From: Bacteroidota bacterium
Lineage (GTDB): Bacteria; Bacteroidota; Bacteroidia; Bacteroidales; JAAUTT01
DNA: 64,000 bases
Reading direction: 5' to 3'
Assembly: GCA_030706405.1 (NCBI GenBank)
Contig: JAUZOO010000008.1
Span: 62,001-126,000 of the forward strand
The position numbers and the translations under genes were made by a program. Under the pieces are notes generated by a model, which saw nothing but the letters and a program-made list of their open reading frames with translations, was not told where the DNA came from and made no database searches. Positions 1-64,000 of this stretch are shown one piece after another (position 1 is the stretch's first letter; each line of letters begins with the position of its first letter).

Positions 1-653
1 CAAGCCCCACACTTGCCTTTGCTACAAAACAGACAATACTCGTTATGATGTTGAACAGACCGTATATCGGGAGCTAAAACAGCATTTGTTACCACAGAAA
101 CCAACCGAATGGCAGTTCCTCTTTCGGTAATAAAACCATCGTTTAAAGAAAATGCCCCATGTCCGGCCACATAAGCAATATGACGTTCGGACCAGTTCGA
201 GGCCGGACCGTTGGCAGCACGTGATATAGAAAAATGCACTGAATGTGAAGGCGAAAAAGCCCGATATCCCTTTTGCTCAAAAACAGAAGCAATAAATACG
301 CCCAAAGAATGCATAAATACCTCATCGCCAAAGGCTCGCAACAAAGCCCATTCTTTGGATGCAAAATCCCTTTGTGGTCGGTTGCTTTTCCGAATAGGTT
401 CGCTAATTGGCAAAACCACACTCAGCACGCTTCCTCCATTGAAAGTATCCTTACCGAACTCCCTTTCAAAGACTTCGCGGGGAGTTAAATGCTCTGGGCC
501 GATTATGTCTTTATATTCATAAAACAACTTATCTTCTGCGGAAGCAACTCTTACCAAAGGTTCTCCGAAAAATGGAATTTCGGCTATTGCCAACCTGTTT
601 TGCGGACTTGTTGCTACAAACGTCTGGATGCTGCGGATAATTTCTTCTTTCAT
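1..653 (-). CDS. QueG-related 4Fe-4S protein, partial (C-terminus outside window)
   Basis: The reading frame opens at an ATG whose complement is at 651-653 and stays open to the left edge, so at least 217 residues are present and the C-terminus is missing. The last visible residues contain a C-x2-C-x4-C-x2-C iron-sulfur cluster motif, preceded by a GHGAFSLNDGFIT stretch. That stretch resembles the conserved core of epoxyqueuosine-reductase-like double-cluster proteins, recalled from family knowledge rather than searched. The protein is probably a cytoplasmic redox enzyme, but the cobalamin-binding N-terminus of true QueG is not evident, so the substrate is unknown. It lies 9 bp downstream of the FabF-like gene on the same strand and probably shares its TetR-controlled transcript. 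Confidence 0.75.
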   Translation of the reverse strand, partial: MKEEIIRSIQTFVATSPQNRLAIAEIPFFGEPLVRVASAEDKLFYEYKDIIGPEHLTPREVFEREFGKDTFNGGSVLSVVLPISEPIRKSNRPQRDFASKEWALLRAFGDEVFMHSLGVFIASVFEQKGYRAFSPSHSVHFSISRAANGPASNWSERHIAYVAGHGAFSLNDGFITERGTAIRLVSVVTNAVLAPDIRSVQHHNEYCLFCSKGKCGA

Positions 654-662
654 GAAAAGCTT

Positions 663-1910
663 TTATTGATATTTTTTAAAGATGGAGCTTGCCGTATGTC
701 CGCCAAAACCAAAAGTGTTATTCAGCACATAATTAACTTGTTGAAATCTGCATTGATTTATAACGATATCCAATCCTTCCGGATTATTTTTATCAAGATG
801 CTGGGTATTAATGGTTGCCGGAATAACATTATCACGAATGGAAAGCAAAGAAATGATACTTTCTATAGCACCTGCAGCCCCAAGTAAATGCCCGGTCATG
901 GATTTAGTTGCAGTAACCTTGATAGGTTGTTGGTCAAAAACCCGTTTAATGCCAATCAACTCACTTATATCTCCCATCGGAGTTGACGTAGCATGAGCAT
1001 TAACATAATCAATATGAGACGCTTCAACCCCTGCATCACTAAGGGCTTTACGCATACAAAGCGCGGCGCCAAATCCTTCAGGATGCGTTCCGGTAAGATG
1101 ATAAGCATCTGCGGCCATACCTCCACCTACGATTTCGGCATAAATCGGAGCATTCCGATCCAAGGCATGCTCCAGTTCTTCGAGCACCAGCGCACCAGCT
1201 CCTTCTCCAATTACAAACCCATCCCTGGTTTCGTCAAAAGGACGTGAGGCTCCCTGCGGATCTTCATTCCTTTTCGAAAGCGCTTGGGAAGCATTAAATC
1301 CTCCGATGGCTGATTCCGTGATCACCGCTTCTGAACCACCACAAATCATTACCATAGCTTTTCCCACACGGATGGTGTCAAAAGCATTGATAATGGCCGT
1401 GTTGGATGAGGCACATGCCGACACAGTAGCATAATTAGGACCGTACAAACCGTTACGGATAGAAATTACCCCGGCTGCGATATCGACAATCATTTTAGGA
1501 ATCATAAACGGACTAAACCGTGGTGTCCCATCTCCTGAATAGTACTCTTTCAGTTCCTTTTCAAACGTTGATATTCCGCCATTTCCAGAGGCCCATATAA
1601 CGCCTATTTCGGAACGTTCGTTTTCATCCATCAATTTCAGGCCGAGTTTTGAATCCATAATTGCCTGATCGGATGCGGCGATAGCATATTGCGTAAAAAG
1701 GTCGTATGTCCGCAACTCTTTTTTATCCAAAAACTCCTCAGGATGAAAGTTTTTTACTTCGCAGCCAAATTGTGTTTTAAAGCGTGAGGCTTCAATTTTT
1801 GTAAAGATTCCGGCTCCGCTTTTACCCTCCATAATATTTTTCCAAAATTCTTCAACCGTATTTCCCAATGGAGTTATCGCACCAACTCCTGTAACTATAA
1901 CTCTTTTCAT
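663..1910 (-). CDS. fabF: beta-ketoacyl-ACP synthase II (FabF-like)
   Basis: A 415-residue condensing enzyme of normal KAS II length. The Cys-His-His triad is visible as C166 in VSACASSN, H306 in NAHATSTPMGD and H341 in MTGHLLGAAGA, with a conserved lysine at 336. It would elongate acyl-ACP by decarboxylative condensation with malonyl-ACP in the cytoplasm. The ATG at 1910 is preferred over a TTG nine bases upstream. No acyl carrier protein or other fatty acid gene is adjacent. The gene instead sits between an Fe-S protein and a TetR regulator, so it may be an accessory paralogue serving a special lipid or secondary product. A TetR-type operator lies at 1952-1967, about 40 bp upstream of the start. 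Confidence 0.9.
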   Translation of the reverse strand: MKRVIVTGVGAITPLGNTVEEFWKNIMEGKSGAGIFTKIEASRFKTQFGCEVKNFHPEEFLDKKELRTYDLFTQYAIAASDQAIMDSKLGLKLMDENERSEIGVIWASGNGGISTFEKELKEYYSGDGTPRFSPFMIPKMIVDIAAGVISIRNGLYGPNYATVSACASSNTAIINAFDTIRVGKAMVMICGGSEAVITESAIGGFNASQALSKRNEDPQGASRPFDETRDGFVIGEGAGALVLEELEHALDRNAPIYAEIVGGGMAADAYHLTGTHPEGFGAALCMRKALSDAGVEASHIDYVNAHATSTPMGDISELIGIKRVFDQQPIKVTATKSMTGHLLGAAGAIESIISLLSIRDNVIPATINTQHLDKNNPEGLDIVINQCRFQQVNYVLNNTFGFGGHTASSIFKKYQ

Positions 1911-1934
1911 TTTCAACAATTTTAAATTATAAAC

Positions 1935-1948
1935 AGATACTTGTATCT
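1935..1948. promoter_or_regulatory. perfect inverted repeat AGATAC-TT-GTATCT
   Basis: Two six-base arms separated by TT lie between the FabF start and the TetR operator. The sequence could be part of the promoter or a second regulatory site. No protein can be assigned to it. Confidence 0.35.
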
Positions 1949-1951
1949 AAA

Positions 1952-1967
1952 TATACCAATCGGTATA
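1952..1967. promoter_or_regulatory. candidate TetR operator upstream of fabF-like gene
   Basis: The site reads TATACC-AATC-GGTATA, two six-base inverted arms with a 4-bp spacer. The same arms and spacer length recur at 2609-2624, just upstream of the adjacent tetR gene. Repetition at both ends of this small locus strongly suggests that the neighbouring repressor binds both sites. Confidence 0.65.
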
Positions 1968-1987
1968 TTTTATGATAAAAAATAGCC

Positions 1988-2572
1988 TTAAAGCTGCCCG
2001 ATATAATTTCGTAATGATTTCATTGCCATTTGTATATAATCCTGATTATCCGATAATTTACGAATCATAATACCCCCTTCTAACAAAGCCAAAATGGTGA
2101 TAGCCGTGGTCTCAGCGTCCAGTTCGGGCTTAAATTCGTTCTGTTTTTTTCCGGCTTCAATGATGCCAATTATTTTATTTTTCCACTTTATCAATGCACT
2201 GTATGCCTGTTTTTTAAGTTCAGGATGCGTATCATCGGATTCGATGGCTGTGTTAAGAATCGGGCAACCTCCCTCTGGTACAAGTCCATCTTTAAAGTAA
2301 ATATCTAAATTACTATATACAAACAACTTATCCCGATAAAGGGAGCATTTTGCCTGTTCACCTTCAAACAACATTGCCATTTTTTTTAGGTTGAACCTGA
2401 ATACTTCAATGGCCACGTCATCTTTGTTTTTAAAATTCCCATAAATGCTACCTTTTGTCAAACCGGTGGCATCGGTTAGATCATTCAACGACGTTCCTGC
2501 ATATCCTTTTTTATTAAAAAGAACAGAAGTCTTTTCAATAATCAACTCTTTTGTTCGTTCCGCTTTCGACAT
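1988..2572 (-). CDS. TetR/AcrR family transcriptional repressor
   Basis: A 194-residue regulator with an N-terminal helix-turn-helix (AGTSLNDLTDATGLTKGSIYG, about residues 25-45) and a helical ligand-binding C-terminal domain resembling the YxaF/LmrA type. The chosen start is the ATG at 2572. A longer frame with a TTG at 2596 overlaps a TATCTTTG promoter box and is rejected. The repressor probably autoregulates and also controls the fabF-like gene and Fe-S gene downstream on the same strand, because identical-arm palindromes lie in front of both units. The ligand is unknown. An acyl compound would fit the neighbouring synthase, but that is inference. Confidence 0.88.
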   Translation of the reverse strand: MSKAERTKELIIEKTSVLFNKKGYAGTSLNDLTDATGLTKGSIYGNFKNKDDVAIEVFRFNLKKMAMLFEGEQAKCSLYRDKLFVYSNLDIYFKDGLVPEGGCPILNTAIESDDTHPELKKQAYSALIKWKNKIIGIIEAGKKQNEFKPELDAETTAITILALLEGGIMIRKLSDNQDYIQMAMKSLRNYIGQL

Positions 2573-2593
2573 AGTGCGCGTATAATTATGTGT

Positions 2594-2601
2594 CAAAGAT
2601 A
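2594..2601 (-). promoter_or_regulatory. Bacteroidota -7 box (TATCTTTG) for tetR
   Basis: The minus strand reads TATCTTTG, a match to the TAnnTTTG -7 element of Bacteroidota. It lies 22 bp upstream of the tetR ATG and about 8 bp downstream of the 2609-2624 palindrome. A repressor bound there would cover the promoter. Confidence 0.5.
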
Positions 2602-2608
2602 GTAATTT

Positions 2609-2624
2609 TATACCGTTTGGTATA
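2609..2624. promoter_or_regulatory. candidate TetR operator upstream of tetR
   Basis: The site reads TATACC-GTTT-GGTATA. Its arms are identical to those of the site at 1952-1967 and only the spacer differs. It lies immediately upstream of the tetR -7 box, consistent with autorepression. Confidence 0.65.
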
Positions 2625-2642
2625 TTTTAACAAAGAAAATAA

Positions 2643-2680
2643 AAAAGCGATAATGTTTTCATTACAACATCATCGCTTTT
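2643..2680 (-). terminator. intrinsic terminator after aldo/keto reductase
   Basis: A long inverted repeat (AAAAGCGATAATGTT and AACATCATCGCTTTT, one mismatch) ends in an A/T tract 20 bp beyond the reductase stop codon on the minus strand. A and T runs flank both sides, so it may work in both directions. Confidence 0.65.
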
Positions 2681-2699
2681 AACTCGTTGAACTTTATCG

Positions 2700-3716
2700 T
2701 TATTTTTTACGATCAGCACCCTGCCTTTCAATCATCCAGCCGGGATATTCGGGAGCCAGTTTGCTCACGGCATCAAGTTGAGCCAACTCGTCGGAAGTCA
2801 GTTGTACATCAACAGCCTTCAGATTATCGGTAAGTTGTGGTTGTTTTTTAGCCCCGATAATGACGGTTGTAACCACCGGCTGATGTAACAACCAGGCCAG
2901 GGCAACCTGAGCAACGGTTACGCCTTTATTTTGAGCTATAACCTGCATTACATCAATAATATCAAAAGCTTTATCCTTGTTTACCGGAGGAAAATCAAAA
3001 TTTGCACGACGACCATCTTCTGATGTAGCATTGCGACCGTATTTACCGCTTAGAAATCCACCTGCCAACGGGCTCCAAACCATTAATCCAAGTTTTTGGT
3101 CGAGCAGCATCGGAACCAGTTCGCGTTCCAAATCGCGACCGGCAATGGTATAATAGGCCTGCAACGATACAAATTTAGCCAAATGTTGCTGTGCCGAAAT
3201 ACCCAGCGCCTTCATAATCTGCCATGCAGCCAGGTTGCTACATCCGATATAACGGACCTTTCCGCTTCTTACCAATGAATCAAGCGCTTCGAGAGTTTCG
3301 TCCAGAGGGGTAAGGGCATCAAATCCGTGAATCTGGTACAAATCAATATAATCCATTTTTAGCCGTGCGAGACTTTCATCGGCTTGTTGAAGAATATGCT
3401 TGCGGCTTAAACCCGAATTATTCGGCCCAGCACCCATCACGCCTCGCACTTTGGTGGCAATTACCAGGTCGTCGCGTTTAATACCAAGATCTCGAATAGC
3501 CTGCCCGGTCATTTGTTCGCTCACCCCTTCGCTATAAACATTGGCGGTATCGATAAAATTAATGCCTGCATCAACGGCTTGTTTTACTAATTCGTTTACT
3601 TCGTCCTGCGGCAACGCTCCAATGGCTGTCCACATACCACGGCCACCGAAGGTCATGGTTCCCAGGCAAAGTTCGGAAACTTTAAGCCCGGTATTTCCTA
3701 ATAGGTTGTATTTCAT
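2700..3716 (-). CDS. aldo/keto reductase
   Basis: A 338-residue (alpha/beta)8-barrel NADPH-dependent reductase. The DTANVYSEG segment carries the catalytic aspartate and tyrosine, a lysine follows in ATKVRG, and a histidine in QIHGFD completes the usual Asp-Tyr-Lys-His set. The C-terminal SPLAGGFLSGKYG and IIGAKKQPQL segments match the nucleotide-binding end of the family. It should reduce aldehydes or ketones in the cytoplasm, and the sequence does not fix the substrate. It is followed by a strong terminator and has a flavin reductase 60 bp upstream on the same strand. Confidence 0.9.
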   Translation of the reverse strand: MKYNLLGNTGLKVSELCLGTMTFGGRGMWTAIGALPQDEVNELVKQAVDAGINFIDTANVYSEGVSEQMTGQAIRDLGIKRDDLVIATKVRGVMGAGPNNSGLSRKHILQQADESLARLKMDYIDLYQIHGFDALTPLDETLEALDSLVRSGKVRYIGCSNLAAWQIMKALGISAQQHLAKFVSLQAYYTIAGRDLERELVPMLLDQKLGLMVWSPLAGGFLSGKYGRNATSEDGRRANFDFPPVNKDKAFDIIDVMQVIAQNKGVTVAQVALAWLLHQPVVTTVIIGAKKQPQLTDNLKAVDVQLTSDELAQLDAVSKLAPEYPGWMIERQGADRKK

Positions 3717-3776
3717 ATTCGTAATATTTGTTAATTAAGTATCAGACACTACAAACACTTTTTTTAATCGAAATGT

Positions 3777-4412
3777 TTACCGGATAAAGCTGGTCATCAC
3801 TTTCTGTACCCGGGCCGGAGCCGGAACCGTATCTTTCGTTTGCTGACGCATATTGAGCAGCCAAGCCATGTTGTTGCCCAGAACTTCCATAATCTGAACA
3901 CCTTCGTCATCTTTTACCACTTCGCCGGGTATACGACCATGAATGATGTTCCAATAGTTGGACGTTGCCAGAATCATTTCGGAATAGTTTAAAAAATGAT
4001 TAAGGCTGTCAAACGTGGACGAACCTCCTGTACGACGAACGGCAACTACTGCTGCACCAACCTTATGGCGAAATAGTCCGCCATTGCTACCAGCTACGTA
4101 AAATGCCCGATCGAGAAAACTTTTCATAGTTCCCGGAATCCCTGCATAATGAACCGGAGAAGCCAAAATAATTCCATCGGCAGCTTTGAGGTTTTGTATC
4201 CATTCGTTGAGCGAATCGGTAGTAATTACGCATTTCTCGTCTTTATTCTTTGCGCATTTTCCACAAGCCAGACAGCCTCTTATCGCTTTATTGCCGATGT
4301 GGATAATCTCAAAATCAATGCCTTGATCTTTCAGTTTTGAACCTACCATGTTCAATGCGTGATAGGTATTGCCCTCTTTATTGGGGCTTCCGTTGATTGC
4401 TACAACTTTCAT
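3777..4412 (-). CDS. iron-sulfur flavoprotein / NADPH-dependent FMN reductase family
   Basis: A 211-residue flavodoxin-fold protein. The N-terminal GSPNKEGNT loop (residues 8-16) is the FMN phosphate-binding segment. A cysteine cluster C47-x2-C50-x2-C53-x7-C61 matches the iron-sulfur flavoprotein subgroup, so it may bind a 4Fe-4S cluster as well as FMN. ASPVHYAGIPGTMKSFLDR is the second flavin-contact region. It probably transfers electrons in the cytoplasm, with unknown partners. The same-strand order with an MFS carrier upstream and an aldo/keto reductase downstream suggests a small redox or detoxification cluster. Confidence 0.85.
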   Translation of the reverse strand: MKVVAINGSPNKEGNTYHALNMVGSKLKDQGIDFEIIHIGNKAIRGCLACGKCAKNKDEKCVITTDSLNEWIQNLKAADGIILASPVHYAGIPGTMKSFLDRAFYVAGSNGGLFRHKVGAAVVAVRRTGGSSTFDSLNHFLNYSEMILATSNYWNIIHGRIPGEVVKDDEGVQIMEVLGNNMAWLLNMRQQTKDTVPAPARVQKVMTSFIR

Positions 4413-4451
4413 CCTGTTAAATTTTATATTGTTTAATTGTAAATCGATATT

Positions 4452-5648
4452 TTAATAGACGTGAGCCCGTTTTTCCTGCATCAAAAGCATAAAAATTAAC
4501 AGGCCGAAAATTAACATCTGCCAGGTAACACCCTGCCAGCCCCAATGTTGCCAACAAAATAATCCGAAGGTAGTTCCCAATGCCCCTCCGGTAAAAACCG
4601 ATGTCATAAAAATCGTATTAATACGACTATGCGAAGTTTCATCAAGGCTGTAAATTAGGGCCACATTGGTAACCTGCAAAGCCAGAATGCCAATATCGAG
4701 CAATAATACGGCAAGCACCAGTAATAAAACAGAGGTGGGAAACAAAATCATCAGTAGTATACTCACCATGACTAGACACCAAGCAGCCATCCTGATATAT
4801 CCGGTTTTGCCTTTATCTGTTTTTTTACCAAGAAAAGGTGCAAGCAAAGCTCCTGCAATAGCCACTAAACCAAATAAGCCAATAACATTAGTATGAAAAT
4901 AAAAAGGAGCTCCGCTAAGATGGAATGTTAAGGTGGTCCAAAATGAACAGAACAATCCAAATTGTAATGCCCCTATCAACGAAGTAACACGGAGTAACGA
5001 AAAGCGTTTAACCTGGCGCAATGCCGAAACCATTAATTGTAAGTAATTCCCTTTAAATGGATTCTTAACATCGGGCAGGTAAATCCTCATTAAAATTGTT
5101 ACCAGTGCTACTGCTATGGCCGAAAACAAATAAACATATCTCCAGCCAAGCCATTCGGCGATTGTCCCACTAAAAACCCTTGCAGCCAGAATGCCGATGA
5201 GGACACCGGTAAAGACAGTCCCAACATTTTTGCCCCGGCTTTCGCTGTCCAGACCTGCAGCCATTGGCATAACCACCTGCACCGAAACAGATAACAAACC
5301 AATAAGCATGCTCAATGCCCAAACCTGCATAATATCGCCGGCAATTGTAATAAGCAAAAGCGCTGCCAACAAAAGGGTTTGCAAAGCAATAATGAGATCT
5401 TTCTTGTTCATTTTATCGCCCAACGGTGTAATAAAAAAAAGACCTAAACCATAACCAACCTGCGAAAGCATAGAAATAAACCCGGCTTTGCTCTCGGAAG
5501 TATGAAAGGTTGTTGCTATATCTTTCAATATTGGTTGGTTGTAATAGATATTAGCTACCGAAATTCCGGCAGTACAAGCCATTAGCATTACCTGAAACCG
5601 CGATATTATACTGTTTTGAGAAAGCAATTTTTCTTCTTTTACATTCAT
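4452..5648 (-). CDS. MFS transporter (DHA1-like)
   Basis: A 398-residue inner-membrane protein with about twelve hydrophobic segments. The NIYYNQPILKDIA motif in the first helix and GDKMNKKDLI between helices 2 and 3 are typical of YgaY/NepI-like major facilitator carriers. It is probably a proton-coupled exporter of small molecules. The AraC-type regulator lies directly upstream on the same strand with a gap of about 120 bp, and the flavin reductase is 40 bp downstream. The substrate cannot be read from the sequence. Confidence 0.85.
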   Translation of the reverse strand: MNVKEEKLLSQNSIISRFQVMLMACTAGISVANIYYNQPILKDIATTFHTSESKAGFISMLSQVGYGLGLFFITPLGDKMNKKDLIIALQTLLLAALLLITIAGDIMQVWALSMLIGLLSVSVQVVMPMAAGLDSESRGKNVGTVFTGVLIGILAARVFSGTIAEWLGWRYVYLFSAIAVALVTILMRIYLPDVKNPFKGNYLQLMVSALRQVKRFSLLRVTSLIGALQFGLFCSFWTTLTFHLSGAPFYFHTNVIGLFGLVAIAGALLAPFLGKKTDKGKTGYIRMAAWCLVMVSILLMILFPTSVLLLVLAVLLLDIGILALQVTNVALIYSLDETSHSRINTIFMTSVFTGGALGTTFGLFCWQHWGWQGVTWQMLIFGLLIFMLLMQEKRAHVY

Positions 5649-5765
5649 AATACTTACTAATTACAGCCCATTTATTTTCAAAAGAAAAAGCCAGCTGATC
5701 GGGTACAAAAATATCAGTCTTATCAAAGATGGGAGATGCAACAATCAAACAAAAAGTTACTAAAA

Positions 5766-6674
5766 TCAAACATCCAAACGGTCGCGGTATGTTTTGGGCG
5801 TTTCTTTAAAATTCTTCTTAAAAAAATTGATGAAATGCGAAAGCTCTTCAAATCCAAGACTGAACGCTATTTCCGAGATATTCCAGTTGGTATGTTTGAG
5901 TAATGCCCTAGCTTCCTGTGAAACACGTTCGGCAATGAGCTGCGATGTGGTTTTGCCCGTAACCTCTTTCAGGCTGCGGTTTAAATGATTAACATGAACC
6001 GACAAATGCCCGGCAAAATCGACAGGAGAACGAAGTTTCATCCGCTGAACCTGAGACTCGATAGGAAACTGACGTTCGAGCAACTCGGCAAACAATGAAG
6101 CAATCCGTGTAGATGCATTGGATACCGGATAATAAGCCGCTTCAACCGATTGCATTTTAAGCGCACTATGAAGCAGGTTAAATACCAATCCCCTGAGAAC
6201 ATCGTATTTATAAAGAAAATCGGAATTGATTTCCTCAAACATTTTTTGATAAATAGCTTCAAATTCAGTCAACTGCTCATCGGAAAGAATATACACTTTA
6301 CTATTACCCGGCTTAAACATCGGATAATCCTTGAGCGACCCAAACTGATTGAAAAAGTCTTCGGTAAAAATGCAAAAATACCCCGACTGTTCGTCTTCCA
6401 ATGATTCCCAATTATATGGTATCATTGGATTTGCAAACAACAGCGCATATTTGTCGCTTTGCACGGTGCGATCAGCATAATGTATAAGATTTCGACCTTT
6501 AAGCAACGAAATCTTATAATAATCCTTCCGGCTGTATGGAATTGGACGATTTTTGCTACAGGCGCAAACATTGATGTTGAATACATTGAAATGCCCCATT
6601 TCCCTTTTAAGGTTGTCGGGCATCCAGCTGAGTTTGTTCTTATAGAAATCTTCGATTGTAAGTGCATTTTCCAT
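5766..6674 (-). CDS. AraC family transcriptional regulator
   Basis: About 302 residues from the ATG at 6674. A TTG five codons upstream is less likely. The C-terminal ~100 residues form the double helix-turn-helix of AraC/XylS proteins, including ISEIAFSLGFEELSHFINFF and ending with FKETPKTYRDRLDV. The N-terminal part resembles a cupin-like sensing domain. It probably activates the adjacent MFS, flavoprotein and aldo/keto reductase genes, which lie downstream on the same strand. The inducer is unknown. Confidence 0.88.
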   Translation of the reverse strand: MENALTIEDFYKNKLSWMPDNLKREMGHFNVFNINVCACSKNRPIPYSRKDYYKISLLKGRNLIHYADRTVQSDKYALLFANPMIPYNWESLEDEQSGYFCIFTEDFFNQFGSLKDYPMFKPGNSKVYILSDEQLTEFEAIYQKMFEEINSDFLYKYDVLRGLVFNLLHSALKMQSVEAAYYPVSNASTRIASLFAELLERQFPIESQVQRMKLRSPVDFAGHLSVHVNHLNRSLKEVTGKTTSQLIAERVSQEARALLKHTNWNISEIAFSLGFEELSHFINFFKKNFKETPKTYRDRLDV

Positions 6675-6754
6675 GTCGCAAAGTTGCAAAAATCAAACGA
6701 CATTTGTGTATAAATTTTGCAACCTATAAATACCCCTAAATTTTGAGCTGATAC

Positions 6755-6790
6755 AAAAAATGCCAACGATTTAATTTCGCTGGCATTTTA
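6755..6790 (-). terminator. intrinsic terminator after PBP1A
   Basis: The inverted repeat AAATGCCAACGA / TCGCTGGCATTT, with one mismatch and flanking A/T runs, lies 20 bp beyond the PBP1A stop codon. Confidence 0.65.
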
Positions 6791-6809
6791 AAATTCGCAA
6801 TCTTTCTAT

Positions 6810-9158
6810 TTAAAAAGCGTCCATTTGAACAGAATCAAGCTGGAGTGTATCCTTTGGAGGAAGAACGGTGTGACAGGAATAATTTTTTGATATTTTGACA
6901 CCAGGCTTTGTAAAGCCAACTTTTAAATAATCATACCGTGCATCTTTTAAAACTTTCTCCATATATCGTCCAAAAATTGGAAGTGCGGTTTTGCAGCCTT
7001 CACCCATACTGTTCGAGCGAAAATGAATACTGCGATACTCCCCTCCTACCCATGCACCGCCAATCAGCTTGGGTGAAACACCTACAAACCAGCCATCGGA
7101 CAAGTTTTGGGAAGTTCCGGTTTTTCCTCCCATCTCAATTTTAGAACGGAACAGGTCAAACGAAAACAACGCCTGCGTAGTAGCTCCCGGCTCAGAAAGT
7201 CCTCCGCGAAGCATCTGGCACATCAGGAAAGCGGTTTCTTCACTGAATATCCGTGTAGCCTTCGGTTTAAATTCTTCAATAAGGTTTCCGTCTTTGTCCT
7301 CAATGCGCGTTACCAGCATGGGCTCAACCCTGTATCCGCCGTTCACGATTGGACAATATCCGTTTACCAGTTCGTAAAGCGAAACATCGCTCGAACCAAT
7401 GGCTACCGAAGGAACATTTTCGAGTTGCGAAGTTATCCCCATTTTATGGGCATATTCAATAACTTTTTGCCACCCCAGCTTCTTGGTAAGTTGTACTGCA
7501 ATTGAATTAATGGAATGGGCAAAGGCATATTTCAACGTAGCAGACTGGCCTGTAAATACCCCGGTAACATTATGTGGCGACCATGTTTTTTGCTCGCCAT
7601 TTTCGGTATAATTAATAGTCACCGGAGAGTCGGTAACCTCGTCGCAAGGCCCATAACCATTGTCAATAGCTGCAGTATAAACAAAAGTCTTAAACGTTGA
7701 ACCCGGTTGACGCTTAGCCTGTTTTACATGATCGAATTTAAAGTAGTTAAAATCGATATCGCCAACCCAACTCTTAATCTGCCCGTTAGACGGATCCATA
7801 GAAACAAAAGCCGCATGGAGAAACCGGTTGAAATACTTTAGCGAGTCGATATGGCTAAATGTGGTATCCCGTTCTCCTTTCCACGTAAAAACGGTCATTT
7901 TGTGTTTACGGTTCAGAAAATAGTTAATACTATCGTTTTTATCTCCAAACCGTTTCTTAAGAGTTTTGTAATAAGGATCCTGCTTAATAATATTGTCCAT
8001 AAACCCGGCAAGAGGCCTGCCTTTCTCGTCGGTCCATGGATCGTTGTTGCGTAACTGTTGGTCAAAACTACGTTGCAAAATCTTCATCTGCTCCGTTGTT
8101 GCTTCCTCAGCATAGGTCTGCATTCGCGAATCGACGGTAGTATAAATCTTTAAACCATCTTTATACAAATCATATCCTTTTTGTTTGAGCCAGTCGCGCA
8201 GATAACGAGCCACAGCATAACTGAAATAATTAGCATTGCCTTCGTCGTCGCTACCCTGATGATAATCTGTTTCGAGCGGTTTGCGGCTAATCTCATCAAA
8301 CTGTTCCTGCGTTATGAGCTTGCTTTTCTGCATCTGCCCCAACACGACATTCCTTCTCTCCAACGATTTGGCAGGATTTAAAATTGGACTGTAAAGCGTT
8401 GGAGCTTTAAGCATTCCCACAAGGGTGGCCGATTGCGAAAGTGTAAGCTTATCGGGTGTAGTGTTAAAAAAGGTTTTCGAAGCAGTGTGAATTCCAAAAG
8501 CATTACTCCCAAAATCAACAGTATTGAGATACATTGCCAGAATCTCATTTTTCGAATAAAATAGCTCAATTTTCAGGGCATTATCCCATTCCTTAGTCTT
8601 ATAAATAATGGTACTGAGTACCGGAATATGACCTAACAGCCCGCGGGAATAGTTAGAACGTGTTTTGTACAAATTCTTAACCAATTGCTGAGTAATGGTA
8701 CTTCCGCCGCGTTTCTTGCCTTTGAGCATATACCAGAATACCGAAAAAGACGACTGTACATCAATACCATGATGTTTATAAAACCGGCTATCCTCGGTTG
8801 CTATAAGCGTTTTAATCAGCAATGGAGAAATATCGTCGTACTTTACAGGAGTCCGGTTTACATCATAATACTTACCTATAATCTTGCCATCAGACGAATA
8901 GAGTTCAGAGGTAATCTCGTACTTGGGGTTATTTAAGTCTCCGATCTTGGGAGAGCTTCCGAACAACCACAAGAAATTAATATCAACTGCTATGAGATAC
9001 AGCAGGATAAACGCGAAAACCACCAAAACCCGGAATAGTATCCGTATATAAAGTGGTTTTTGTTTAATTTCCGCTAAAAACTCCTTGTATTTTTGTTTCC
9101 CCCTGGTTAATAGGGGCTTAACTCTTTCGATGTAAAAAGCATTTTGAAGCAACCGCAT
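6810..9158 (-). CDS. mrcA: penicillin-binding protein 1A, bifunctional transglycosylase/transpeptidase
   Basis: A 782-residue class A PBP. One membrane anchor spans about residues 38-60. The GT51 glycosyltransferase domain follows, with catalytic E122 in EDSRFYKHHG and the GGSTITQQLVKN motif. The transpeptidase domain has S487-TFK, S549-I-N551 and K679-TG. It polymerises and cross-links peptidoglycan from the periplasmic side of the inner membrane. It is a complete, normal-length gene with its own terminator and a candidate -7 box 25 bp upstream, so it looks monocistronic. Confidence 0.95.
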   Translation of the reverse strand: MRLLQNAFYIERVKPLLTRGKQKYKEFLAEIKQKPLYIRILFRVLVVFAFILLYLIAVDINFLWLFGSSPKIGDLNNPKYEITSELYSSDGKIIGKYYDVNRTPVKYDDISPLLIKTLIATEDSRFYKHHGIDVQSSFSVFWYMLKGKKRGGSTITQQLVKNLYKTRSNYSRGLLGHIPVLSTIIYKTKEWDNALKIELFYSKNEILAMYLNTVDFGSNAFGIHTASKTFFNTTPDKLTLSQSATLVGMLKAPTLYSPILNPAKSLERRNVVLGQMQKSKLITQEQFDEISRKPLETDYHQGSDDEGNANYFSYAVARYLRDWLKQKGYDLYKDGLKIYTTVDSRMQTYAEEATTEQMKILQRSFDQQLRNNDPWTDEKGRPLAGFMDNIIKQDPYYKTLKKRFGDKNDSINYFLNRKHKMTVFTWKGERDTTFSHIDSLKYFNRFLHAAFVSMDPSNGQIKSWVGDIDFNYFKFDHVKQAKRQPGSTFKTFVYTAAIDNGYGPCDEVTDSPVTINYTENGEQKTWSPHNVTGVFTGQSATLKYAFAHSINSIAVQLTKKLGWQKVIEYAHKMGITSQLENVPSVAIGSSDVSLYELVNGYCPIVNGGYRVEPMLVTRIEDKDGNLIEEFKPKATRIFSEETAFLMCQMLRGGLSEPGATTQALFSFDLFRSKIEMGGKTGTSQNLSDGWFVGVSPKLIGGAWVGGEYRSIHFRSNSMGEGCKTALPIFGRYMEKVLKDARYDYLKVGFTKPGVKISKNYSCHTVLPPKDTLQLDSVQMDAF

Positions 9159-9182
9159 CGTAAAATGGATTTATTGACCCTG

Positions 9183-9190
9183 CAAAGTTA
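9183..9190 (-). promoter_or_regulatory. Bacteroidota -7 box (TAACTTTG) for PBP1A
   Basis: The minus strand reads TAACTTTG, matching TAnnTTTG, 25 bp upstream of the PBP1A ATG. No convincing -33 element was identified. The remainder of 9191-9597 shows no gene or clear repeat. Confidence 0.45.
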
Positions 9191-9597
9191 CAACATCGAG
9201 CAATGGCATGGTTCATTTTTTTACAAAAACTGAATTTCAGATGACTTTCTGCCTTATAAAAGAACCTATTATAATACTTTTAAAGATATTCGGGCACAAG
9301 CCTGTTCTGGAAATTTCAGTGCGGTATGTATGTCATATTTTATGCAGGTACTGATTAGCAAGAAGATAAAGCCTATTTTCCTGTAATTTGCCGATTAATT
9401 CCATTGGTAAGAAGAAAAACTCAGATTTATCGGGAGGTTGAACTATTCCTCCATAAACTTGTTAAATAATTTATACTTATAAATCTACAACTTAAAGCTT
9501 AAACAAATTTCAACTTAGAAAAAAATGCATAATATCAGTTTATATTATTACAATAATTATATTTGTGATACAAGAATTAACTATAAAACCATTATCT

Positions 9598-10422
9598 ATG
9601 AAACAGATTTTCACTAAAAACCTGGCAATTGCAATAGCCTCTTCTGCATTAATTCTGGCTTCCTGCCATGGTAATAAATCGGATAAACAAACCGCTTCAA
9701 CTGCCGATAGCACCAATATTAAAGAAATATCTCAAAATGTAAAAGGCGTAGTATATCCTTTGCCTACTCCATTTGAAATGACCCGTATGCTCAATAATAT
9801 TGGAGCAACCTATGTAAGAGGCATCTTAAATCCGGTTGATAAATCGGAAAAATACTTTACCGAAAAGGCCAAAGCTTTAAATCTTGGTATTTACGGAGCA
9901 GACTTGGCTTATGCCGCAACTTACGAACAAAAACAAGATGTAAAACTGTATTCTCAATCCCTCAAAAAACTGGCTGACGACCTCGGTGTTAACATCGATT
10001 ACAGCAAGTTGCTCTCAGACGAATACAAAGAAAAGCTCAACAATAAGGATACGCTTTCCAATGTCATTACTTCTACTTTTTATGACACCTATAAGGTTCT
10101 TGACCAAAAGAGCAACCCTAACCTGGCAATTATGATGGCTTCCGGAATGTGGATTGAGCTGATGTACATCGCAACTCATATTTCTGAGAACACTTATCAT
10201 TACCCTGGTATTGTTAAAATCATTACCGATCAAAAAGCGTCATACTCCAAACTGATGGATTTGCTGAAAGAACACAACTCGAATGCAGACATCAAAGATC
10301 TTGAATCAAAATTATTGATTCTGAAACCGGTTTTCGACAAGATCGATTCTGGTCTTCATGAAAAAGATTACAACCTCATCCTTTCCACCATTCAATCGGT
10401 AAGAAAGACTCTCGTTTCCTAA
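9598..10422 (+). CDS. conserved Bacteroidota lipoprotein, unknown function
   Basis: About 274 residues from the ATG at 9598, which gives a proper signal peptide. The lipobox is LASC around residue 23. After a short polar linker the mature part is largely helical with no recognised enzyme motif. It should be anchored to the outer or inner membrane after lipidation at the cysteine. A GTP-, metal- or sugar-binding signature is not visible. It is transcribed alone and followed by a terminator at 10461-10494. I recognise it only as a type of lipoprotein common in this phylum. Confidence 0.8.
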   Translation: MKQIFTKNLAIAIASSALILASCHGNKSDKQTASTADSTNIKEISQNVKGVVYPLPTPFEMTRMLNNIGATYVRGILNPVDKSEKYFTEKAKALNLGIYGADLAYAATYEQKQDVKLYSQSLKKLADDLGVNIDYSKLLSDEYKEKLNNKDTLSNVITSTFYDTYKVLDQKSNPNLAIMMASGMWIELMYIATHISENTYHYPGIVKIITDQKASYSKLMDLLKEHNSNADIKDLESKLLILKPVFDKIDSGLHEKDYNLILSTIQSVRKTLVS

Positions 10423-10460
10423 ATTTATAAGCCTTACCATTTGGTAAGAATAATCATATT

Positions 10461-10494
10461 ACAGCCCTTGCCTTACGCAATGGGCTGTTTTTTT
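10461..10494 (+). terminator. intrinsic terminator
   Basis: ACAGCCC and GGGCTGT arms, extended by an imperfect TTG/CAA pairing, are followed by a run of seven T residues. It lies between the lipoprotein gene and the ABC transporter gene. Confidence 0.7.
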
Positions 10495-10507
10495 AAGCGA
10501 CAGATCG

Positions 10508-13500
10508 ATGAACGAATCCATATTACGGGCATTAATGCGTTTGTTTGCCATCGTTGCCGATGTAAACAAAGAAGGGCATTCTGACAACGAACGTGACATT
10601 GTGATGGATTATCTCGACCGGCAATACAGCCACGAAATTGTCCAGAAATACATCAACTACTTTGAGCAACAGGTAAAACATTCCCATCCGGAAATATCTC
10701 ATGCCAGCGATGCCGAAGCTCATAAACAAGACACAATCAATGAAGCTGTTATTACAGAGTTATGCAACCAGATCAACGAAGAGCTGGAACAGGAACAAAA
10801 ACTCACAGCCCTCATTTACCTTCTCGATTTTATAAACCGGGGAGAAGAACTACCTGAAAGCGAACTAAAAACAATTACTACTGTAGCTCAACAGCTTAAA
10901 CTTAAAGAAGACGAATTTAACGATGCCAAGGCATTTACCTTCGGAGAAATAAAGGATATCATCCATAAAGACCGGCTTCTGTTTATCGATTCGCAGGAAT
11001 CGACGGGTGATCCCGAAATAAAGCATTTACCCAACGAAAAGATGGAGGGTCGTATCGTTGTTTTGCATTTAACAAGCAGCGACACTTATGTATTTCGTTA
11101 TTACGGCAGGCTCGACCTTTTCCTCAATGGCCACAATATCAAACCAAACCGTTCATATATCTGGTCGGGTGGTTCGGTTATCAAAAACTCCAAAATAGGG
11201 TCACTGTATTTCAGCCGTATGGCCGGAAAATTTATACAGGCCGGTGTTGAAAGCAAATTTGTTTTCACAGCCGATGATATTGAATTCAACTACCGCAACA
11301 GTAATAATGGAGTAAAACGCTTCAGTCTTACCGAAGAATCGGGCCGGTTAATTGGTATCATCGGAGGCAGTGGTTCCGGAAAATCGACCTTGCTCAATGT
11401 TCTTAACGGAAATATCAGGCCCAAACGAGGCTCCATCCGCATTAACGGACACGACATTCACCAGGAAAAAGAACGGCTGAAAGGGGTAATTGGGTTTGTG
11501 CCGCAAGACGACTTGCTTATTAAGGAGCTTACGGTATTCCAGAATCTTTACTACAACGCCAAACTTTGTTTTAGTAACTATTCGGAAGACCAGATAAAAC
11601 AACTGGTTGAACGCGCACTCGTAGATTTTGATTTGATAGAAGCCCGCGACCTCAACGTTGGCGATGCCTTTACCACCATTCTCAGCGGAGGACAACGGAA
11701 ACGGCTTAACATTGCCCTCGAACTCATCCGCGAGCCATCTATCCTGTTTGTTGACGAGCCAAACTCAGGGCTTTCGTCAGCCGACTCTGAAAAAGTTATT
11801 ACCTTACTCAAGCGCCAGGCGTTAAAGGGAAAACTTGTAATCTCCAACATTCACCAACCTTCTTCGGACGTATTTAAAATGTTCGACAAGCTGTTGGTTA
11901 TGGACCAGGGGGGACGCATCATCTACTACGGGAACCCGATAATGGCTATCACTTACTTTAAACGTGCTTCGCATTATGCCGATGCCGAAGAAAGCGAATG
12001 CCTGAGCTGTGGTAACATCAACGCCGACCAGATTCTTCGCATTGTTGAAGCCCGCGTGGTGGATGCTAACGGAAGGCTGACCCGTAAGCGCAAAACATCA
12101 CCCGAGGAATGGTACAAGATGTACCTTCGCGATATTGATGTGAAAGTACGTAAAACCCAACGCGAGCACGACTCGTCTGTACCAAAGAATAACTTCAGCA
12201 TCCCTAACCACTTTAAGCAGTTTAAAATCTTCCTGAAACGGGATATTCTGGCCAAATTCCACAACAAACAGTATTTGTTTATCAATACTGTTGAGGCTCC
12301 TTTGCTGGCATTTATCCTGGCATTCTTTACCAAAAACTTCACCATAATAGAAGGGGTTCCCCGCTACATTTTTGGCGAAAACACAAATATTCCGGCTTAT
12401 TTGTTTATGTCGGTAATTGTTGCGCTTTTTCTGGGTTTGGTAATCAGTGCCGAAGAGATATTTAAAGACCGAAAAATTCTTAAACGAGAGAAGTTCCTCA
12501 ACCTTAGCCGGTCGAGCTACATGTTTTCTAAAATTATGATTCTCTTTAGTATTTCGGCCCTCCAAATGCTAGCCTTTGTACTTATCGGCAATTCCATGCT
12601 GGGCATAAAGGGAATGGGATTTCACTACTGGCTTATTCTGTTTACCACCTCATGCTGGGCCAATCTCATCGGGTTAAATATCTCGGCAGGACTAAACTCG
12701 GTAGTAACCATCTATATCCTTGTTCCGCTGATTCTTGTACCACAGCTGCTTTTCAGCGGAGTTGTGGTGGAATTTAACAAGATGCATAACAGAATTGCCG
12801 ACGAAAAAAATGTTCCCGTCATTGGCGATATGATGACTTCGCGATGGGCCTACGAAGCCCTGATGGTGGCTCAGTTTAAGGACAATCAATTCGAAAAGTA
12901 TTTCTACTCTTCGGAAAAAGTGGCACGCAATGCGATTTACTACAAATCGTACGAAATACCAGAACTGCGTATGCTTATTAGCGAAAGTAACGACCTTAAA
13001 TCAAGAAATATCGACACAATCAAACTGGGACATCGTCTTTTGATTGTAAAAAACGAACTTCTTAAAATTTGCAAGGATCTGAACTGGAGCGTACCCAAAA
13101 CTATTGACAGTGTAAACGTTGCTAATTATAATACTAAAATTTCCAATTCGGTAATCTCGTTCATCAATAAGTCGGAAAAAGAATACATTCGACAATACAA
13201 CGACGCGATAAACGAACGCGACAGTCGTTATGATAAACTGGTAAAACAACTTGGAGGCGACGACAAATTTGTAGTATTCAAACAAACTTATTACAATAAG
13301 CAGGTTGCCGATATTGTCACCAACGAGAAGGAAATAACCGAATATTCAATTCAGGATGGAGAAATGGTACGCATTAAAGATGCCGTTTACCGTACTCCTG
13401 ATTCCCGCAACTGGAGGTCGCATTTTTATGCTCCGATAAAACATTTTCTATCAATGAAGTTGGACACTTTCTGGTTTAACCTGATGTTTATATGGATGTT

Positions 13501-13657
13501 TAGCGGGTTCCTGTTCGTATTGTTATATTATGATATTCTCCGCAGAATTATTCTCTATTTCGATACACTTCGCCTCAACAGGTACAACCGACGCAGGTTT
13601 TTAAGACTCTGGGTTTCGGAACAGCCTGATATGTGGAAATCTGGTTCATCCAAATAG
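10508..13657 (+). CDS. large ABC transporter, fused ATPase and membrane domains (ABCG-like)
   Basis: A 1049-residue half-transporter. Residues 1-150 form a helical domain resembling TerB-like regions. Residues 180-260 could be an FHA-like beta segment. The ATPase domain has Walker A GGSGSGKST near 286, signature LSGGQRKRLN near 394 and Walker B ILFVDEPNSGL. The C-terminal half holds about six membrane helices, with a large hydrophilic loop between roughly residues 790 and 970. The ATPase-then-membrane order is that of ABCG/White-type exporters, so it probably works as a homodimer. The cargo is unknown. A terminator follows at 13671. Confidence 0.88.
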   Translation: MNESILRALMRLFAIVADVNKEGHSDNERDIVMDYLDRQYSHEIVQKYINYFEQQVKHSHPEISHASDAEAHKQDTINEAVITELCNQINEELEQEQKLTALIYLLDFINRGEELPESELKTITTVAQQLKLKEDEFNDAKAFTFGEIKDIIHKDRLLFIDSQESTGDPEIKHLPNEKMEGRIVVLHLTSSDTYVFRYYGRLDLFLNGHNIKPNRSYIWSGGSVIKNSKIGSLYFSRMAGKFIQAGVESKFVFTADDIEFNYRNSNNGVKRFSLTEESGRLIGIIGGSGSGKSTLLNVLNGNIRPKRGSIRINGHDIHQEKERLKGVIGFVPQDDLLIKELTVFQNLYYNAKLCFSNYSEDQIKQLVERALVDFDLIEARDLNVGDAFTTILSGGQRKRLNIALELIREPSILFVDEPNSGLSSADSEKVITLLKRQALKGKLVISNIHQPSSDVFKMFDKLLVMDQGGRIIYYGNPIMAITYFKRASHYADAEESECLSCGNINADQILRIVEARVVDANGRLTRKRKTSPEEWYKMYLRDIDVKVRKTQREHDSSVPKNNFSIPNHFKQFKIFLKRDILAKFHNKQYLFINTVEAPLLAFILAFFTKNFTIIEGVPRYIFGENTNIPAYLFMSVIVALFLGLVISAEEIFKDRKILKREKFLNLSRSSYMFSKIMILFSISALQMLAFVLIGNSMLGIKGMGFHYWLILFTTSCWANLIGLNISAGLNSVVTIYILVPLILVPQLLFSGVVVEFNKMHNRIADEKNVPVIGDMMTSRWAYEALMVAQFKDNQFEKYFYSSEKVARNAIYYKSYEIPELRMLISESNDLKSRNIDTIKLGHRLLIVKNELLKICKDLNWSVPKTIDSVNVANYNTKISNSVISFINKSEKEYIRQYNDAINERDSRYDKLVKQLGGDDKFVVFKQTYYNKQVADIVTNEKEITEYSIQDGEMVRIKDAVYRTPDSRNWRSHFYAPIKHFLSMKLDTFWFNLMFIWMFSGFLFVLLYYDILRRIILYFDTLRLNRYNRRRFLRLWVSEQPDMWKSGSSK

Positions 13658-13670
13658 TTTAAAGCAGTAA

Positions 13671-13715
13671 AAAGAAAGCCGTCGGAAATTATAATCTGGC
13701 GGCTTTCTTTTTTTA
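13671..13715 (+). terminator. intrinsic terminator after ABC transporter
   Basis: AAAGAAAGCCGTC and GGCGGCTTTCTTT arms with a poly-T tail lie 14 bp past the stop codon. Confidence 0.7.
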
Positions 13716-13845
13716 ATCAATAGCCGCATAAAACCTTTAACTTGCTCACGAAGATTTAAGTATTGTTTAAATTTTCTCAAAAAGAAGTAGCAATTATCCG
13801 GTTAATGTCTGACCTTTGCTTTTGCAACAATTAAAAACCCCATTT

Positions 13846-15546
13846 ATGCCAATCTCTCATCGTCGAATTCCTGTTCTGCCGGAATGTCCGCGAATCCGTC
13901 CCATTGCCGGGCATATCTCCAGGTCTTATCCGGTCGGTCGACATAGTTTTTCACGGGCATGCCAGGGAAAAACATTAACCCTGACCATTACCACGGAAGA
14001 CCCTATTCCCGCAAATATTCAGGCGAACCTTCAAACAACCATGAACTCGGAAGATGGCATCGCATGGAACACCGTTCCGTTCAAACGACGCGATGCGCGC
14101 ACGCTGGTATGTCATATTAAACCTAAACATCCGGGTCTTCATTCTTTCCGTGCCGAATACTCATTGGATAAAGGCGCTACATGGCTCAGAGACAGTGTCC
14201 CCGATGCCTGGGTTTTGGTTGATCCGCCACAGGTTGACGGATTGCGTATTTATACGTTGATACCCACCGTATCCGGAACTATTGCCGACTGGAAAGCCGA
14301 CCTTAAACGTATCCGCGAAATGGGATTCAATGCCATTCACCTGCTTCCGATAACAGCACTCGACATTTCCGAAAGTCCTTATTCAGCATACGATTTTTTT
14401 GATATAGACCACAGCTACCTAAGTAAAGAATCAGGAAAAAACGGTTTATCAGAATTAGGCGAGTTTGTAGCCGAAGCCAAAGCGCAAAACATACGGCTTT
14501 GTTTTGATTTGGTACTGAATCATGTTGGCGTAAATAGTAAGATGGCATGTAAGGCTCCGGATTGGATTGTACCCGATCCCGGACAGTCCGACGGGTTTCA
14601 GCGGGCACGTTATTGGTGTCACCTGGGATGGTGTTCGTGGAACGACCTGGTCCTTATCAACTACGAACATCCATCAGAGTCGATTCGTGCACAAATATGG
14701 TCGTACATGATAGATTATGCCTTGTTTTGGGCAAAATATGCCAATGATACGGGCGGATTTGTACGTTTTGACAACCTGCACAGCAGCGATCCCGATTTTG
14801 TTCAGGCGCTTACCCATGCTTTGCATTCGGAATTTCCAAATGTTGGTATCCTTGCCGAATATTTCGCCGACGAAACAACCTTGCTGCATACAGGTCCTCA
14901 ATGGGGATTAAACCTCAACCTGGCAACCCCCTGGGATTACAAATTTGTTCCTCAGCTTCGCGAATACCTTAATTACATTCACCGTGTATCTAAACACATA
15001 CGGTATTATATGCCTGTCACCTCGCACGATTCAGGTGCCCCTGCACAAGAATTTGGCAGCCCCGAGTCAATCGTTCCTCGCTATATTGCTGCGGCATTAA
15101 TGGGTACTGGAGCTACGGGAATCATTCAGGGAGTAGAATTCGGAGAACTCCAAAAAATCGAATTTATCGGGAGAAAACAAAAGATACAATTCCCCGACGA
15201 ACCAATATTCGGGCGCTTTATAGGTCAGGTTAACGCTATCCTTAACGAATATCCGGCTTTTCGGCACGGCGGAAACTTCCAGTTTGTTGATAATGACCAT
15301 GCGGCAATAATCGCTGCGTTTCGGAAGGATATAGATATGCAAGATTTAGGCTTTCTGGTAGTTTGCAATTTCGACATATACTCTCCGCAACACATTTTTA
15401 TCGATTTAACTTCCGTTCTTGGACCAGAAGAGTCTTTCTCCTATTGCGAATTACTGAGTGGCGAAACACAAACCATTGAAAAACCTCATATAGAGCTTCA
15501 ATTACACCAAAGTTCGGCACAAGTTTTCAGGTTTTTTAAAAGCTGA
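13846..15546 (+). CDS. GH13 alpha-amylase-family enzyme
   Basis: About 566 residues from the ATG at 13846. An in-frame TTG lies 30 bp upstream. Residues 1-125 form a beta-rich, carbohydrate-module-like domain. The TIM barrel follows, with DLVLNHVG (conserved region I), nucleophile D309 in VRFDNLHSS, acid/base E338 in ILAEYF and transition-state stabiliser D395 in SHDSG. The DNLHS sequence recalls the amylase half of eukaryote-type glycogen debranching enzymes and GlgE-like transferases, so an alpha-1,4-glucan transferase or hydrolase is likely. The N-terminus has no signal peptide, which suggests a cytoplasmic role in glycogen metabolism. No other glycogen gene is adjacent. Confidence 0.85.
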   Translation: MPISHRRIPVLPECPRIRPIAGHISRSYPVGRHSFSRACQGKTLTLTITTEDPIPANIQANLQTTMNSEDGIAWNTVPFKRRDARTLVCHIKPKHPGLHSFRAEYSLDKGATWLRDSVPDAWVLVDPPQVDGLRIYTLIPTVSGTIADWKADLKRIREMGFNAIHLLPITALDISESPYSAYDFFDIDHSYLSKESGKNGLSELGEFVAEAKAQNIRLCFDLVLNHVGVNSKMACKAPDWIVPDPGQSDGFQRARYWCHLGWCSWNDLVLINYEHPSESIRAQIWSYMIDYALFWAKYANDTGGFVRFDNLHSSDPDFVQALTHALHSEFPNVGILAEYFADETTLLHTGPQWGLNLNLATPWDYKFVPQLREYLNYIHRVSKHIRYYMPVTSHDSGAPAQEFGSPESIVPRYIAAALMGTGATGIIQGVEFGELQKIEFIGRKQKIQFPDEPIFGRFIGQVNAILNEYPAFRHGGNFQFVDNDHAAIIAAFRKDIDMQDLGFLVVCNFDIYSPQHIFIDLTSVLGPEESFSYCELLSGETQTIEKPHIELQLHQSSAQVFRFFKS

Positions 15547-15679
15547 TAAAAAGTAAACGATAACGGATATTGCAAATGGTTTTGGGTTAACGAAATATTA
15601 TTGATTCCGAATAATTGCCGCAAACCATTTGCTCATTGCATACACTTATGCAACCTTATAAATTTACATAGTTTAAGGA

Positions 15680-15931
15680 AATAGTCTCCAAACTTCTTTT
15701 GTATCCCTGAAAATTTAAAATGTATCCCTACAAATGGTATTTATAGAGATACATTCATTTTTTGCATCCCTGCAAATAAAAAAAGCTTCCGTAAAAATTT
15801 AAGATGTTTACTTACAAATTTCATTTGTATCCATGCAAATGAAATTTGTAAGGATATTAACATTAATTGTATGGGTACATGCAACGTATGTATTTATACA
15901 ATTAACGTTTGTATGGCTGCATTTACCGTTT
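15680..15931. repeat. 21-bp-period degenerate tandem repeat array, about 12 units
   Basis: Units begin at 15680, 15701, 15722, 15743, 15764, 15785, 15806, 15827, 15848, 15869, 15890 and 15911, exactly 21 bp apart. The approximate consensus is GTATCCCTGCAAATTTAAAAT. Several units (15722, 15764, 15827) are themselves imperfect dyads. Units at 15743 and after 15848 are more diverged but keep the GTA-G phase. The array contains stop codons and is not coding. It ends 141 bp before the FnIII-domain gene. A similar array with the same period occurs at 47183-47350. Twenty-one bp is two helical turns, so AT-rich halves would fall on one face of the DNA. Confidence 0.8.
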
Positions 15932-16072
15932 ATTTTGTTAGTCAATAAAAAGTAAAGGTTTATCAATACAAAACGAATGTTTTATAAAAAACATGATAAC
16001 AATAACTTACAAGTTTAATCATTTTTTCATACTTTCGGTTTAGTTAATTTAATATTTGCAATCTCTACTTGT

Positions 16073-16687
16073 ATGAAACATTTTATCATTTATAACTTTT
16101 CGAGGATCAGCGACCCGGAGTTTTTACTGCGAGCTGACAATGTTATTAACCAAATGTCCGAAAACCCTAATTTTCCAAACCCGGTACCCTCCATCGAAAG
16201 TATCCGTACTTTACGCGATGAATTTAACGATTGTTTGTTGGCCTGTATGGATGGCGGGAAACGTACTTTTTCGATTAAAGATCAAAAAAGAGAGGAACTT
16301 CGTAATGCGTTACGGCATCTTGCAATGTATGTAATGGCTGTTAGCGACAATGATGTTAATATTCTTGCTTCGTCGGGCTTTGAACTACGGCGCGAAAAAT
16401 CCCCCATCGGATTACTTGATAAACCTCAGAATTTTACGATACAACCAGGGCCTTTTCCCGGTTCGGTAAAGGTTTCGCTTGACGTATTACACGGAGCCAA
16501 CGTTTATGTTTATCAATATGCCCCAACGCCAATTGTCCCGGAATCGATATGGACCACGGAGCTTGGAACCTCGTCCATTACAATTAATGGGCTTACGCTT
16601 GGCAAAGAATATAGTTTTAGGGTGGCAGGTAAGGGAACCTCCAAGGATCTGATCTTTTCCAATATTATTAGCCGGTATATTGCTTAA
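16073..16687 (+). CDS. short FnIII-domain protein, unknown function
   Basis: 204 residues with no signal peptide. Residues 1-115 are helical (a DPEFLLRADNVINQM start and a SIKDQKREELRNALRHLAMYV helix). Residues 120-204 form a fibronectin type III-like beta sandwich. This two-part arrangement is recognisable from many Bacteroidota proteins of unknown role. The 21-bp repeat array lies directly upstream, which raises the possibility that the protein binds or is controlled by it, but nothing in the sequence proves this. An inverted repeat lies at 16731-16761 after the gene. Confidence 0.8.
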   Translation: MKHFIIYNFSRISDPEFLLRADNVINQMSENPNFPNPVPSIESIRTLRDEFNDCLLACMDGGKRTFSIKDQKREELRNALRHLAMYVMAVSDNDVNILASSGFELRREKSPIGLLDKPQNFTIQPGPFPGSVKVSLDVLHGANVYVYQYAPTPIVPESIWTTELGTSSITINGLTLGKEYSFRVAGKGTSKDLIFSNIISRYIA

Positions 16688-16730
16688 TACAATAGTCTGC
16701 CTTTTTTAAAAACATAAGGCCGAAAACTTT

Positions 16731-16761
16731 ACTTTTTGAGCCATTACCCGGTTCAAAAAGT
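16731..16761. repeat. inverted repeat after FnIII gene
   Basis: ACTTTTTGAGCC and GGTTCAAAAAGT form a stem of about 12 bp with a short loop, 44 bp past the stop codon. There is no T-run, so it may be a weak terminator or an operator-like palindrome. The rest of 16688-17117 is AT-rich and shows no gene. It must contain the promoter for the following operon, but I could not fix it. Confidence 0.45.
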
Positions 16762-17117
16762 GTTAAACAACATTTGCTTTTTTGTCTGTTTGAGGTTTAA
16801 CAAAAAGGAATAAAAGTTAACTTACCACGCTAATTTTGGTTTATTTTATAGCAACTCAATACTAACATAATTCAGGTTATCATGAAAGAATAGTTATTAA
16901 GGAGCCTACAAATTTTTAGAAATAAAATTATTATGCAAGCAAATAATACGGATATAATCGCAATTAAAAGTAATTATTGAGATGTTAACGTTCATTGTAA
17001 AAAAAGACAGTCAACACACATTTGTCTCATTTGCAAAATCTAACACACGACCTGTTGCTTCAATTTTTAAAAGAGCCAAATTTTGCATGCGCACAGCAAA
17101 AATAAAAATTTAACATT

Positions 17118-17510
17118 ATGAAAATTCGAACTGATTTTGTGACTAATAGTAGTTCTGTAAGTTTTATAGTTACTATGAACTTAAGTATGCTTGATAGGTT
17201 CTTAGATACTTATGAAGAAAAATTTAACACAGGGGAAAAAAGAGCAATTGAGGTTCTTAAAGAAGAATTGGTAAAAAAGGGAACAAGAGTAATGTTAGAG
17301 GGTATTGAGATATATACTAAGCACTTTAAGTTTGATACTAGTGGAGATTGCATGTTTTCAGATTCATACGATAAGCCATATGAAGAAATAGACTTTTCTG
17401 CTTTTGAAGAAAAAGACATATGGGCTTTAATCTATGGTGAATTTATTGCAAAAAATAGAATAAGTAATGTTGAAGGATTTGGTGTTACTAAAGTTGACAC
17501 CTCTTTATAA
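17118..17510 (+). CDS. small protein with MKIR-DFVTNSSSVSF N-terminus, copy A
   Basis: 130 residues, soluble and acidic. The first 17 residues are MKIRTDFVTNSSSVSFI, and the C-terminus ends with a GEFI...ISN.EGFGVTKVD block. Its downstream neighbour, also 130 residues, shares both ends, while the middles differ. Small proteins beginning MKIRxDFVTNSSSSSF are, from memory, a recurrent class of unknown function. A radical SAM gene follows two genes later, so this may be a substrate, a leader-bearing precursor or a partner of that enzyme. It contains few cysteines (one), which argues against a thioether-rich peptide. It opens a tight four-gene AT-rich operon. Confidence 0.85.
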   Translation: MKIRTDFVTNSSSVSFIVTMNLSMLDRFLDTYEEKFNTGEKRAIEVLKEELVKKGTRVMLEGIEIYTKHFKFDTSGDCMFSDSYDKPYEEIDFSAFEEKDIWALIYGEFIAKNRISNVEGFGVTKVDTSL

Positions 17511-17521
17511 AATTAAAAACA

Positions 17522-17914
17522 ATGAAAATACGCAGTGACTTTGTTACCAATAGTAGTTCTGTTAGCTTCATTATTACCATGCATAAGAAAATTGTTGAAG
17601 TCTTTGAAAGGTGGTATGGAGAATCAGCAGCAATTGAGTATAAAACTATTAGAGATACATTGAAAACCTATATGTTAGATAATGGAACAAGAACTTTTCT
17701 TGAAGCAGAGGAAATATATGTCAAGAAAATACAATTCAATGATGATGATGGAGTTACGATAGATAAAGAGCTATTAAAACAAGAAAATAAAGAACTTGAT
17801 TTTAGTAATATAGAAGAAGATGAGTTATGGAACTACATTCGAGGAGAGTATATATTAAATGGAAAATTAAGTAATATTCGAGGTTTTGGAGTAACTCAGG
17901 TTGATCAATACTAA
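17522..17914 (+). CDS. small protein with MKIR-DFVTNSSSVSF N-terminus, copy B
   Basis: 130 residues, paralogous to the gene 11 bp upstream. It starts MKIRSDFVTNSSSVSFI and ends with a GEYI...LSNIRGFGVTQVD block. It has no cysteine and no signal peptide, and a central acidic stretch surrounds residues 77-100. Its stop codon TAA directly abuts the ATG of the radical SAM gene (TAAATG), which points to translational coupling. The duplication with conserved ends suggests that the N-terminal Ser-rich segment and C-terminal GFGVT block are recognition surfaces, while the middle diverges. Confidence 0.85.
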   Translation: MKIRSDFVTNSSSVSFIITMHKKIVEVFERWYGESAAIEYKTIRDTLKTYMLDNGTRTFLEAEEIYVKKIQFNDDDGVTIDKELLKQENKELDFSNIEEDELWNYIRGEYILNGKLSNIRGFGVTQVDQY

Positions 17915-18937
17915 ATGAAAATTAGAAGACACATAGGTGATTATAATTTCATTGCTGACCAAGAATCAGGAATGACGTTTCGGTGGGGCAAAACTTTCAA
18001 AGATAACCCCAATTTTGCCCCAGTACCTGAACTTGTTGATATTTCTATTTCCAATCATTGCAGCAAGGGATGTGATTATTGTTATCGAAATAGTAAGCCA
18101 GATAATTCTTTTATGTCTCTTGATGATTATAAGTTTGTTTTATCAAGTCTTAATCATCAAAAATATGGCAATGTTTTTCAAGTTGCATTAGGTGGTGGAG
18201 AACCTTTAGAACATCCGGAAATACTTGAAATATTAAATATTACTAGGCAGTTTAATATAGTTCCTAATTTTACAACGAATGGTAAAAATATTACTCAATC
18301 AATAATTGATAATATATATGGAAAAGTTGGCGCAGTTGCGGTATCATTAAATAACATGAATGATATAAGTAATTCAAAAATTAAGCTTCTAATAAATGGT
18401 GGCATTCGGACAAATATTCACTATGTAATTGATAGAAATAATATAAAACAAGCAATTCAAATATTAAAAGGAGACTTCAACGAAAACCTAAAAAGAATCA
18501 ATGCTTTAATATTTCTAACATATAAACCATCAGGGCGAGGAAACTTAGAAAATATTTTAGTAACCAATTCTGTATTAAATGATTTTATTGAATTAATTGA
18601 TAATAGTAAAGCTAGTTGTAATATTGGTTTTGATGCGTGTTTTGTGCCAATGTTAATGAGGTTCACTAAGACTAATATTGATTTTATAGATTCTTGTGAA
18701 GTTGGATTTTTTTCTGTTTATATTGATGAAAATCTCAGGGTTTCGCCTTGTTCATTTTCCAACAATACAAATAGTTATAGTCTTAATGAATTTGACTTTT
18801 ATGACATTTGGCTTAATAAGTTTGACAGTTTTAGAACGAAAGTAACCAATGCTTGCATTCAGGAGTGTAATGCCAAAAATATTTGTAAAGGGTGTTGCCA
18901 TTATTTCCCTGAAATAACAACCTGCTTTAAGAATTAA
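17915..18937 (+). CDS. radical SAM enzyme with SPASM-like C-terminal cysteines
   Basis: 340 residues. The radical SAM motif C49-x3-C53-x2-C56 (CSKGCDYC) binds the 4Fe-4S cluster that cleaves S-adenosylmethionine, and GGGEP at 93-97 contacts the methionine moiety. The C-terminal region has cysteines at 235, 242, 261, 279, 314, 318, 324, 327, 328 and 337, a pattern like the SPASM/twitch auxiliary-cluster domains of peptide-modifying enzymes. It also starts with MKIR. It abuts the second small-protein gene and is one base from the STAND gene. The likely role is post-translational modification of one of the co-encoded proteins. The chemistry cannot be predicted. Confidence 0.88.
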   Translation: MKIRRHIGDYNFIADQESGMTFRWGKTFKDNPNFAPVPELVDISISNHCSKGCDYCYRNSKPDNSFMSLDDYKFVLSSLNHQKYGNVFQVALGGGEPLEHPEILEILNITRQFNIVPNFTTNGKNITQSIIDNIYGKVGAVAVSLNNMNDISNSKIKLLINGGIRTNIHYVIDRNNIKQAIQILKGDFNENLKRINALIFLTYKPSGRGNLENILVTNSVLNDFIELIDNSKASCNIGFDACFVPMLMRFTKTNIDFIDSCEVGFFSVYIDENLRVSPCSFSNNTNSYSLNEFDFYDIWLNKFDSFRTKVTNACIQECNAKNICKGCCHYFPEITTCFKN

Positions 18938-18938
18938 T

Positions 18939-21900
18939 ATGAAGGAAATATCGTGGCATCAGCTAGAAAATAATAGTTCGTCTAAGGAACTAAGTTTTGA
19001 ATCATTTTGCTTTCAAATAGCAACAAAAAAATATAAGGACTACGGAACGTTTGAATCATATTATAATACTCCCGGTTCTGAATTCTATTTGAAATTGTCT
19101 AAAGATTGTGATGAATTAAGTGCAAAGGCTGGAGAAATAATCGGCTGGCAAGCTAAATTTTGGTTAAACAAAACAGATGAAAATAATTCGCCCTTAGATT
19201 TAAAGCATAGAGAAGAATTAATTCAAGGACTAAAAAAGACTTTGGAATACAAAAACAATCTAACTCATTGGATTATATGCACTCCGGGGAAATTTTCTAA
19301 TACAAACACAAAAGCTGGGAAACCTTGGGATACATTAGTAAAAGAAGGAAATAAATTAAAAAAAGGCATTAATCTTTCACATTGGCACAAAGACATCTTC
19401 GAAGCAATTTTTCATTCTAACCCTGAAGAATTTAGCTCAATTTTCAATTTATATTTTAATACTAAACTTATTAACAAGGAATTTATAAACAATTTGACCA
19501 GAACTAACCTAAAACAGTTAGAAAGAAAATTTGATGTGGATTTGCATATCAAAGAAGAAGAAGAATTAAACCTTCTTAATTCTATTTATCCAGATAAAGC
19601 CAGAGCTGATGTTAATATTTATATTAAACTTCTGGATGATGTTATCGATGATATTAATCGGGATTATAGGATAAAAATTGATCAATTCAGTGACTTATCC
19701 AAAGAATTTGTCAATTTGACGAGAAAATACTATTCGAAACATTTAGATATATTAAAAAACGTTAATGATATTTATACCAAATCTGTAGATATCTACGATT
19801 TTGCTAAACAAAGCAAAACAGCAATCGACAATTTTATACAAAATAGCGAATCTGATAGAAATCAGCTAAACAAACAATTAAAAGACATCTTCCCAAAATC
19901 AGATAAGAACAACACTAATATAAACTATCATGACCGTGATTGGGTAGAGTTTATGATTAAAAACGTTAATAATATTTCTGATTTATTAACTGGTAAAAAC
20001 AAGGACAATTCACTGCTGCAAATCATTTTAAGAATACTCTCTAATGATGTTCATGTATTTGGAGCAGCAGGGTATGGCAAAACACATTTTGCTTGTTCAA
20101 TCAGTTACAATCTTCTAAAACATGAGTATCCTGCCTTACTACTATTAGGAAGCTCATTCCGTAACTCCATTACACCGAAACAAAGAATAATTCAAATACT
20201 TGAATTGGAAGACTCATATTCATTTAGAGATTTCCTTGGAGCTGTAGATATATTGGGAGATACATATAAATGTAAAGTTCCTATAATTATTGATGGCCTA
20301 AATGAAAGCTACCCTTCAGCGGGTGAAATCTGGTATAATGAGTTAAATTCAATTATTAATGACATAAGACAATATTCTAATATCATTTTAATTACAACTT
20401 GTAGAGAAAAGAGAGAGTATATTCAGCAAATATTTGATAAAGAATCATATAAAGATGTTGAAAACTATGTCTATTTAAAGGGGTTCACGGATAAAAACAT
20501 TAATAGTGCTATCGAAAAGTACTTTAAAAAATATGCAATCAACGCAAGTTCAAAGCCTTATGATATTACCCTATTTGAAAATCCTCTAAGGTTAAAAATA
20601 TTTTGTGATGTTAATAGAGACAAGATTAACTTGGATATAAATCTTCATTCTATTGTTGAAAGCATAGAAAGCTATATTCTAAATTTGATAAAAAAAATAT
20701 CAATAAAAGAACGTGCTATAAATGCAATACGAAAATCAAAATTAGAAAAGGGACTACAGGAAATTGGTCAAATACTTTGGAATAATAATAAAAGGGAAAT
20801 TCAATTTTCCGAATTTTATCCTCTTTTTGAAGAAGAAATATCATTTAATCTAATTGATGAAGGACTTTGTTTTCAGCGTGATTTAAATAATGAGAATGAA
20901 TTGATTCAATTTACCTATGATTTAGTTGGTGGGTATCAAATTGCAAAATCAGTTTTTTTTCAAAGTAATTCTATTCCCATAATACTTGAAAAATTGCAAT
21001 CAGCAGAGACAAAGGAAAAACTTTTCTGTGATGATAAAACAAAGCGACATCCTTTACATGAAGATATTTTAAAATCAATCTCTTATCTTCTTCCATTAAA
21101 GACTGACAAGCAGATTTATGAGGTGATTACTGATGAGGCAATTATTTTAGAAAGTATAGGAAATCTTGAATTGCTAACTTCCACTCAAGGTAATAAAGAT
21201 AAGTATGTTAAATTTATTGAGAGCTTAAATTTAAGTTCTGCATTGATTAATAGTTTAGTTCAGAAATTATATGATGATGTTTTACAAAAAAATACTTTTA
21301 GTTCGTTCGACATTATAATATCAATTTTTTTAAAACTTAATCAGTACGAGATTGATATAGTTTGGAATGAGCTTATACGAAAGGATTCTTATAAACTTCA
21401 ATCAAAATTAAAATGGATATCAAAGTACATTAAAAATACAGAGCACTCCAAAGATAATGCTTTACTTTTTGTTTTATTGTTAACAGGTAGTTCTGATAAA
21501 TTATTACGAAATGAGGCTACAAAAACATTAATGCAATTGGGTCTAGTATATCCAGATACCCTCATTAAGCATGCTAAACGTTTTATGCTTGTAAATGATA
21601 GCTTTATTCTTGAATCTCTCATTTGTGCGTTAACAGGAGTTGTCCTTAGGTTTAAAAATAAAAAATTCACTAGTACCGCAGTTCATTTCCTTCAAGAGGA
21701 TTTTCTCACTAAAAATACTACAAATCATATTGCAATATTAGACTTTGCTCAAACAATATTTGAATTTGGTTTGTCATATTATGGAATTGAGTATGATAAA
21801 AACATTATTTTTAGGAATAAGGACGAAGTATGGGTTCTAAATAATAAACTAATAAAAAAACACCAAGGAGATGACTTCATTTGGTCTTATGAGATGATGG

Positions 21901-23060
21901 ATTATGATTTCATCAAATTTCAAATTACATCTCTTTCAAGCCATTCATATGACAGCTTCAGTAAATATTCTAGAGCTGAAATTATTAGTTTTATACATGA
22001 AAGAATTAAACAGAAAGGTTATTCCAAGAAATTGTATTCCCAAATAGAATCAAAAATTTCAGAAGACAATAAATATCGTAGAGAAGAAGTTTCTGAGCAA
22101 GTAACAAAATATGATAACAAATATCTTTATTCTACCTATTTAGAATTGGCAGGTTTTCTCATGTTGAATAATCAAATCAAGCCTGAATACAGAGATACCC
22201 TTCGCTTCTCCTATATTTTCTATGATCCCACATTTCCTGAAATTACTAATAGAACCCAAGTTATAAATGACTGCCTTTTACCCGCATTTAATGAAGATAT
22301 TCAGAATTGGATTCTCAATGATGCTTCTAATTTAATAAAAGAACTATATATTACGATTCCTTTTTTTGAGAACTCAGAGATGGTACTTCTCTATGCTTCT
22401 TTAAGTCAAAAAAATGAAGATAACAATACATATATTACGATTCTTTCAAATACTTATGTATTTGAATCAAGGTTTAAGAAGGATATTTCAGAAACATTTC
22501 AATCTAGTTATATTCACGAATCTAATGAATTAAGTCAAATTTTTGGAGGTGAAATTCCTTGGAGAAACCATATCGAAATTAACGAAGAAATTGATAATTC
22601 AGATAACGCAGATGACTTTGGATATTCTGAAGACGATGAAGTTGACATTGAATCTAATGTTAGCGAATACAGCAATTTTGATTCATCACGATGTTTTCCT
22701 CTTGTGAATTATTATTCTTGGTCTTCATGGACTAGGAACAGATATCAAAATCCAAGCTTCGTATTTTTGGATTCAGTTGTTGCGAATAAAATGGAATTAG
22801 ATTTTAATATTGAAGGATTATCACATATTGACAAAAATGGGAAACTTATTACAAAGTATTATAAAACGGATAATTCAGAATTTCTTTTTATTGATCGACA
22901 AATTCTAGAAAAATATCTTGGAGATAATAATCTTGATTTAATATGGAATAAGTTTATTACCAAATATGGAGAATTTGGTGTTCACAAAGACCATAAATTA
23001 GATCCAACTTTTAAAGACACTAAGTCAATTGATTTTTATTCAGATTACAACCCTCGCTAA
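18939..23060 (+). CDS. nuclease-STAND NTPase, Avs-like defence effector candidate
   Basis: 1373 residues. Residues 15-120 look like a PD-(D/E)xK nuclease, with ESF at 21-23 and EIIGWQAK at 66-73. A helical linker follows. The STAND/NACHT NTPase has Walker A GAAGYGKT (375-382), Walker B IIIDGLNE (449-456) and a TTCRE sensor arginine at 489. The remaining ~850 residues are helical and repeat-like, with an acidic patch late in the protein and a C-terminal block (FLFIDRQILEKYL...LIW) that I recall from other large nuclease-NTPases. Such proteins usually detect phage components and then cut DNA. The gene is AT-rich, and its stop codon borders a dispersed repeat. Confidence 0.82.
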   Translation: MKEISWHQLENNSSSKELSFESFCFQIATKKYKDYGTFESYYNTPGSEFYLKLSKDCDELSAKAGEIIGWQAKFWLNKTDENNSPLDLKHREELIQGLKKTLEYKNNLTHWIICTPGKFSNTNTKAGKPWDTLVKEGNKLKKGINLSHWHKDIFEAIFHSNPEEFSSIFNLYFNTKLINKEFINNLTRTNLKQLERKFDVDLHIKEEEELNLLNSIYPDKARADVNIYIKLLDDVIDDINRDYRIKIDQFSDLSKEFVNLTRKYYSKHLDILKNVNDIYTKSVDIYDFAKQSKTAIDNFIQNSESDRNQLNKQLKDIFPKSDKNNTNINYHDRDWVEFMIKNVNNISDLLTGKNKDNSLLQIILRILSNDVHVFGAAGYGKTHFACSISYNLLKHEYPALLLLGSSFRNSITPKQRIIQILELEDSYSFRDFLGAVDILGDTYKCKVPIIIDGLNESYPSAGEIWYNELNSIINDIRQYSNIILITTCREKREYIQQIFDKESYKDVENYVYLKGFTDKNINSAIEKYFKKYAINASSKPYDITLFENPLRLKIFCDVNRDKINLDINLHSIVESIESYILNLIKKISIKERAINAIRKSKLEKGLQEIGQILWNNNKREIQFSEFYPLFEEEISFNLIDEGLCFQRDLNNENELIQFTYDLVGGYQIAKSVFFQSNSIPIILEKLQSAETKEKLFCDDKTKRHPLHEDILKSISYLLPLKTDKQIYEVITDEAIILESIGNLELLTSTQGNKDKYVKFIESLNLSSALINSLVQKLYDDVLQKNTFSSFDIIISIFLKLNQYEIDIVWNELIRKDSYKLQSKLKWISKYIKNTEHSKDNALLFVLLLTGSSDKLLRNEATKTLMQLGLVYPDTLIKHAKRFMLVNDSFILESLICALTGVVLRFKNKKFTSTAVHFLQEDFLTKNTTNHIAILDFAQTIFEFGLSYYGIEYDKNIIFRNKDEVWVLNNKLIKKHQGDDFIWSYEMMDYDFIKFQITSLSSHSYDSFSKYSRAEIISFIHERIKQKGYSKKLYSQIESKISEDNKYRREEVSEQVTKYDNKYLYSTYLELAGFLMLNNQIKPEYRDTLRFSYIFYDPTFPEITNRTQVINDCLLPAFNEDIQNWILNDASNLIKELYITIPFFENSEMVLLYASLSQKNEDNNTYITILSNTYVFESRFKKDISETFQSSYIHESNELSQIFGGEIPWRNHIEINEEIDNSDNADDFGYSEDDEVDIESNVSEYSNFDSSRCFPLVNYYSWSSWTRNRYQNPSFVFLDSVVANKMELDFNIEGLSHIDKNGKLITKYYKTDNSEFLFIDRQILEKYLGDNNLDLIWNKFITKYGEFGVHKDHKLDPTFKDTKSIDFYSDYNPR

Positions 23061-23110
23061 GCGGCATTTATTCGCTATCGCTCATGAAAAAAGTTGCAAT
23101 GCCGCTTGAA
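23059..23110. repeat. dispersed 52-bp palindromic element, copy 1
   Basis: The element starts AAGCGGCATT and ends AATGCCGCTTGAA, with CGCTATCGCTCATG inside. Three further copies lie at 25456, 26190 (diverged) and 41478 (inverted). It overlaps the stop codon of the STAND gene. Confidence 0.75.
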
Positions 23111-23197
23111 ATATCGCCGATTTTGTAAATCGGCAGTTAAATGAATAAACTAACAGATTTAGCCATGTTAACCGGGTATCAAATTAACATTCAAAAA

Positions 23198-23953
23198 ATG
23201 AAAAATATGAGAATCATTTATTCGATTATTATTTGTGGGATTTCATTTTTAAGTTCGGTTAATGCTCAGGATTCCATTAGAATACATGGACATGTTACTG
23301 ATTTTAATTCAAAACCTATAGATAGTGTATGGGTTAGTGTAAAAGACAAAAATTTTAATTCGCGATATGAAGGGTTAACGGATAAAAACGGGTACTTTTC
23401 TATAACTGTTGCTAAAGGAAACTACCATTGTATATATGCCATTAAATTGGCCGATTATGGAAAAACAAAACTTGAATATTGGGCATGGAATATACCGGCT
23501 TATAAGGATATGGAAATAAATCCTCAATATGAGCGCATGGAAATATACGGAATTAACGGGTTTGAACCACAGGTTAGTCCGTATGAAACATATATGGTTT
23601 ATTTTAGGCCAATGAGTTTAAGTAAGTCGTTAAAATGGCAAGGTGAGGGTAACAAAAAAATGCAGGAGAAAAAGGCAAATATTAACCATGACACTATAAA
23701 TATCTCCCCAATTTCTATTTCAAAAGAAGAATTAAAGGTGAGTGTAAATGATATTCCAACGGAAGTTGTAAGTATTAAAAAAGTAGTTGAGTATGGGAGA
23801 GGCGCATATTTGTATGGCTTTTTAATTCAGATTTTGAAGCCGAAAAATGAAACGCAAATCAATAATGATTTCGACAAAATTTCAATAATTCTTCATTCTC
23901 GTGAAACAGATGAATGGGGTAAAGGAGAATATTTTATAAAAAAGATAAAATAA
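23198..23953 (+). CDS. exported protein with carboxypeptidase-regulatory-like domain
   Basis: About 251 residues from the ATG at 23198. A second ATG follows three codons later and an upstream in-frame ATG at 23141 is less likely. A signal peptide (IIYSIIICGISFLSSVNAQ) is followed by a beta-sandwich segment, with GHVTDFNSKPIDSVWVSV and a TDKNGYFSI turn, typical of the CarboxypepD_reg-like fold found at the start of many secreted Bacteroidota proteins. The C-terminal half is not recognised. It probably resides in the periplasm or at the cell surface. Confidence 0.72.
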   Translation: MKNMRIIYSIIICGISFLSSVNAQDSIRIHGHVTDFNSKPIDSVWVSVKDKNFNSRYEGLTDKNGYFSITVAKGNYHCIYAIKLADYGKTKLEYWAWNIPAYKDMEINPQYERMEIYGINGFEPQVSPYETYMVYFRPMSLSKSLKWQGEGNKKMQEKKANINHDTINISPISISKEELKVSVNDIPTEVVSIKKVVEYGRGAYLYGFLIQILKPKNETQINNDFDKISIILHSRETDEWGKGEYFIKKIK

Positions 23954-23997
23954 ACGATGACCTGCACATTATTAAACATTATAACTGAATAATAGAT

Positions 23998-24801
23998 ATG
24001 AATAGAAGGTCTTTTCTTAAAAGTACAGCGATTACGGCAGGTATGCTTTCCTTTTATCCATCTTTGGAACAATTAAAAGCTTCGGATGCCAAAGATTTTC
24101 CTTTATTGGATTTACACGTTCATACAACAAACAACTTTTCAGTTGAAAGAGTTCTTCAACTGGGAAAAGAACGGGGTGTACGTTTTGGAATTGTAGATCA
24201 TCCGGCTCCCTGGGCATTAAAGGATGATAATGATTTACGAAAATATATTGAGCACTTAAAAAATTATCCTGTTTATATTGGGTTGCAACCTACTTATCCG
24301 GGATGGACTAAGAATTATTCGTCAGAGCTGTTATCGCAGGTAGATTATATACTGATGGACCCGCAAATGGTTCCACAAGGAAACGGAAATACCTGGCAAA
24401 TTTGGGAATATGATACTTATATTGAAGATACGGATGATTTCATGAAGCGATATATGGACTATTCGCTTCAAATACTAAATAATGAACCAATCAATATTTT
24501 TGCATGGCCCTTGTTTCTTCCGGTTTGTATTGCCAAGGATTATAATAAGTTGTGGACAGAAGAACGGATGCAGGCATTAATTAATGCAGCTAAAAAACGT
24601 AATATCGCCTTCGAAATAAATGATATGTCGCATACCCCGCACGAAGAATTTATTCTGAAAGCAAAAGCCGAAGGAATAAAATTTGCTTTTGGTTCCGATT
24701 CACGAAACGAGAATGTTGGGCGTTTATCGTATTGCAAACGAATTGCCCAAAAATGTAATTTAACCAAAGATGATTTTTATGTTCCAACGATGCATCATTA
24801 A
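23998..24801 (+). CDS. Tat-exported PHP-like metal-dependent hydrolase
   Basis: 267 residues. A twin-arginine signal (MNRRSFLKSTAITAG) suggests export of a folded, metal-loaded protein. The mature part begins with LLDLHVHTT, where H40 and H42 are the first metal ligands of the PHP fold. FGIVDHPAP supplies further ligand candidates and FGSDSRNEN the late Asp. The substrate is unknown, and phosphoester or amidohydrolase activity is possible. The preceding secreted-protein gene ends 44 bp upstream, so the two may be co-transcribed. Confidence 0.78.
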   Translation: MNRRSFLKSTAITAGMLSFYPSLEQLKASDAKDFPLLDLHVHTTNNFSVERVLQLGKERGVRFGIVDHPAPWALKDDNDLRKYIEHLKNYPVYIGLQPTYPGWTKNYSSELLSQVDYILMDPQMVPQGNGNTWQIWEYDTYIEDTDDFMKRYMDYSLQILNNEPINIFAWPLFLPVCIAKDYNKLWTEERMQALINAAKKRNIAFEINDMSHTPHEEFILKAKAEGIKFAFGSDSRNENVGRLSYCKRIAQKCNLTKDDFYVPTMHH

Positions 24802-24917
24802 CAGGGAAAAGAATTTATCATTGATATTTTCTCAAATTGTAAAATTAGGAAATGTTATACCCTTCGAACCTTAATGAATGCAAATAAATCTATAACTAAA
24901 ATTGAGAGATCATTTCT

Positions 24918-25433
24918 ATGAAAATAGCAATAATAGGCGCACATCGGGTTGGAAAAACAACGTTAGCTGAGAAATTACAGGAATCTCTTCCTGATTATGA
25001 TTATAGACCTGAACCTTATTATGATTTAGAAGAAACAGGATATGTGTTTTCTGAAATACCAAATGTAGATGATTATTTAGAACAACTTGAATATTCGTTT
25101 GAACAAATTTTGAAAAGTGGGAACAATGTAATCTTTGACAGATGTCCGATTGATATTTTAGCATATATTCAGGCTATGAATGATTCTGAAAACATTCAAA
25201 CATTATATCATAACGTCCAAAATGTAATAACTGAGATTGACCTTCTTGTTTTTGTGCCCATAGAGAATCCGGATTTAATATCATGCCCGGAATCTGAATT
25301 GCCAGAACTCAGATCTGATGTAAATGACATACTTAATGAATGGGTTTGGGATTTTGGCATCGAAACAATAGAAGTTAGAGGAACTTTGTTGTCGCGTCGG
25401 GACCAGGTACTCAATAAAATATTAAAAGAATAG
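24918..25433 (+). CDS. P-loop nucleotide kinase-like ATPase
   Basis: 171 residues. The N-terminal P-loop is GAHRVGKTT (residues 7-15), and a DRCPID motif near residue 75 resembles the lid or substrate region of deoxynucleoside or AAA_28-type kinases. The length is typical for a small phosphotransferase. No partner genes point to a substrate. It lies among short accessory genes and is followed by a copy of the dispersed 52-bp repeat. Confidence 0.72.
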   Translation: MKIAIIGAHRVGKTTLAEKLQESLPDYDYRPEPYYDLEETGYVFSEIPNVDDYLEQLEYSFEQILKSGNNVIFDRCPIDILAYIQAMNDSENIQTLYHNVQNVITEIDLLVFVPIENPDLISCPESELPELRSDVNDILNEWVWDFGIETIEVRGTLLSRRDQVLNKILKE

Positions 25434-25455
25434 AAAGATAGAAAATGTCCTCGTT

Positions 25456-25506
25456 AAGCGGCATTTACTCGCTATCGCTCATGAAAAAATTGTAATGCTG
25501 TTTGAA
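25456..25506. repeat. dispersed 52-bp palindromic element, copy 2
   Basis: The left half (AAGCGGCATTTACTCGCTATCGCTCATG) is nearly identical to copy 1. The right arm has decayed to AATGCTGTTTGAA. Confidence 0.7.
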
Positions 25507-25614
25507 CACAAAAGATATTGCAAATCAGGTTAGATTATAAATTTATAGTTAGGTAACAGCAGCAGGTTATTTAGCTTAGACAAAATAACTGGAAATGAAG
25601 GGACGGGATATTGA

Positions 25615-25751
25615 TAGCCCTGGCTTTTAAGCCAGGGTTAAAGAAAGAGCAGCCTCCTATACCGGTGCACGAATAATTTTGGAAGAGGAGACAACCCGGA
25701 TTGCGCCGAAAAAGAATCTTCGTATTTTGATCCCCGGCTTAAAAGCCGGGG
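25615..25751. repeat. paired-hairpin palindromic element
   Basis: A hairpin AGCCCTGGC-TTTTAA-GCCAGGGTT (25615-25638) and a second hairpin CCCCGGCTTAAAAGCCGGGG (25732-25751) are near-inverse copies flanking about 90 bp. The outer sequences GATAGCCC and GGGGCTAT are also inverted. This looks like a non-coding REP/MITE-type element. It fills much of the 25434-25845 gap, in which I see no gene. Confidence 0.6.
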
Positions 25752-25845
25752 CTATTTATATTCAACTCCTACCGGAGTTATTCACGAACAAAGACTTAAA
25801 GAGATATTATAATTAACCCTTAATTCTCATTATAATTTAAAAACT

Positions 25846-26181
25846 ATGGAAAAACTAATTGCCTGTTGTGGTTTGGATTGTGCCTCTTGCGATGCATACA
25901 AAGCTACAGTAACGAATAACGATGAGTTGCGAGCCGAAACTGCCGAAAAATGGAAAGTACAGTTTAATGCAGACATTACTCCCGAAATGATTAATTGTAC
26001 CGGTTGTCGCCAGGAGGGAGCTAAATTTTCGCATTGCAACGAATGTGGAATACGCAATTGTGTAAAATCAAAAGGCTTTAGTACCTGTGCCGATTGCAAC
26101 GAAATGGAAACCTGCTCGATCGTAGGCGATATTCATCGCTATGTTCCGGAAGCATTGGGAAATCTGAAATCGTTGAATTAA
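25846..26181 (+). CDS. DUF3795 cysteine-rich protein
   Basis: 111 residues with at least twelve cysteines, including CCGLDCASCDAY at the start, NCTGCRQ in the middle and CNECGIRNC near residue 67. This arrangement matches DUF3795 proteins, which probably bind zinc or iron-sulfur clusters. The biological role is unknown. The gene is intact and stands alone between two repeat elements. Confidence 0.82.
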   Translation: MEKLIACCGLDCASCDAYKATVTNNDELRAETAEKWKVQFNADITPEMINCTGCRQEGAKFSHCNECGIRNCVKSKGFSTCADCNEMETCSIVGDIHRYVPEALGNLKSLN

Positions 26182-26189
26182 TCCTCTTG

Positions 26190-26240
26190 CTGATCAGCAT
26201 TTACCCGCTATCGTTCTTGAAAAATTGCAATTTACGCTCC
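26190..26240. repeat. dispersed 52-bp palindromic element, copy 3 (diverged)
   Basis: It retains CAGCATTTACCCGCTATCGTTCTTGAAAAATTGCAA in the same order as copies 1 and 2, but the terminal inverted arms have largely been lost. Confidence 0.5.
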
Positions 26241-26258
26241 AGCAATGTAAATAAATTA

Positions 26259-26290
26259 CCGTTCGAAGTTTAAACTCAGACTTCGAACGG
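26259..26290 (-). terminator. strong hairpin beyond cupin gene
   Basis: A perfect 11-bp inverted repeat CCGTTCGAAGT / ACTTCGAACGG with a 10-base loop lies between the convergent DUF3795 and cupin genes. It has no long T-run, so its terminator role is inferred from position. Confidence 0.5.
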
Positions 26291-26302
26291 CAAGTATAAA
26301 AA

Positions 26303-26740
26303 CTATTTTTCGTCGTACGTTCCATTGGAATAAGGACCTATAACCATAACTTTATTGGCATCCGGGAGATGAACAATTTCCGGAACATGAACCGTATCAA
26401 AATCAATGTAAATTAATTTCTCGGTATCCGAACCGTTACGAATAACATGTGCCCCGTCTTTACCGGTAGGAAAAGTAATAACATCGCCCGCTTTTACCGT
26501 AATTTCACCTTTGGAGGTACGAACAATGCCTGTTCCGCTGATGATGTAAAATACTTCTTCGCTCATCTCGTGATAATGATACCCGTAAGCAAAATTTCCA
26601 GGTTCTACCTCAATAAAATTGACCCGGCATTTATCCGTTTCCTCACGGGGAATAACGGATTTAATTGTAAACTTATTTCCGTTGTTTTCCCTTTTTTCTC
26701 CTTCAATCGAATTGAAATTTTTTACAATTAATTCTTTCAT
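26303..26740 (-). CDS. cupin-domain protein
   Basis: About 145 residues from the ATG at 26740. A longer frame adds ten residues. The single cupin barrel shows the metal motif H-x-H-x5-E in YHYHEMSEEVFYI and the second motif around FPTGKDGAHV. It is a small metal-binding cytoplasmic protein, possibly a mannose-6-phosphate isomerase-like or dioxygenase-like fold without an assignable substrate. It is divergent from the HxlR regulator gene 228 bp away, which may control it. Confidence 0.8.
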   Translation of the reverse strand: MKELIVKNFNSIEGEKRENNGNKFTIKSVIPREETDKCRVNFIEVEPGNFAYGYHYHEMSEEVFYIISGTGIVRTSKGEITVKAGDVITFPTGKDGAHVIRNGSDTEKLIYIDFDTVHVPEIVHLPDANKVMVIGPYSNGTYDEK

Positions 26741-26967
26741 TTTTCTATATTTTTTGATTACACATACCAAATGTAGAACAACTTAAAACTTTATGCAAGC
26801 TGGTTCGATACGCACCTGATTGGTTAGAATTGTTTATTTACAACGCATTGCCGTTGCAATCTTTTTAAAACAAAATGTATTTGGGGGCTAACGCGGATTA
26901 ACTACTAACAAAAGCTGGTCTCCATTGATGATTTTTATAAATTTGATGGGTTTTAAATAATAATGCA

Positions 26968-27318
26968 ATGAGAGAAATAGACCTTCGATATCCCACGTGT
27001 CCTATCCGGAATATTTTAAGCAGAATAAGCGATAAATGGTCGTTATTGATTTTGCGGTCCCTGCAAAAGAAAGGCACTATGCGTTACAAGGATTTAATGA
27101 ACATCATTCCGGATATATCGCAGAAAATGCTTTCGAGTACCTTGAAACGGCTGGAAGAAGACAAGCTCATCAACCGAAAAATGTATGCCGAAATTCCTCC
27201 ACGTGTAGAGTATTCTTTAACCGAAATGGGACAGGAACTTATGCCCGCCCTTCAGATGATGATTGACTGGGCTCAAACGCATTTTGAAAGGATAACTCAG
27301 GAAGTAGAAGAAAAATAA
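26968..27318 (+). CDS. HxlR family transcriptional regulator
   Basis: 116 residues, a normal-length winged-helix regulator. The N-terminal CPIRNILSRISDKWSLLIL with a conserved cysteine, MRYKDLMNIIPDISQKMLS and the wing ending in RVEYSLTEMG are characteristic. Members often sense reactive or electrophilic compounds through the cysteine. It is divergent from a cupin gene and 20 bp upstream of a second, exported cupin gene, either of which may be its target. Confidence 0.9.
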   Translation: MREIDLRYPTCPIRNILSRISDKWSLLILRSLQKKGTMRYKDLMNIIPDISQKMLSSTLKRLEEDKLINRKMYAEIPPRVEYSLTEMGQELMPALQMMIDWAQTHFERITQEVEEK

Positions 27319-27338
27319 ATAGCAATCATTAACTATCT

Positions 27339-27803
27339 ATGAAAAAACTAGCCATCATAATTGTTCTAATCACACTGTGCCAGCTCGGAAAATCGCAATA
27401 TAACAAGGGTATTGTTATTGAACCATTGTTAAAAACCGACACCACCTCAATAGGGCAGAAGATTGTTTATCCTCAGTTTGCCAACGACGAAATAACCATT
27501 GCACGGATTACCATTCCTCCCGGAGATTCCACCGGATGGCACAAACACGAATTCCCTGTATTTGCGGTTGTGTTGGAAGGAACGTTAACCATCGAATTAA
27601 AACACAGTAAAACCCTGCAATTTTCTAAAAACACTACATTCTCCGAAGTCATAAACACGCTTCACAACGGGGTAAACAAGGGAAAGGAAAACGTTGTTTT
27701 AATCGGATTTTTTATGGGCGAGAAAGGAAAAGCACTATCGGTGCATAACGAGCCGGAAAGCAGCGTTCGGAATAAAGACGCCAATAGTCAGCACAAGCCG
27801 TGA
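27339..27803 (+). CDS. exported cupin-domain protein
   Basis: 154 residues. A signal peptide (MKKLAIIIVLITLCQLGKSQ) directs it to the periplasm. The cupin core has ISIPPG-like and GWHKHEFPVFAVVLEG segments, giving the H-x-H-E metal set. It lies 20 bp after the HxlR gene and is probably co-transcribed with it. The function is unknown. Related exported cupins are often annotated only by fold. Confidence 0.78.
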   Translation: MKKLAIIIVLITLCQLGKSQYNKGIVIEPLLKTDTTSIGQKIVYPQFANDEITIARITIPPGDSTGWHKHEFPVFAVVLEGTLTIELKHSKTLQFSKNTTFSEVINTLHNGVNKGKENVVLIGFFMGEKGKALSVHNEPESSVRNKDANSQHKP

Positions 27804-27896
27804 ACAGGTTTTAAGGCTGGCATGTTAATTGCAAAGTGCAACCTTGCTGAACATTTAACGATTTAAGCTAGATTTCAATTTTAACAAAACCGATTT

Positions 27897-28886
27897 ATGA
27901 ACGAGATAAACTGGGGAATTATTGGCTGTGGCGATGTTACCGAACTTAAAAGCGGCCCTGCATTTGGGAAAGTAGAAAATGCGCATCTGGTTGCAGTAAT
28001 GCGTCGTAACGAAGCCTTGGCAAAGGATTATGCAAAACGTCACAAAGTAGCAAAAGCATATTCTTCGGCATCCGACCTGATAAGCGATCCGGATGTTAAC
28101 TCGGTATATGTAGCAACGCCTCCCGATACCCATGCCCAATATGCCATTGAAGCAATGAAAGCCGGGAAACCTGTTTATGTTGAGAAACCCATGGCTAAAA
28201 ATTACCAGCAATGCCTGGATATGATACGCATTTCGGAAGAAACCGGGATGCCTTTGTATGTAGCTTACTACCGTCGTACACTTCCTGCTTTTTTAAAAGT
28301 AAAAGAGTTGATCGATAATGGATCGATAGGAAAACCATTAACGGTAAACATAAGGCTTCACAAGGCCTTTGGTGAACGCGACCAATTTCCCGACCAACAA
28401 CCCTGGCGTGTCAATCCGGAAATAGCAGGAGCCGGTCATTTTTACGATTTGGCTTCTCATCAGTTCGATTATCTCGATTTTGTATTCGGACCAATAACCC
28501 AGGTAAGCGGTGTAGCAAGCAACATTGCCGGTTATTATAAAGCGGAAGATACTGTTTCGGCTGTATTTAGCTTTGGTTCAGGAGTTGTTGGAAGTGGCAG
28601 CTGGTGTTTTGTGGTTGATAAACAGTGCGAGGAAGACATCATTGAAATAACGGGAACAAAAGGACAAATTAAACTTCCGTGTTTTAACCTGGGCGATGTG
28701 ATGTTAACAACAACGCATAATACAGAAAGCTTCAGTTTTAAAAATCCGGAAAACATCTCTTTTAATCTTGTCCGGCAGGTGACAGGAGCTTTAAGAGGCA
28801 AAAACGACTGTGTAAGCACCATGTATTCGGCAGCCCGGACTAGTTATGTACTGGAAGAGATCGTGAAAACGTATTATAGCAGATAA
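27897..28886 (+). CDS. Gfo/Idh/MocA family oxidoreductase
   Basis: 329 residues. The N-terminal Rossmann fold has GIIGCGDVTE for NAD(P) binding, and VEKPMAKNYQQC carries the conserved EKP lysine motif. The C-terminal alpha/beta domain contains GAGHFYDLASHQFDYLDF, with the catalytic Asp/His pair. It should oxidise or reduce a sugar or inositol derivative in the cytoplasm. No sugar operon surrounds it, so the substrate is open. Confidence 0.9.
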   Translation: MNEINWGIIGCGDVTELKSGPAFGKVENAHLVAVMRRNEALAKDYAKRHKVAKAYSSASDLISDPDVNSVYVATPPDTHAQYAIEAMKAGKPVYVEKPMAKNYQQCLDMIRISEETGMPLYVAYYRRTLPAFLKVKELIDNGSIGKPLTVNIRLHKAFGERDQFPDQQPWRVNPEIAGAGHFYDLASHQFDYLDFVFGPITQVSGVASNIAGYYKAEDTVSAVFSFGSGVVGSGSWCFVVDKQCEEDIIEITGTKGQIKLPCFNLGDVMLTTTHNTESFSFKNPENISFNLVRQVTGALRGKNDCVSTMYSAARTSYVLEEIVKTYYSR

Positions 28887-28934
28887 TAACGGGACACTAT
28901 GACGAAAAATTAATTAATAACTTAGCAACAACGT

Positions 28935-29627
28935 ATGAATTTCATTTTTAAAGCAGTATTAACAATCGCCTTACTATTATCAATAACAACAGTACCTGCA
29001 CAAACAAAAAAAGTATCCATTTTTGGCAGTTACAGCTATGGTTGGGGAAATATTACCCCAAAAGTAAGCTCATCCATTCATCCTCCAACTTCTGATGAGA
29101 TAAATAAACTCAGAACAGGCAAAACCAATCAGCTTGAAGTTGGGGTTCTTTTTCACTCTTTTGGATTAGGAATTATTCACAACAGCTATGCTGTGGATGC
29201 TACAACATCCTACGACTATGCAGATTTAAATTATGACGGTTATTTTGAAAACGGAATATTAAGCGATAATTTAAAACTTCGCTACACCGGGCTGGAGATA
29301 ATTTATAAACTATCCTTATTTAAATCGAAATTTGGTGTTAACTGGAGAGGAGCTTTAGGGATTCAAAACTACTCGATTGATAAAGACATAAATATCATGG
29401 GAATTTATCCTCAGAGAAATTATCAGCATATCACTGGTAATATTTTCACACCTATGCTTGGCGTAGAAATTAATTATCAAATCTGTAAAATACTTGCTGT
29501 TGGTGTTGAAACATCGTTAATCCCCGGGAATTACAAGAACATGAAAGATAAGAACGATACTTATTCTACTTATAGCGATAATGTTTCGCGACTAAACACT
29601 GGGATGAAACTTATAGTAACCTTATAA
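28935..29627 (+). CDS. secreted outer-membrane beta-barrel-like protein
   Basis: 230 residues. A signal peptide (FKAVLTIALLLSITTVPAQ) precedes alternating aromatic and polar stretches such as VSIFGSYSYGWGN and a terminal TGMKLIVTL, which suggest an eight-strand outer-membrane barrel. No enzyme motif is seen. It stands alone between metabolic genes. Confidence 0.65.
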   Translation: MNFIFKAVLTIALLLSITTVPAQTKKVSIFGSYSYGWGNITPKVSSSIHPPTSDEINKLRTGKTNQLEVGVLFHSFGLGIIHNSYAVDATTSYDYADLNYDGYFENGILSDNLKLRYTGLEIIYKLSLFKSKFGVNWRGALGIQNYSIDKDINIMGIYPQRNYQHITGNIFTPMLGVEINYQICKILAVGVETSLIPGNYKNMKDKNDTYSTYSDNVSRLNTGMKLIVTL

Positions 29628-29695
29628 CCCGGAATGTAAAACAGCAACAAAGTTCCTGGCTGGTTGTTTATTAATTTTACAATTAAACAATTCTA

Positions 29696-29703
29696 AAGGA
29701 GGT
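29696..29703 (+). promoter_or_regulatory. unusually strong Shine-Dalgarno
   Basis: AAAGGAGGTG precedes the ATG at 29708 by a few bases. It decides this start over the GTG at 29702. Such a perfect anti-SD match is rare in this window, and the only comparable case precedes 61785. Confidence 0.7.
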
Positions 29704-29707
29704 GCTT

Positions 29708-30274
29708 ATGTTCATTCAAACCATATCGGAGGCGGAAGCTGAAGGTAAGCTCCGCAACATTTATGAAGGAGACCAAAAGAGTATGGGGTACGTACCTAAT
29801 CATGCCAGGGTTTTCAGTCTGCGCCCGGAAGTGTTGGAAACATGGCGTGCTTTTCAGGGAAGTATTCGTAAAAATCTGCGATTAAGACGTTACGAGTTGG
29901 TTACGCTGGCGGCTGCAATGGCATTGAATTGTCGTTATTGTATCCTTGCTCACGGAACAATTTTAATTAAGAATGGTGTTAGTGTGGATCAATTACGAAT
30001 GATCCTTACCGATTTCAATGACGCCGGACTGGAACGCGATGAGGTAGCAATGATGGAGTTTGCCCGGAAGATTATCCTGAACGCTAATAAAATAACTAAG
30101 GCTGATGTTGATGCGCTACGTGTGTTTAATCTCGAAGATGCCGAAATCCTTGATATTACCCTGACTGCAACCATGCGAAGCTTTGCCAGTAAGACGTTTG
30201 ATGCGCTGGGAGCCGAACCAGATACGGTTTATGCCGAACTTGAACATCAGCTGTCAGATCTGCTTCCTGATTAA
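29708..30274 (+). CDS. AhpD-like carboxymuconolactone decarboxylase / peroxidase-related protein
   Basis: About 188 residues starting at the ATG after the AGGAGG site. The AhpD fold motif NCRYCILAHG carries the redox CxxC and the following histidine. The preceding RRYELVTLAAAMALNC helix is typical of peroxidase-related enzymes. It probably reduces peroxides or relays electrons in the cytoplasm. Two VOC-fold genes follow. Confidence 0.85.
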   Translation: MFIQTISEAEAEGKLRNIYEGDQKSMGYVPNHARVFSLRPEVLETWRAFQGSIRKNLRLRRYELVTLAAAMALNCRYCILAHGTILIKNGVSVDQLRMILTDFNDAGLERDEVAMMEFARKIILNANKITKADVDALRVFNLEDAEILDITLTATMRSFASKTFDALGAEPDTVYAELEHQLSDLLPD

Positions 30275-30351
30275 TAAGCCTGTTTATAAAGCTCCAAACA
30301 AAAGCCATATCAGTTTGTTTATTGTTTTTATCAACCTAAAACAACCTAAAA

Positions 30352-30789
30352 ATGGCACGAGTAAGCACATATCTCAATTTTTCCCGCAATACCGGGGAAG
30401 CATTCAACTTTTATAAATCCGTTTTTGGAGGTGAGTTTAGCGGTGGAGGTATCGCTCGTTTCAGGGATATTCCTCCCGCGGAAGGGATGCCTTCAATTTC
30501 AGAAGAAGACAAAGACCTTATCATGCATATCGAATTGCCCATACTTGGCGGATATGCATTAATGGGTACAGATGCCCCGGAATCGATGGGGTTTAAAGTC
30601 AATTTCGGAAATAATGTTCACATCAACCTGGAGCCCGATACCAGGGCCGAAACTAAACGACTGTTCCTGGCTCTTTCGTCCGGAGGAACAGTTACGATGG
30701 AATTGCAGGATATGTTCTGGGGGGCTTATTATGGTAGTTGTACCGATAAGTTTGGTGTTCAATGGATGTTTAATTGTACGGCAAAATAA
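30352..30789 (+). CDS. VOC family protein (PhnB-like)
   Basis: 145 residues. The STYLNFSRNTGEAFNFYKSVFGG start and the MELQDMFWGAYYGSCTDKFGVQW end are the paired beta-alpha-beta modules of PhnB-type vicinal oxygen chelate proteins. The usual C-terminal glutamate ligand is replaced or shifted, so catalysis is uncertain. A related VOC gene lies 18 bp downstream. Confidence 0.88.
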   Translation: MARVSTYLNFSRNTGEAFNFYKSVFGGEFSGGGIARFRDIPPAEGMPSISEEDKDLIMHIELPILGGYALMGTDAPESMGFKVNFGNNVHINLEPDTRAETKRLFLALSSGGTVTMELQDMFWGAYYGSCTDKFGVQWMFNCTAK

Positions 30790-30807
30790 TCACTAAAACT
30801 AATTACC

Positions 30808-31278
30808 ATGACAGGCCAGATAGCCCCATGTCTTTGGTTTGATAATCAGGCCGAAGAAGCTGCCCGCTTTTACACTTCGATATTTAAAAATTCGTCGATC
30901 GAAAGCACCAGTTACTATACCAAAGAAGGCTTTGATATTCACGGGCAGAAAGAAGGAACGGTGCTTACCGTTGCCTTTCGCATAAACGGACAACTCTTTA
31001 CTGCACTCAACGGCGGACCGGTTTTCCAGTTTAACGAATCGGTTTCGTTTCAGGTATTTTGCGATACTCAGAATGAGATAGATTTTTATTGGGAGAAACT
31101 CACCGAAGGTGGCCAGGAAAGCCAGTGCGGATGGCTTAAAGATAAGTTCGGCGTTTCGTGGCAGATTGTTCCGTCGATACTCCCGAAGTTAATAACCGAC
31201 CCCGCACGGGCCGAAAGGGTTACAAAAGCTTTTATGCAAATGACTAAATTCGATATTGAGAAGTTAGAAAAGGCTTAA
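30808..31278 (+). CDS. VOC family protein (3-demethylubiquinone methyltransferase-like fold)
   Basis: 156 residues. It starts with PCLWFDNQAEEAARFYTSIF and has an LNGGPVFQFNESVSFQVFC middle and an SQCGWLKDKFGVSWQIVP end, which place it in the PhnB/3-dmu-9_3-mt group of the VOC superfamily. It is probably a cytoplasmic metal-binding enzyme or resistance-like protein of unknown substrate. It is co-directional with the preceding VOC gene. Confidence 0.88.
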   Translation: MTGQIAPCLWFDNQAEEAARFYTSIFKNSSIESTSYYTKEGFDIHGQKEGTVLTVAFRINGQLFTALNGGPVFQFNESVSFQVFCDTQNEIDFYWEKLTEGGQESQCGWLKDKFGVSWQIVPSILPKLITDPARAERVTKAFMQMTKFDIEKLEKA

Positions 31279-31290
31279 TAGCAAAACGTA

Positions 31291-31341
31291 TGGGCGCAAC
31301 GGGGCGAAGAATAACAAACTTTGCCTCGTTGCGCCTTTGCG
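31291..31341 (+). terminator. GC-rich hairpin between VOC and ABC-F genes
   Basis: GGCGCAACGGGGCGAAG and CTTTGCCTCGTTGCGCC pair over 17 positions with a short loop, followed by TTTGCGTTTT. It is either a terminator or a copy of a palindromic intergenic element. A related sequence occurs at 35515-35575. Confidence 0.5.
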
Positions 31342-31349
31342 TTTTATAC

Positions 31350-31357
31350 TATCTTTG
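31350..31357 (+). promoter_or_regulatory. Bacteroidota -7 box (TATCTTTG) for ABC-F gene
   Basis: TATCTTTG lies 20 bp upstream of the ABC-F ATG and matches TAnnTTTG. A suitable -33 element was not found. Confidence 0.45.
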
Positions 31358-31377
31358 CGCTTCTTCAAAAATAATTT

Positions 31378-33252
31378 ATGAGTACATACCTGTTGGTTGA
31401 AAATGCTTCGAAAGCTTATGGCGACATCCTGCTGTTCGAAAATCTTACCTTTGTGGTTAACGAAAGCCAGAAGATTGCCCTGATTGCCAAAAACGGAACG
31501 GGCAAAACAACGTTGCTCAACATCCTGGCTAGTCGCGACAGCTTCGATGCCGGAAGTTATTACATCAACAAGGATATTAAAGTAGGTTACCTCGAACAAG
31601 ACCCGCAGTTTGATCCGGAGCTTACCATTTTTCAGGCTGCTTACGGTGCCGAAGGCGAGCCCATGAACTCGGTACGCGAATATGAGCTGGCTCTTCACTC
31701 GCACGATAAAAAACGCCTCGAAGACGCCATGGCCAAGATGGATTTCTACAACGCCTGGGACTTTGACGTGAAGATAAAACAGATGCTCAGCGTACTCAAG
31801 CTCGACAACCTCGATCAACAGGTAAATACGCTCTCGGGCGGACAGGTTAAGCGTTTGGCACTGGCCGTTACGCTCATCAACGAACCCGACTTCCTCATCC
31901 TCGACGAGCCTACCAACCACCTCGACCTCGACATGATCGAATGGCTGGAAGAATATCTCTCCAAAACCCGCTGTACGCTATTGATGGTAACGCACGACCG
32001 CTATTTCCTCGACCGCGTGTGTAACGAAATCATCGAGATTGACGAAAAACAGGCTTATTCCTACAAGGGAAATTATTCTTATTTCCTTGAAAAGCGCGAA
32101 GAACGGTTATTTAACAAGAACCTTAACGCCGAGAAGGCGCAGAACCTCATGCGCCGCGAACTCGACTGGATGCGCCGTATGCCCAAAGCCCGCGGGACCA
32201 AAGCCAAGTATCGTATCGATGCGTTTTATGATCTTAAAGAACAAGCCGACTACCGCCGCAACGAACGTCAGGTGGACATTAACGTGCAAACATCGCGCCT
32301 GGGAAATAAAATCCTCGAACTGGAAAACGTCAACAAACGGTTTGACGATAAAATAATGCTCAACGATTTCTCATACATCTTCTCGCGTTTCGAGAAAGTA
32401 GGGATTATCGGCCGCAACGGTGTGGGCAAATCAACATTTCTGAACCTGATAACGCAACGCATCCTGCCCGATTCCGGAAAGATTGACCCGGGCGAAACGG
32501 TCGTTTATGGCTATTACGAGCAGAAAGGGTTACAGTTTAAACCGGGGCAACGTGTAATTGATATTGCCAAGGATATTGCCGAAGTGGTAACGCTTGGAGA
32601 TGGCCGTCAGCTTGGCGTTTCGCAGTTTCTCACGCAGTTTCTCTTCCCTCCCGAAATGCAATACGTGCAGGTCGAAAAACTCAGTGGTGGCGAAAAACGT
32701 CGCTTATACATGATGACGATACTGTTGCGCAACCCTAACTTCCTGATCCTCGATGAGCCAACCAACGACCTCGACATCATGACGCTGAACGTGCTCGAAG
32801 ATTATCTGGCTAATTTCGGTGGATGCCTCATCATCGTATCGCACGACCGTTTTTTCATGGACAAGCTGGTCGACCACCTGTTCATCTTCGAAGGCGAAGG
32901 CATGGTGTATGATTTCCCCGGAAATTATAGTGATTATCGCGCATCGCAAAAAATGCAGGAGATCGAAGCCGCCCGTCAGCGTGCCGAAGCGCAGGAAAAA
33001 AACAAACCCGCAGCCGCTTCCAAACCCGTGGAAACATCGGACAAGAAAAAGCTTTCGTACAAAGAGAAGAAAGAACTCGAACAGCTCGAAGCCGACATGG
33101 AAGCTTTGGAAACTGAAAAATCGCAGCTCGAAGCCGAAATCAGCAGTGGAACATTAAGTGCCGATGATCTGGTGTCTAAATCAAATCGCATCGGTGAAGT
33201 GATGCAGTTGATCGACGATAAAACCGACCGCTGGCTGGAACTGAGTGCGTAA
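31378..33252 (+). CDS. uup: ABC-F family ATPase (Uup-like)
   Basis: 624 residues with two ABC ATPase domains and no membrane segment. The first has Walker A AKNGTGKTT, signature LSGGQVKRLA and Walker B LILDEPTNHLD. The second has GRNGVGKST, LSGGEKRRLYM and LILDEPTNDLD. The inter-domain linker is present, and the C-terminus is a charged coiled coil (about residues 555-620), which favours Uup. It should act on ribosomes or on branched DNA. It is complete and housekeeping in character. Confidence 0.92.
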   Translation: MSTYLLVENASKAYGDILLFENLTFVVNESQKIALIAKNGTGKTTLLNILASRDSFDAGSYYINKDIKVGYLEQDPQFDPELTIFQAAYGAEGEPMNSVREYELALHSHDKKRLEDAMAKMDFYNAWDFDVKIKQMLSVLKLDNLDQQVNTLSGGQVKRLALAVTLINEPDFLILDEPTNHLDLDMIEWLEEYLSKTRCTLLMVTHDRYFLDRVCNEIIEIDEKQAYSYKGNYSYFLEKREERLFNKNLNAEKAQNLMRRELDWMRRMPKARGTKAKYRIDAFYDLKEQADYRRNERQVDINVQTSRLGNKILELENVNKRFDDKIMLNDFSYIFSRFEKVGIIGRNGVGKSTFLNLITQRILPDSGKIDPGETVVYGYYEQKGLQFKPGQRVIDIAKDIAEVVTLGDGRQLGVSQFLTQFLFPPEMQYVQVEKLSGGEKRRLYMMTILLRNPNFLILDEPTNDLDIMTLNVLEDYLANFGGCLIIVSHDRFFMDKLVDHLFIFEGEGMVYDFPGNYSDYRASQKMQEIEAARQRAEAQEKNKPAAASKPVETSDKKKLSYKEKKELEQLEADMEALETEKSQLEAEISSGTLSADDLVSKSNRIGEVMQLIDDKTDRWLELSA

Positions 33253-33318
33253 ATTGGCCCCCTAAATCCCCCGACGGGGAACTAAATGCTTCGGATTACA
33301 GGAATGTCTTTAAGGTAA

Positions 33319-34083
33319 CTATTCGTTAAATCCGGGTTCTGTTAATGTTTTGTACGTCTCCAATATCGTTGGCATCCATCGGCGCAGCCCTAATCCGCCG
33401 TGACGAATACCCGGCAGAACCATGATTTCGGTGTGGGCTGTTTTACCGGCAAAATCTTTAACCTTACAAATATTGCATTCCGGGTCTTTATCGCCATGAA
33501 TCATAACAAAAGGGTCCTGCAAATACGAAACCGGCTGGAGATCGTAACCTTTTCCCTTTTCGCGTTTAACACATTCGAGGCCGGCACCTCTGCAAAAAAT
33601 CTTTTTCTCTTCCAAATCCGAACAAAAACCCAAGCTTAGTCCCGCCCTGAAGGTATGCGCCTGCGCCTGCGCCAGCATTCCGTACACATACGTTGCCCCT
33701 AACGAGTAGCCGATTAATACGGGCTTTTGATAATTGAGATGATATTTAGCCTCAACATTCCGGGCAAGCTTATCAAAGTCCGAAGCCATATCGAAACAAT
33801 CGGAAGGTTGTTTACGAAGATACCGCATATACGGCATAACATTAACCCCGATAACCATCACGTTTTGCTTAGCCAGCTCGTGCGAGAGCCTTACCACACC
33901 CAATACCCAGCCGCCATCACCGCTCAATATCACCGCCACCGACGATGGGTTCACCGTGTTTCCGTAAACCCAAACCTTTTTAAATCCCGGAACCGAAGTG
34001 GATTCTTTGCCTGAAGCATAGGCATTAATGACAATGAACCCCAAAAGAAATAGTATAAGCCAAGGAAGACGTCTTTCGATCAT
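33319..34083 (-). CDS. VirJ/AcvB-like alpha/beta hydrolase, exported
   Basis: 254 residues. A signal-anchor (LPWLILFLLGFIVINAYASG) is followed by ILSGDGGW, the conserved start of the VirJ domain, the nucleophile elbow GYSLGA, a GDKDPEC acid motif and a late histidine in GIRHGG. AcvB/VirJ proteins hydrolyse lysyl-phosphatidylglycerol in the periplasm of proteobacteria, and the same reaction is possible here but unproven. It is convergent with the ABC-F gene and stands alone. Confidence 0.8.
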   Translation of the reverse strand: MIERRLPWLILFLLGFIVINAYASGKESTSVPGFKKVWVYGNTVNPSSVAVILSGDGGWVLGVVRLSHELAKQNVMVIGVNVMPYMRYLRKQPSDCFDMASDFDKLARNVEAKYHLNYQKPVLIGYSLGATYVYGMLAQAQAHTFRAGLSLGFCSDLEEKKIFCRGAGLECVKREKGKGYDLQPVSYLQDPFVMIHGDKDPECNICKVKDFAGKTAHTEIMVLPGIRHGGLGLRRWMPTILETYKTLTEPGFNE

Positions 34084-34250
34084 GATCTATTAAAATGAAA
34101 TGTGCAAAGATAAATAGCCATCTGGTAAAATTTCATCTAAACTGTACAGACCGAACGATTATCCGAGTATTTAAGAGGGGGACGACCGAGCGCCTAAGGA
34201 GGGATCGTCCGAGCGCCTAAGTGTGTACTTGTCATCCTTGGAAATATCCC

Positions 34251-34258
34251 TAAATTTG
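34251..34258 (+). promoter_or_regulatory. Bacteroidota -7 box (TAAATTTG) for sbcDC
   Basis: TAAATTTG lies 27 bp upstream of the sbcD ATG, matching the TAnnTTTG element. Confidence 0.4.
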
Positions 34259-34284
34259 TAGAACACTAAATTCCGAAGACCATT

Positions 34285-35508
34285 ATGCGCCTTCTCCATA
34301 CATCCGACTGGCACCTTGGCAAGCGGCTCGAAAGCTTTTCGCGCCTCGACGAGCAACGTGCCGTTCTTAACGAAATCTGCACTATTGCCCAGCGCGAACA
34401 GGTCGATGCCGTGATCATCTCTGGAGACCTTTTCGATACCTATAACCCGCCTACTGAGGCTGTGGATTTGTTTTATAAGACGTTGAAACGGTTAGCCAAC
34501 AACGGTAAACGCGCCGTGATAGCCATTGCCGGAAACCACGATTCGCCCGACCGCATCGAAGCACCCGACCCGTTGGCCCGCGAGTGCGGAATTCTGTTTG
34601 CCGGTTACCCAAACTCGCAGATCAATCCCTTTAAACTCGACAGCGGTCTGGAAGTCGTTCGCAGCGAACCGGGTTTTATAGAGCTGCAACTTCCGGGGAT
34701 AGATAACCCGCTTCGCATCCTGCTTACACCATACGCCAACGAATTACGCCTGAAAACGTTTCTTGGTCACGAGGATTCAGAAGAGGCTTTACGCGAAGTG
34801 CTTCACGCCTCGTGGACAGAGAAAGCCGATACTTATTGCGACGACAAAGGCGTGAACATCCTTGCGGCCCATCTTTTAATGATGAAAGAAGGCAGCGAAC
34901 AACCCGAAGAACCCGACGACGAAAAGCCTATTTTGTTTATCGGTGGCGCTCAGGCTATCTTTTCGAAAGATGTTCCTGATAATATACAGTATGTGGCGTT
35001 GGGCCATTTGCACCGCAAACAAACCATAGACAAAGCTCCTTGTCCGGTAGTTTATTCCGGAACCCCGCTGGCTTACAGTTTTGGCGAAGCTAATCAGGAT
35101 AAATACGTGATGTTGATTAATGCCCAACCGGGGAAGCCTGCCGACGTGTCCGAAATACTCCTTAACGAAGGGAAACGTTTGCTGCGTAAGCGTTTCGATG
35201 ATATTGACAAAGCGGTAACATGGCTTGGCGAACATCCCGAAGTGTTTGTGGAACTAACCATTGTTTCCGACACCTTCCTCTCTGCCGACGACCGCAAACG
35301 CCTTAACGATGCGCACGAGAGCATCGTCACGCTCATCCCCGAGATTGCCCATAAGGACGAAAATAGCGGCGATAATGCTTCAAGCATCGACCTCAACAAA
35401 AGCATGGACGAGCTTTTCATCGATTTCTTCCGCAGCAAGAAAGGCCAGGAACCTAACGAACGGATGATGAATCTGTTTAAAGAGGTGCTGGCTGATGAAA
35501 AAGAATAA
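34285..35508 (+). CDS. sbcD: exonuclease subunit SbcD (Mre11-like)
   Basis: 407 residues. The metallophosphoesterase motifs are DWHLGK, GDLFD, GNHDS and GHLHRKQ, which coordinate two metal ions. With SbcC it forms the nuclease that cleaves hairpins and DNA ends during repair. The partner gene follows 100 bp downstream on the same strand. The length is normal and no key residue is missing. Confidence 0.95.
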   Translation: MRLLHTSDWHLGKRLESFSRLDEQRAVLNEICTIAQREQVDAVIISGDLFDTYNPPTEAVDLFYKTLKRLANNGKRAVIAIAGNHDSPDRIEAPDPLARECGILFAGYPNSQINPFKLDSGLEVVRSEPGFIELQLPGIDNPLRILLTPYANELRLKTFLGHEDSEEALREVLHASWTEKADTYCDDKGVNILAAHLLMMKEGSEQPEEPDDEKPILFIGGAQAIFSKDVPDNIQYVALGHLHRKQTIDKAPCPVVYSGTPLAYSFGEANQDKYVMLINAQPGKPADVSEILLNEGKRLLRKRFDDIDKAVTWLGEHPEVFVELTIVSDTFLSADDRKRLNDAHESIVTLIPEIAHKDENSGDNASSIDLNKSMDELFIDFFRSKKGQEPNERMMNLFKEVLADEKE

Positions 35509-35514
35509 CTTTAA

Positions 35515-35575
35515 ACGCAAGGGCGCAAAGACGCGAATATTTTAACTTAGGTTTCATCTTTGCGTCATTGCGGCT
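35515..35575. repeat. GC-rich palindromic sequence between sbcD and sbcC
   Basis: CGCAAGGGCGCAAAGACGCG and TCTTTGCGTCATTGCGGC form an imperfect hairpin. It resembles the hairpin at 31291-31341 (shared GGCGCAA words). It may be a small dispersed element or an intercistronic structure. Confidence 0.45.
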
Positions 35576-35608
35576 CAGCGTTCTATCTTGTTTTAAATTT
35601 ATAATCAT

Positions 35609-38600
35609 ATGATTCCTATTTCCCTTACCATACAAGGACTTTATTCCTACCAGACCAAACAAACCATCGATTTCAGCAAGCTCACACAGGCGGGACTTTT
35701 CGGTATCTTCGGAAGCGTGGGTTGTGGCAAATCTACGATCCTCGAAGCCATTTCGTTTGCCTTGTTTGGCGAGTCGGAGCGCCTCAATGCCCGCGACAAC
35801 CGTAACTATAACATGATGAACCTCAAATCGAACGAATTGCTCATCGATTTTGAGTTTAAAACCGGCGGCGAACAGCGTTACCGGTTCATCGTAAAGGGAA
35901 AACGCAACAGCAAACGTTTCGACGATGTAAGGACCTTCGACCGATTGGCCTACAAGCTGGTAAATAACGACTGGCAACCCATCGAAGTTACTTCTGCCGG
36001 ACACATTACCGGGTTGAACTACAACAATTTTCACCGCACCATCATCATTCCGCAGGGAAAGTTCCAGGAATTTCTTCAGCTTAGTGCCAAGGACCGCACG
36101 TCGATGCTTCAGGAGCTTTTCAACCTCAACCGCTTTGAACTGTCGGGACGGGTGATTACGCTCGAAAACCAAAACAATGCCTCCATGCAACATCTTCGTG
36201 GTCAGTTGCAGTCCATCGGCGAAATCAATCCCGATGATATTGCCGCAAAAGAAAAGTTGTTGGCCGAAATGGAGCAAAACCTCCTTAAACTGAGTGACGA
36301 GCTACTAGCGAAACAAAAAAACGAGCAGGAATACGAACGGGTAAAGTCCCTTCACCTAAAGATTCAGGAGCAAAAGCAACGTTTGACTGATCTGCAAAAA
36401 GATCAAGTCTCCATCGAAACCCTCGAACGCGAGGTAAAGGAATTCGAAACGTTCATCATTGCGTTTAAATCCGATTTCGACCAATTAAAATCGCTCGAAA
36501 CTAACCGAACTAAAACTACGGACGAACTAAAAGCCGCCGAAACCCAACATTCTGTTTTAAAAGAAGAAATAAGGAAGGCCGAGGATGAATTCGTTATCAC
36601 GCAAACGGAGTTTAACCAGAAGGAAAAGCTGTTGCAAGAATCTGAAGAATTGCTGAAGCTGGTCGATATTCGCAAACTTCAGTCGCAAAACGAAGAACTG
36701 ACAACGCGCAGCCAGAAAGGCAAGGCAATGCTCGATGACAAGGTGCTGTCGATAACCAATAATCGGCAAAGTCAGGCAACGTTAAAAGAACAAACCGAAA
36801 CCATCCGCAAGGAACTTCCGGATATGGCGCGACTGGCAGCCATCCGGGAATGGTTTACAAACAAAAATCATGGTACAACAACCATTGCGGAGTCGAACAC
36901 AAAGATTGAAAGCTTATCCAAAGAAGTCCTGGCCAAAAAAGCAGAGGCATTGCGCTTGCCCGAGGCCGGTGGAATAACCCTGAAATTGAACGAAGACACT
37001 TCGATAGCCGCATTAAATGCTGCTCTGAGTGATATTAAGAACGAAACCGAACTTCAAAAACGAAAGCTCGACGAGGATGTATTTCATCTCGAAATCCGCA
37101 ATAAACTAAACGACTTTGTAAGCAGTATCGAAGACGGAAAACCTTGTCCGTTGTGCGGTTCGGAACATCATCCCAATGTCTTGAACGCTCAAAATGTGTC
37201 CGACGAACTTTCGCAGACAAAAAACCGTCATGGCGAGTTAACTAAGAAGTTGAAAAAGCTTGCCGACATCGAAAAGGATTTGGTAAAACTGACAGCACAA
37301 GTGTCGTCGCTGGAAAGCCAGCTAGCTAATGAAACCGGTCATCTAAAGGAATTGACGGACAAACTCCGGGAACACGAAGCAAAGTTTACCTGGTCGGAGT
37401 TTTCGCCCGATAACGACAGTCCACTTAACGCAGCCTTCGAAAAAGCAGGAATTCTAACCCAGGAACTTGAAAATAAGAACAACGCGCAAAACGGACTCTC
37501 ATCCCGTATAGAAACAGAAGAAAAAGAGAAAGAAAAATATGCTAAAGCTTTAGAGGAGTTCGAACGTCAAACCGTTGCCAACAATTCGCAGATAATCCTT
37601 TTAAACGGGCAGCTAAGTATTTTAAATGCAGTTGATTATAAAGAGCAGCCAACGGAGACATTAACATCCAAGGCCGAAACGTTAAAAAAACAGTACGAAA
37701 CCATCTCACTTAAATACCAACAGGAAGACAAACGTCTTTCGGAACTAAAAAACCAGGCCAGCGCGCTAAACGGAAGCATCGAAACCAATAAAAAAACGTT
37801 GCTTTCGCTCACGGCCGACCTTGATGTATTAAACGCACAGATTGCCGATAAATTGCAGGCTTCGGGTAATCTTTCGCACGACTATGTAAAATCCGTTCTT
37901 GCCAAACAACTCGATACTGCCGGAATTAAAAAACGCATAGAAACATACCGCCACGAATTGCAGACAACGTTGCAGCTCATCGCCCAAACCGAATCCGAAC
38001 TTCAGGGAAAAATCTATGACGAAATGCTTCATGCCGAAGTTAAAGAGCAGCTGGCTACCCTTTCGCAACAAATTACCGGGTTAAATCAGGAACTGGGCAG
38101 GATTAAAAACGAGATACAACGTCAAAAGACGGACCTCGAACGCTATTTAAAACTTAAAGCCGAACTCGATCAGCTCGAACTTCGCGGTCAGGATATTACC
38201 GAAATGAAAAACCTTTTCCGTGGCAATGCATTTGTAAACTTCATCTCCACGGTTTATCTCGAAACCCTCTGCAAAGCTGCCAACGATCGTTTTTATAAAC
38301 TCACGCGGCAAAAATTAAGCCTCGAGCTGGCTGATGACAACAGTTTTGAAGTCCGCGACTTTATGAACGAAGGCAAACTGCGCAATGTAAAAACGCTTTC
38401 GGGCGGACAAACCTTTCAGGCTTCATTATCGCTTGCCCTGGCTTTGGCCGACAGCATCCAAAAATTATCGGCCGGACACGAAAACTTTTTTTTCCTCGAC
38501 GAAGGGTTTGGCACGTTGGACAAGGATTCACTCAACATCGTCTTCGACACCCTTAAATCCTTACGCCGCGAAAACCGCATCGTGGGCGTTATCTCGCACG

Positions 38601-38689
38601 TCGAAGAAATGCAACAGGAAATCGAAACTTACCTGAAAGTTGTGAACGATGAACACGAAGGGAGTTTGGTAAAGGCAAGCTGGGAATGA
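35609..38689 (+). CDS. sbcC: exonuclease subunit SbcC (Rad50-like SMC ATPase)
   Basis: 1026 residues. Walker A FGSVGCGKST lies near the N-terminus. Long coiled coils surround a central zinc hook CPLCGSEHHPN near residue 513. The C-terminal LSGGQTFQASLSLALALAD signature and FFFLDEGFGTLD Walker B complete the ATPase head. It tethers DNA and drives the SbcD nuclease. It is paired with sbcD in the usual order and is intact. Confidence 0.95.
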   Translation: MIPISLTIQGLYSYQTKQTIDFSKLTQAGLFGIFGSVGCGKSTILEAISFALFGESERLNARDNRNYNMMNLKSNELLIDFEFKTGGEQRYRFIVKGKRNSKRFDDVRTFDRLAYKLVNNDWQPIEVTSAGHITGLNYNNFHRTIIIPQGKFQEFLQLSAKDRTSMLQELFNLNRFELSGRVITLENQNNASMQHLRGQLQSIGEINPDDIAAKEKLLAEMEQNLLKLSDELLAKQKNEQEYERVKSLHLKIQEQKQRLTDLQKDQVSIETLEREVKEFETFIIAFKSDFDQLKSLETNRTKTTDELKAAETQHSVLKEEIRKAEDEFVITQTEFNQKEKLLQESEELLKLVDIRKLQSQNEELTTRSQKGKAMLDDKVLSITNNRQSQATLKEQTETIRKELPDMARLAAIREWFTNKNHGTTTIAESNTKIESLSKEVLAKKAEALRLPEAGGITLKLNEDTSIAALNAALSDIKNETELQKRKLDEDVFHLEIRNKLNDFVSSIEDGKPCPLCGSEHHPNVLNAQNVSDELSQTKNRHGELTKKLKKLADIEKDLVKLTAQVSSLESQLANETGHLKELTDKLREHEAKFTWSEFSPDNDSPLNAAFEKAGILTQELENKNNAQNGLSSRIETEEKEKEKYAKALEEFERQTVANNSQIILLNGQLSILNAVDYKEQPTETLTSKAETLKKQYETISLKYQQEDKRLSELKNQASALNGSIETNKKTLLSLTADLDVLNAQIADKLQASGNLSHDYVKSVLAKQLDTAGIKKRIETYRHELQTTLQLIAQTESELQGKIYDEMLHAEVKEQLATLSQQITGLNQELGRIKNEIQRQKTDLERYLKLKAELDQLELRGQDITEMKNLFRGNAFVNFISTVYLETLCKAANDRFYKLTRQKLSLELADDNSFEVRDFMNEGKLRNVKTLSGGQTFQASLSLALALADSIQKLSAGHENFFFLDEGFGTLDKDSLNIVFDTLKSLRRENRIVGVISHVEEMQQEIETYLKVVNDEHEGSLVKASWE

Positions 38690-38727
38690 ATAACGACCTT
38701 TAAAAAATAAACCATAAAAGACGGGAA

Positions 38728-38850
38728 GTGCCGTTAGGCACCAAATATGGGTAGAATAAAACACGATCGATAGGTTGTTCCGTCCCGGATGGGACGGAAT
38801 TTTGTCCACTTCCAATTTGTTACCCCTATTTAATCCCTAACGGGATTTCA
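38728..38850. repeat. REP-like palindromic module, copy A
   Basis: Successive palindromes GTGCCGTTAGGCAC, TCCCGGATGGGA and AATCCCTAACGGGATT are linked by ATGGGTAG and ACCCCTATTT. A module of the same plan lies at 48491-48615. No coding sequence is seen. It fills most of the gap between sbcC and ppnP. Confidence 0.6.
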
Positions 38851-38962
38851 ATTATAAAGCTTGCCGGTTACTTTGACCAATGGTTCTGTAAATGGGCTGA
38901 CAAAGAAAATTCCAAGGTTAATATTGATTGGGAAAACAATTTCACGGAGAAGGCAGAAATCC

Positions 38963-38970
38963 TATCTTTG
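38963..38970 (+). promoter_or_regulatory. Bacteroidota -7 box (TATCTTTG) for ppnP
   Basis: TATCTTTG lies 36 bp upstream of the ppnP ATG at 39007, matching TAnnTTTG. This supports the downstream start over an upstream in-frame ATG at 38968, which overlaps the box. Confidence 0.45.
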
Positions 38971-39006
38971 CGAAGAAAGAATAAAATCAATCTTAAAAAT
39001 ATCATC

Positions 39007-39288
39007 ATGTTTAAAACCAACGAATATTTTGACGGAAAAGTAAAGTCGATCGCCCTTGATTCGGCTGAAGGTACTGCTACAATTGGCGTTATGGCTGCCG
39101 GCGAATACGAATTCGGAACCTCAACCGTTGAGGTAATGACCGTTATTTCCGGTAAACTCACCATTTTATTGCCTGGCGAAACCGAATGGAAAGTATATAA
39201 GAAGTTCGAATCGTTTGTGGTTGCTAAAGACACCAAATTCAAAGTGAAAGCCGACGAAGACACCCCTTATCTTTGTCTTTACAAGTAA
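39007..39288 (+). CDS. ppnP: pyrimidine/purine nucleoside phosphorylase PpnP (DUF1255)
   Basis: 93 residues from the ATG at 39007, the standard length of this small cupin-like family. It begins MFKTNEYFDGKVKSIAL and ends with DTPYLCLYK. The conserved LPGETEWKVYKKFESFVV block is present. PpnP splits nucleosides with phosphate in the cytoplasm. The longer frame starting at 38968 includes promoter sequence and is rejected. A terminator follows at 39311. Confidence 0.92.
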   Translation: MFKTNEYFDGKVKSIALDSAEGTATIGVMAAGEYEFGTSTVEVMTVISGKLTILLPGETEWKVYKKFESFVVAKDTKFKVKADEDTPYLCLYK

Positions 39289-39310
39289 AACACTATCCCG
39301 TAAACCGGGC

Positions 39311-39355
39311 AAAAAGCTGTCATCTGTGAATAATTTTCGGTGACAGCTTTTTTTG
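39311..39355 (+). terminator. intrinsic terminator after ppnP, possibly bidirectional
   Basis: AAAAAGCTGTCA and TGACAGCTTTTTT arms flank a loop of about 18 bases, with T-runs on both strands. It lies between convergent ppnP and the beta-lactamase gene. Confidence 0.7.
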
Positions 39356-39419
39356 TACTCCGAAATTTAAAACTTCATCGAACCAACTACGGTTATGCAG
39401 TAATCGAAAAAAGTACGGT

Positions 39420-40238
39420 TTAGTTTATTATTTCCAGTTCCTTCAACAATTTCTTTGTCAACTGAACCTGAAAGTTATTCTTTAAATCCGCGTAGGAATT
39501 TACAATTACATTCATTGCAAATATTTTCATGCCCGAATCTGTTTCTATAAAACCAACATACCAACCTATTGCTTTATGATCCACACAAGTTCCACTACCC
39601 GTTTTCCCATATAATTTATATTCCGAGGTTGTTTCATTAAGCATGATATCCTTAACCGCCTGAATGTTATTATCAGTAATACCATTGAGCTTATAGAGGT
39701 ATAATCTTTTTAAGAAATCGATCTGTTCATTTATTGAAATTTGTAAGGAACCGCAAAGCCAAAAAGAATCTAATCCGCTGGAAATATCTTTATTTCCATA
39801 ATTTAAGTCGGTTACATATTTTTTCATCTTTTTTAAGCCTACATTTCTTGCTAATTCCTGGTAATCCCAAACACACGAATATTTAAAGGCCATTTTCAAA
39901 GATAAATCCTGATACCAGTGCTTAAAAGGCTCATTAGCTAATTTGGTAGAATCCTTGGGATGCATAATGCTATCGTATTTAAAAACAAACCCGGTATCAG
40001 GAATTACGCCGGATTGCAAACCTATCAGCGTATTCGGGATTTTAAATGTTGAACAGGGCGAAAACCGTTTATTACAATGTTCGGGATTATACCTGATGCA
40101 CTTGTTCGTATTTAAATCATAGATACTGACACCTCCCACAAATTGCCCAAAGCACGATTTGAGCTTAATAGTATCAATGTTTTGACCAAAAGAATAAACG
40201 GGGAAAAAGAACAGGCTATAAAAAAGGAAATTTCTCAT
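39420..40238 (-). CDS. class D beta-lactamase (OXA-like)
   Basis: 272 residues from the ATG at 40238. An upstream TTG is rejected. A signal peptide ends near residue 19. The class D motifs are all present: S63-T-F-K66 with nucleophile and carbamylatable lysine, S121-x-V123, Y147-G-N149, W160 in FWLCGSL and K212-T-G-S. It is a periplasmic enzyme opening penicillins and possibly other beta-lactams. BlaR-type sensors have a similar domain, but here no membrane sensor part is fused. It lies at the edge of an accessory region with an exporter and a cassette array, but is not itself followed by an attC-like site. Confidence 0.88.
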   Translation of the reverse strand: MRNFLFYSLFFFPVYSFGQNIDTIKLKSCFGQFVGGVSIYDLNTNKCIRYNPEHCNKRFSPCSTFKIPNTLIGLQSGVIPDTGFVFKYDSIMHPKDSTKLANEPFKHWYQDLSLKMAFKYSCVWDYQELARNVGLKKMKKYVTDLNYGNKDISSGLDSFWLCGSLQISINEQIDFLKRLYLYKLNGITDNNIQAVKDIMLNETTSEYKLYGKTGSGTCVDHKAIGWYVGFIETDSGMKIFAMNVIVNSYADLKNNFQVQLTKKLLKELEIIN

Positions 40239-40520
40239 AGGTTTTAAGTTTGCCAATAATACGAAAAAACCTCAAGTTAAGTTCCAATAATATAGCAATT
40301 TATAAATAAATGTTAGATGTTTTTAAAATGTCTGAATTTTAACTAATTGGAGACAATACTTAATCAGACCGTGAAGTATAAATAATCAAAATGAATAGCA
40401 GAGCCTGTTTATATATCATCCCGTCCTGCCTAAACCTTTTGAATGTGCATATTCCTCCGGTTGTTTACCGATTTTGTTTTATTCCGAGGGGTATTCGTTT
40501 GTTTACACTATCCCGATAAA

Positions 40521-41369
40521 TCAAAGATGAGTTCTGAAAGCTCTATCTACCAAAGAAACCACAAATACCGGTGGTAAACCCAATGCATTAATAACTTTTC
40601 CACAATTGTCCAATGCATTCAATTCATCTTGCAAATAATATTCTTTTACAGCAATGTCCAGTTTATTCAAATAGTTTTCAGCATCAATAATTAGTTTCGA
40701 AATTTCATTTTTATCACTTAATGGAGGAGTCCACGATGAAAGCAATATTTGGTAATCGTTGATTGATTTAAGTAATGATAATGATTTCTTTAAATCCGTA
40801 TAATTATCATAGGTAGGAATATCATTCGCCAAGGGTAATGAATCTGCTGTAAACAAAACCGAATCCTCCTTAAATAAAATACTGAACGACCCTTTTGAAT
40901 GACCTGGCGTATTTATTATGGAAATAGTAATACCCTTATCAAGTTCCAGATTTTCTCCTCCGGTTAAAAGATTGTCCAGTTTAACAGATTCGTCAACTAA
41001 ACTATAAAATCCAGGTACAGGCCTGTTTTTAAATTGTAAATCGATATTCTCAATCCAATCCTTTTCGAGTAAATGACCAATTACTTTACATCCTGTATCC
41101 ATTTTAATCTTTTTAGCCGATCCTATGTGGTCAGGATGTGAATGAGATAGAATCAACGTTTTTATTTCACCGATTTTTCTGTTATTTTTCTCAATGTAAT
41201 CATAGATTAACCGGTAACTATTCTTTACCCCGCTATCGATAACTGTAATAGATTCACCGAAAATAATCAATGAATTAACAAATCTTGGCAAGGATTTTTC
41301 CGGTGTAATTTGAACTGAAAAATCAATCTTTAATAAATGAATATTTTCTGTAATCTTCATGTTTATCAT
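40521..41369 (-). CDS. metallo-beta-lactamase-fold hydrolase
   Basis: 282 residues. An alternative ATG lies three codons downstream at 41360. The metal-binding HSHPDH motif, a later GHSKGSFSI histidine and an ADSLP aspartate fit the glyoxalase II-like group. It probably hydrolyses a thioester or lactone in the cytoplasm. It has no signal peptide, so it is not an obvious periplasmic beta-lactamase. The last residues are shortened relative to typical members, though no catalytic residue seems lost. Confidence 0.82.
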   Translation of the reverse strand: MINMKITENIHLLKIDFSVQITPEKSLPRFVNSLIIFGESITVIDSGVKNSYRLIYDYIEKNNRKIGEIKTLILSHSHPDHIGSAKKIKMDTGCKVIGHLLEKDWIENIDLQFKNRPVPGFYSLVDESVKLDNLLTGGENLELDKGITISIINTPGHSKGSFSILFKEDSVLFTADSLPLANDIPTYDNYTDLKKSLSLLKSINDYQILLSSWTPPLSDKNEISKLIIDAENYLNKLDIAVKEYYLQDELNALDNCGKVINALGLPPVFVVSLVDRAFRTHL

Positions 41370-41477
41370 TATTAAAATTATAATACACTTTATTATTCGC
41401 CGTAATCTTTAAGTCGTAATTTAATCTATTGCTGTTTCCTAATATCTATAATTAAACCAATCAGCAATATTTATGGG

Positions 41478-41530
41478 TTCAAGCGGCATTGCAACTTTTT
41501 TCATGAGCAATGGCAAGTAAATGCCGCTTA
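41478..41530. repeat. dispersed 52-bp palindromic element, copy 4 (inverted)
   Basis: TTCAAGCGGCATTGCAAC...AAATGCCGCTT is the reverse complement of copy 1 with a few changes. It lies between the metallo-hydrolase gene and the exporter gene. Confidence 0.75.
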
Positions 41531-41562
41531 TCGTTACTGTTTTGATTTCTATATTTTTCAGT

Positions 41563-41889
41563 TTAATGAGAAACAGCTTTTAGCCCTACAATAGAAACAA
41601 TTAAAGTAGTAAGGAAAAGTAATCGTAAAAAGGTTGTTGGTTCTTTAAACACAAAAATACCAACTAAAACTGTTCCGACCGCTCCAATTCCTGTCCACAC
41701 TGCATAAGCAGTTCCGATGGGCAAGGTTTGAGTAGCTTTAATTAAAAGGCCCATACTCACTGTAAGAGCAACAAGAAAACCTGCATACCATAAATACATT
41801 TCGTTTCCTATGGTAACTTTCGCTTTTCCTAAACAGAAAGCAAAAGCTACTTCAAATAATCCTGCTATAGCTAAAATAACCCAATTCAT
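41563..41889 (-). CDS. SMR family guanidinium exporter (Gdx/SugE type)
   Basis: 108 residues with four membrane helices. The essential glutamate is E13 in AGLFE, and TLPIGTAYAVWTGIGAVGT is the characteristic helix 3 segment of Gdx/SugE. It works as an antiparallel dimer in the inner membrane, exporting guanidinium or quaternary ammonium ions against protons. No guanidine riboswitch could be recognised upstream, where an attC-like repeat sits. SMR genes are frequent integron cargo, but this one lacks a repeat on its 3' side. Confidence 0.9.
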   Translation of the reverse strand: MNWVILAIAGLFEVAFAFCLGKAKVTIGNEMYLWYAGFLVALTVSMGLLIKATQTLPIGTAYAVWTGIGAVGTVLVGIFVFKEPTTFLRLLFLTTLIVSIVGLKAVSH

Positions 41890-41948
41890 TTTTTTGTTTT
41901 ATGTGCTTTTATTCTTGTTGTTAATTGTCCAATTGTTAATCTCATCAA

Positions 41949-42086
41949 TGGTGTACTGTCGGCGCTATGCGACGCTGGGGACATGTGGACGCAAACCTAT
42001 CAACCGATAAGAACTTTGATGCGGGCTACTACGCCTGAAATACCATTAAAACCGCTATGTTTTATGACCGTTTGTTAGCGGGCGTA
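41949..42086 (-). repeat. attC-like site R1
   Basis: GGCGCTATGCGACGCTGGGG and CGTTTGTTAGCG end blocks with GTGGACGC and TATCAACCG inside. The left half is closely similar to R3. It follows the 3' end of the gene at 42075-42686. Confidence 0.6.
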
Positions 42087-42686
42087 ATTTTTTATTGTTT
42101 TAATCATTATTATTCTAGTCAATAAAATATTGGTCAATATCAATATTAATCCTCCAATCAATACTATTATCCATAACATTGAACTTGTAACCTCAAAACT
42201 TAATCCTAATACATTTTGAATCATTCCAGCTGCTCCGTTATCATATATTGCCAAAAATCCTGACGAGACACAAACAAGAGTCATTATCAGACCTACGAAT
42301 ATTGACACTTGATTTATAAGTTTTGAGTGTTTTTCTGATTCTACTTTATTAAAACAAATCCTATTACCAAAATAGTATCCAGCTAACAATCCTAAGAAAG
42401 CATTGAAAACTGGAAGTCCCATAAAAAATCCATATACAAAAACATTATAAACTAAATAAATCATAGCTATTACCCAAATTGGCAAATTAAATCTACGATT
42501 AATCCAGCTTTTTAAAAATTTCAGGTCTATTAATCCACCGATTAATAATCCACTTACCAAATATATAAAAGGCCTGCTCTCGGACTTGTCAAACAATACC
42601 CAAATGGTTACTGACAATAATCCTATAGACAATGGAAATATGCTTCCAAGAATCAATCCACTAATTTTCTTTTCAATATTTCTCAT
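42075..42686 (-). CDS. membrane protein of unknown function, cassette gene
   Basis: About 203 residues from the ATG at 42686. A longer in-frame opening to 42800 runs through the attC-like repeat and is rejected. Five to six hydrophobic helices are visible (for example LVSGLLIGGLIDLKF and ILIVLIGGLILIL-like segments). No motif gives a function. It is the gene of the first unit of the cassette array, with R1 at its 3' end and R2 before its start. Confidence 0.7.
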   Translation of the reverse strand: MRNIEKKISGLILGSIFPLSIGLLSVTIWVLFDKSESRPFIYLVSGLLIGGLIDLKFLKSWINRRFNLPIWVIAMIYLVYNVFVYGFFMGLPVFNAFLGLLAGYYFGNRICFNKVESEKHSKLINQVSIFVGLIMTLVCVSSGFLAIYDNGAAGMIQNVLGLSFEVTSSMLWIIVLIGGLILILTNILLTRIIMIKTIKNYAR

Positions 42687-42707
42687 AAGTGCGATTTTTT
42701 GTATTAT

Positions 42708-42846
42708 GACCGCTAGCGATGAGAGTATGCAGCGGGCGGGCTTCGTGGCTACTTCACTATCAACCGTTACGGCCCTTACCAGCAAGCTCTGAACTTTCAA
42801 TCTGCTCTGAAACCCATCTGATGTATACCATGTGTTAGCGCCTGTA
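42708..42846 (-). repeat. attC-like site R2
   Basis: The most diverged repeat. It keeps GTATGCAGCG, CGTGGC, CACTATCAACCGTTAC and a GTGTTAGCG end in the same order as the other three. Confidence 0.5.
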
Positions 42847-42851
42847 CATTT

Positions 42852-43346
42852 TCAATTTGTTCCAATCGCATATATCATTAATGTTACCATTCCAAATATA
42901 AACAATACAATCATATATGATTTATCCGATTTGTTTGCTTTTCTATTCTCTAGTTTGGAAAATCGCAAATCAATACCTCCTCTGGCGACTAACAGAGGTA
43001 TAAACTCTTTCCCATAATTCAACCAATAAATTGCCCTAACTATCTGATAGTTCATAAAACTTAAAAATGGTAAAAGAGGAATCCAGGTGTCACTATTGAA
43101 TATGTAAATCTTTAGACATAGAATCATCCAAATCAATGAAAAATAGAAATTTCTAAATCTCAATCCAATTGGAGAAGAAAAAGTGAGATATGAAATCCCA
43201 AATGAAATTGTATATTGTATTCCATTCGAAGTTGAATAATCATTCGAAAAGAAAAAGTATATATCCGAGAAAACAACTAATCCTAATAAGATAATCAATA
43301 TTGTATAATCCCGTTTATTAAGTCTTGTAAATCTAAATCCTAACAT
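42852..43346 (-). CDS. small membrane protein of unknown function, cassette gene
   Basis: 164 residues with four probable membrane helices (LIILLGLVVFSDIYFFF, YFSLIWMILCLKIYIF and a C-terminal MIVLFIFGMVTLMIYAIG among them). No family was recognised. It is AT-rich, bounded by R2 on its 3' side and R3 upstream of its start, with only short untranslated gaps, as in a single-gene cassette. Confidence 0.7.
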   Translation of the reverse strand: MLGFRFTRLNKRDYTILIILLGLVVFSDIYFFFSNDYSTSNGIQYTISFGISYLTFSSPIGLRFRNFYFSLIWMILCLKIYIFNSDTWIPLLPFLSFMNYQIVRAIYWLNYGKEFIPLLVARGGIDLRFSKLENRKANKSDKSYMIVLFIFGMVTLMIYAIGTN

Positions 43347-43380
43347 AATAATTGTTTGTTGCGTTTTTTAGCATTGGTGG

Positions 43381-43513
43381 TAACGGTCGGGGCTATGCGA
43401 CGCTGGGGATGTCGTGGACGCGAACTTATCACCCGAGCAGAAAGCTTGCGAGCGAGAGCGAAGCACGCCTAACCACTTAAACCCAAGTGGCGTATGAGCC
43501 CCTGTTGTACGCT
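43381..43513 (-). repeat. attC-like site R3
   Basis: TAACGGTCGGGGCTATGCG (43381-43399) and CGTATGAGCCCCTGTTGTA (43491-43509) are the pairing ends, with one unpaired base in the longer arm. The centre contains GTCGTGGACGCGAACTTATC. Confidence 0.65.
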
Positions 43514-43546
43514 GGCCCTTTATTTTTCTATCATAACAAGAAACAA

Positions 43547-45739
43547 TCATTTCATTTTTAATTTAAAATGATTGTATTGTCTCGTTTTTTTAAATATATC
43601 TTCAAAACAATTTATAAAACTATCAACATCTATTTCCTCGACATTAAAAGTAAAATTTTCTCTATCAGAATGCGAATTTCTTTGAATAAATCTCACAAAT
43701 TTTCTATCTACAATATCTGATAGAGCATTATTTAAATTATCTTCTTCTTTTATAAATCCAAAATAAAACTCTAGAATATTACGCATAGCGTTTGGTAACA
43801 TCGCTTTATATCCACAATTATCTCTACAATCTTTAACAATACTCCAATACACATCATAATCAGTAAGAATTTCATCTCGTTTTGTTTCTACTACTATCGA
43901 ATTGTCTTCATTATCCTTTTTTACTCGATATGTATTAAAAATCTTGGCGTTCACGTTATCAATACTACTTAAACCTTCATTTAACTTATCTTCGATAGAT
44001 AAAATGTTGCCTCTAATTTCATAGAATAAATATAGATTATGTGTTAAAATAAATAATTGATTATAATTGCTTTGCTTTGTAAAAGTCAAAAATTCACTTC
44101 TTACAATCTGTGCAACTTCGAATACAATGTTATGAGATAGACTGGAAATAGGGTCATCAATCACAATTAATCTATTAGTACTAATCTCTTTTCCCTTATC
44201 AGTTGTGCCTTTACAAAGTTCTGTAAAGTAAAGAAATGAAATTATAGTCTTTTCACCTTCACTTAAAGACATGTAAATATTATTATCATCAACACTACCA
44301 TTCCGAACAATACGACAACTATCTTCTCCCCATTTCTTTAATTTAAAACTTGTAAATCCATTCTTAATTAACGAAGTGTTTATTGAATTTATTGAAGTAT
44401 AAATATCTGTGAGCTTTGCTTGGTTTTCTGCAATAATTCTATTTTGTTCGACAATGCTCTTTTTTAGTAATTCAGCAGTTTCTGAATATTGCTTTAATTC
44501 ATTTTCTATTTGAGTCTTTTTTAAAAGATAATTGCTAATATCTTCTTTATAAAAGGTTGTGTAATAATCCCAAAAATCTTTATTTAATTGTTTTTTCTCA
44601 TCACCTCTTTTGTCAATCTTTCTGTTGTAAGCCAAAATCTCTCGGTTTATTGAACCAACAGTTATAGAAAGTTCCTTGAACTTTTCTCTAAGTGATTTTA
44701 ATTCAATACTTTTACTTGGATTATTTATTTTTTCTGCAATTAATCTTAAATTTTCATTTAATAAATTTTCAAACTCTATTATTTTCAATTCTAAATTACT
44801 TCCTTTTGAGAATCCTTCATTTAAAAGTGGTTTTAGAGTACCAATAAAATCACTGAATTCATATTCATTAGACAATTCCCTTAAAGTTTCTTTGTTTTTT
44901 TCATATAACTCATCAAAATATAGATTTAAATCATTAAGAAACTGTTTTTTTAATGGCTCTTGACAAAAAGGACAAAGTCCCTTTTCATTTAGAAAAACTC
45001 GACCTTGGTTAACCCAATCGCTATTTTTTAATTCTTCAATTAGTTGTGTTAAACCATTATCCTTGTTCCCTTTTATCTGCTTTAACCAAATTGGATTTGA
45101 AATTATTTGCTCATAATGTTTTATTAAAGACAACTTTAATGTAGCCTTTTTTTCAAGGCTATTATTGAAAACAATATTACCTCTACTTTCCAAATCCTTC
45201 CAAAATCTGCCATCGGTAATACTTATTTCAACACGTCTTTCGTCAGTAAAATATTTAATAAATGCGTTTGCTAACTTTATACTGTCTCGTCTTAATCCTT
45301 CAATACAATTTAATAATGGAATAGTATCAGTATCTTTCTTAATATTCCAAAGTTTATCAACAATCGTATTCCAAGAGCGCTTTAATTCATTTTCTTTTTG
45401 TGGTATTTGTCCCTCGATATTTTTATCGGCATTACCGATTAAATTATCAATTTGATTTTGTAGTTCGTTCTTAGTATTATTAGCCTCTTTTATTTTATCC
45501 TTTGCATCCCCAGCATCTTTACCTATCGTAAATATTCCTTTTTGCTTATCTACGTTGCGAAAATTTTCTTCAATAAAATCTTCGTTATAAACAATAGCTC
45601 CAAAATCATTCTTTAAAACTCTTGAAATTGTTGTTTTACCAGAACCATTATAACCAAAGAAAAGATTAATCTTCTCTAAATTAGAAATACTCGTTTCTTT
45701 TTTAAAACTTGCAATTTTAGGAATATTCAAACTTTTCAT
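43547..45739 (-). CDS. RloC-like ATPase with putative anticodon nuclease domain
   Basis: 730 residues of the AAA_13/PrrC-RloC type. Walker A GYNGSGKT spans 29-36. A coiled-coil region carries a zinc hook C256-P-F-C259 followed by a second coil. The signature LSEGEKTIISFLYF and Walker B LIVIDDPISSL complete the ATPase. Near the C-terminus R653-x3-E657 and H690 have the same spacing pattern (Arg, Glu +4, His +37) as the PrrC anticodon-nuclease triad (Arg320, Glu324, His356). RloC proteins cut tRNA anticodons after DNA damage or phage attack and block phage growth. It lies alone in a cassette-like unit without restriction genes. Confidence 0.8.
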   Translation of the reverse strand: MKSLNIPKIASFKKETSISNLEKINLFFGYNGSGKTTISRVLKNDFGAIVYNEDFIEENFRNVDKQKGIFTIGKDAGDAKDKIKEANNTKNELQNQIDNLIGNADKNIEGQIPQKENELKRSWNTIVDKLWNIKKDTDTIPLLNCIEGLRRDSIKLANAFIKYFTDERRVEISITDGRFWKDLESRGNIVFNNSLEKKATLKLSLIKHYEQIISNPIWLKQIKGNKDNGLTQLIEELKNSDWVNQGRVFLNEKGLCPFCQEPLKKQFLNDLNLYFDELYEKNKETLRELSNEYEFSDFIGTLKPLLNEGFSKGSNLELKIIEFENLLNENLRLIAEKINNPSKSIELKSLREKFKELSITVGSINREILAYNRKIDKRGDEKKQLNKDFWDYYTTFYKEDISNYLLKKTQIENELKQYSETAELLKKSIVEQNRIIAENQAKLTDIYTSINSINTSLIKNGFTSFKLKKWGEDSCRIVRNGSVDDNNIYMSLSEGEKTIISFLYFTELCKGTTDKGKEISTNRLIVIDDPISSLSHNIVFEVAQIVRSEFLTFTKQSNYNQLFILTHNLYLFYEIRGNILSIEDKLNEGLSSIDNVNAKIFNTYRVKKDNEDNSIVVETKRDEILTDYDVYWSIVKDCRDNCGYKAMLPNAMRNILEFYFGFIKEEDNLNNALSDIVDRKFVRFIQRNSHSDRENFTFNVEEIDVDSFINCFEDIFKKTRQYNHFKLKMK

Positions 45740-45777
45740 ATCTAATTAGTTAAAGTTGGAAGGTCATTTCTTAGGCT

Positions 45778-45915
45778 TGCGTACAACGGTCGGGGCTATG
45801 CGACGAGCCGGAAAACGTGGACGCGAAACTATCCGCCGTTACGAAATTTGCCAGCGAAAACTGAGCTTGCAAATTGCAGTTAAACCCGCTTGGCGTATGA
45901 GCCCTTGTTGGCAAC
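45778..45915 (-). repeat. attC-like site R4
   Basis: GTACAACGGTCGGGGCTATGCG (45781-45802) and CGTATGAGCCCTTGTTGGC (45894-45912) are the inverted ends. ACAAC and GTTG are possible R-box parts. Inside are CGTGGACGCGAAACTATCCG and an internal AATTTGC / GCAAATT inverted pair. Confidence 0.65.
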
Positions 45916-45920
45916 AGTAT

Positions 45921-46904
45921 TTATTTTAATCTTTCTAGATTTGTTATATATTTTTTACAGTATCTTTTTGTTTCTAAATCTTTTAGTCCTTTGTTTAGTG
46001 CATATCCACCGCCCAAAACTATTCCTAAAGCGCCCAAAATTTCTTTTATATATTCCGGACTCGTTGCTGCCGAGTTTTTAATCAGTATATAGGCTGCAAA
46101 GGGAATAGAAGCAACACCTAACCCTTGGAGCAATACCACTTTACTATATTCTGAATAAATGTGGTTATAACTTTCAATAAAGTCTTGGTTAGAATAACCT
46201 AAACTTATTTTATCCTGAACATTATCCAACTCTTGATTAAATGCAGTGATTAGTTTTCTATTTCTATTTCTGAATTCAATTAAGTTTTCAATTGATATTT
46301 CATTAAGGTTACTAGGAACAATCAAACTAAATAATCCTTTAGCAAATCTTGTTTTTCTATCAATTGTTGGTTTGGTGACTCTTGAATAATTGGTAAAATT
46401 ATCAAATCGATTATTATCTGTAATTATTGCAGAAGATTCTCTAAATGCAATTTCTTTAGCTAAATAAGTCATAAAAAGAAATGCAAGTTCTTCTGGTAGT
46501 TTGAGCCCATCTTTTGTGCGTTCACCAATATTATTCTCTTGACAGAAATATGACCAATTCTCGGAAAACTTTTCTCTATATACAAGTGAATTCCAATTTT
46601 CAGGGTTTTGCCATTTTCTTAAAACATTTATTTGATTAAATAGAGGGCTTCTATCATATGTGTTTCTCAATATTTTTTCTGCCTCTTCTATAGCTTTTAA
46701 TGAAGCTCTATTCCCGTCATCATATTCCGGCGAGTAAAGTGTAACTAAATCTGTTTCCGTCATAATTTTTCTAAAATTATGACTTATCAAATGTCTTCTA
46801 TTATAAGGAACGATAGGCTTAAAGTTCTCAAAATATAATAGCGAAAATTTCAACCATATATCAGATGGCGGTTCAAAACTTGGATAATAAATTAATGGTT
46901 CCAT
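45921..46904 (-). CDS. DUF6236-like protein of unknown function, cassette gene
   Basis: 327 residues from the ATG at 46904. A TTG opening 48 bp upstream is less likely. The N-terminal YYPSF...WLKFSLLYFENFKPIVPY pattern resembles DUF6236 proteins, recalled rather than searched. The C-terminal region has a hydrophobic VVLLQGLGVASIPFAAYIL stretch, possibly membrane-associated. R4 follows its stop codon. No repeat is recognised upstream, so this is the last unit visible. Confidence 0.65.
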   Translation of the reverse strand: MEPLIYYPSFEPPSDIWLKFSLLYFENFKPIVPYNRRHLISHNFRKIMTETDLVTLYSPEYDDGNRASLKAIEEAEKILRNTYDRSPLFNQINVLRKWQNPENWNSLVYREKFSENWSYFCQENNIGERTKDGLKLPEELAFLFMTYLAKEIAFRESSAIITDNNRFDNFTNYSRVTKPTIDRKTRFAKGLFSLIVPSNLNEISIENLIEFRNRNRKLITAFNQELDNVQDKISLGYSNQDFIESYNHIYSEYSKVVLLQGLGVASIPFAAYILIKNSAATSPEYIKEILGALGIVLGGGYALNKGLKDLETKRYCKKYITNLERLK

Positions 46905-47182
46905 GGTATTGTCAATATTAATGCCAACATCTAAAATTTCCACCTCTTGCAATCATCCGCGAAATAGCCTTCTAAAACGGTAGCCATTTCCTTTAAGCCT
47001 TAAATGTAAAAATTTCCAATCAAACAAGATGGATGTTGTTTAACTTTATTTAGAATATTGGTGTGTTGTTTAACACTACCAATAACCCGGTTTGGTTTGT
47101 ACGCAATACAAGCCTCAATAGGCGAGACTTTTAATGGTATGGTTAATTCAATTTTTAACTTTTCCTAGAAATAAAATTTCCT
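46905..47182. other. gene-free AT-rich stretch before second 21-bp array
   Basis: Two TGTTGTTTAAC words occur here (about 47034 and 47061). No gene, attC-like site or attI could be recognised. Confidence 0.4.
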
Positions 47183-47350
47183 ACCGGAAGTTTTATTTCA
47201 GATACCGCGCAAAATTTTTCAACTACCGCGAATTTCATTTCAATCACCGCGAGAAATTTTTCAGATACCGCGAGCTTCACTTCAATGACCGCGCAAAACT
47301 TTTCAGATACCGCGTAAAACTTTTCAGATACCGCGTAAAAAAAAAGGTAC
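47183..47350. repeat. 21-bp tandem repeat array, eight units
   Basis: Units start at 47183, 47204, 47225, 47246, 47267, 47288, 47309 and 47330, exactly 21 bp apart. The consensus is ACCGCGNNAAAYTTTTCAGAT. The period, the C-rich then A-tract-rich layout and the orientation match the array at 15680-15931. Read from the GAT of the preceding unit, GATACCGCGCAAAAT aligns with GTATCCCTGCAAAT. Open frames through it on both strands are only a by-product of a 21-bp (seven-codon) unit. A GCGTTGC/GCAACGC hairpin follows at 47431-47448. Confidence 0.85.
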
Positions 47351-47513
47351 TTGAAAAAATATTCGCAGGATACAAAATTTTGCAGATCGGGAGTTGTTTG
47401 TTTGTTAAAACTGCAATTTGATTCGGCTTGGCGTTGCATTGGCAACGCTGAAGTATTCCGGCAGCATTTGCTAGTTTACGACTTTAAGCTATCCGGCATT
47501 TTCGGATACGGAC

Positions 47514-48374
47514 CTATCTTATCTTATTTGTTGGACATACAATACTGCAATCGCTGCATAATATGCATTCCGTATCGCTTATTGCTTTATTCTGTTTCAT
47601 AAAGCTCATTACGTCAACGCCCATCGGGCAATTATTATTACAGGCTTTACATCCAATACAGTCGTTGTCTAAATTGGGTTTAATCTTTAATAAACCAATC
47701 TTACTTGCTGGCGTCATTACCAATGATACCGGACAGGCATATTTGCAAAAAGCTCTCTTATCCGACAGTATAAATGCTAATGGTATTGCAATTAAATAAT
47801 ACAATCCGTTGCTTATAAACATCCATTTCAGCTCTTGTTTATTTACAAAATCGGTCCATGGATTATACGAAAGCACAAAAATCAGATAAATTGGAATCGA
47901 CAATGAAAGGAAAAGCATGATAAACCTGAGGTTCCGGTAAGAACGCGGGATGTTGTTGTGTTTATTCTTAACCGGCAACCAATCTAAAACGGCAGCAGTC
48001 CAGCAACCATATCCACAGAATCCGCGACGCCAAATTAGCGGGCCGAATATTTTAGCAATGGCATAATGAATAAACCCTTTGCTAAAAAACCCGACAAGAA
48101 CGATCAGAACAACTCCTTCTAATTGAAAATTCTCGTTATTGACTATTGGAACAAAGAATAATAAACATGGCAATATCATTAAAATTGCGATCTTTCGGCC
48201 TATCAACCGTTTTTTGCCCTTTAACTTTAAACGAAGAAAAATTCCTACACTGATTGAAAACCCAATCCACGGAAAAATTACCAGAAATCCCCACCATTTA
48301 ATGGTTGTGTACAGGGTTATTGTAACCAATAACGCTATCAGAAGCGGTAAAAAAACGGTTTTATACTTTTGCAT
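47514..48374 (-). CDS. NapH/CcoG-like membrane 4Fe-4S protein
   Basis: 286 residues. Five to six membrane helices include two at the start and one near FISNGLYYLIAIPLAFIL. Cysteine pairs FCGYGCW and FCKYACP sit at membrane edges as in NapH. Two 4Fe-4S motifs follow (CIGCKACNNNCP and CILCSDCSIVCP). Such proteins move electrons from quinol or ferredoxin to periplasmic acceptors. A small ferredoxin gene lies upstream and a Crp-type regulator beyond it, but no terminal reductase is visible. Confidence 0.85.
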   Translation of the reverse strand: MQKYKTVFLPLLIALLVTITLYTTIKWWGFLVIFPWIGFSISVGIFLRLKLKGKKRLIGRKIAILMILPCLLFFVPIVNNENFQLEGVVLIVLVGFFSKGFIHYAIAKIFGPLIWRRGFCGYGCWTAAVLDWLPVKNKHNNIPRSYRNLRFIMLFLSLSIPIYLIFVLSYNPWTDFVNKQELKWMFISNGLYYLIAIPLAFILSDKRAFCKYACPVSLVMTPASKIGLLKIKPNLDNDCIGCKACNNNCPMGVDVMSFMKQNKAISDTECILCSDCSIVCPTNKIR

Positions 48375-48490
48375 GTTTATTTTATCTGAGATTGCAATTA
48401 ACTAAATAATCGCCAATTGGGGCAAACGTATCTAAAATAATATCACAATTGCGATTACCTCCCCCCTACTTAGTGCATGTATTTATGAAT

Positions 48491-48615
48491 TGTTCCGGTA
48501 GGAACAGAATATGGGTAGCACCGATGCAGAAGAGAGTCATTTTGTCCCGTACGGGACAAAATGACTCTCCGGGACAACCCTTTTCTACCCACATAATTTC
48601 CCTATGGGAAATTTT
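48491..48615. repeat. REP-like palindromic module, copy B
   Basis: TGTTCCGGTAGGAACA, then ATGGGTAG, then TCATTTTGTCCCG-TA-CGGGACAAAATGA, then CTACCCA and AATTTCCCTATGGGAAATT. This has the same layout as 38728-38850. It fills the gap between the NapH-like and ferredoxin genes. Confidence 0.65.
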
Positions 48616-48645
48616 AAACCGGTTGTAAACGGAACAACCTTGCTT

Positions 48646-48921
48646 TTACTGATTGTTAAATCTTATCTTTTTCGAAAAGGCACCATAAGGGCAAACTTTA
48701 ACACATTTTAAACATCCTGTACATTTATTACCGTTAACAATTAAAGCATGTTTATGCCAGGGCAAATTAACCCTGCCGATAACCTTATGAGGACAATTAC
48801 CGATACATATCCAACATGCCCGACACTTTCCGGGATCGAACAGAACATACTTGCTTGTCCTGTTTTCATGTTTTAAGAAATTCAAATTCATCTGTACTGT
48901 TATTTTCAGCAAAGGTGACAT
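48646..48921 (-). CDS. small 2x[4Fe-4S] ferredoxin
   Basis: 91 residues. An alternative ATG ten codons downstream is possible. Two cluster motifs are present: CRACWICIGNCP and CTGCLKCVKVCP. It is a soluble electron carrier, presumably feeding the membrane Fe-S protein encoded downstream. The linking gap contains a repeat module, so co-transcription is uncertain. Confidence 0.85.
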   Translation of the reverse strand: MSPLLKITVQMNLNFLKHENRTSKYVLFDPGKCRACWICIGNCPHKVIGRVNLPWHKHALIVNGNKCTGCLKCVKVCPYGAFSKKIRFNNQ

Positions 48922-48962
48922 TAATAACAGGCTTGTAACGATAACAATTGTTAAGAAATATG

Positions 48963-49517
48963 CTATTTCCGATTTCTGATTCTACTTAACGAAATTGGAG
49001 TTATCCCCAGGTAGGAAGCTATGTAATGTTGAGGAACCCGTTTAATAATTTCGGGATGGTTATTGATTAAATCTGCATAACGTTCCTGGGGAGAATCCTT
49101 AATTCGGGAGAGGAAAAGGCTCACATAATTGCGAAACCGTCGGAATAAAAGATTATGAAAGTCGTCTTTTAACTCCGGATAGTTCCGATTGAGGTATTCA
49201 AAATCTTCTTTGGTTATCGAAATGAGACTCGAAGGCTCGATGCTTTCGATATTGAGTATGCTGGGCAGGTTATTTAAAAAACTATCTATTGAAGCAATGG
49301 CTTGTCCTTCGAAAAAAAACTGTAACGAAATGTCTTTCCCGTCTTTATTAAACCATGCGCGTAAACATCCCTTTTTTATAAAATAAATATGGGTCGAAAT
49401 TTCCCCTTCGTGCAATAAAATAGTTTTGGAAGGAACCTCTATTTCCTCGATCATATCGAGAACTCGTTCGTCTTTAAGCCTTTCCTTATTTATTTTATCC
49501 AACAATTGGTTTACCAT
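48963..49517 (-). CDS. Crp/Fnr family transcriptional regulator
   Basis: 184 residues. The N-terminal cyclic-nucleotide-binding-like barrel (KTILLHEGEISTHIYFIKKGCLRAWF) lacks the cysteines of Fnr. The C-terminal helix-turn-helix is VPQHYIASYLGITPISLSRIRNR. It is a short Bacteroidota-type Crp protein, and the ligand is unknown. It lies upstream of the ferredoxin and NapH-like genes on the same strand and may control them. Confidence 0.85.
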   Translation of the reverse strand: MVNQLLDKINKERLKDERVLDMIEEIEVPSKTILLHEGEISTHIYFIKKGCLRAWFNKDGKDISLQFFFEGQAIASIDSFLNNLPSILNIESIEPSSLISITKEDFEYLNRNYPELKDDFHNLLFRRFRNYVSLFLSRIKDSPQERYADLINNHPEIIKRVPQHYIASYLGITPISLSRIRNRK

Positions 49518-49691
49518 AATTTACTACAATGCATAAATGATGAAACTGCTAATCTATCCTTTGTTCGGGATTATTTCAGAGTATGTTTCTGCCAAATTTA
49601 TATTTTTTGAGGCGTTTTGTGAGTGGCATGGTTTTAAATTTCAACCCCGAAATAATCTCAATATTCCAAACAAAGCTAAGCAGAAATAAAC

Positions 49692-50954
49692 CTACCGGAT
49701 GCTGTTGTCCATTTTAAGTTTAACCAGATAAAAGTCGTCCTCGCCCAATACAGGGGCAAACAAACCAGAATGGGTTAACCCCGAATGATATATAAATCCG
49801 CGGTTGTCAATGCTTACATTTTTTCCGGAAGCATCGTTCGTAGATTCTTCGGGAACCAGGTTTCTTTCCCACAATAAACTTCCGTCTTTTCTATACATCC
49901 GGATAAAAGCATGGGCTGGAGGCAGGTTTAATAGACCACTCACCACGATATTGTCCGAAACATCTTTATTAAAAGCGATTCCCTTAATTCCATCGTGCTT
50001 TTTTGTTCCAAATTGATTATTCCATAAAATCTGTCCTTTCATGTTCATTTTAGTTAAAAAGCAATCGCCTTCGCCCATCTGCCCACAAGCCATATTTCCG
50101 GAAGTAGAACCTCCCACATAAATATTAACGTCATTATCGACCAGGATGCTTGTTGGAATATCAAAGCTTTCGCTACCAAACTGAATAAATTTTACAGGCG
50201 TACCTTTGTCTGAAAATTGACCAACAAAGACATCCATGAACCCTTTATTAGAGCCTCCCAAATCGCCAAAGGTTGTTCCCACAACATAAATATTACCTTT
50301 ATTATCGCCGGTAACAGCAGCACAACCGTCGTGGGCAGCAGTTCCGAATTGCGTGGTATAGAGCCAATCGCCATTATTGTCCAGTTTCATAAGAAAAGCG
50401 TCCTGTTTACCCGACACGGATTTTCCAAGTTTTCCTAAAGTCATCCCGGAGAGATAGATATATCCCTTTTTATCGACAAATATGCCCGTAGCAATGTCGG
50501 TGCTGTCGCTGCCAAACTGTTTCGTCCATACCATTTGTCCATCAGGAGAATATTTGATTACAAAAACATCATCCTTCCCTGAGTTTTGATGAGCTAAATC
50601 GCCTTTGGTTGTCCCGGTGATATAAACATTTCCCTTACTGTCGGCAGCCGACCACTGAACATCCTCGTCCTGATCTGTTCCAAACTGACGGGACCATTTG
50701 GTATTTCCCAAACTATCAATTTTAGTAATAAAGCCATCGGTTTTGCCAATGTTTTTACCGTTCATTACCCCGGTTGTATTTCCCGAGACATAAATATTTC
50801 CGCCAGGGTCAATCACATGGTTACGGGCATATTCTTCTTTATTGGAGCCAAATTGTCGACCCCAGACCAGTTGAGTTTGAGAATGTGCATGATTTGCAAT
50901 TACGATAAATGCCAGTACGGCAATAACCTGTTTTTTACTGAAGAATGATTTCAT
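49692..50954 (-). CDS. SBBP-repeat beta-propeller protein, secreted
   Basis: 420 residues. A signal peptide (VIAVLAFIVIANHAHSQ) is followed by about seven repeats of roughly 50 residues built on WxxQFGS, GNIYVSGxT and DxFxxKxDxxGxxxW, the SBBP (Pfam PF06739) pattern that folds as a propeller. It should be periplasmic or cell-surface. No catalytic residues are seen and its partner is unknown. It sits upstream of the xylose operon terminator region but is probably independent. Confidence 0.82.
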   Translation of the reverse strand: MKSFFSKKQVIAVLAFIVIANHAHSQTQLVWGRQFGSNKEEYARNHVIDPGGNIYVSGNTTGVMNGKNIGKTDGFITKIDSLGNTKWSRQFGTDQDEDVQWSAADSKGNVYITGTTKGDLAHQNSGKDDVFVIKYSPDGQMVWTKQFGSDSTDIATGIFVDKKGYIYLSGMTLGKLGKSVSGKQDAFLMKLDNNGDWLYTTQFGTAAHDGCAAVTGDNKGNIYVVGTTFGDLGGSNKGFMDVFVGQFSDKGTPVKFIQFGSESFDIPTSILVDNDVNIYVGGSTSGNMACGQMGEGDCFLTKMNMKGQILWNNQFGTKKHDGIKGIAFNKDVSDNIVVSGLLNLPPAHAFIRMYRKDGSLLWERNLVPEESTNDASGKNVSIDNRGFIYHSGLTHSGLFAPVLGEDDFYLVKLKMDNSIR

Positions 50955-51062
50955 TGATAAGATAAGTTGAATTAGGTATGTATATGTTAATGTTGGTTAC
51001 AATGGAGGCATTACCCTTTCAATTAATTATTGTCAAATGAAAAACTTTTTACCCTATAAAAC

Positions 51063-51092
51063 AAAAAAGCTTCCCGGAATAACCCGGGAAGC
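51063..51092 (-). terminator. intrinsic terminator of xylose operon
   Basis: On the minus strand GCTTCCCGG-GTTATT-CCGGGAAGC is followed by TTTTTT, 33 bp after the symporter stop codon. Confidence 0.8.
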
Positions 51093-51124
51093 CCAACCTT
51101 AATTAACTAATTGATAACTGAAAC

Positions 51125-52786
51125 CTATTTTTTCCAGAGTTCTTCGATAGACTCCAATGTTTTTCCTTTGGTTTCGGGAACAAACTTCCACATAAACAAC
51201 GCAGAAAGAATACCCATCACACCATAAATCCAGTACGAGAAACCGTGATGAAAGATGTTGGTTAACCATACATTATCGTTCATCATCGGGAATGTGAGCG
51301 AAACAATCCAATTGGCAATCCACTGGGCGGCAACGGCAATAGAGAGAGCACCACGAATAGAATTCGGAAAAATCTCAGCCAGAAGAACCCAGCAAACCGG
51401 TCCCCAGCTCATGGCAAATGCGGCAGTATAAAGCAACATAAACACCAGGGCAAGCATGCCCACATGTCCGGAGTAGAACGTAAGACCTAATGCAATCATG
51501 CTAAAAGCCATACCTATCGAACCGATAATCATCAGCGGTTTACGTCCGAACTTATCAACGGTAAGGATAGCCACAACGGTGAATGCAAGGTTAACGGCAC
51601 CTACGATGATGGTCTGCAAAAGCGACGAATCGGTGCTGGCACCCATATTCCGGAAAATGTTACCGGCATAATAAAGTACCACGTTAATACCCACTGCCTG
51701 TTGAAACACAGAAAGAAGGATACCAACTACAATAACCCCAAAGCCGTAAGACAACCAGGGCGCATTGATTTCGTGCAAGGTTCCTTTAATATCTTTCAGA
51801 ATACCTTCGGCATCGCCTTTACCCGAAATCTTTTGCAATACTTTCAAAGCCTTTTCGTCTTTACCCTGCATGGCAAGGTAACGCGGAGTTTCGGGAACAA
51901 AGAACAATAAAAGGATAAAGATACCTGCCGGAATAGCTCCCGATAGGAACATCAAACGCCAACCGTCAGTAGTTAGCCATTGTTCGTCGCCCTGCTTGGC
52001 AATAAAATAGTTTACGAAATAGATTACCAACATACCAAAGATGATCGCAAACTGGTTAAAAGAAACCAATTTACCCCGAACTTTGGCAGGAGCAATTTCG
52101 GCAATATACATCGGCGAAATCATCGATGCGATACCCACACCGATACCACCAATGATACGATATACTACAAACGAATAAACATCGAGCGTTCCGAAAATAT
52201 TAAAAGTTTCGGGTTTCCAAGCCCCAACTGCCGAAATAAAGAAGGCAACAGCAGCAATGAACAACCCGTTTTTACGTCCTAATGATTTCGAAATAAATCC
52301 GGCCAAAGCGCCGCCAATCACACAACCAATCAGTGCACTGGCAATCACAAACCCTTTTACAGCATCGGCTGTATTTTTCATTTCTTCGATGTTGGTAGCC
52401 GACGGAAGAGCTTTAGACAAAAAGCTGATTGCCCAAACCGTTAAACCGGCTAAAATAACACCACTGATGATGCCCCCTTTCTTTGTACCCAATAGTCGGA
52501 TAATCTGACCGCAAATAATGATGAATACAAAGTAAAGTACAAGGGTCATCATAATCTTGTACTGACTGAAAACAGTCTCAATATTGGAGTTAAAGATATA
52601 ATCCGCCCCATTCTTGGTGTATATAAAGAATTCTACGAGCGATTTTTCGGCACCATTTACTACGGCGGTGTCGTACCCGAAAAGCAAACCACCTAAAGTG
52701 GCTACCAGGGTAAGCAGAAAGATGTAAAGCTTACTTCCCTCTTGAAACGAAGAAGACTGAGAGCCTCCTGTGTCGATAAATGCCAT
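51125..52786 (-). CDS. xylT: D-xylose:proton symporter (MFS sugar porter)
   Basis: 553 residues with twelve membrane helices. Sugar-porter motifs are visible: GGLLFGYDTAVVNG in helix 1, GRKNGL after helix 2, PMYIAEIAP, PETPRYL, and PETKGK near the C-terminus. It is longer than E. coli XylE because of a ~60-residue insertion after helix 1, as in other Bacteroidota xylose porters. It imports xylose for XylA and XylB, whose genes lie upstream in the same operon. A strong hairpin separates it from xylA. Confidence 0.88.
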   Translation of the reverse strand: MAFIDTGGSQSSSFQEGSKLYIFLLTLVATLGGLLFGYDTAVVNGAEKSLVEFFIYTKNGADYIFNSNIETVFSQYKIMMTLVLYFVFIIICGQIIRLLGTKKGGIISGVILAGLTVWAISFLSKALPSATNIEEMKNTADAVKGFVIASALIGCVIGGALAGFISKSLGRKNGLFIAAVAFFISAVGAWKPETFNIFGTLDVYSFVVYRIIGGIGVGIASMISPMYIAEIAPAKVRGKLVSFNQFAIIFGMLVIYFVNYFIAKQGDEQWLTTDGWRLMFLSGAIPAGIFILLLFFVPETPRYLAMQGKDEKALKVLQKISGKGDAEGILKDIKGTLHEINAPWLSYGFGVIVVGILLSVFQQAVGINVVLYYAGNIFRNMGASTDSSLLQTIIVGAVNLAFTVVAILTVDKFGRKPLMIIGSIGMAFSMIALGLTFYSGHVGMLALVFMLLYTAAFAMSWGPVCWVLLAEIFPNSIRGALSIAVAAQWIANWIVSLTFPMMNDNVWLTNIFHHGFSYWIYGVMGILSALFMWKFVPETKGKTLESIEELWKK

Positions 52787-52843
52787 GTTATTCGTATTTA
52801 TTAAGATGCGTTAATAGTTGTTAGATGGTTGACGGTCAAACAG

Positions 52844-52887
52844 GCAATAGTCCATGGACCGCTTGGACCATGGACTGAATGCTATTG
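52844..52887 (-). other. intercistronic hairpin between xylA and xylT
   Basis: AGTCCATGGACC and GGACCATGGACT pair with one mismatch around GCTT, extended by outer CAATAG/CTATTG arms. It has no T-run. It may set differential mRNA stability of the isomerase and transporter parts. Confidence 0.55.
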
Positions 52888-52894
52888 ACATATA

Positions 52895-54223
52895 TTACAT
52901 GTACATCGACAGGAGTTGTTCGTAAAGCTCCTGCTTTCCGCTGATTTGTTTAGGCTCGCCGGTAGCAACGGCATGAGCGCGCAAATCTTCGAGGGTAAGC
53001 TTGCCAGCTTCAAAATCGGCACCTTTACCAGCGTCGAACGAAGCGTAACGGGCAGTACGAAGTTTTTTGTAATCGGAGTTTTCGAGAATATCGGTAGCAA
53101 CGAGCAGTGCACGGGCAAAAGTGTCCATACCGGCAACATGAGCGATAAAGATATCTTCGAGGTCAGAAGAGTTACGACGAACTTTAGCGTCGAAGTTGAT
53201 ACCACCGGTTTTGAAACCGCCAGCTTCCTGGATTACGAGCATAGCTTCAACGATTTCGTACAAGTCAATCGGGAATTGGTCAGTATCCCAACCGTTCTGA
53301 GCATCACCACGGTTAGCATCGATCGATCCGAGCATACCATTGTCTGCCGAAACCTGAAGTTCGTGTTGGAAAGTGTGGCCAGCCAAAGTAGCGTGGTTAA
53401 CTTCGATATTCATCTTAAAGTCGTTTTCGAGACCATACTGACGGAGGAAACCGATAACAGTAGCAGAGTCGAAATCGTACTGATGTTTGGTTGGTTCCAT
53501 CGGTTTAGGTTCGATGTAGAAACATCCTTTGAAACCTTGTTTGCGGGCATAGTCGCGAGCCAGAGTAAGGAATTTACCAAGATGTTCGAGTTCGCGTTTC
53601 ATGTTGGTGTTTAAAAGGCTCATGTAACCTTCGCGACCACCCCAGAATACATAACCTTCACCACCAAGAGCGATGGTAGCGTCGATAGCATTCTTAACCT
53701 GCGTTCCGGCATAAGCCAACACATTGAAATCAGGATTGGTAGAAGCTCCGTTCATGTAGCGAGGATTGCTGAATACATTAGCGGTACCCCAAAGAAGTTT
53801 TACACCCGAAGCAGCTTGTTTTGCTTTAGCGTAGTCAACGATAGATTGGAGGTTTTTTTCGTATTCGGCAATCGAAGCACCTTCGTTAACCAGGTCGATG
53901 TCGTGGAAACAATAGTAAGGAGCACCAATTTTGGTAATGAATTCGAAAGCTGCATCCATTTTTTCTTTAGCAGCCGAAATGGTGTCGTTAGCTGTGTTCC
54001 ATGGACGTCTAACACTTCCGGGACCAAATGGGTCGCCACCTTCGCCGCAGAATGTGTGCCAGTAAGCAACAGCAAAGCGGAGGTGTTCCTTCATTGTTTT
54101 TCCGCCAATAACGCGGTTTTCATCATAAAAACGGAAAGCTAACGGATTCTTTGAATCTTTGCCTTCGAATTTAATTTTCCCAATTCCAGGGAAATACTCT
54201 TTGTTTCCAAGTAAAACTGACAT
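52895..54223 (-). CDS. xylA: xylose isomerase
   Basis: 442 residues, typical of the class II enzymes found in Bacteroidota. [12 protein letters not shown], the catalytic histidine in YYCFHDID, the metal-ligand [15 protein letters not shown] segment, [10 protein letters not shown] and GSIDANRGD are all present. It interconverts D-xylose and D-xylulose with two divalent metal ions in the cytoplasm. The gene lies between xylB upstream and the transporter downstream. Confidence 0.96.
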
Positions 54224-54308
54224 AATTTTGAAGTTTAATTATTATTAATGACTTTCCTTCATTTTCCGGAACAGCTTTCACAGAGCTTTCCGGGGTGAAG
54301 GATTTTTT

Positions 54309-55793
54309 TTATAGATTCTTGTTTAATACGTTTTTCCAGTTATTGTAAGCTTCTTTGGTAGCTTCTACCTTATCCTTTTCAGGCTCGATTACAGCCAGTT
54401 TTTTCAACGAACTGAACGCTTCTTCAAATGATTTGTAGATTCCGGCACCAACGCCTGCACCTTTAGCAGCACCCTGAGCTCCGTCGGTATCATAAAGTTC
54501 GATGGTAGCACCGGTTACGTTAGCTAACGTGTTGCGGAAAATCGGGCTGAGGAACATATTGGCATTTCCGGCACGGATTACGGCAGGTTTAATACCGGTT
54601 TCGTGCATGATATCCATTCCATATTTGAATGAGAAAACAATACCTTCCTGGCTTGCGCGGATGATGTGGTTGCGGTTGTGCGTATTGAAACTTGTTCCGG
54701 CAATGATGGCTCCGAGATTTTTGTTTCCAAGAACACGTTCCGAGCCGTTACCAAATGGCAATACAGATAAGCCGTCGGAACCAACAGGAACCTGAGCGGC
54801 AAGGTCATTCATCTCTTCGTACGAAACGCCGGCAGAAACTACATTCTTCTTAATCCACGAGTTTAAAATACCAGTTCCGTTGATGCAGAGCAACACGCCC
54901 AAACGGGTTTGTTTGTCGGTGTGGTTAACGTGGGCAAAAGTGTTGACGCGTGATTGCGGATCGTATTTAACCTCATCGCTAACACCGTAAACAACTCCGG
55001 AAGTTCCGGCTGTAGCGGCAATTTCGCCCGGATTTAATACATTCAACGATAAAGCATTGTTAGGCTGATCGCCGGCACGGTAGGAAATAACTGTACCTTC
55101 GGCCAAACCAAGTTCCTGTGCAGCAAAAGCGGAGACTTTGGATTGTTCGGAAAACGTTGGAACGAGGTCAGGAATCAAGTCTTTACTGAAACCGTATTCG
55201 TTTAAAAGAAAATCGGCCAAGGCGTTGTTTTTAAAATCCCAGAAAATACCTTCGGAAAGTCCGGAAACGGTAGAGTTGATAATACCCGAAAGTTTCATGG
55301 CAATGTAATCGCCCGGAAGCATGATCTTGTGAATTTTCGCGAATAGTTCGGGTTCGTTTTCCTTCACCCATTTAAGTTTGGAAGCCGTGAAGTTTCCGGG
55401 TGAATTTAACAAATGCTCGAGGCAGCGGGTTTCGCCAATCTGGCGGAAAGCTTTTTCGCCAAAAGATACAGCACGGCTGTCGCACCAAATAATAGACGGA
55501 CGAAGAACGTTCTGATTTTTATCTACCAAAACCAATCCGTGCATCTGGTACGAAATACCGATAGCTTTGATGTCGGCCGGTTTAACTGCCGATTTGACGA
55601 GTACATCTTTCAGGGCGAGTTTAAGGTTTTCCCACCACATTTCGGGCGATTGTTCTGCCCATCCGCTCTGTACGGCGGTAATCTTCATTTCTTCTTTCGG
55701 ATAAAAAGCGCTCGCTGCACATTCTCCGTTATCGGCCTTTACCAGGCTCACTTTGACCGACGAACTCCCAATGTCGAATCCCAATAAGTACAT
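54309..55793 (-). CDS. xylB: xylulokinase
   Basis: 494 residues of the FGGY kinase family. The N-terminal GFDIGSSSVKVSLV phosphate loop and a substrate-binding QMHG motif near residue 80 are clear, as is ATAGTSGVVYG in the second domain. It phosphorylates D-xylulose to D-xylulose 5-phosphate, feeding the pentose phosphate pathway. It lies 80 bp downstream of the Nudix-type regulator gene and 85 bp upstream of xylA on the same strand. Confidence 0.95.
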   Translation of the reverse strand: MYLLGFDIGSSSVKVSLVKADNGECAASAFYPKEEMKITAVQSGWAEQSPEMWWENLKLALKDVLVKSAVKPADIKAIGISYQMHGLVLVDKNQNVLRPSIIWCDSRAVSFGEKAFRQIGETRCLEHLLNSPGNFTASKLKWVKENEPELFAKIHKIMLPGDYIAMKLSGIINSTVSGLSEGIFWDFKNNALADFLLNEYGFSKDLIPDLVPTFSEQSKVSAFAAQELGLAEGTVISYRAGDQPNNALSLNVLNPGEIAATAGTSGVVYGVSDEVKYDPQSRVNTFAHVNHTDKQTRLGVLLCINGTGILNSWIKKNVVSAGVSYEEMNDLAAQVPVGSDGLSVLPFGNGSERVLGNKNLGAIIAGTSFNTHNRNHIIRASQEGIVFSFKYGMDIMHETGIKPAVIRAGNANMFLSPIFRNTLANVTGATIELYDTDGAQGAAKGAGVGAGIYKSFEEAFSSLKKLAVIEPEKDKVEATKEAYNNWKNVLNKNL

Positions 55794-55873
55794 ATAAAAC
55801 TGTTTTTAGTTAATTAGTTGTTTGTGACAGAAGTTGAGGCACGAATTCAAACATTAAATCATTATTTATGGGG

Positions 55874-56608
55874 TTAAATAACAAACCCTATATCCTTACG
55901 TTCCCGAAGGAATGTTTTCTTATCAAATTTGTATAGTTGTGCAGGTTTGTGACTTACGCCCTTTTCTTTTTCCGAAAGGGGCACGAGATAATTAAGTTTC
56001 ACAATCCTTTTCCGGAAATTCCGGTTATCAAGTTTATTACCCATAATCACTTCGTAAAGATTTTGCAACTGCCGAAGCGTAAATTTCTTTGGTAACAGTT
56101 CAAAACCTATTGGGTCTGTACGCATCTCCTTGCGCAAAGCTTCGAGCGCACTATTTACAATAATATTATGGTCGAAAATAAGCTGCGGTACTTCATTGAG
56201 CGGAATCCAACTGGTCTTTTCCAAAAGCGATTCATTGGGGTTGCTTTCATTAATCTTTACCAACGAATAATAAGCAATAGTCACAACCCGTTCGATGGAC
56301 ATTCCGCTGGTTTTGCGCAACCATTCTACATCATTGGTATTTTGCAAACGGTTAGGACTTCCAAAAACAGCAAACTGTTTCAGAAAAATTTTATCCAAGC
56401 CTGTAAGTTCTTTCAATACACGATATGCTGAAATGTCAAGTTCCTCGGTATCGCTGATAAGACTTCCGGGAAGTTTGAGCAAATCGGAAAGAATAGACGA
56501 ATCTTCATCTGGAAGCAACTCGCGTTCGTTAAGCAGAACTTTCAATTGCAATCCGTCGAATCCGAAGATTACACAGTCAACTGATATATGAGGATTTAAA
56601 CGGTTCAT
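55874..56608 (-). CDS. Nudix-fold transcriptional regulator of xylose genes (NrtR-like XylR)
   Basis: 244 residues. The N-terminal ~150 residues are a Nudix fold with a degenerate box (PGSLISDTEELDISAYRVLKE), lacking the paired catalytic glutamates, so it is a sensor rather than a hydrolase. The C-terminal ~80 residues form a winged helix (KFTLRQLQNLYEVIMG...NRNFRKRIVK). Such regulators precede xylBAT operons in Bacteroides and are thought to respond to a pentose-related ligand. A perfect palindrome 53 bp upstream of the start is the likely operator. Confidence 0.88.
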   Translation of the reverse strand: MNRLNPHISVDCVIFGFDGLQLKVLLNERELLPDEDSSILSDLLKLPGSLISDTEELDISAYRVLKELTGLDKIFLKQFAVFGSPNRLQNTNDVEWLRKTSGMSIERVVTIAYYSLVKINESNPNESLLEKTSWIPLNEVPQLIFDHNIIVNSALEALRKEMRTDPIGFELLPKKFTLRQLQNLYEVIMGNKLDNRNFRKRIVKLNYLVPLSEKEKGVSHKPAQLYKFDKKTFLRERKDIGFVI

Positions 56609-56660
56609 TCGGTAATTAGTATGGCGCTAAAGTATAAATTTTTACGAATCAAAAATCAAA

Positions 56661-56683
56661 CTTAGCGTAAAAAATACGCTAAG
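56661..56683. promoter_or_regulatory. palindromic operator upstream of xylose regulator
   Basis: CTTAGCGTA-AAAAA-TACGCTAAG, perfect nine-base arms with a five-base spacer. It lies between the divergent xylose operon and the efflux operon, nearer to the xylose regulator. It is the probable binding site of the Nudix-type regulator. Confidence 0.75.
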
Positions 56684-56822
56684 TAGATATATTTTTTTTC
56701 AACACAACCTTATTACACAAACAACATTCTGATTAAAAATATATTACAGCAAACATATTTTCATTTTAAAAACGACACATACTTTTTTTCTTCTTAACAG
56801 AACAAGATAAGTATTTTCGCCT

Positions 56823-56830
56823 TATCTTTG
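56823..56830 (+). promoter_or_regulatory. Bacteroidota -7 box (TATCTTTG) for efflux operon
   Basis: TATCTTTG matches TAnnTTTG and lies 7 bp upstream of the palindrome at 56838-56859, so transcription would start at about its left edge. Confidence 0.5.
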
Positions 56831-56837
56831 ACCCGCT

Positions 56838-56859
56838 AAACAATTTGGTCAAATAGTTT
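56838..56859. promoter_or_regulatory. candidate TetR operator of efflux operon
   Basis: AAACAATTTG-GT-CAAATAGTTT is a 22-bp dyad with one mismatch between arms. It overlaps the expected transcription start downstream of the TATCTTTG box, a normal position for repression by the tetR product encoded next. Confidence 0.55.
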
Positions 56860-56975
56860 GTTTATAAGAATTCTTTTAACAAATGGTAAGCCTCATCCAT
56901 CGGTAATAATCCCTGATTCACTGAAAATTATTTAGGAGAGCAACTGACTTCTTTTACTTTTAACCTTCACAGACA

Positions 56976-57602
56976 ATGGTTTTAATTACGCACGGTGGCG
57001 AAAACACCGAAAAAATAGCAAACATCCTTAAGGTTGCCCAAAAACGGTTTGGGCTTTATGGCTTGGGAAAAACAACCATGAAGGAAATTGCAGCCGACCT
57101 GAATATGTCGAAGGCTGCCTTATATTATTACTTTCCGGATAAGGAAAGCCTCTTTAAAATGGTGGTCGAAATTGAACAGGACAACTTTTTCGATGAACTC
57201 GAAGCTAACCTCCGGGATATAAGCGACCCGATTGAGATGTTGAAATGCTTCATCAAAAACAGGTTGGACATGTTTAAGTCTTTTTTTAACCTGAGCCGAT
57301 TACGTTTTGATGAATTCAGGGAAGTTAAACCTTTGCTGTGCGAATCGTTGGCAAAATTAAAGTTGCGCGAAACAGAAATAACCGAACGCATCCTTACTAA
57401 AGGCAGGGACATCGGGCTGTTTCACATCGAAGACCCGAATGAAATGGCTCTGCTTTTCCTCGATATATTACGTAGCGTAAGGGGAATGCTCATCCATTAT
57501 AAAGAATTCATGTACTTGGAACCCGAAGATTATGCAATACTCGAAAAAAAGCAAAATGAACTGACCGAAATATTTATTCGTGCAATGAAGTATAAAGAAT
57601 AA
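56976..57602 (+). CDS. TetR family repressor of efflux operon
   Basis: 208 residues. The helix-turn-helix is TTMKEIAADLNMSKAALYYYFPDKESLF (about residues 33-60). The remaining helices form the ligand pocket. It is the first gene of a four-gene unit with EmrA, EmrB and TolC homologues, so it most likely represses the pump until a toxic substrate binds. A 22-bp near-palindrome lies at its promoter. Confidence 0.9.
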   Translation: MVLITHGGENTEKIANILKVAQKRFGLYGLGKTTMKEIAADLNMSKAALYYYFPDKESLFKMVVEIEQDNFFDELEANLRDISDPIEMLKCFIKNRLDMFKSFFNLSRLRFDEFREVKPLLCESLAKLKLRETEITERILTKGRDIGLFHIEDPNEMALLFLDILRSVRGMLIHYKEFMYLEPEDYAILEKKQNELTEIFIRAMKYKE

Positions 57603-57654
57603 ATACAATTAACTAAATATCAGAAATATAACTTAAAATTAAATAGTTTTATCC

Positions 57655-58677
57655 ATGGCAAAGATTAACGAGCAAGAAGAAGAAAAGAAAGGATTTAAGG
57701 TTTATATACCTTTAATAGTAGTGACGATACTCGTGTTAGGCGGACTCTGGTTCTGGTATCGTGATTATTCGCGTTATACCTCCACCGATGATGCTTATGT
57801 GGATGCAGACAAAGTAGCTGTAAGCTCCAAAATTCTTGGACGCATCACCAAACTCTACGTTGCCGAAGGCGACTCGGTAAAACAAGGTATGTTGATTGCC
57901 GAAATTGACAGTACCGAACTCAATGCCCAGAAAAGCCAGACCATTGCGCTCAAAGAACAATCGGCAGCAGCTGTTGCCCAGGCTATGGCAAAATTAAATT
58001 TCGACCAGGAAAGTCTTAAAGTGCTAAATGTTAACTTACAAAAGGCAAAAGACGACCTTACCCGCTCCAAAGCTCAGTTTGAAGGTGGCGTAATCACCAA
58101 AGAACAATATGAACATGCCCAAAAGGCACATGAAGCCGCCGTGGCTCAGCTCAATGCAGCAACCTCACAGCTTTCGGTTTCGAGGACACAGATAACTTCC
58201 GCTCAAAAAGCTACCGAAAGCGCACAGGCTCAGATTGGCGTAATTTCAACCCAATTACGTAACACTAAGCTTTACGCTCCATTTAATGGTGTTGTTTCAA
58301 AACGCTGGTTATTGGCAGGCGACATCGCCCAAGCCGGACAATCGATCTTTACCGTTACCAACGACCGTCATTTGTGGGTTACCGTATATTTGGAAGAAAC
58401 CAACCTCGCCGAAACCAAAATTGGTCAGCAGGCCCATTTCACCGTCGATGCTTTTCCCGGAGTTAAATTCTACGGTAAAGTATTTTACATTGGAGCCAAT
58501 ACAGCTGCCCAGTTTTCATTAATTCCGCCCAGCAATGCTTCGGGAAACTTTACCAAAACAACACAACGTGTACCTGTTAAAATATCCATCGACAAAGCCG
58601 AAAACAACAAAGGCGAGAAAGTATCTCCCCGTCTGATTTCGGGAATGTCGGTAGTAATGAAACTCTATAAAGATTAA
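57655..58677 (+). CDS. emrA: HlyD/EmrA family membrane fusion protein
   Basis: 340 residues. One membrane anchor spans about residues 15-34 (YIPLIVVTILVLGGLWFWY). A biotinyl-lipoyl-like half motif (AVSSKILGRITKLYVAEGDSV) precedes a coiled-coil hairpin rich in Ala and Gln (about 90-190). The second lipoyl half and beta barrel follow (APFNGVVSKRWLLAGD, FTVDAFPG). It links the inner-membrane pump EmrB to the outer-membrane channel. The stop codon is 2 bp from the emrB start. Confidence 0.9.
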   Translation: MAKINEQEEEKKGFKVYIPLIVVTILVLGGLWFWYRDYSRYTSTDDAYVDADKVAVSSKILGRITKLYVAEGDSVKQGMLIAEIDSTELNAQKSQTIALKEQSAAAVAQAMAKLNFDQESLKVLNVNLQKAKDDLTRSKAQFEGGVITKEQYEHAQKAHEAAVAQLNAATSQLSVSRTQITSAQKATESAQAQIGVISTQLRNTKLYAPFNGVVSKRWLLAGDIAQAGQSIFTVTNDRHLWVTVYLEETNLAETKIGQQAHFTVDAFPGVKFYGKVFYIGANTAAQFSLIPPSNASGNFTKTTQRVPVKISIDKAENNKGEKVSPRLISGMSVVMKLYKD

Positions 58678-58679
58678 AT

Positions 58680-60296
58680 ATGCGGAAATTAACACCTTCG
58701 CACCGAATACGAAAAGCCATTCGCGGGCGGAACGAGCAGTTCCATCCGAGCCATCACCGCTACAAATGGTGGGTACTCATAAATGTGATGATTGGTACGT
58801 TTATGGCAGTACTCGATTCTACCATTGTTAACGTTGGCTTGCCCAAGATTATGGCTTCGTTTGGTGTAGGTATCGATAAAATTGAATGGGTAGTAACAGC
58901 CTATATGCTTTCCCTGGCCGTTGCCCTACCTACTTCGGGCTGGATGGCCGACCGCTTTGGTAATAAAAAGATGTACTTCTGGGGAATGCTTCTTTTTACC
59001 GTGGGGTCGTTCCTCTGCGGCATTTCCGGTAATGAGAATGCACTAATTATATCCAGGGTTATCCAGGGACTCGGTGCCGGATGTATCATGCCCATCGGTA
59101 TGGCCATTGTTTCGCGTGAGTTTCCTCCCGAACGACGTGGTGTTGCCCTTGGTTTCTGGGCCATTGCAGCTGCGGCTTCGGTATCGTTTGGCCCGCTCAT
59201 TGGCGGTTACCTTGTCGATAATTTCTCGTGGCCGCTTATCTTCGACGTAAACGTTCCGGTAGGAATCTTCGGACTGTTGGTTACCATCATCATCCAACGG
59301 GAATATAAAAACCCGAGGGTCCGCAATTTCGACTGGATAGGTTTTATCTCCGTTAGTATCTTTCTTCCGTTAATACTTTATGCCCTAACCGAAGGCAATG
59401 CTGCAACCAACTCGCAGGGCTGGCATGCACCATATATCCTGATATGCTTTGCCATTTCGTTCATCTCGCTGGCTGTTTTTATTACCACCGAATTTGTGGT
59501 AAAAGAACCACTGATTGACCTGCGACTACTGGGCAATTACAATTTCGGGATGGCCAACATCGTGATGTTTGTGTTTGGTATCGGGATGTTCGGGAGTACC
59601 TTTTTGCTTCCACTCTATCTTCAAAATTCATTAAACTATACGGCTATCCAATCCGGTGCGGTATTTATGCCGGTAGGTATTCTTCAGGGGTTAATGTCGC
59701 CTATTGCCGGGCTCTGGAGCAATAAATCGAACCCAAAAATTCCCATGGTACTAGGTGTTGTTCTTTTAGGTATCAGCTTTTTTATGAACGGATTCCTCAC
59801 CTACCTCACCGAGCACGATTTCATTATGCTAACCCTCTATATGCGAGGATTTGCCATGGGAGTGCTGTTTACGCCGTTAACATCCGTTGCCATGCTGGAA
59901 CTTCCTCCGCATAAGATGTCTCAGGCTTCGGGCCTTTTTAACGTAATCCGGCAATTGGGCGGAAGTTTTGGCGTGGCCATTCTTTCGACATTGCTCACCA
60001 CCCGGCTTATTTACCATACACAGATGTATGGAGGAGCCATCGACCCTAATTCGCAAACATATCAAAATGTAAAGCGGGAAGTTGGTTATCACGTTCAGCA
60101 CGAAATTGGCAGTTCACCCGCCGCAGCTGCCCAACTGAGCCAACAGGTGGTCTCCTCTCAGGTAACTAAAGAAGCATATATACAAGGCATTGATGATGAC
60201 TTTTTAGTGGCCGGATTTTTCACGGTTATTGGAGTAGTGCCCATTTTATTGCTTCATACCCGAAAAAAGAATGCCGGTCAACCGGTCAGGCAATAA
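58680..60296 (+). CDS. emrB: DHA2 family MFS multidrug exporter (EmrB-like)
   Basis: 538 residues with fourteen predicted membrane helices. The DHA2 motifs MAVLDSTIVNVGLPKI in helix 1 and GWMADRFGNKK after helix 2 are present, with a conserved GAGCIMPIGMAI segment in the motif C region. It exports hydrophobic drugs by proton antiport through a tripartite complex with the adjacent fusion protein and TolC homologue. Confidence 0.92.
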   Translation: MRKLTPSHRIRKAIRGRNEQFHPSHHRYKWWVLINVMIGTFMAVLDSTIVNVGLPKIMASFGVGIDKIEWVVTAYMLSLAVALPTSGWMADRFGNKKMYFWGMLLFTVGSFLCGISGNENALIISRVIQGLGAGCIMPIGMAIVSREFPPERRGVALGFWAIAAAASVSFGPLIGGYLVDNFSWPLIFDVNVPVGIFGLLVTIIIQREYKNPRVRNFDWIGFISVSIFLPLILYALTEGNAATNSQGWHAPYILICFAISFISLAVFITTEFVVKEPLIDLRLLGNYNFGMANIVMFVFGIGMFGSTFLLPLYLQNSLNYTAIQSGAVFMPVGILQGLMSPIAGLWSNKSNPKIPMVLGVVLLGISFFMNGFLTYLTEHDFIMLTLYMRGFAMGVLFTPLTSVAMLELPPHKMSQASGLFNVIRQLGGSFGVAILSTLLTTRLIYHTQMYGGAIDPNSQTYQNVKREVGYHVQHEIGSSPAAAAQLSQQVVSSQVTKEAYIQGIDDDFLVAGFFTVIGVVPILLLHTRKKNAGQPVRQ

Positions 60297-60334
60297 ATCT
60301 GAGCCTGACAAACAATATTAAAGATAAAATACTG

Positions 60335-61654
60335 ATGATGAAAACATATCTTCAAATTATTGCACTACTGTTTACGGGGATGAGCATTTTTCCCGCCGTA
60401 AGCGGACAAGATTCAACCCCTGAAAGCGATTCGCTTTCGCTTTCGAAAGTGTTACAAACGGTGGTTCAAGGCCATCCTTCGGTAAAAGAAGCCGAAGAAG
60501 TTTTAAATGCTGCCGATGCCCGCATTGCCATGGCAAAATCGGCATACCTCCCGGTTGTAGAAGGAAATGCGAGCTATTCTCACATTGGTCCGGCTCCCAA
60601 ATTGACAATCCCCGGAATGGGTTCGTTTCAGCTTTATCCGTCCGACAATTATTCGGCTTCGGTGGATTATCACCAAACGCTTTATGATTTTGGGAAAACG
60701 GCTAAAAATGTAGAACTCGAATCGCAGAATAAAGTATTGACCGGTAAAAATATCGAACTGGTAAAGCAAAAACTGACTTCCGGAACTATCGGTACCTTCT
60801 ATTCATTGGTGTATCTCCAGGAAGCCATAAAGATTAAAGACATTCAACTGAAAAATCTCCGCGAACATCTGGCATTTCTAGAGAAGAAACAGGCCTTGGG
60901 AACTGCTATTTCGTACGAACTTTTGGTTACCAAGGTTAAAATATCGAATATCGAAAACCAAAAGGTCGATTTACTGACAATGAAAAAAGTTCAGCTTTCG
61001 GTATTAAATACACTGATGGGTAGCAACAACAGCAATATCACTGTAAAAAGAGATTTTTCGCTTATCACCCCTGCCCTACCCGAAGATTCATTAGTGAATT
61101 ATGCTTTCAATCACCGCATTGAAATGTCGATAGCCAAAGAAAAAGAAAATGTAGCGTCATTACAGTATCAAACTATTAATAAACAGGACAATGCTTCTGT
61201 TAACGTGTTTGCTTCTGCCGGAGGTAAAAACGGTTACGTCCCCGAACTCAATGTAGTAAAAGCCAACTATATAATTGGACTCGGCGTTAAAGTCCCCATT
61301 TTCGATGGAAACCGTAAGAAGAATAATCTTGCACAGGCCCAATCGACCATCAATAATACCGGTTACGAAACTGAACTTACCCGCCGCAACATCACCAACG
61401 AAGTGGTTGAAAGTGAAGCCAATGTTTTGTCGTCGAAACAAAAAATTGGACAGTTTGAACTTCAGGTAAGTCAAGCCGAGCAAGCTTTTACTCTTGCTAA
61501 AACGAGCTATCAATCGGGCGCCATCACCAACCTCGATTTGCTAGATGCCGAGACCTCCGTTTCGGAAAGCCGTCTTCAACTTTTAAAGACTAAAGTCGAC
61601 TACATGGTAAGTATATCCAAACTTAAAATAGCTCTTGGCGACAAGCTATATTAA
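60335..61654 (+). CDS. tolC: TolC-like outer membrane efflux protein
   Basis: 439 residues from the first of two ATGs, three bases apart. A signal peptide ends near residue 25 (FPAVSGQ). Two internally similar halves of long helices and short strand regions, each ending in patterns like YQSGAITNLDLLDAETS, are typical of the OEP family. It forms the trimeric outer-membrane channel of the pump. It is the last gene of the operon. No clear terminator was found after it. Confidence 0.9.
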   Translation: MMKTYLQIIALLFTGMSIFPAVSGQDSTPESDSLSLSKVLQTVVQGHPSVKEAEEVLNAADARIAMAKSAYLPVVEGNASYSHIGPAPKLTIPGMGSFQLYPSDNYSASVDYHQTLYDFGKTAKNVELESQNKVLTGKNIELVKQKLTSGTIGTFYSLVYLQEAIKIKDIQLKNLREHLAFLEKKQALGTAISYELLVTKVKISNIENQKVDLLTMKKVQLSVLNTLMGSNNSNITVKRDFSLITPALPEDSLVNYAFNHRIEMSIAKEKENVASLQYQTINKQDNASVNVFASAGGKNGYVPELNVVKANYIIGLGVKVPIFDGNRKKNNLAQAQSTINNTGYETELTRRNITNEVVESEANVLSSKQKIGQFELQVSQAEQAFTLAKTSYQSGAITNLDLLDAETSVSESRLQLLKTKVDYMVSISKLKIALGDKLY

Positions 61655-61773
61655 ACGGTTTTCGGCTAAAGCAGGATATTTACAGACACTATTTTATCGG
61701 GTCGTAGAGCTTTTTTTGAACATCATCTTTACCATAATTGTTTAGTATAGTCTTAATATTGTAACCAAATAAA

Positions 61774-61780
61774 AGGAGGG
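61774..61780 (+). promoter_or_regulatory. strong Shine-Dalgarno (AGGAGGG)
   Basis: AAAAGGAGGG lies four bases before the ATG at 61785. Apart from the site before 29708 it is the only perfect Shine-Dalgarno seen in the window. Confidence 0.7.
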
Positions 61781-61784
61781 TATT

Positions 61785-62366
61785 ATGTCATATACATTAA
61801 ACATTGGCGATAAAGCCCCTGCTTTTTCGCTTCCGGCAACCGATGGTAAAATATACGGTTTGGCCGATTTCGATCAAAACAAATATCTTGTGGTATTTTT
61901 CACTTGTAACCATTGTCCGTATGTATTAGGCTCTGACGAACAAACAAGGCAAACGGCCGAAAAATTTGCATCCAAAGGTGTAAAATTTGTCGGGATCAAT
62001 GCCAATAGCCCTAATACCTATCCGGAAGACAGTTTTGACAACATGGTTACTCGCATGAACGAGCATAAATTTCCGTGGGTATATCTTTGGGATTCGGAAC
62101 AGACGGTTGTAAGTCAATATGGAGCTTTGAAAACACCTCATTTCTTTGTATTCAACCAAGCCCGCGAACTCGTTTACACTGGTAGAGGAGTAGATAACCC
62201 TCGAAACATCGAAAAGATGATGGTAAACGATCTTGACAGGGTTTTAACCGAGCTTACCGAAGGGTTGGAAATCAGTATTCAGGTTACCAACCCTATTGGA
62301 TGCAATATCAAATGGGAAGGTAAGGATGCTCACTGGATGCCGGCCGAAGCTTGCGATCTGGTTTAA
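61785..62366 (+). CDS. thioredoxin-fold redox protein (AhpC/TSA-like)
   Basis: 193 residues. An AhpC/TSA-like start ([20 protein letters not shown]) is followed by [12 protein letters not shown] with the active CxxC, and a KTPHFFVF cis-proline region. It is cytoplasmic, as no signal peptide is present. Family members reduce thiols or peroxides. A C-terminal extension ends with a third cysteine pair-like segment ([12 protein letters not shown]). Confidence 0.88.
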
Positions 62367-62472
62367 TTTAATAACTCGCGCGCATTTAAAACTTTCATAG
62401 TGAAAGTTATTAGATATGGCGAGTTAAATAGAACTAAATAATCTCTTTCTAAAAATGTTTGGTCTTTACAAT

Positions 62473-62506
62473 AAATAGCCCAGCTTCAGAATAAGCTGGG
62501 CTATTT
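62473..62506 (+). terminator. intrinsic terminator
   Basis: AATAGCCCAGCTT and AAGCTGGGCTATT arms around a short loop, ending in TTTT, about 110 bp beyond the thioredoxin-like gene. A second hairpin (AACTTTCATAGTGAAAGTT) lies near 62390. The remaining gap to 62927 shows no gene. Confidence 0.7.
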
Positions 62507-62927
62507 TGTCCTTATTTCCTACCATAATTTGATGTTTTTACATAAGTGGACAACTCATATTTCTGAACGTATCATCACAAAGTTGTCTTTATTAAGCAAT
62601 AGTTAATCTATATCTCCCCATTTTTGTCTTGAATCTTTCCTTATTAACAATCCCCCCCGGACTTGTAAATCATGGGTTAAAAGCAATTACCCTCTGAGGT
62701 AAACCATTGGAGATATTTTTAAAATATTTAGGAAATTTCGGGTATGTTGTTAAACAGGCTGTATTGTTTTGTCTTTTAATGTCAATTAGTTGGAAAGGGT
62801 TAAATATTTTATAAACTTCGTTGGTAGCAATCATCATTTTAAAATTTCCCGATCTATTTTTTTACTATTACCCGTTGCAATCAACAAATACCTTTTAATA
62901 CTAACCATTTCTCTAAATTAAAATGCC

Positions 62928-64000
62928 ATGCAAAAGAAAACTGGAATCTGGATTTGTCTGTTCATCATGACTGCCTACCTTGTAATGTTCACAAACAGTT
63001 GCAAGAAAGATAGTAGCAGTAGCGATCCTTCAACTTCGGGGAAGACCTGGAATATTCTGGGTAACATGAATATAAACAATACAGTGTATTCACTCTGTGC
63101 CGATGCCTCCGGGAATATTTATGCTGCCGGAGGTTTTAAAAATAGCAGTGGTTTTTACTATGTGGCTAAATGGAATGGCAGCAGTTGGTCTGAACTGGGC
63201 AGTATTAGCGCAAACAACATCATTCGCAAACTTAGTATTGATGCCAGCGGAAACATTTACGCCATTGGCGACTTTACCAATTCCACGGGCGGTTATTATG
63301 TGGCCAAATGGAATGGTACGAGTTGGACTAAATTAGGAAATACGAATTGGCAATTTCATGCCATTTGCACCGATCCCAGCGGAAATGTGTATGCTTCGGG
63401 AGGAGATCTCAATAGCAATAATAAATTTTATGTGGCCAAATGGAATGGTGCAAGTTGGGTTGAGGTAGGTAGTTTAAATGCAAACTGGGGAGTCTTTGCT
63501 CTTAGTTCCGATGCCGCTGGTAGTATATACGCAGCGGGCAGCTTTACCAATGCTTCCGGCCAATACTATGTAGCGAAATGGAATGGCTCAAGCTGGTCTA
63601 ACATCGGATTGAATGTAACCAGCAGTATCGATGAGCTTTGTACCGATGGGAACGGCAATGTATATGCCATTGGTGGGTTTACCAATAGCAGTAGTAAATT
63701 CGATGTGGCTAAATGGAATGGTGCCGGTTGGATTTTCTTAGGATTAAATGCAAATGCCGTTATCTCCATGATCCGAACAGATCCGAGCGGAAATTTATAT
63801 GCCAAAGGAGGCTTTTCCAATGGACTCACTCCCACCGATGGCAAATCGTACATCGCTAAATGGAATGGCAGTAGTTGGACAAATTTGGGTGGCCCGGAAG
63901 GTATAAGCTATGGAGCCGGTCTCTGTATTAATGCCACAGGCAATGTTTGTGCAGGAGGTTATAACAGTACAAATAGTGTTTATGTAGCAGAATATAAATA
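62928..64000 (+). CDS. propeller-repeat lipoprotein, right edge
   Basis: 357 codons are visible. The last two bases are TA, so the stop codon may fall exactly on the edge or the gene may continue. A lipoprotein signal peptide ends at a cysteine in FTNSCKKD, followed by a serine-rich linker. The rest is about seven repeats of around 50 residues with the pattern YVAKWNGSSW...LG...TDxSGNIYAxGxF, likely a beta-propeller. It is surface or periplasmic, anchored through the lipid. The function is unknown. Confidence 0.75.
   Translation, partial: MQKKTGIWICLFIMTAYLVMFTNSCKKDSSSSDPSTSGKTWNILGNMNINNTVYSLCADASGNIYAAGGFKNSSGFYYVAKWNGSSWSELGSISANNIIRKLSIDASGNIYAIGDFTNSTGGYYVAKWNGTSWTKLGNTNWQFHAICTDPSGNVYASGGDLNSNNKFYVAKWNGASWVEVGSLNANWGVFALSSDAAGSIYAAGSFTNASGQYYVAKWNGSSWSNIGLNVTSSIDELCTDGNGNVYAIGGFTNSSSKFDVAKWNGAGWIFLGLNANAVISMIRTDPSGNLYAKGGFSNGLTPTDGKSYIAKWNGSSWTNLGGPEGISYGAGLCINATGNVCAGGYNSTNSVYVAEYK

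Follow-up and report, generated by a model that had tools for sequence, protein, structure and literature searches.

Two small proteins encoded side by side in a Bacteroidota genome, within the 64,000-nucleotide stretch analysed here (the window), begin with the same short N-terminal tag, which recurs on otherwise unrelated proteins of bacteria, archaea and phages in the company of one family of radical SAM enzymes. We consider it reasonably probable (roughly 0.6) that the adjoining radical SAM enzyme recognises, and probably modifies, this tag, and that it does so here within a STAND anti-phage module.

The operon and its two small paralogues

The operon comprises four genes, all on the forward strand, in the order tagged protein 1, tagged protein 2, radical SAM enzyme and Avs2-like STAND ATPase. 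Its features are as follows.

17118..17510, forward strand: tagged protein 1, 130 aa, MKIRTDFVTNSSSVSFIV...GFGVTKVDTSL; ORF with ATG start, paralogue of the next gene, supported by the family alignment
17118..17168, forward strand: N-terminal tag of protein 1, residues 1-17; recurs on at least 84 unrelated clusters, strictly N-terminal
17522..17914, forward strand: tagged protein 2, 130 aa, MKIRSDFVTNSSSVSFII...GFGVTQVDQY; ORF with ATG start, AlphaFold2 model
17522..17572, forward strand: N-terminal tag of protein 2, residues 1-17; supported by cluster recurrence, family alignment and model
17915..18937, forward strand: radical SAM enzyme, 340 aa; CxxxCxxC and auxiliary-cluster cysteines; PF04055, phrog_7293
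18939..23060, forward strand: Avs2-like STAND (NACHT) ATPase, 1373 aa; last gene of the operon; Avs2 models

The radical SAM gene begins immediately past the stop of the second tagged gene, and the STAND gene follows one base after it. Promoter and terminator consensus scans gave nothing above shuffled sequence. Since the small tagged proteins are absent from four genomes of the same genus, the operon is probably an accessory island.

A preliminary description of this DNA had seen in the first two genes a pair of 130-residue paralogues with conserved termini and a divergent middle, and this reading holds: both open reading frames are present, and their products are true paralogues (44% identical over 128 aa by BLASTP, E=3e-32), identical in 18 of the first 20 columns, 22 of 79 in the middle and 14 of 31 at the end. 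When 18 family members are aligned, the majority residue accounts on average for a fraction of 0.93 at residues 1-18, 0.41-0.47 at residues 19-95 and 0.57-0.58 at residues 96-130, so that both ends are conserved, the N-terminal block far above the C-terminal one. Uniform conservation, which the same description had named as evidence against itself, is found neither in this alignment nor across the unrelated clusters described below. Cysteine is nearly absent, as had been noted (one residue in protein 1, none in protein 2), and we likewise regard a sactipeptide-like product as unlikely. Several tagged proteins of window-family relatives, located near transporter genes, carry Cys-rich C-terminal extensions.

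In the AlphaFold2 model of tagged protein 2 (mean pLDDT 85), residues 1-11 score below 50 and a confident alpha/beta body, mostly above 90, starts at about residue 14; the model thus predicts a folded body with the tag as its disordered tail. The GFGVTQV end forms strand 122-127 of the same model. The C-terminal block had been put forward as a docking or modified tail, which its restriction to the window family and its position in a core beta strand of a confident model rule out as a general function. Nor is the MKIR start of the enzyme a copy of the tag: judged by the enzyme model and the relatives, these residues are part of the N-terminal sheet of the enzyme itself, in a stretch reading 'RRH...YNF'. 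No clear relative of the small-protein fold was found (Foldseek at best E 0.19; ACT/ferredoxin-like chains at Z 3.5 in VIA; at best E 0.0066 in the viral library), and no function can therefore be read from it. Pfam, NCBIfam, PHROG and PADLOC contain no family that covers the small proteins; their sole match is weak, confined to the tag and directed to phrog_7397 (E=0.0033).

One N-terminal tag on many unrelated proteins

In the window proteins the tag reads MKIRxDFV[T/S]NSSSxS[F/Y][I/V] and spans 17 residues. Viral contigs and 84,980 species genomes were searched with a nucleotide pattern that encodes MK-x-[KR]-x-DFV[ST]NSSS only, the enzyme playing no part in the selection, and both sets of matches are samples that yield minimum counts. 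The matches, together with loci fetched earlier, formed a set of 320 proteins that was clustered by BLAST after removal of the first 20 residues. At least 320 distinct proteins, 61 to 668 aa long, match the pattern, and their bodies fall into at least 84 unrelated clusters, with 49 singletons among those listed. Likeness between tagged proteins of different clusters is limited to residues 1-18; the information per column exceeds 2 bits through residue 17, position 5 excepted, and drops below 0.6 from residue 19 on. The pattern itself forced D6, F7, V8, N10 and S11-13, whose invariance in the scanned sample is no evidence; it left positions 3, 9 and 14-18 wholly or partly open, and their conservation consequently counts as independent evidence. 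Among 21 copies outside the pattern, D6 is replaced by G, C or S, F7 by Y and V8 by I; N10 and S12 are kept in all 21.

The core of the tag stands at residue 6 from the start, barring GTG or TTG starts or a nearer Met within the tag, and none of the tagged proteins examined carries it internally or at the C-terminus. Of the two blocks that were expected to prove conserved among homologues, the N-terminal one does so in at least 84 unrelated clusters, and the GFGVT end within the window family only. Pfam and NCBIfam searches on 133 tagged proteins returned nothing beyond scattered LRR, BRCT and RING-like matches; two proteins have matches to BspA-type leucine-rich repeats and two have matches to BRCT, so the tag also occurs on well-known folds. 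No tagged protein was found in the PDB. With the window small protein as query, neither tblastn against phages nor a single-protein viral scan gave a match. Five large tagged proteins of 470-494 aa occur in Clostridia and relatives.

Tags that share a locus vary together. For 138 same-locus pairs of unrelated tagged proteins, none of 500 shuffles reached the similarity seen at residues 4, 5, 9, 14 and 16, and residues 19-25 showed no such excess; position 4 is shared by 99% of the pairs versus 61% after shuffling, a K/R sharing that may be due in part to base composition. The codon identity of the tags in such pairs is 0.47 versus 0.40 expected from codon usage. The tag codons have diverged nearly to the limit set by codon usage, so that selection acts at the peptide level and recent DNA copying is ruled out as the cause of tag identity. 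Judged from these sequences, the tail is under selection as a peptide read by a common partner.

Co-occurrence of the tag with one enzyme family

The enzyme was detected with an HMM built from the window enzyme and its relatives. Around tag-selected cellular loci it lies within the fetched stretch in 98 of the 116 listed (89 strong, 9 partial or at locus edges), at a median gap of 15 bases from the tagged gene in the strong cases and on the same strand in 118 of 121. A further 13 of the 116 genomes encode it elsewhere, and it was not detected in five. Viral tag-selected stretches contain it in 61 of 120 listed, and a search of whole records for the remaining viral contigs located it in 25 of 46, leaving 21 of 46; most of the enzyme-less cases, cellular and viral, are fragments or MAGs. 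Control stretches were chosen with an unrelated random 14-mer after a 16-mer scan had given zero matches: 120 viral stretches, 1.05 Mb in total, held the enzyme in 0 of 120 and no tag (Fisher 3e-23). The tag-free control DNA, together with the E=3e-32 of the paralogues, rules out chance similarity of the tags.

Tests within fixed samples of genomes agree. Among 395 Bacteroidota the tag occurs in one genome and the enzyme in one, the same genome in both cases, and among 250 genomes of one family centred on Lacrimispora the three genomes with a tag all lie within the six that bear the enzyme; with the two centring genomes removed, the association persists (Fisher p = 5e-5). In the reverse direction, of eight closely related enzymes on plasmids and viral contigs seven adjoin a tagged gene, and Rhizobiaceae and Rhodobacter plasmids located via the enzyme contain tagged proteins. 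The T4-like phages RB16 and KP27, also located via the enzyme, have an enzyme gene without a tagged neighbour and tagged proteins about 20 kb away; each phage has two FVSNSSS sites, the identity of the tagged proteins being drawn from three of the four. Phage records with the enzyme number 171 and those with the RB16 tagged protein 174, with a nearly equal breakdown by host. Homologues that lack a radical SAM gene, an observation that the preliminary description had named as contrary to its idea of a recognition leader, are accordingly rare.

One Candidatus Kaiserbacteria contig (L218) has seven tagged genes in a row behind a single enzyme gene, and it may be a phage contig, as its enzyme groups with viral ones. 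Two viral contigs (L071, G424; L096, G432) show in-frame TAG or TGA codons inside the enzyme gene, which suggests phages with a reassigned stop codon.

The radical SAM enzyme

The window enzyme belongs to the radical SAM superfamily (PF04055, E=8.4e-12, 46 bits vs a cut-off of 29.5) and has the cluster motif C49, C53, C56, of which C49 and C56 are invariant in 54 relatives. Further invariant residues are C242, C261, C279 and C-terminal cysteines (sets of 54 and 68 relatives), and these auxiliary-cluster cysteines, together with a fold closest to SuiB and SkfB, assign it to the SPASM/twitch peptide-modifying enzymes. In a VIA search with its model (pLDDT 93), the nearest solved folds were SuiB (Z 25.0), SkfB (23.8), ChlB (20.6) and anSME (20.2), and the sactisynthase 5why/5wgg is also near; about 35 residues, forming three strands, precede the radical SAM core. 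The enzyme matches phrog_7293 (E=2.4e-31), and the best 25 named NCBIfam radical SAM families all score far under their cut-offs, NirJ2 leading with 61.9 vs 500. Phage-clade enzymes often have a shortened C-terminus and fewer cysteines. The window sequence belongs to a clade of 12 in the enzyme tree; the members come from Bacteroidota, Bacillota, Acidobacteriota and Verrucomicrobiota, a distribution suggestive of horizontal transfer.

The fold also bears on a reading in which the tag is a docking or localisation signal only, for instance in assembly or packaging, while the enzyme acts elsewhere, such as on a nucleotide in the manner of viperin. A short conserved N-terminus on divergent bodies resembles the capsid-targeting sequence of the internal proteins of T4; many copies of the tag do lie in phages, and the enzyme resembles viperin in fold (Z near 19.8) and in a PADLOC match (7.5e-15). 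However, it scores higher against the peptide-modifying folds and reaches 46.3 bits against the NCBIfam viperin cut-off of 180, the tags co-vary within a locus, and tag and enzyme accompany each other not only in phages but also on chromosomes, on plasmids and in archaea, where there is little reason to expect a capsid signal. We therefore regard this reading as unlikely.

The STAND partner and the genomic context

The last gene of the operon encodes a protein that Avs2 models cover over residues 2-945 (PADLOC Avs2, E=6.3e-77; NF041813, E=3.3e-55). The NF041813 score of 187.6 bits lies far below the cut-off of 1000, and we assign the protein not to Avs2 itself but to the wider STAND/NACHT class, on the strength of the PADLOC profile and a NACHT match (E=3.6e-5) whose 24.1 bits are slightly below the curated 26.7. 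Its N-terminal region, judged by eye, has a nuclease-like appearance. Two other loci repeat the order of tagged gene, radical SAM gene and NACHT gene. The order STAND-size gene, small gene, tagged gene, enzyme occurs in 31 of the 35 loci of a sister group (counted by eye), and the small gene is an untagged paralogue of the tagged one (profile-profile probability 96.5, E=8e-10, from position 12 of the tagged profile). Four of the STAND-size partners in this group differ in their N-terminal domains, which include trypsin, PNP_UDP_1 (nucleoside phosphorylase) and SMEK; such differing N-terminal domains are a usual mark of effector swapping in immune NTPases. Going by gene content, the window operon probably has an anti-phage role.

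This role would not extend to all members of the family. In six relatives of the window clade the tagged gene and the enzyme lie near genes for a FecCD permease, an ABC ATPase and a periplasmic-binding protein, with a NifH-family gene close by in one of them, so the body family is not confined to STAND operons; these members perhaps take part in metal or cofactor uptake and not in defence. Two of the six contain two body repeats each, with the tag on the first repeat only. Most tagged proteins of phages and Clostridia have no adjoining STAND gene, and defence would thus apply at best to the window branch.

A proposed mechanism

In the mechanism that we favour, the small proteins would be substrates or partners of the adjoining radical SAM enzyme, which would read the 17-residue tag (MKIRxDFVTNSSSVSFI) as a flexible tail on a folded body. 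The enzyme would most likely bind this tail and modify a residue in it, by crosslinking, oxidation or epimerisation, and F7-V-[T/S]-N10-S-S-S is the best candidate stretch. Radical SAM protein modification needs a flexible substrate segment. The bodies have no residue in common and the one modelled is folded, whereas the tail is flexible, N-terminal and selected as a peptide; the simplest reading is that the tail serves both as recognition element and as site of the chemistry. We presume that F7-x-[S/T]9-N10 is comparable to the aromatic-x-x motif known from cyclophane-forming radical SAM enzymes, and that N10-S11-S12-S13 could undergo an oxidation like that of anSME. Reading the tail alone would let one enzyme serve many unrelated bodies. 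In the window, the modified small proteins would act together with the Avs2-like STAND ATPase. They would probably be accessory subunits of an anti-phage system, serving as sensors or adaptors; a modified subunit might keep the ATPase inactive, or it might be a bait that mimics tagged proteins of phages.

The resemblance of the enzyme to SuiB, SkfB and ChlB could also be taken to indicate a classical RiPP, in which the tag would be a removable leader and the enzyme would modify a downstream core, later cleaved off as a toxin or signal peptide. Pairing a radical SAM/SPASM enzyme with a conserved leader and variable cores is indeed a well-known design. A RiPP precursor is short and its core unfolded, however, whereas the window body is folded in the model, other bodies match BRCT and LRR domains, tagged proteins reach 668 aa and no residue is common to the at least 84 body clusters. 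A dedicated leader peptidase or exporter is absent from the window operon and none recurs among the neighbours scanned, the FecCD ABC transporter standing beside one sub-branch only. The earlier idea of a recognition leader thus survives in part: the N-terminus has the properties of an element that the enzyme recognises, and a leader of the RiPP type is doubtful, a reading to which we give little weight. That the tagged proteins are PqqD-like chaperones or cofactors bringing another substrate to the enzyme is quite improbable, for although the genes are adjacent and cellular loci often have a single tagged gene to each enzyme, three to seven tagged proteins of different families accompany one enzyme in phages and at some cellular loci (seven in L218), the bodies share no fold and no third peptide recurs across all loci.

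Extended beyond the window, the favoured mechanism becomes a general protein-modification system, in which one enzyme family would covalently alter an N-terminal tail on at least 80 unrelated phage, bacterial and archaeal proteins. Phages would apply the system to arrays of their own proteins, and bacteria would have incorporated it into STAND immune operons, where the state of the tail perhaps reports infection. We advance this wider proposal tentatively, at slightly less than even odds.

Relation to known systems and significance

One enzyme that reads a conserved leader on variable cores is already known from RiPPs, and anSME, a SPASM-type enzyme, converts Ser or Cys to formylglycine in a protein substrate. 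With the maturases SuiB, SkfB and ChlB the window enzyme shares its fold and, as we infer, the recognition of an N-terminal peptide element; it differs in its substrates, which would be unrelated proteins, at least some of them folded, and in having only about 35 residues ahead of its radical SAM core. Likewise, it resembles anSME in its SPASM-type fold and putative modification of a protein residue, but the motif that anSME recognises is internal and belongs to a single enzyme family, unlike the N-terminal Ser-rich tail on many families seen here. The operon resembles AVAST type 2 in its ATPase, despite the score far under the NCBIfam cut-off, and adds to it two tagged proteins and a radical SAM enzyme.

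The nearest published idea that we found is the FxSxx-COOH/FxsB branch of the VMAP conflict systems, with its C-terminal motif, release by a metallopeptidase and vWA/MoxR genes (Kaur et al., 2020; PMC7159879). In both cases a predicted conflict system unites a small, fast-diverging protein that bears a short conserved terminal motif, a radical SAM/SPASM enzyme and a partner of the AP-ATPase (STAND) type. The system described here differs in its N-terminal tag, whose core at residue 6 sets it apart from FxSxx-COOH proteins, in having no recurring peptidase and in its spread over phages, archaea and many body families. What distinguishes the present case from RiPPs and FxSxx is a tail at the N-terminus of unrelated proteins, some of them demonstrably folded, in phages as well as in cells. 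The string NSSSSSF is absent from the open-access literature, and no description of the pairing of tag and enzyme was found in this literature or in the family libraries. PHROG 7293 (radical SAM) and PHROG 7397 (tag-bearing), which match window proteins, are both function-unknown entries without a mutual link. Eight radical SAM genes have been reported within the structural gene cluster of the Aeromonas giant phage 332-Vera (PMC12390700).

The tag is easily missed, as each tagged protein is annotated as a separate 'hypothetical protein'. If it is the site of modification, it would constitute a transferable 17-residue handle for a compact radical SAM enzyme, used across phages, archaea and bacteria. 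This would provide a common biochemistry for many phage orphan genes at once, two of them in the E. coli phage RB16, and it would tie protein radical chemistry to STAND immunity.
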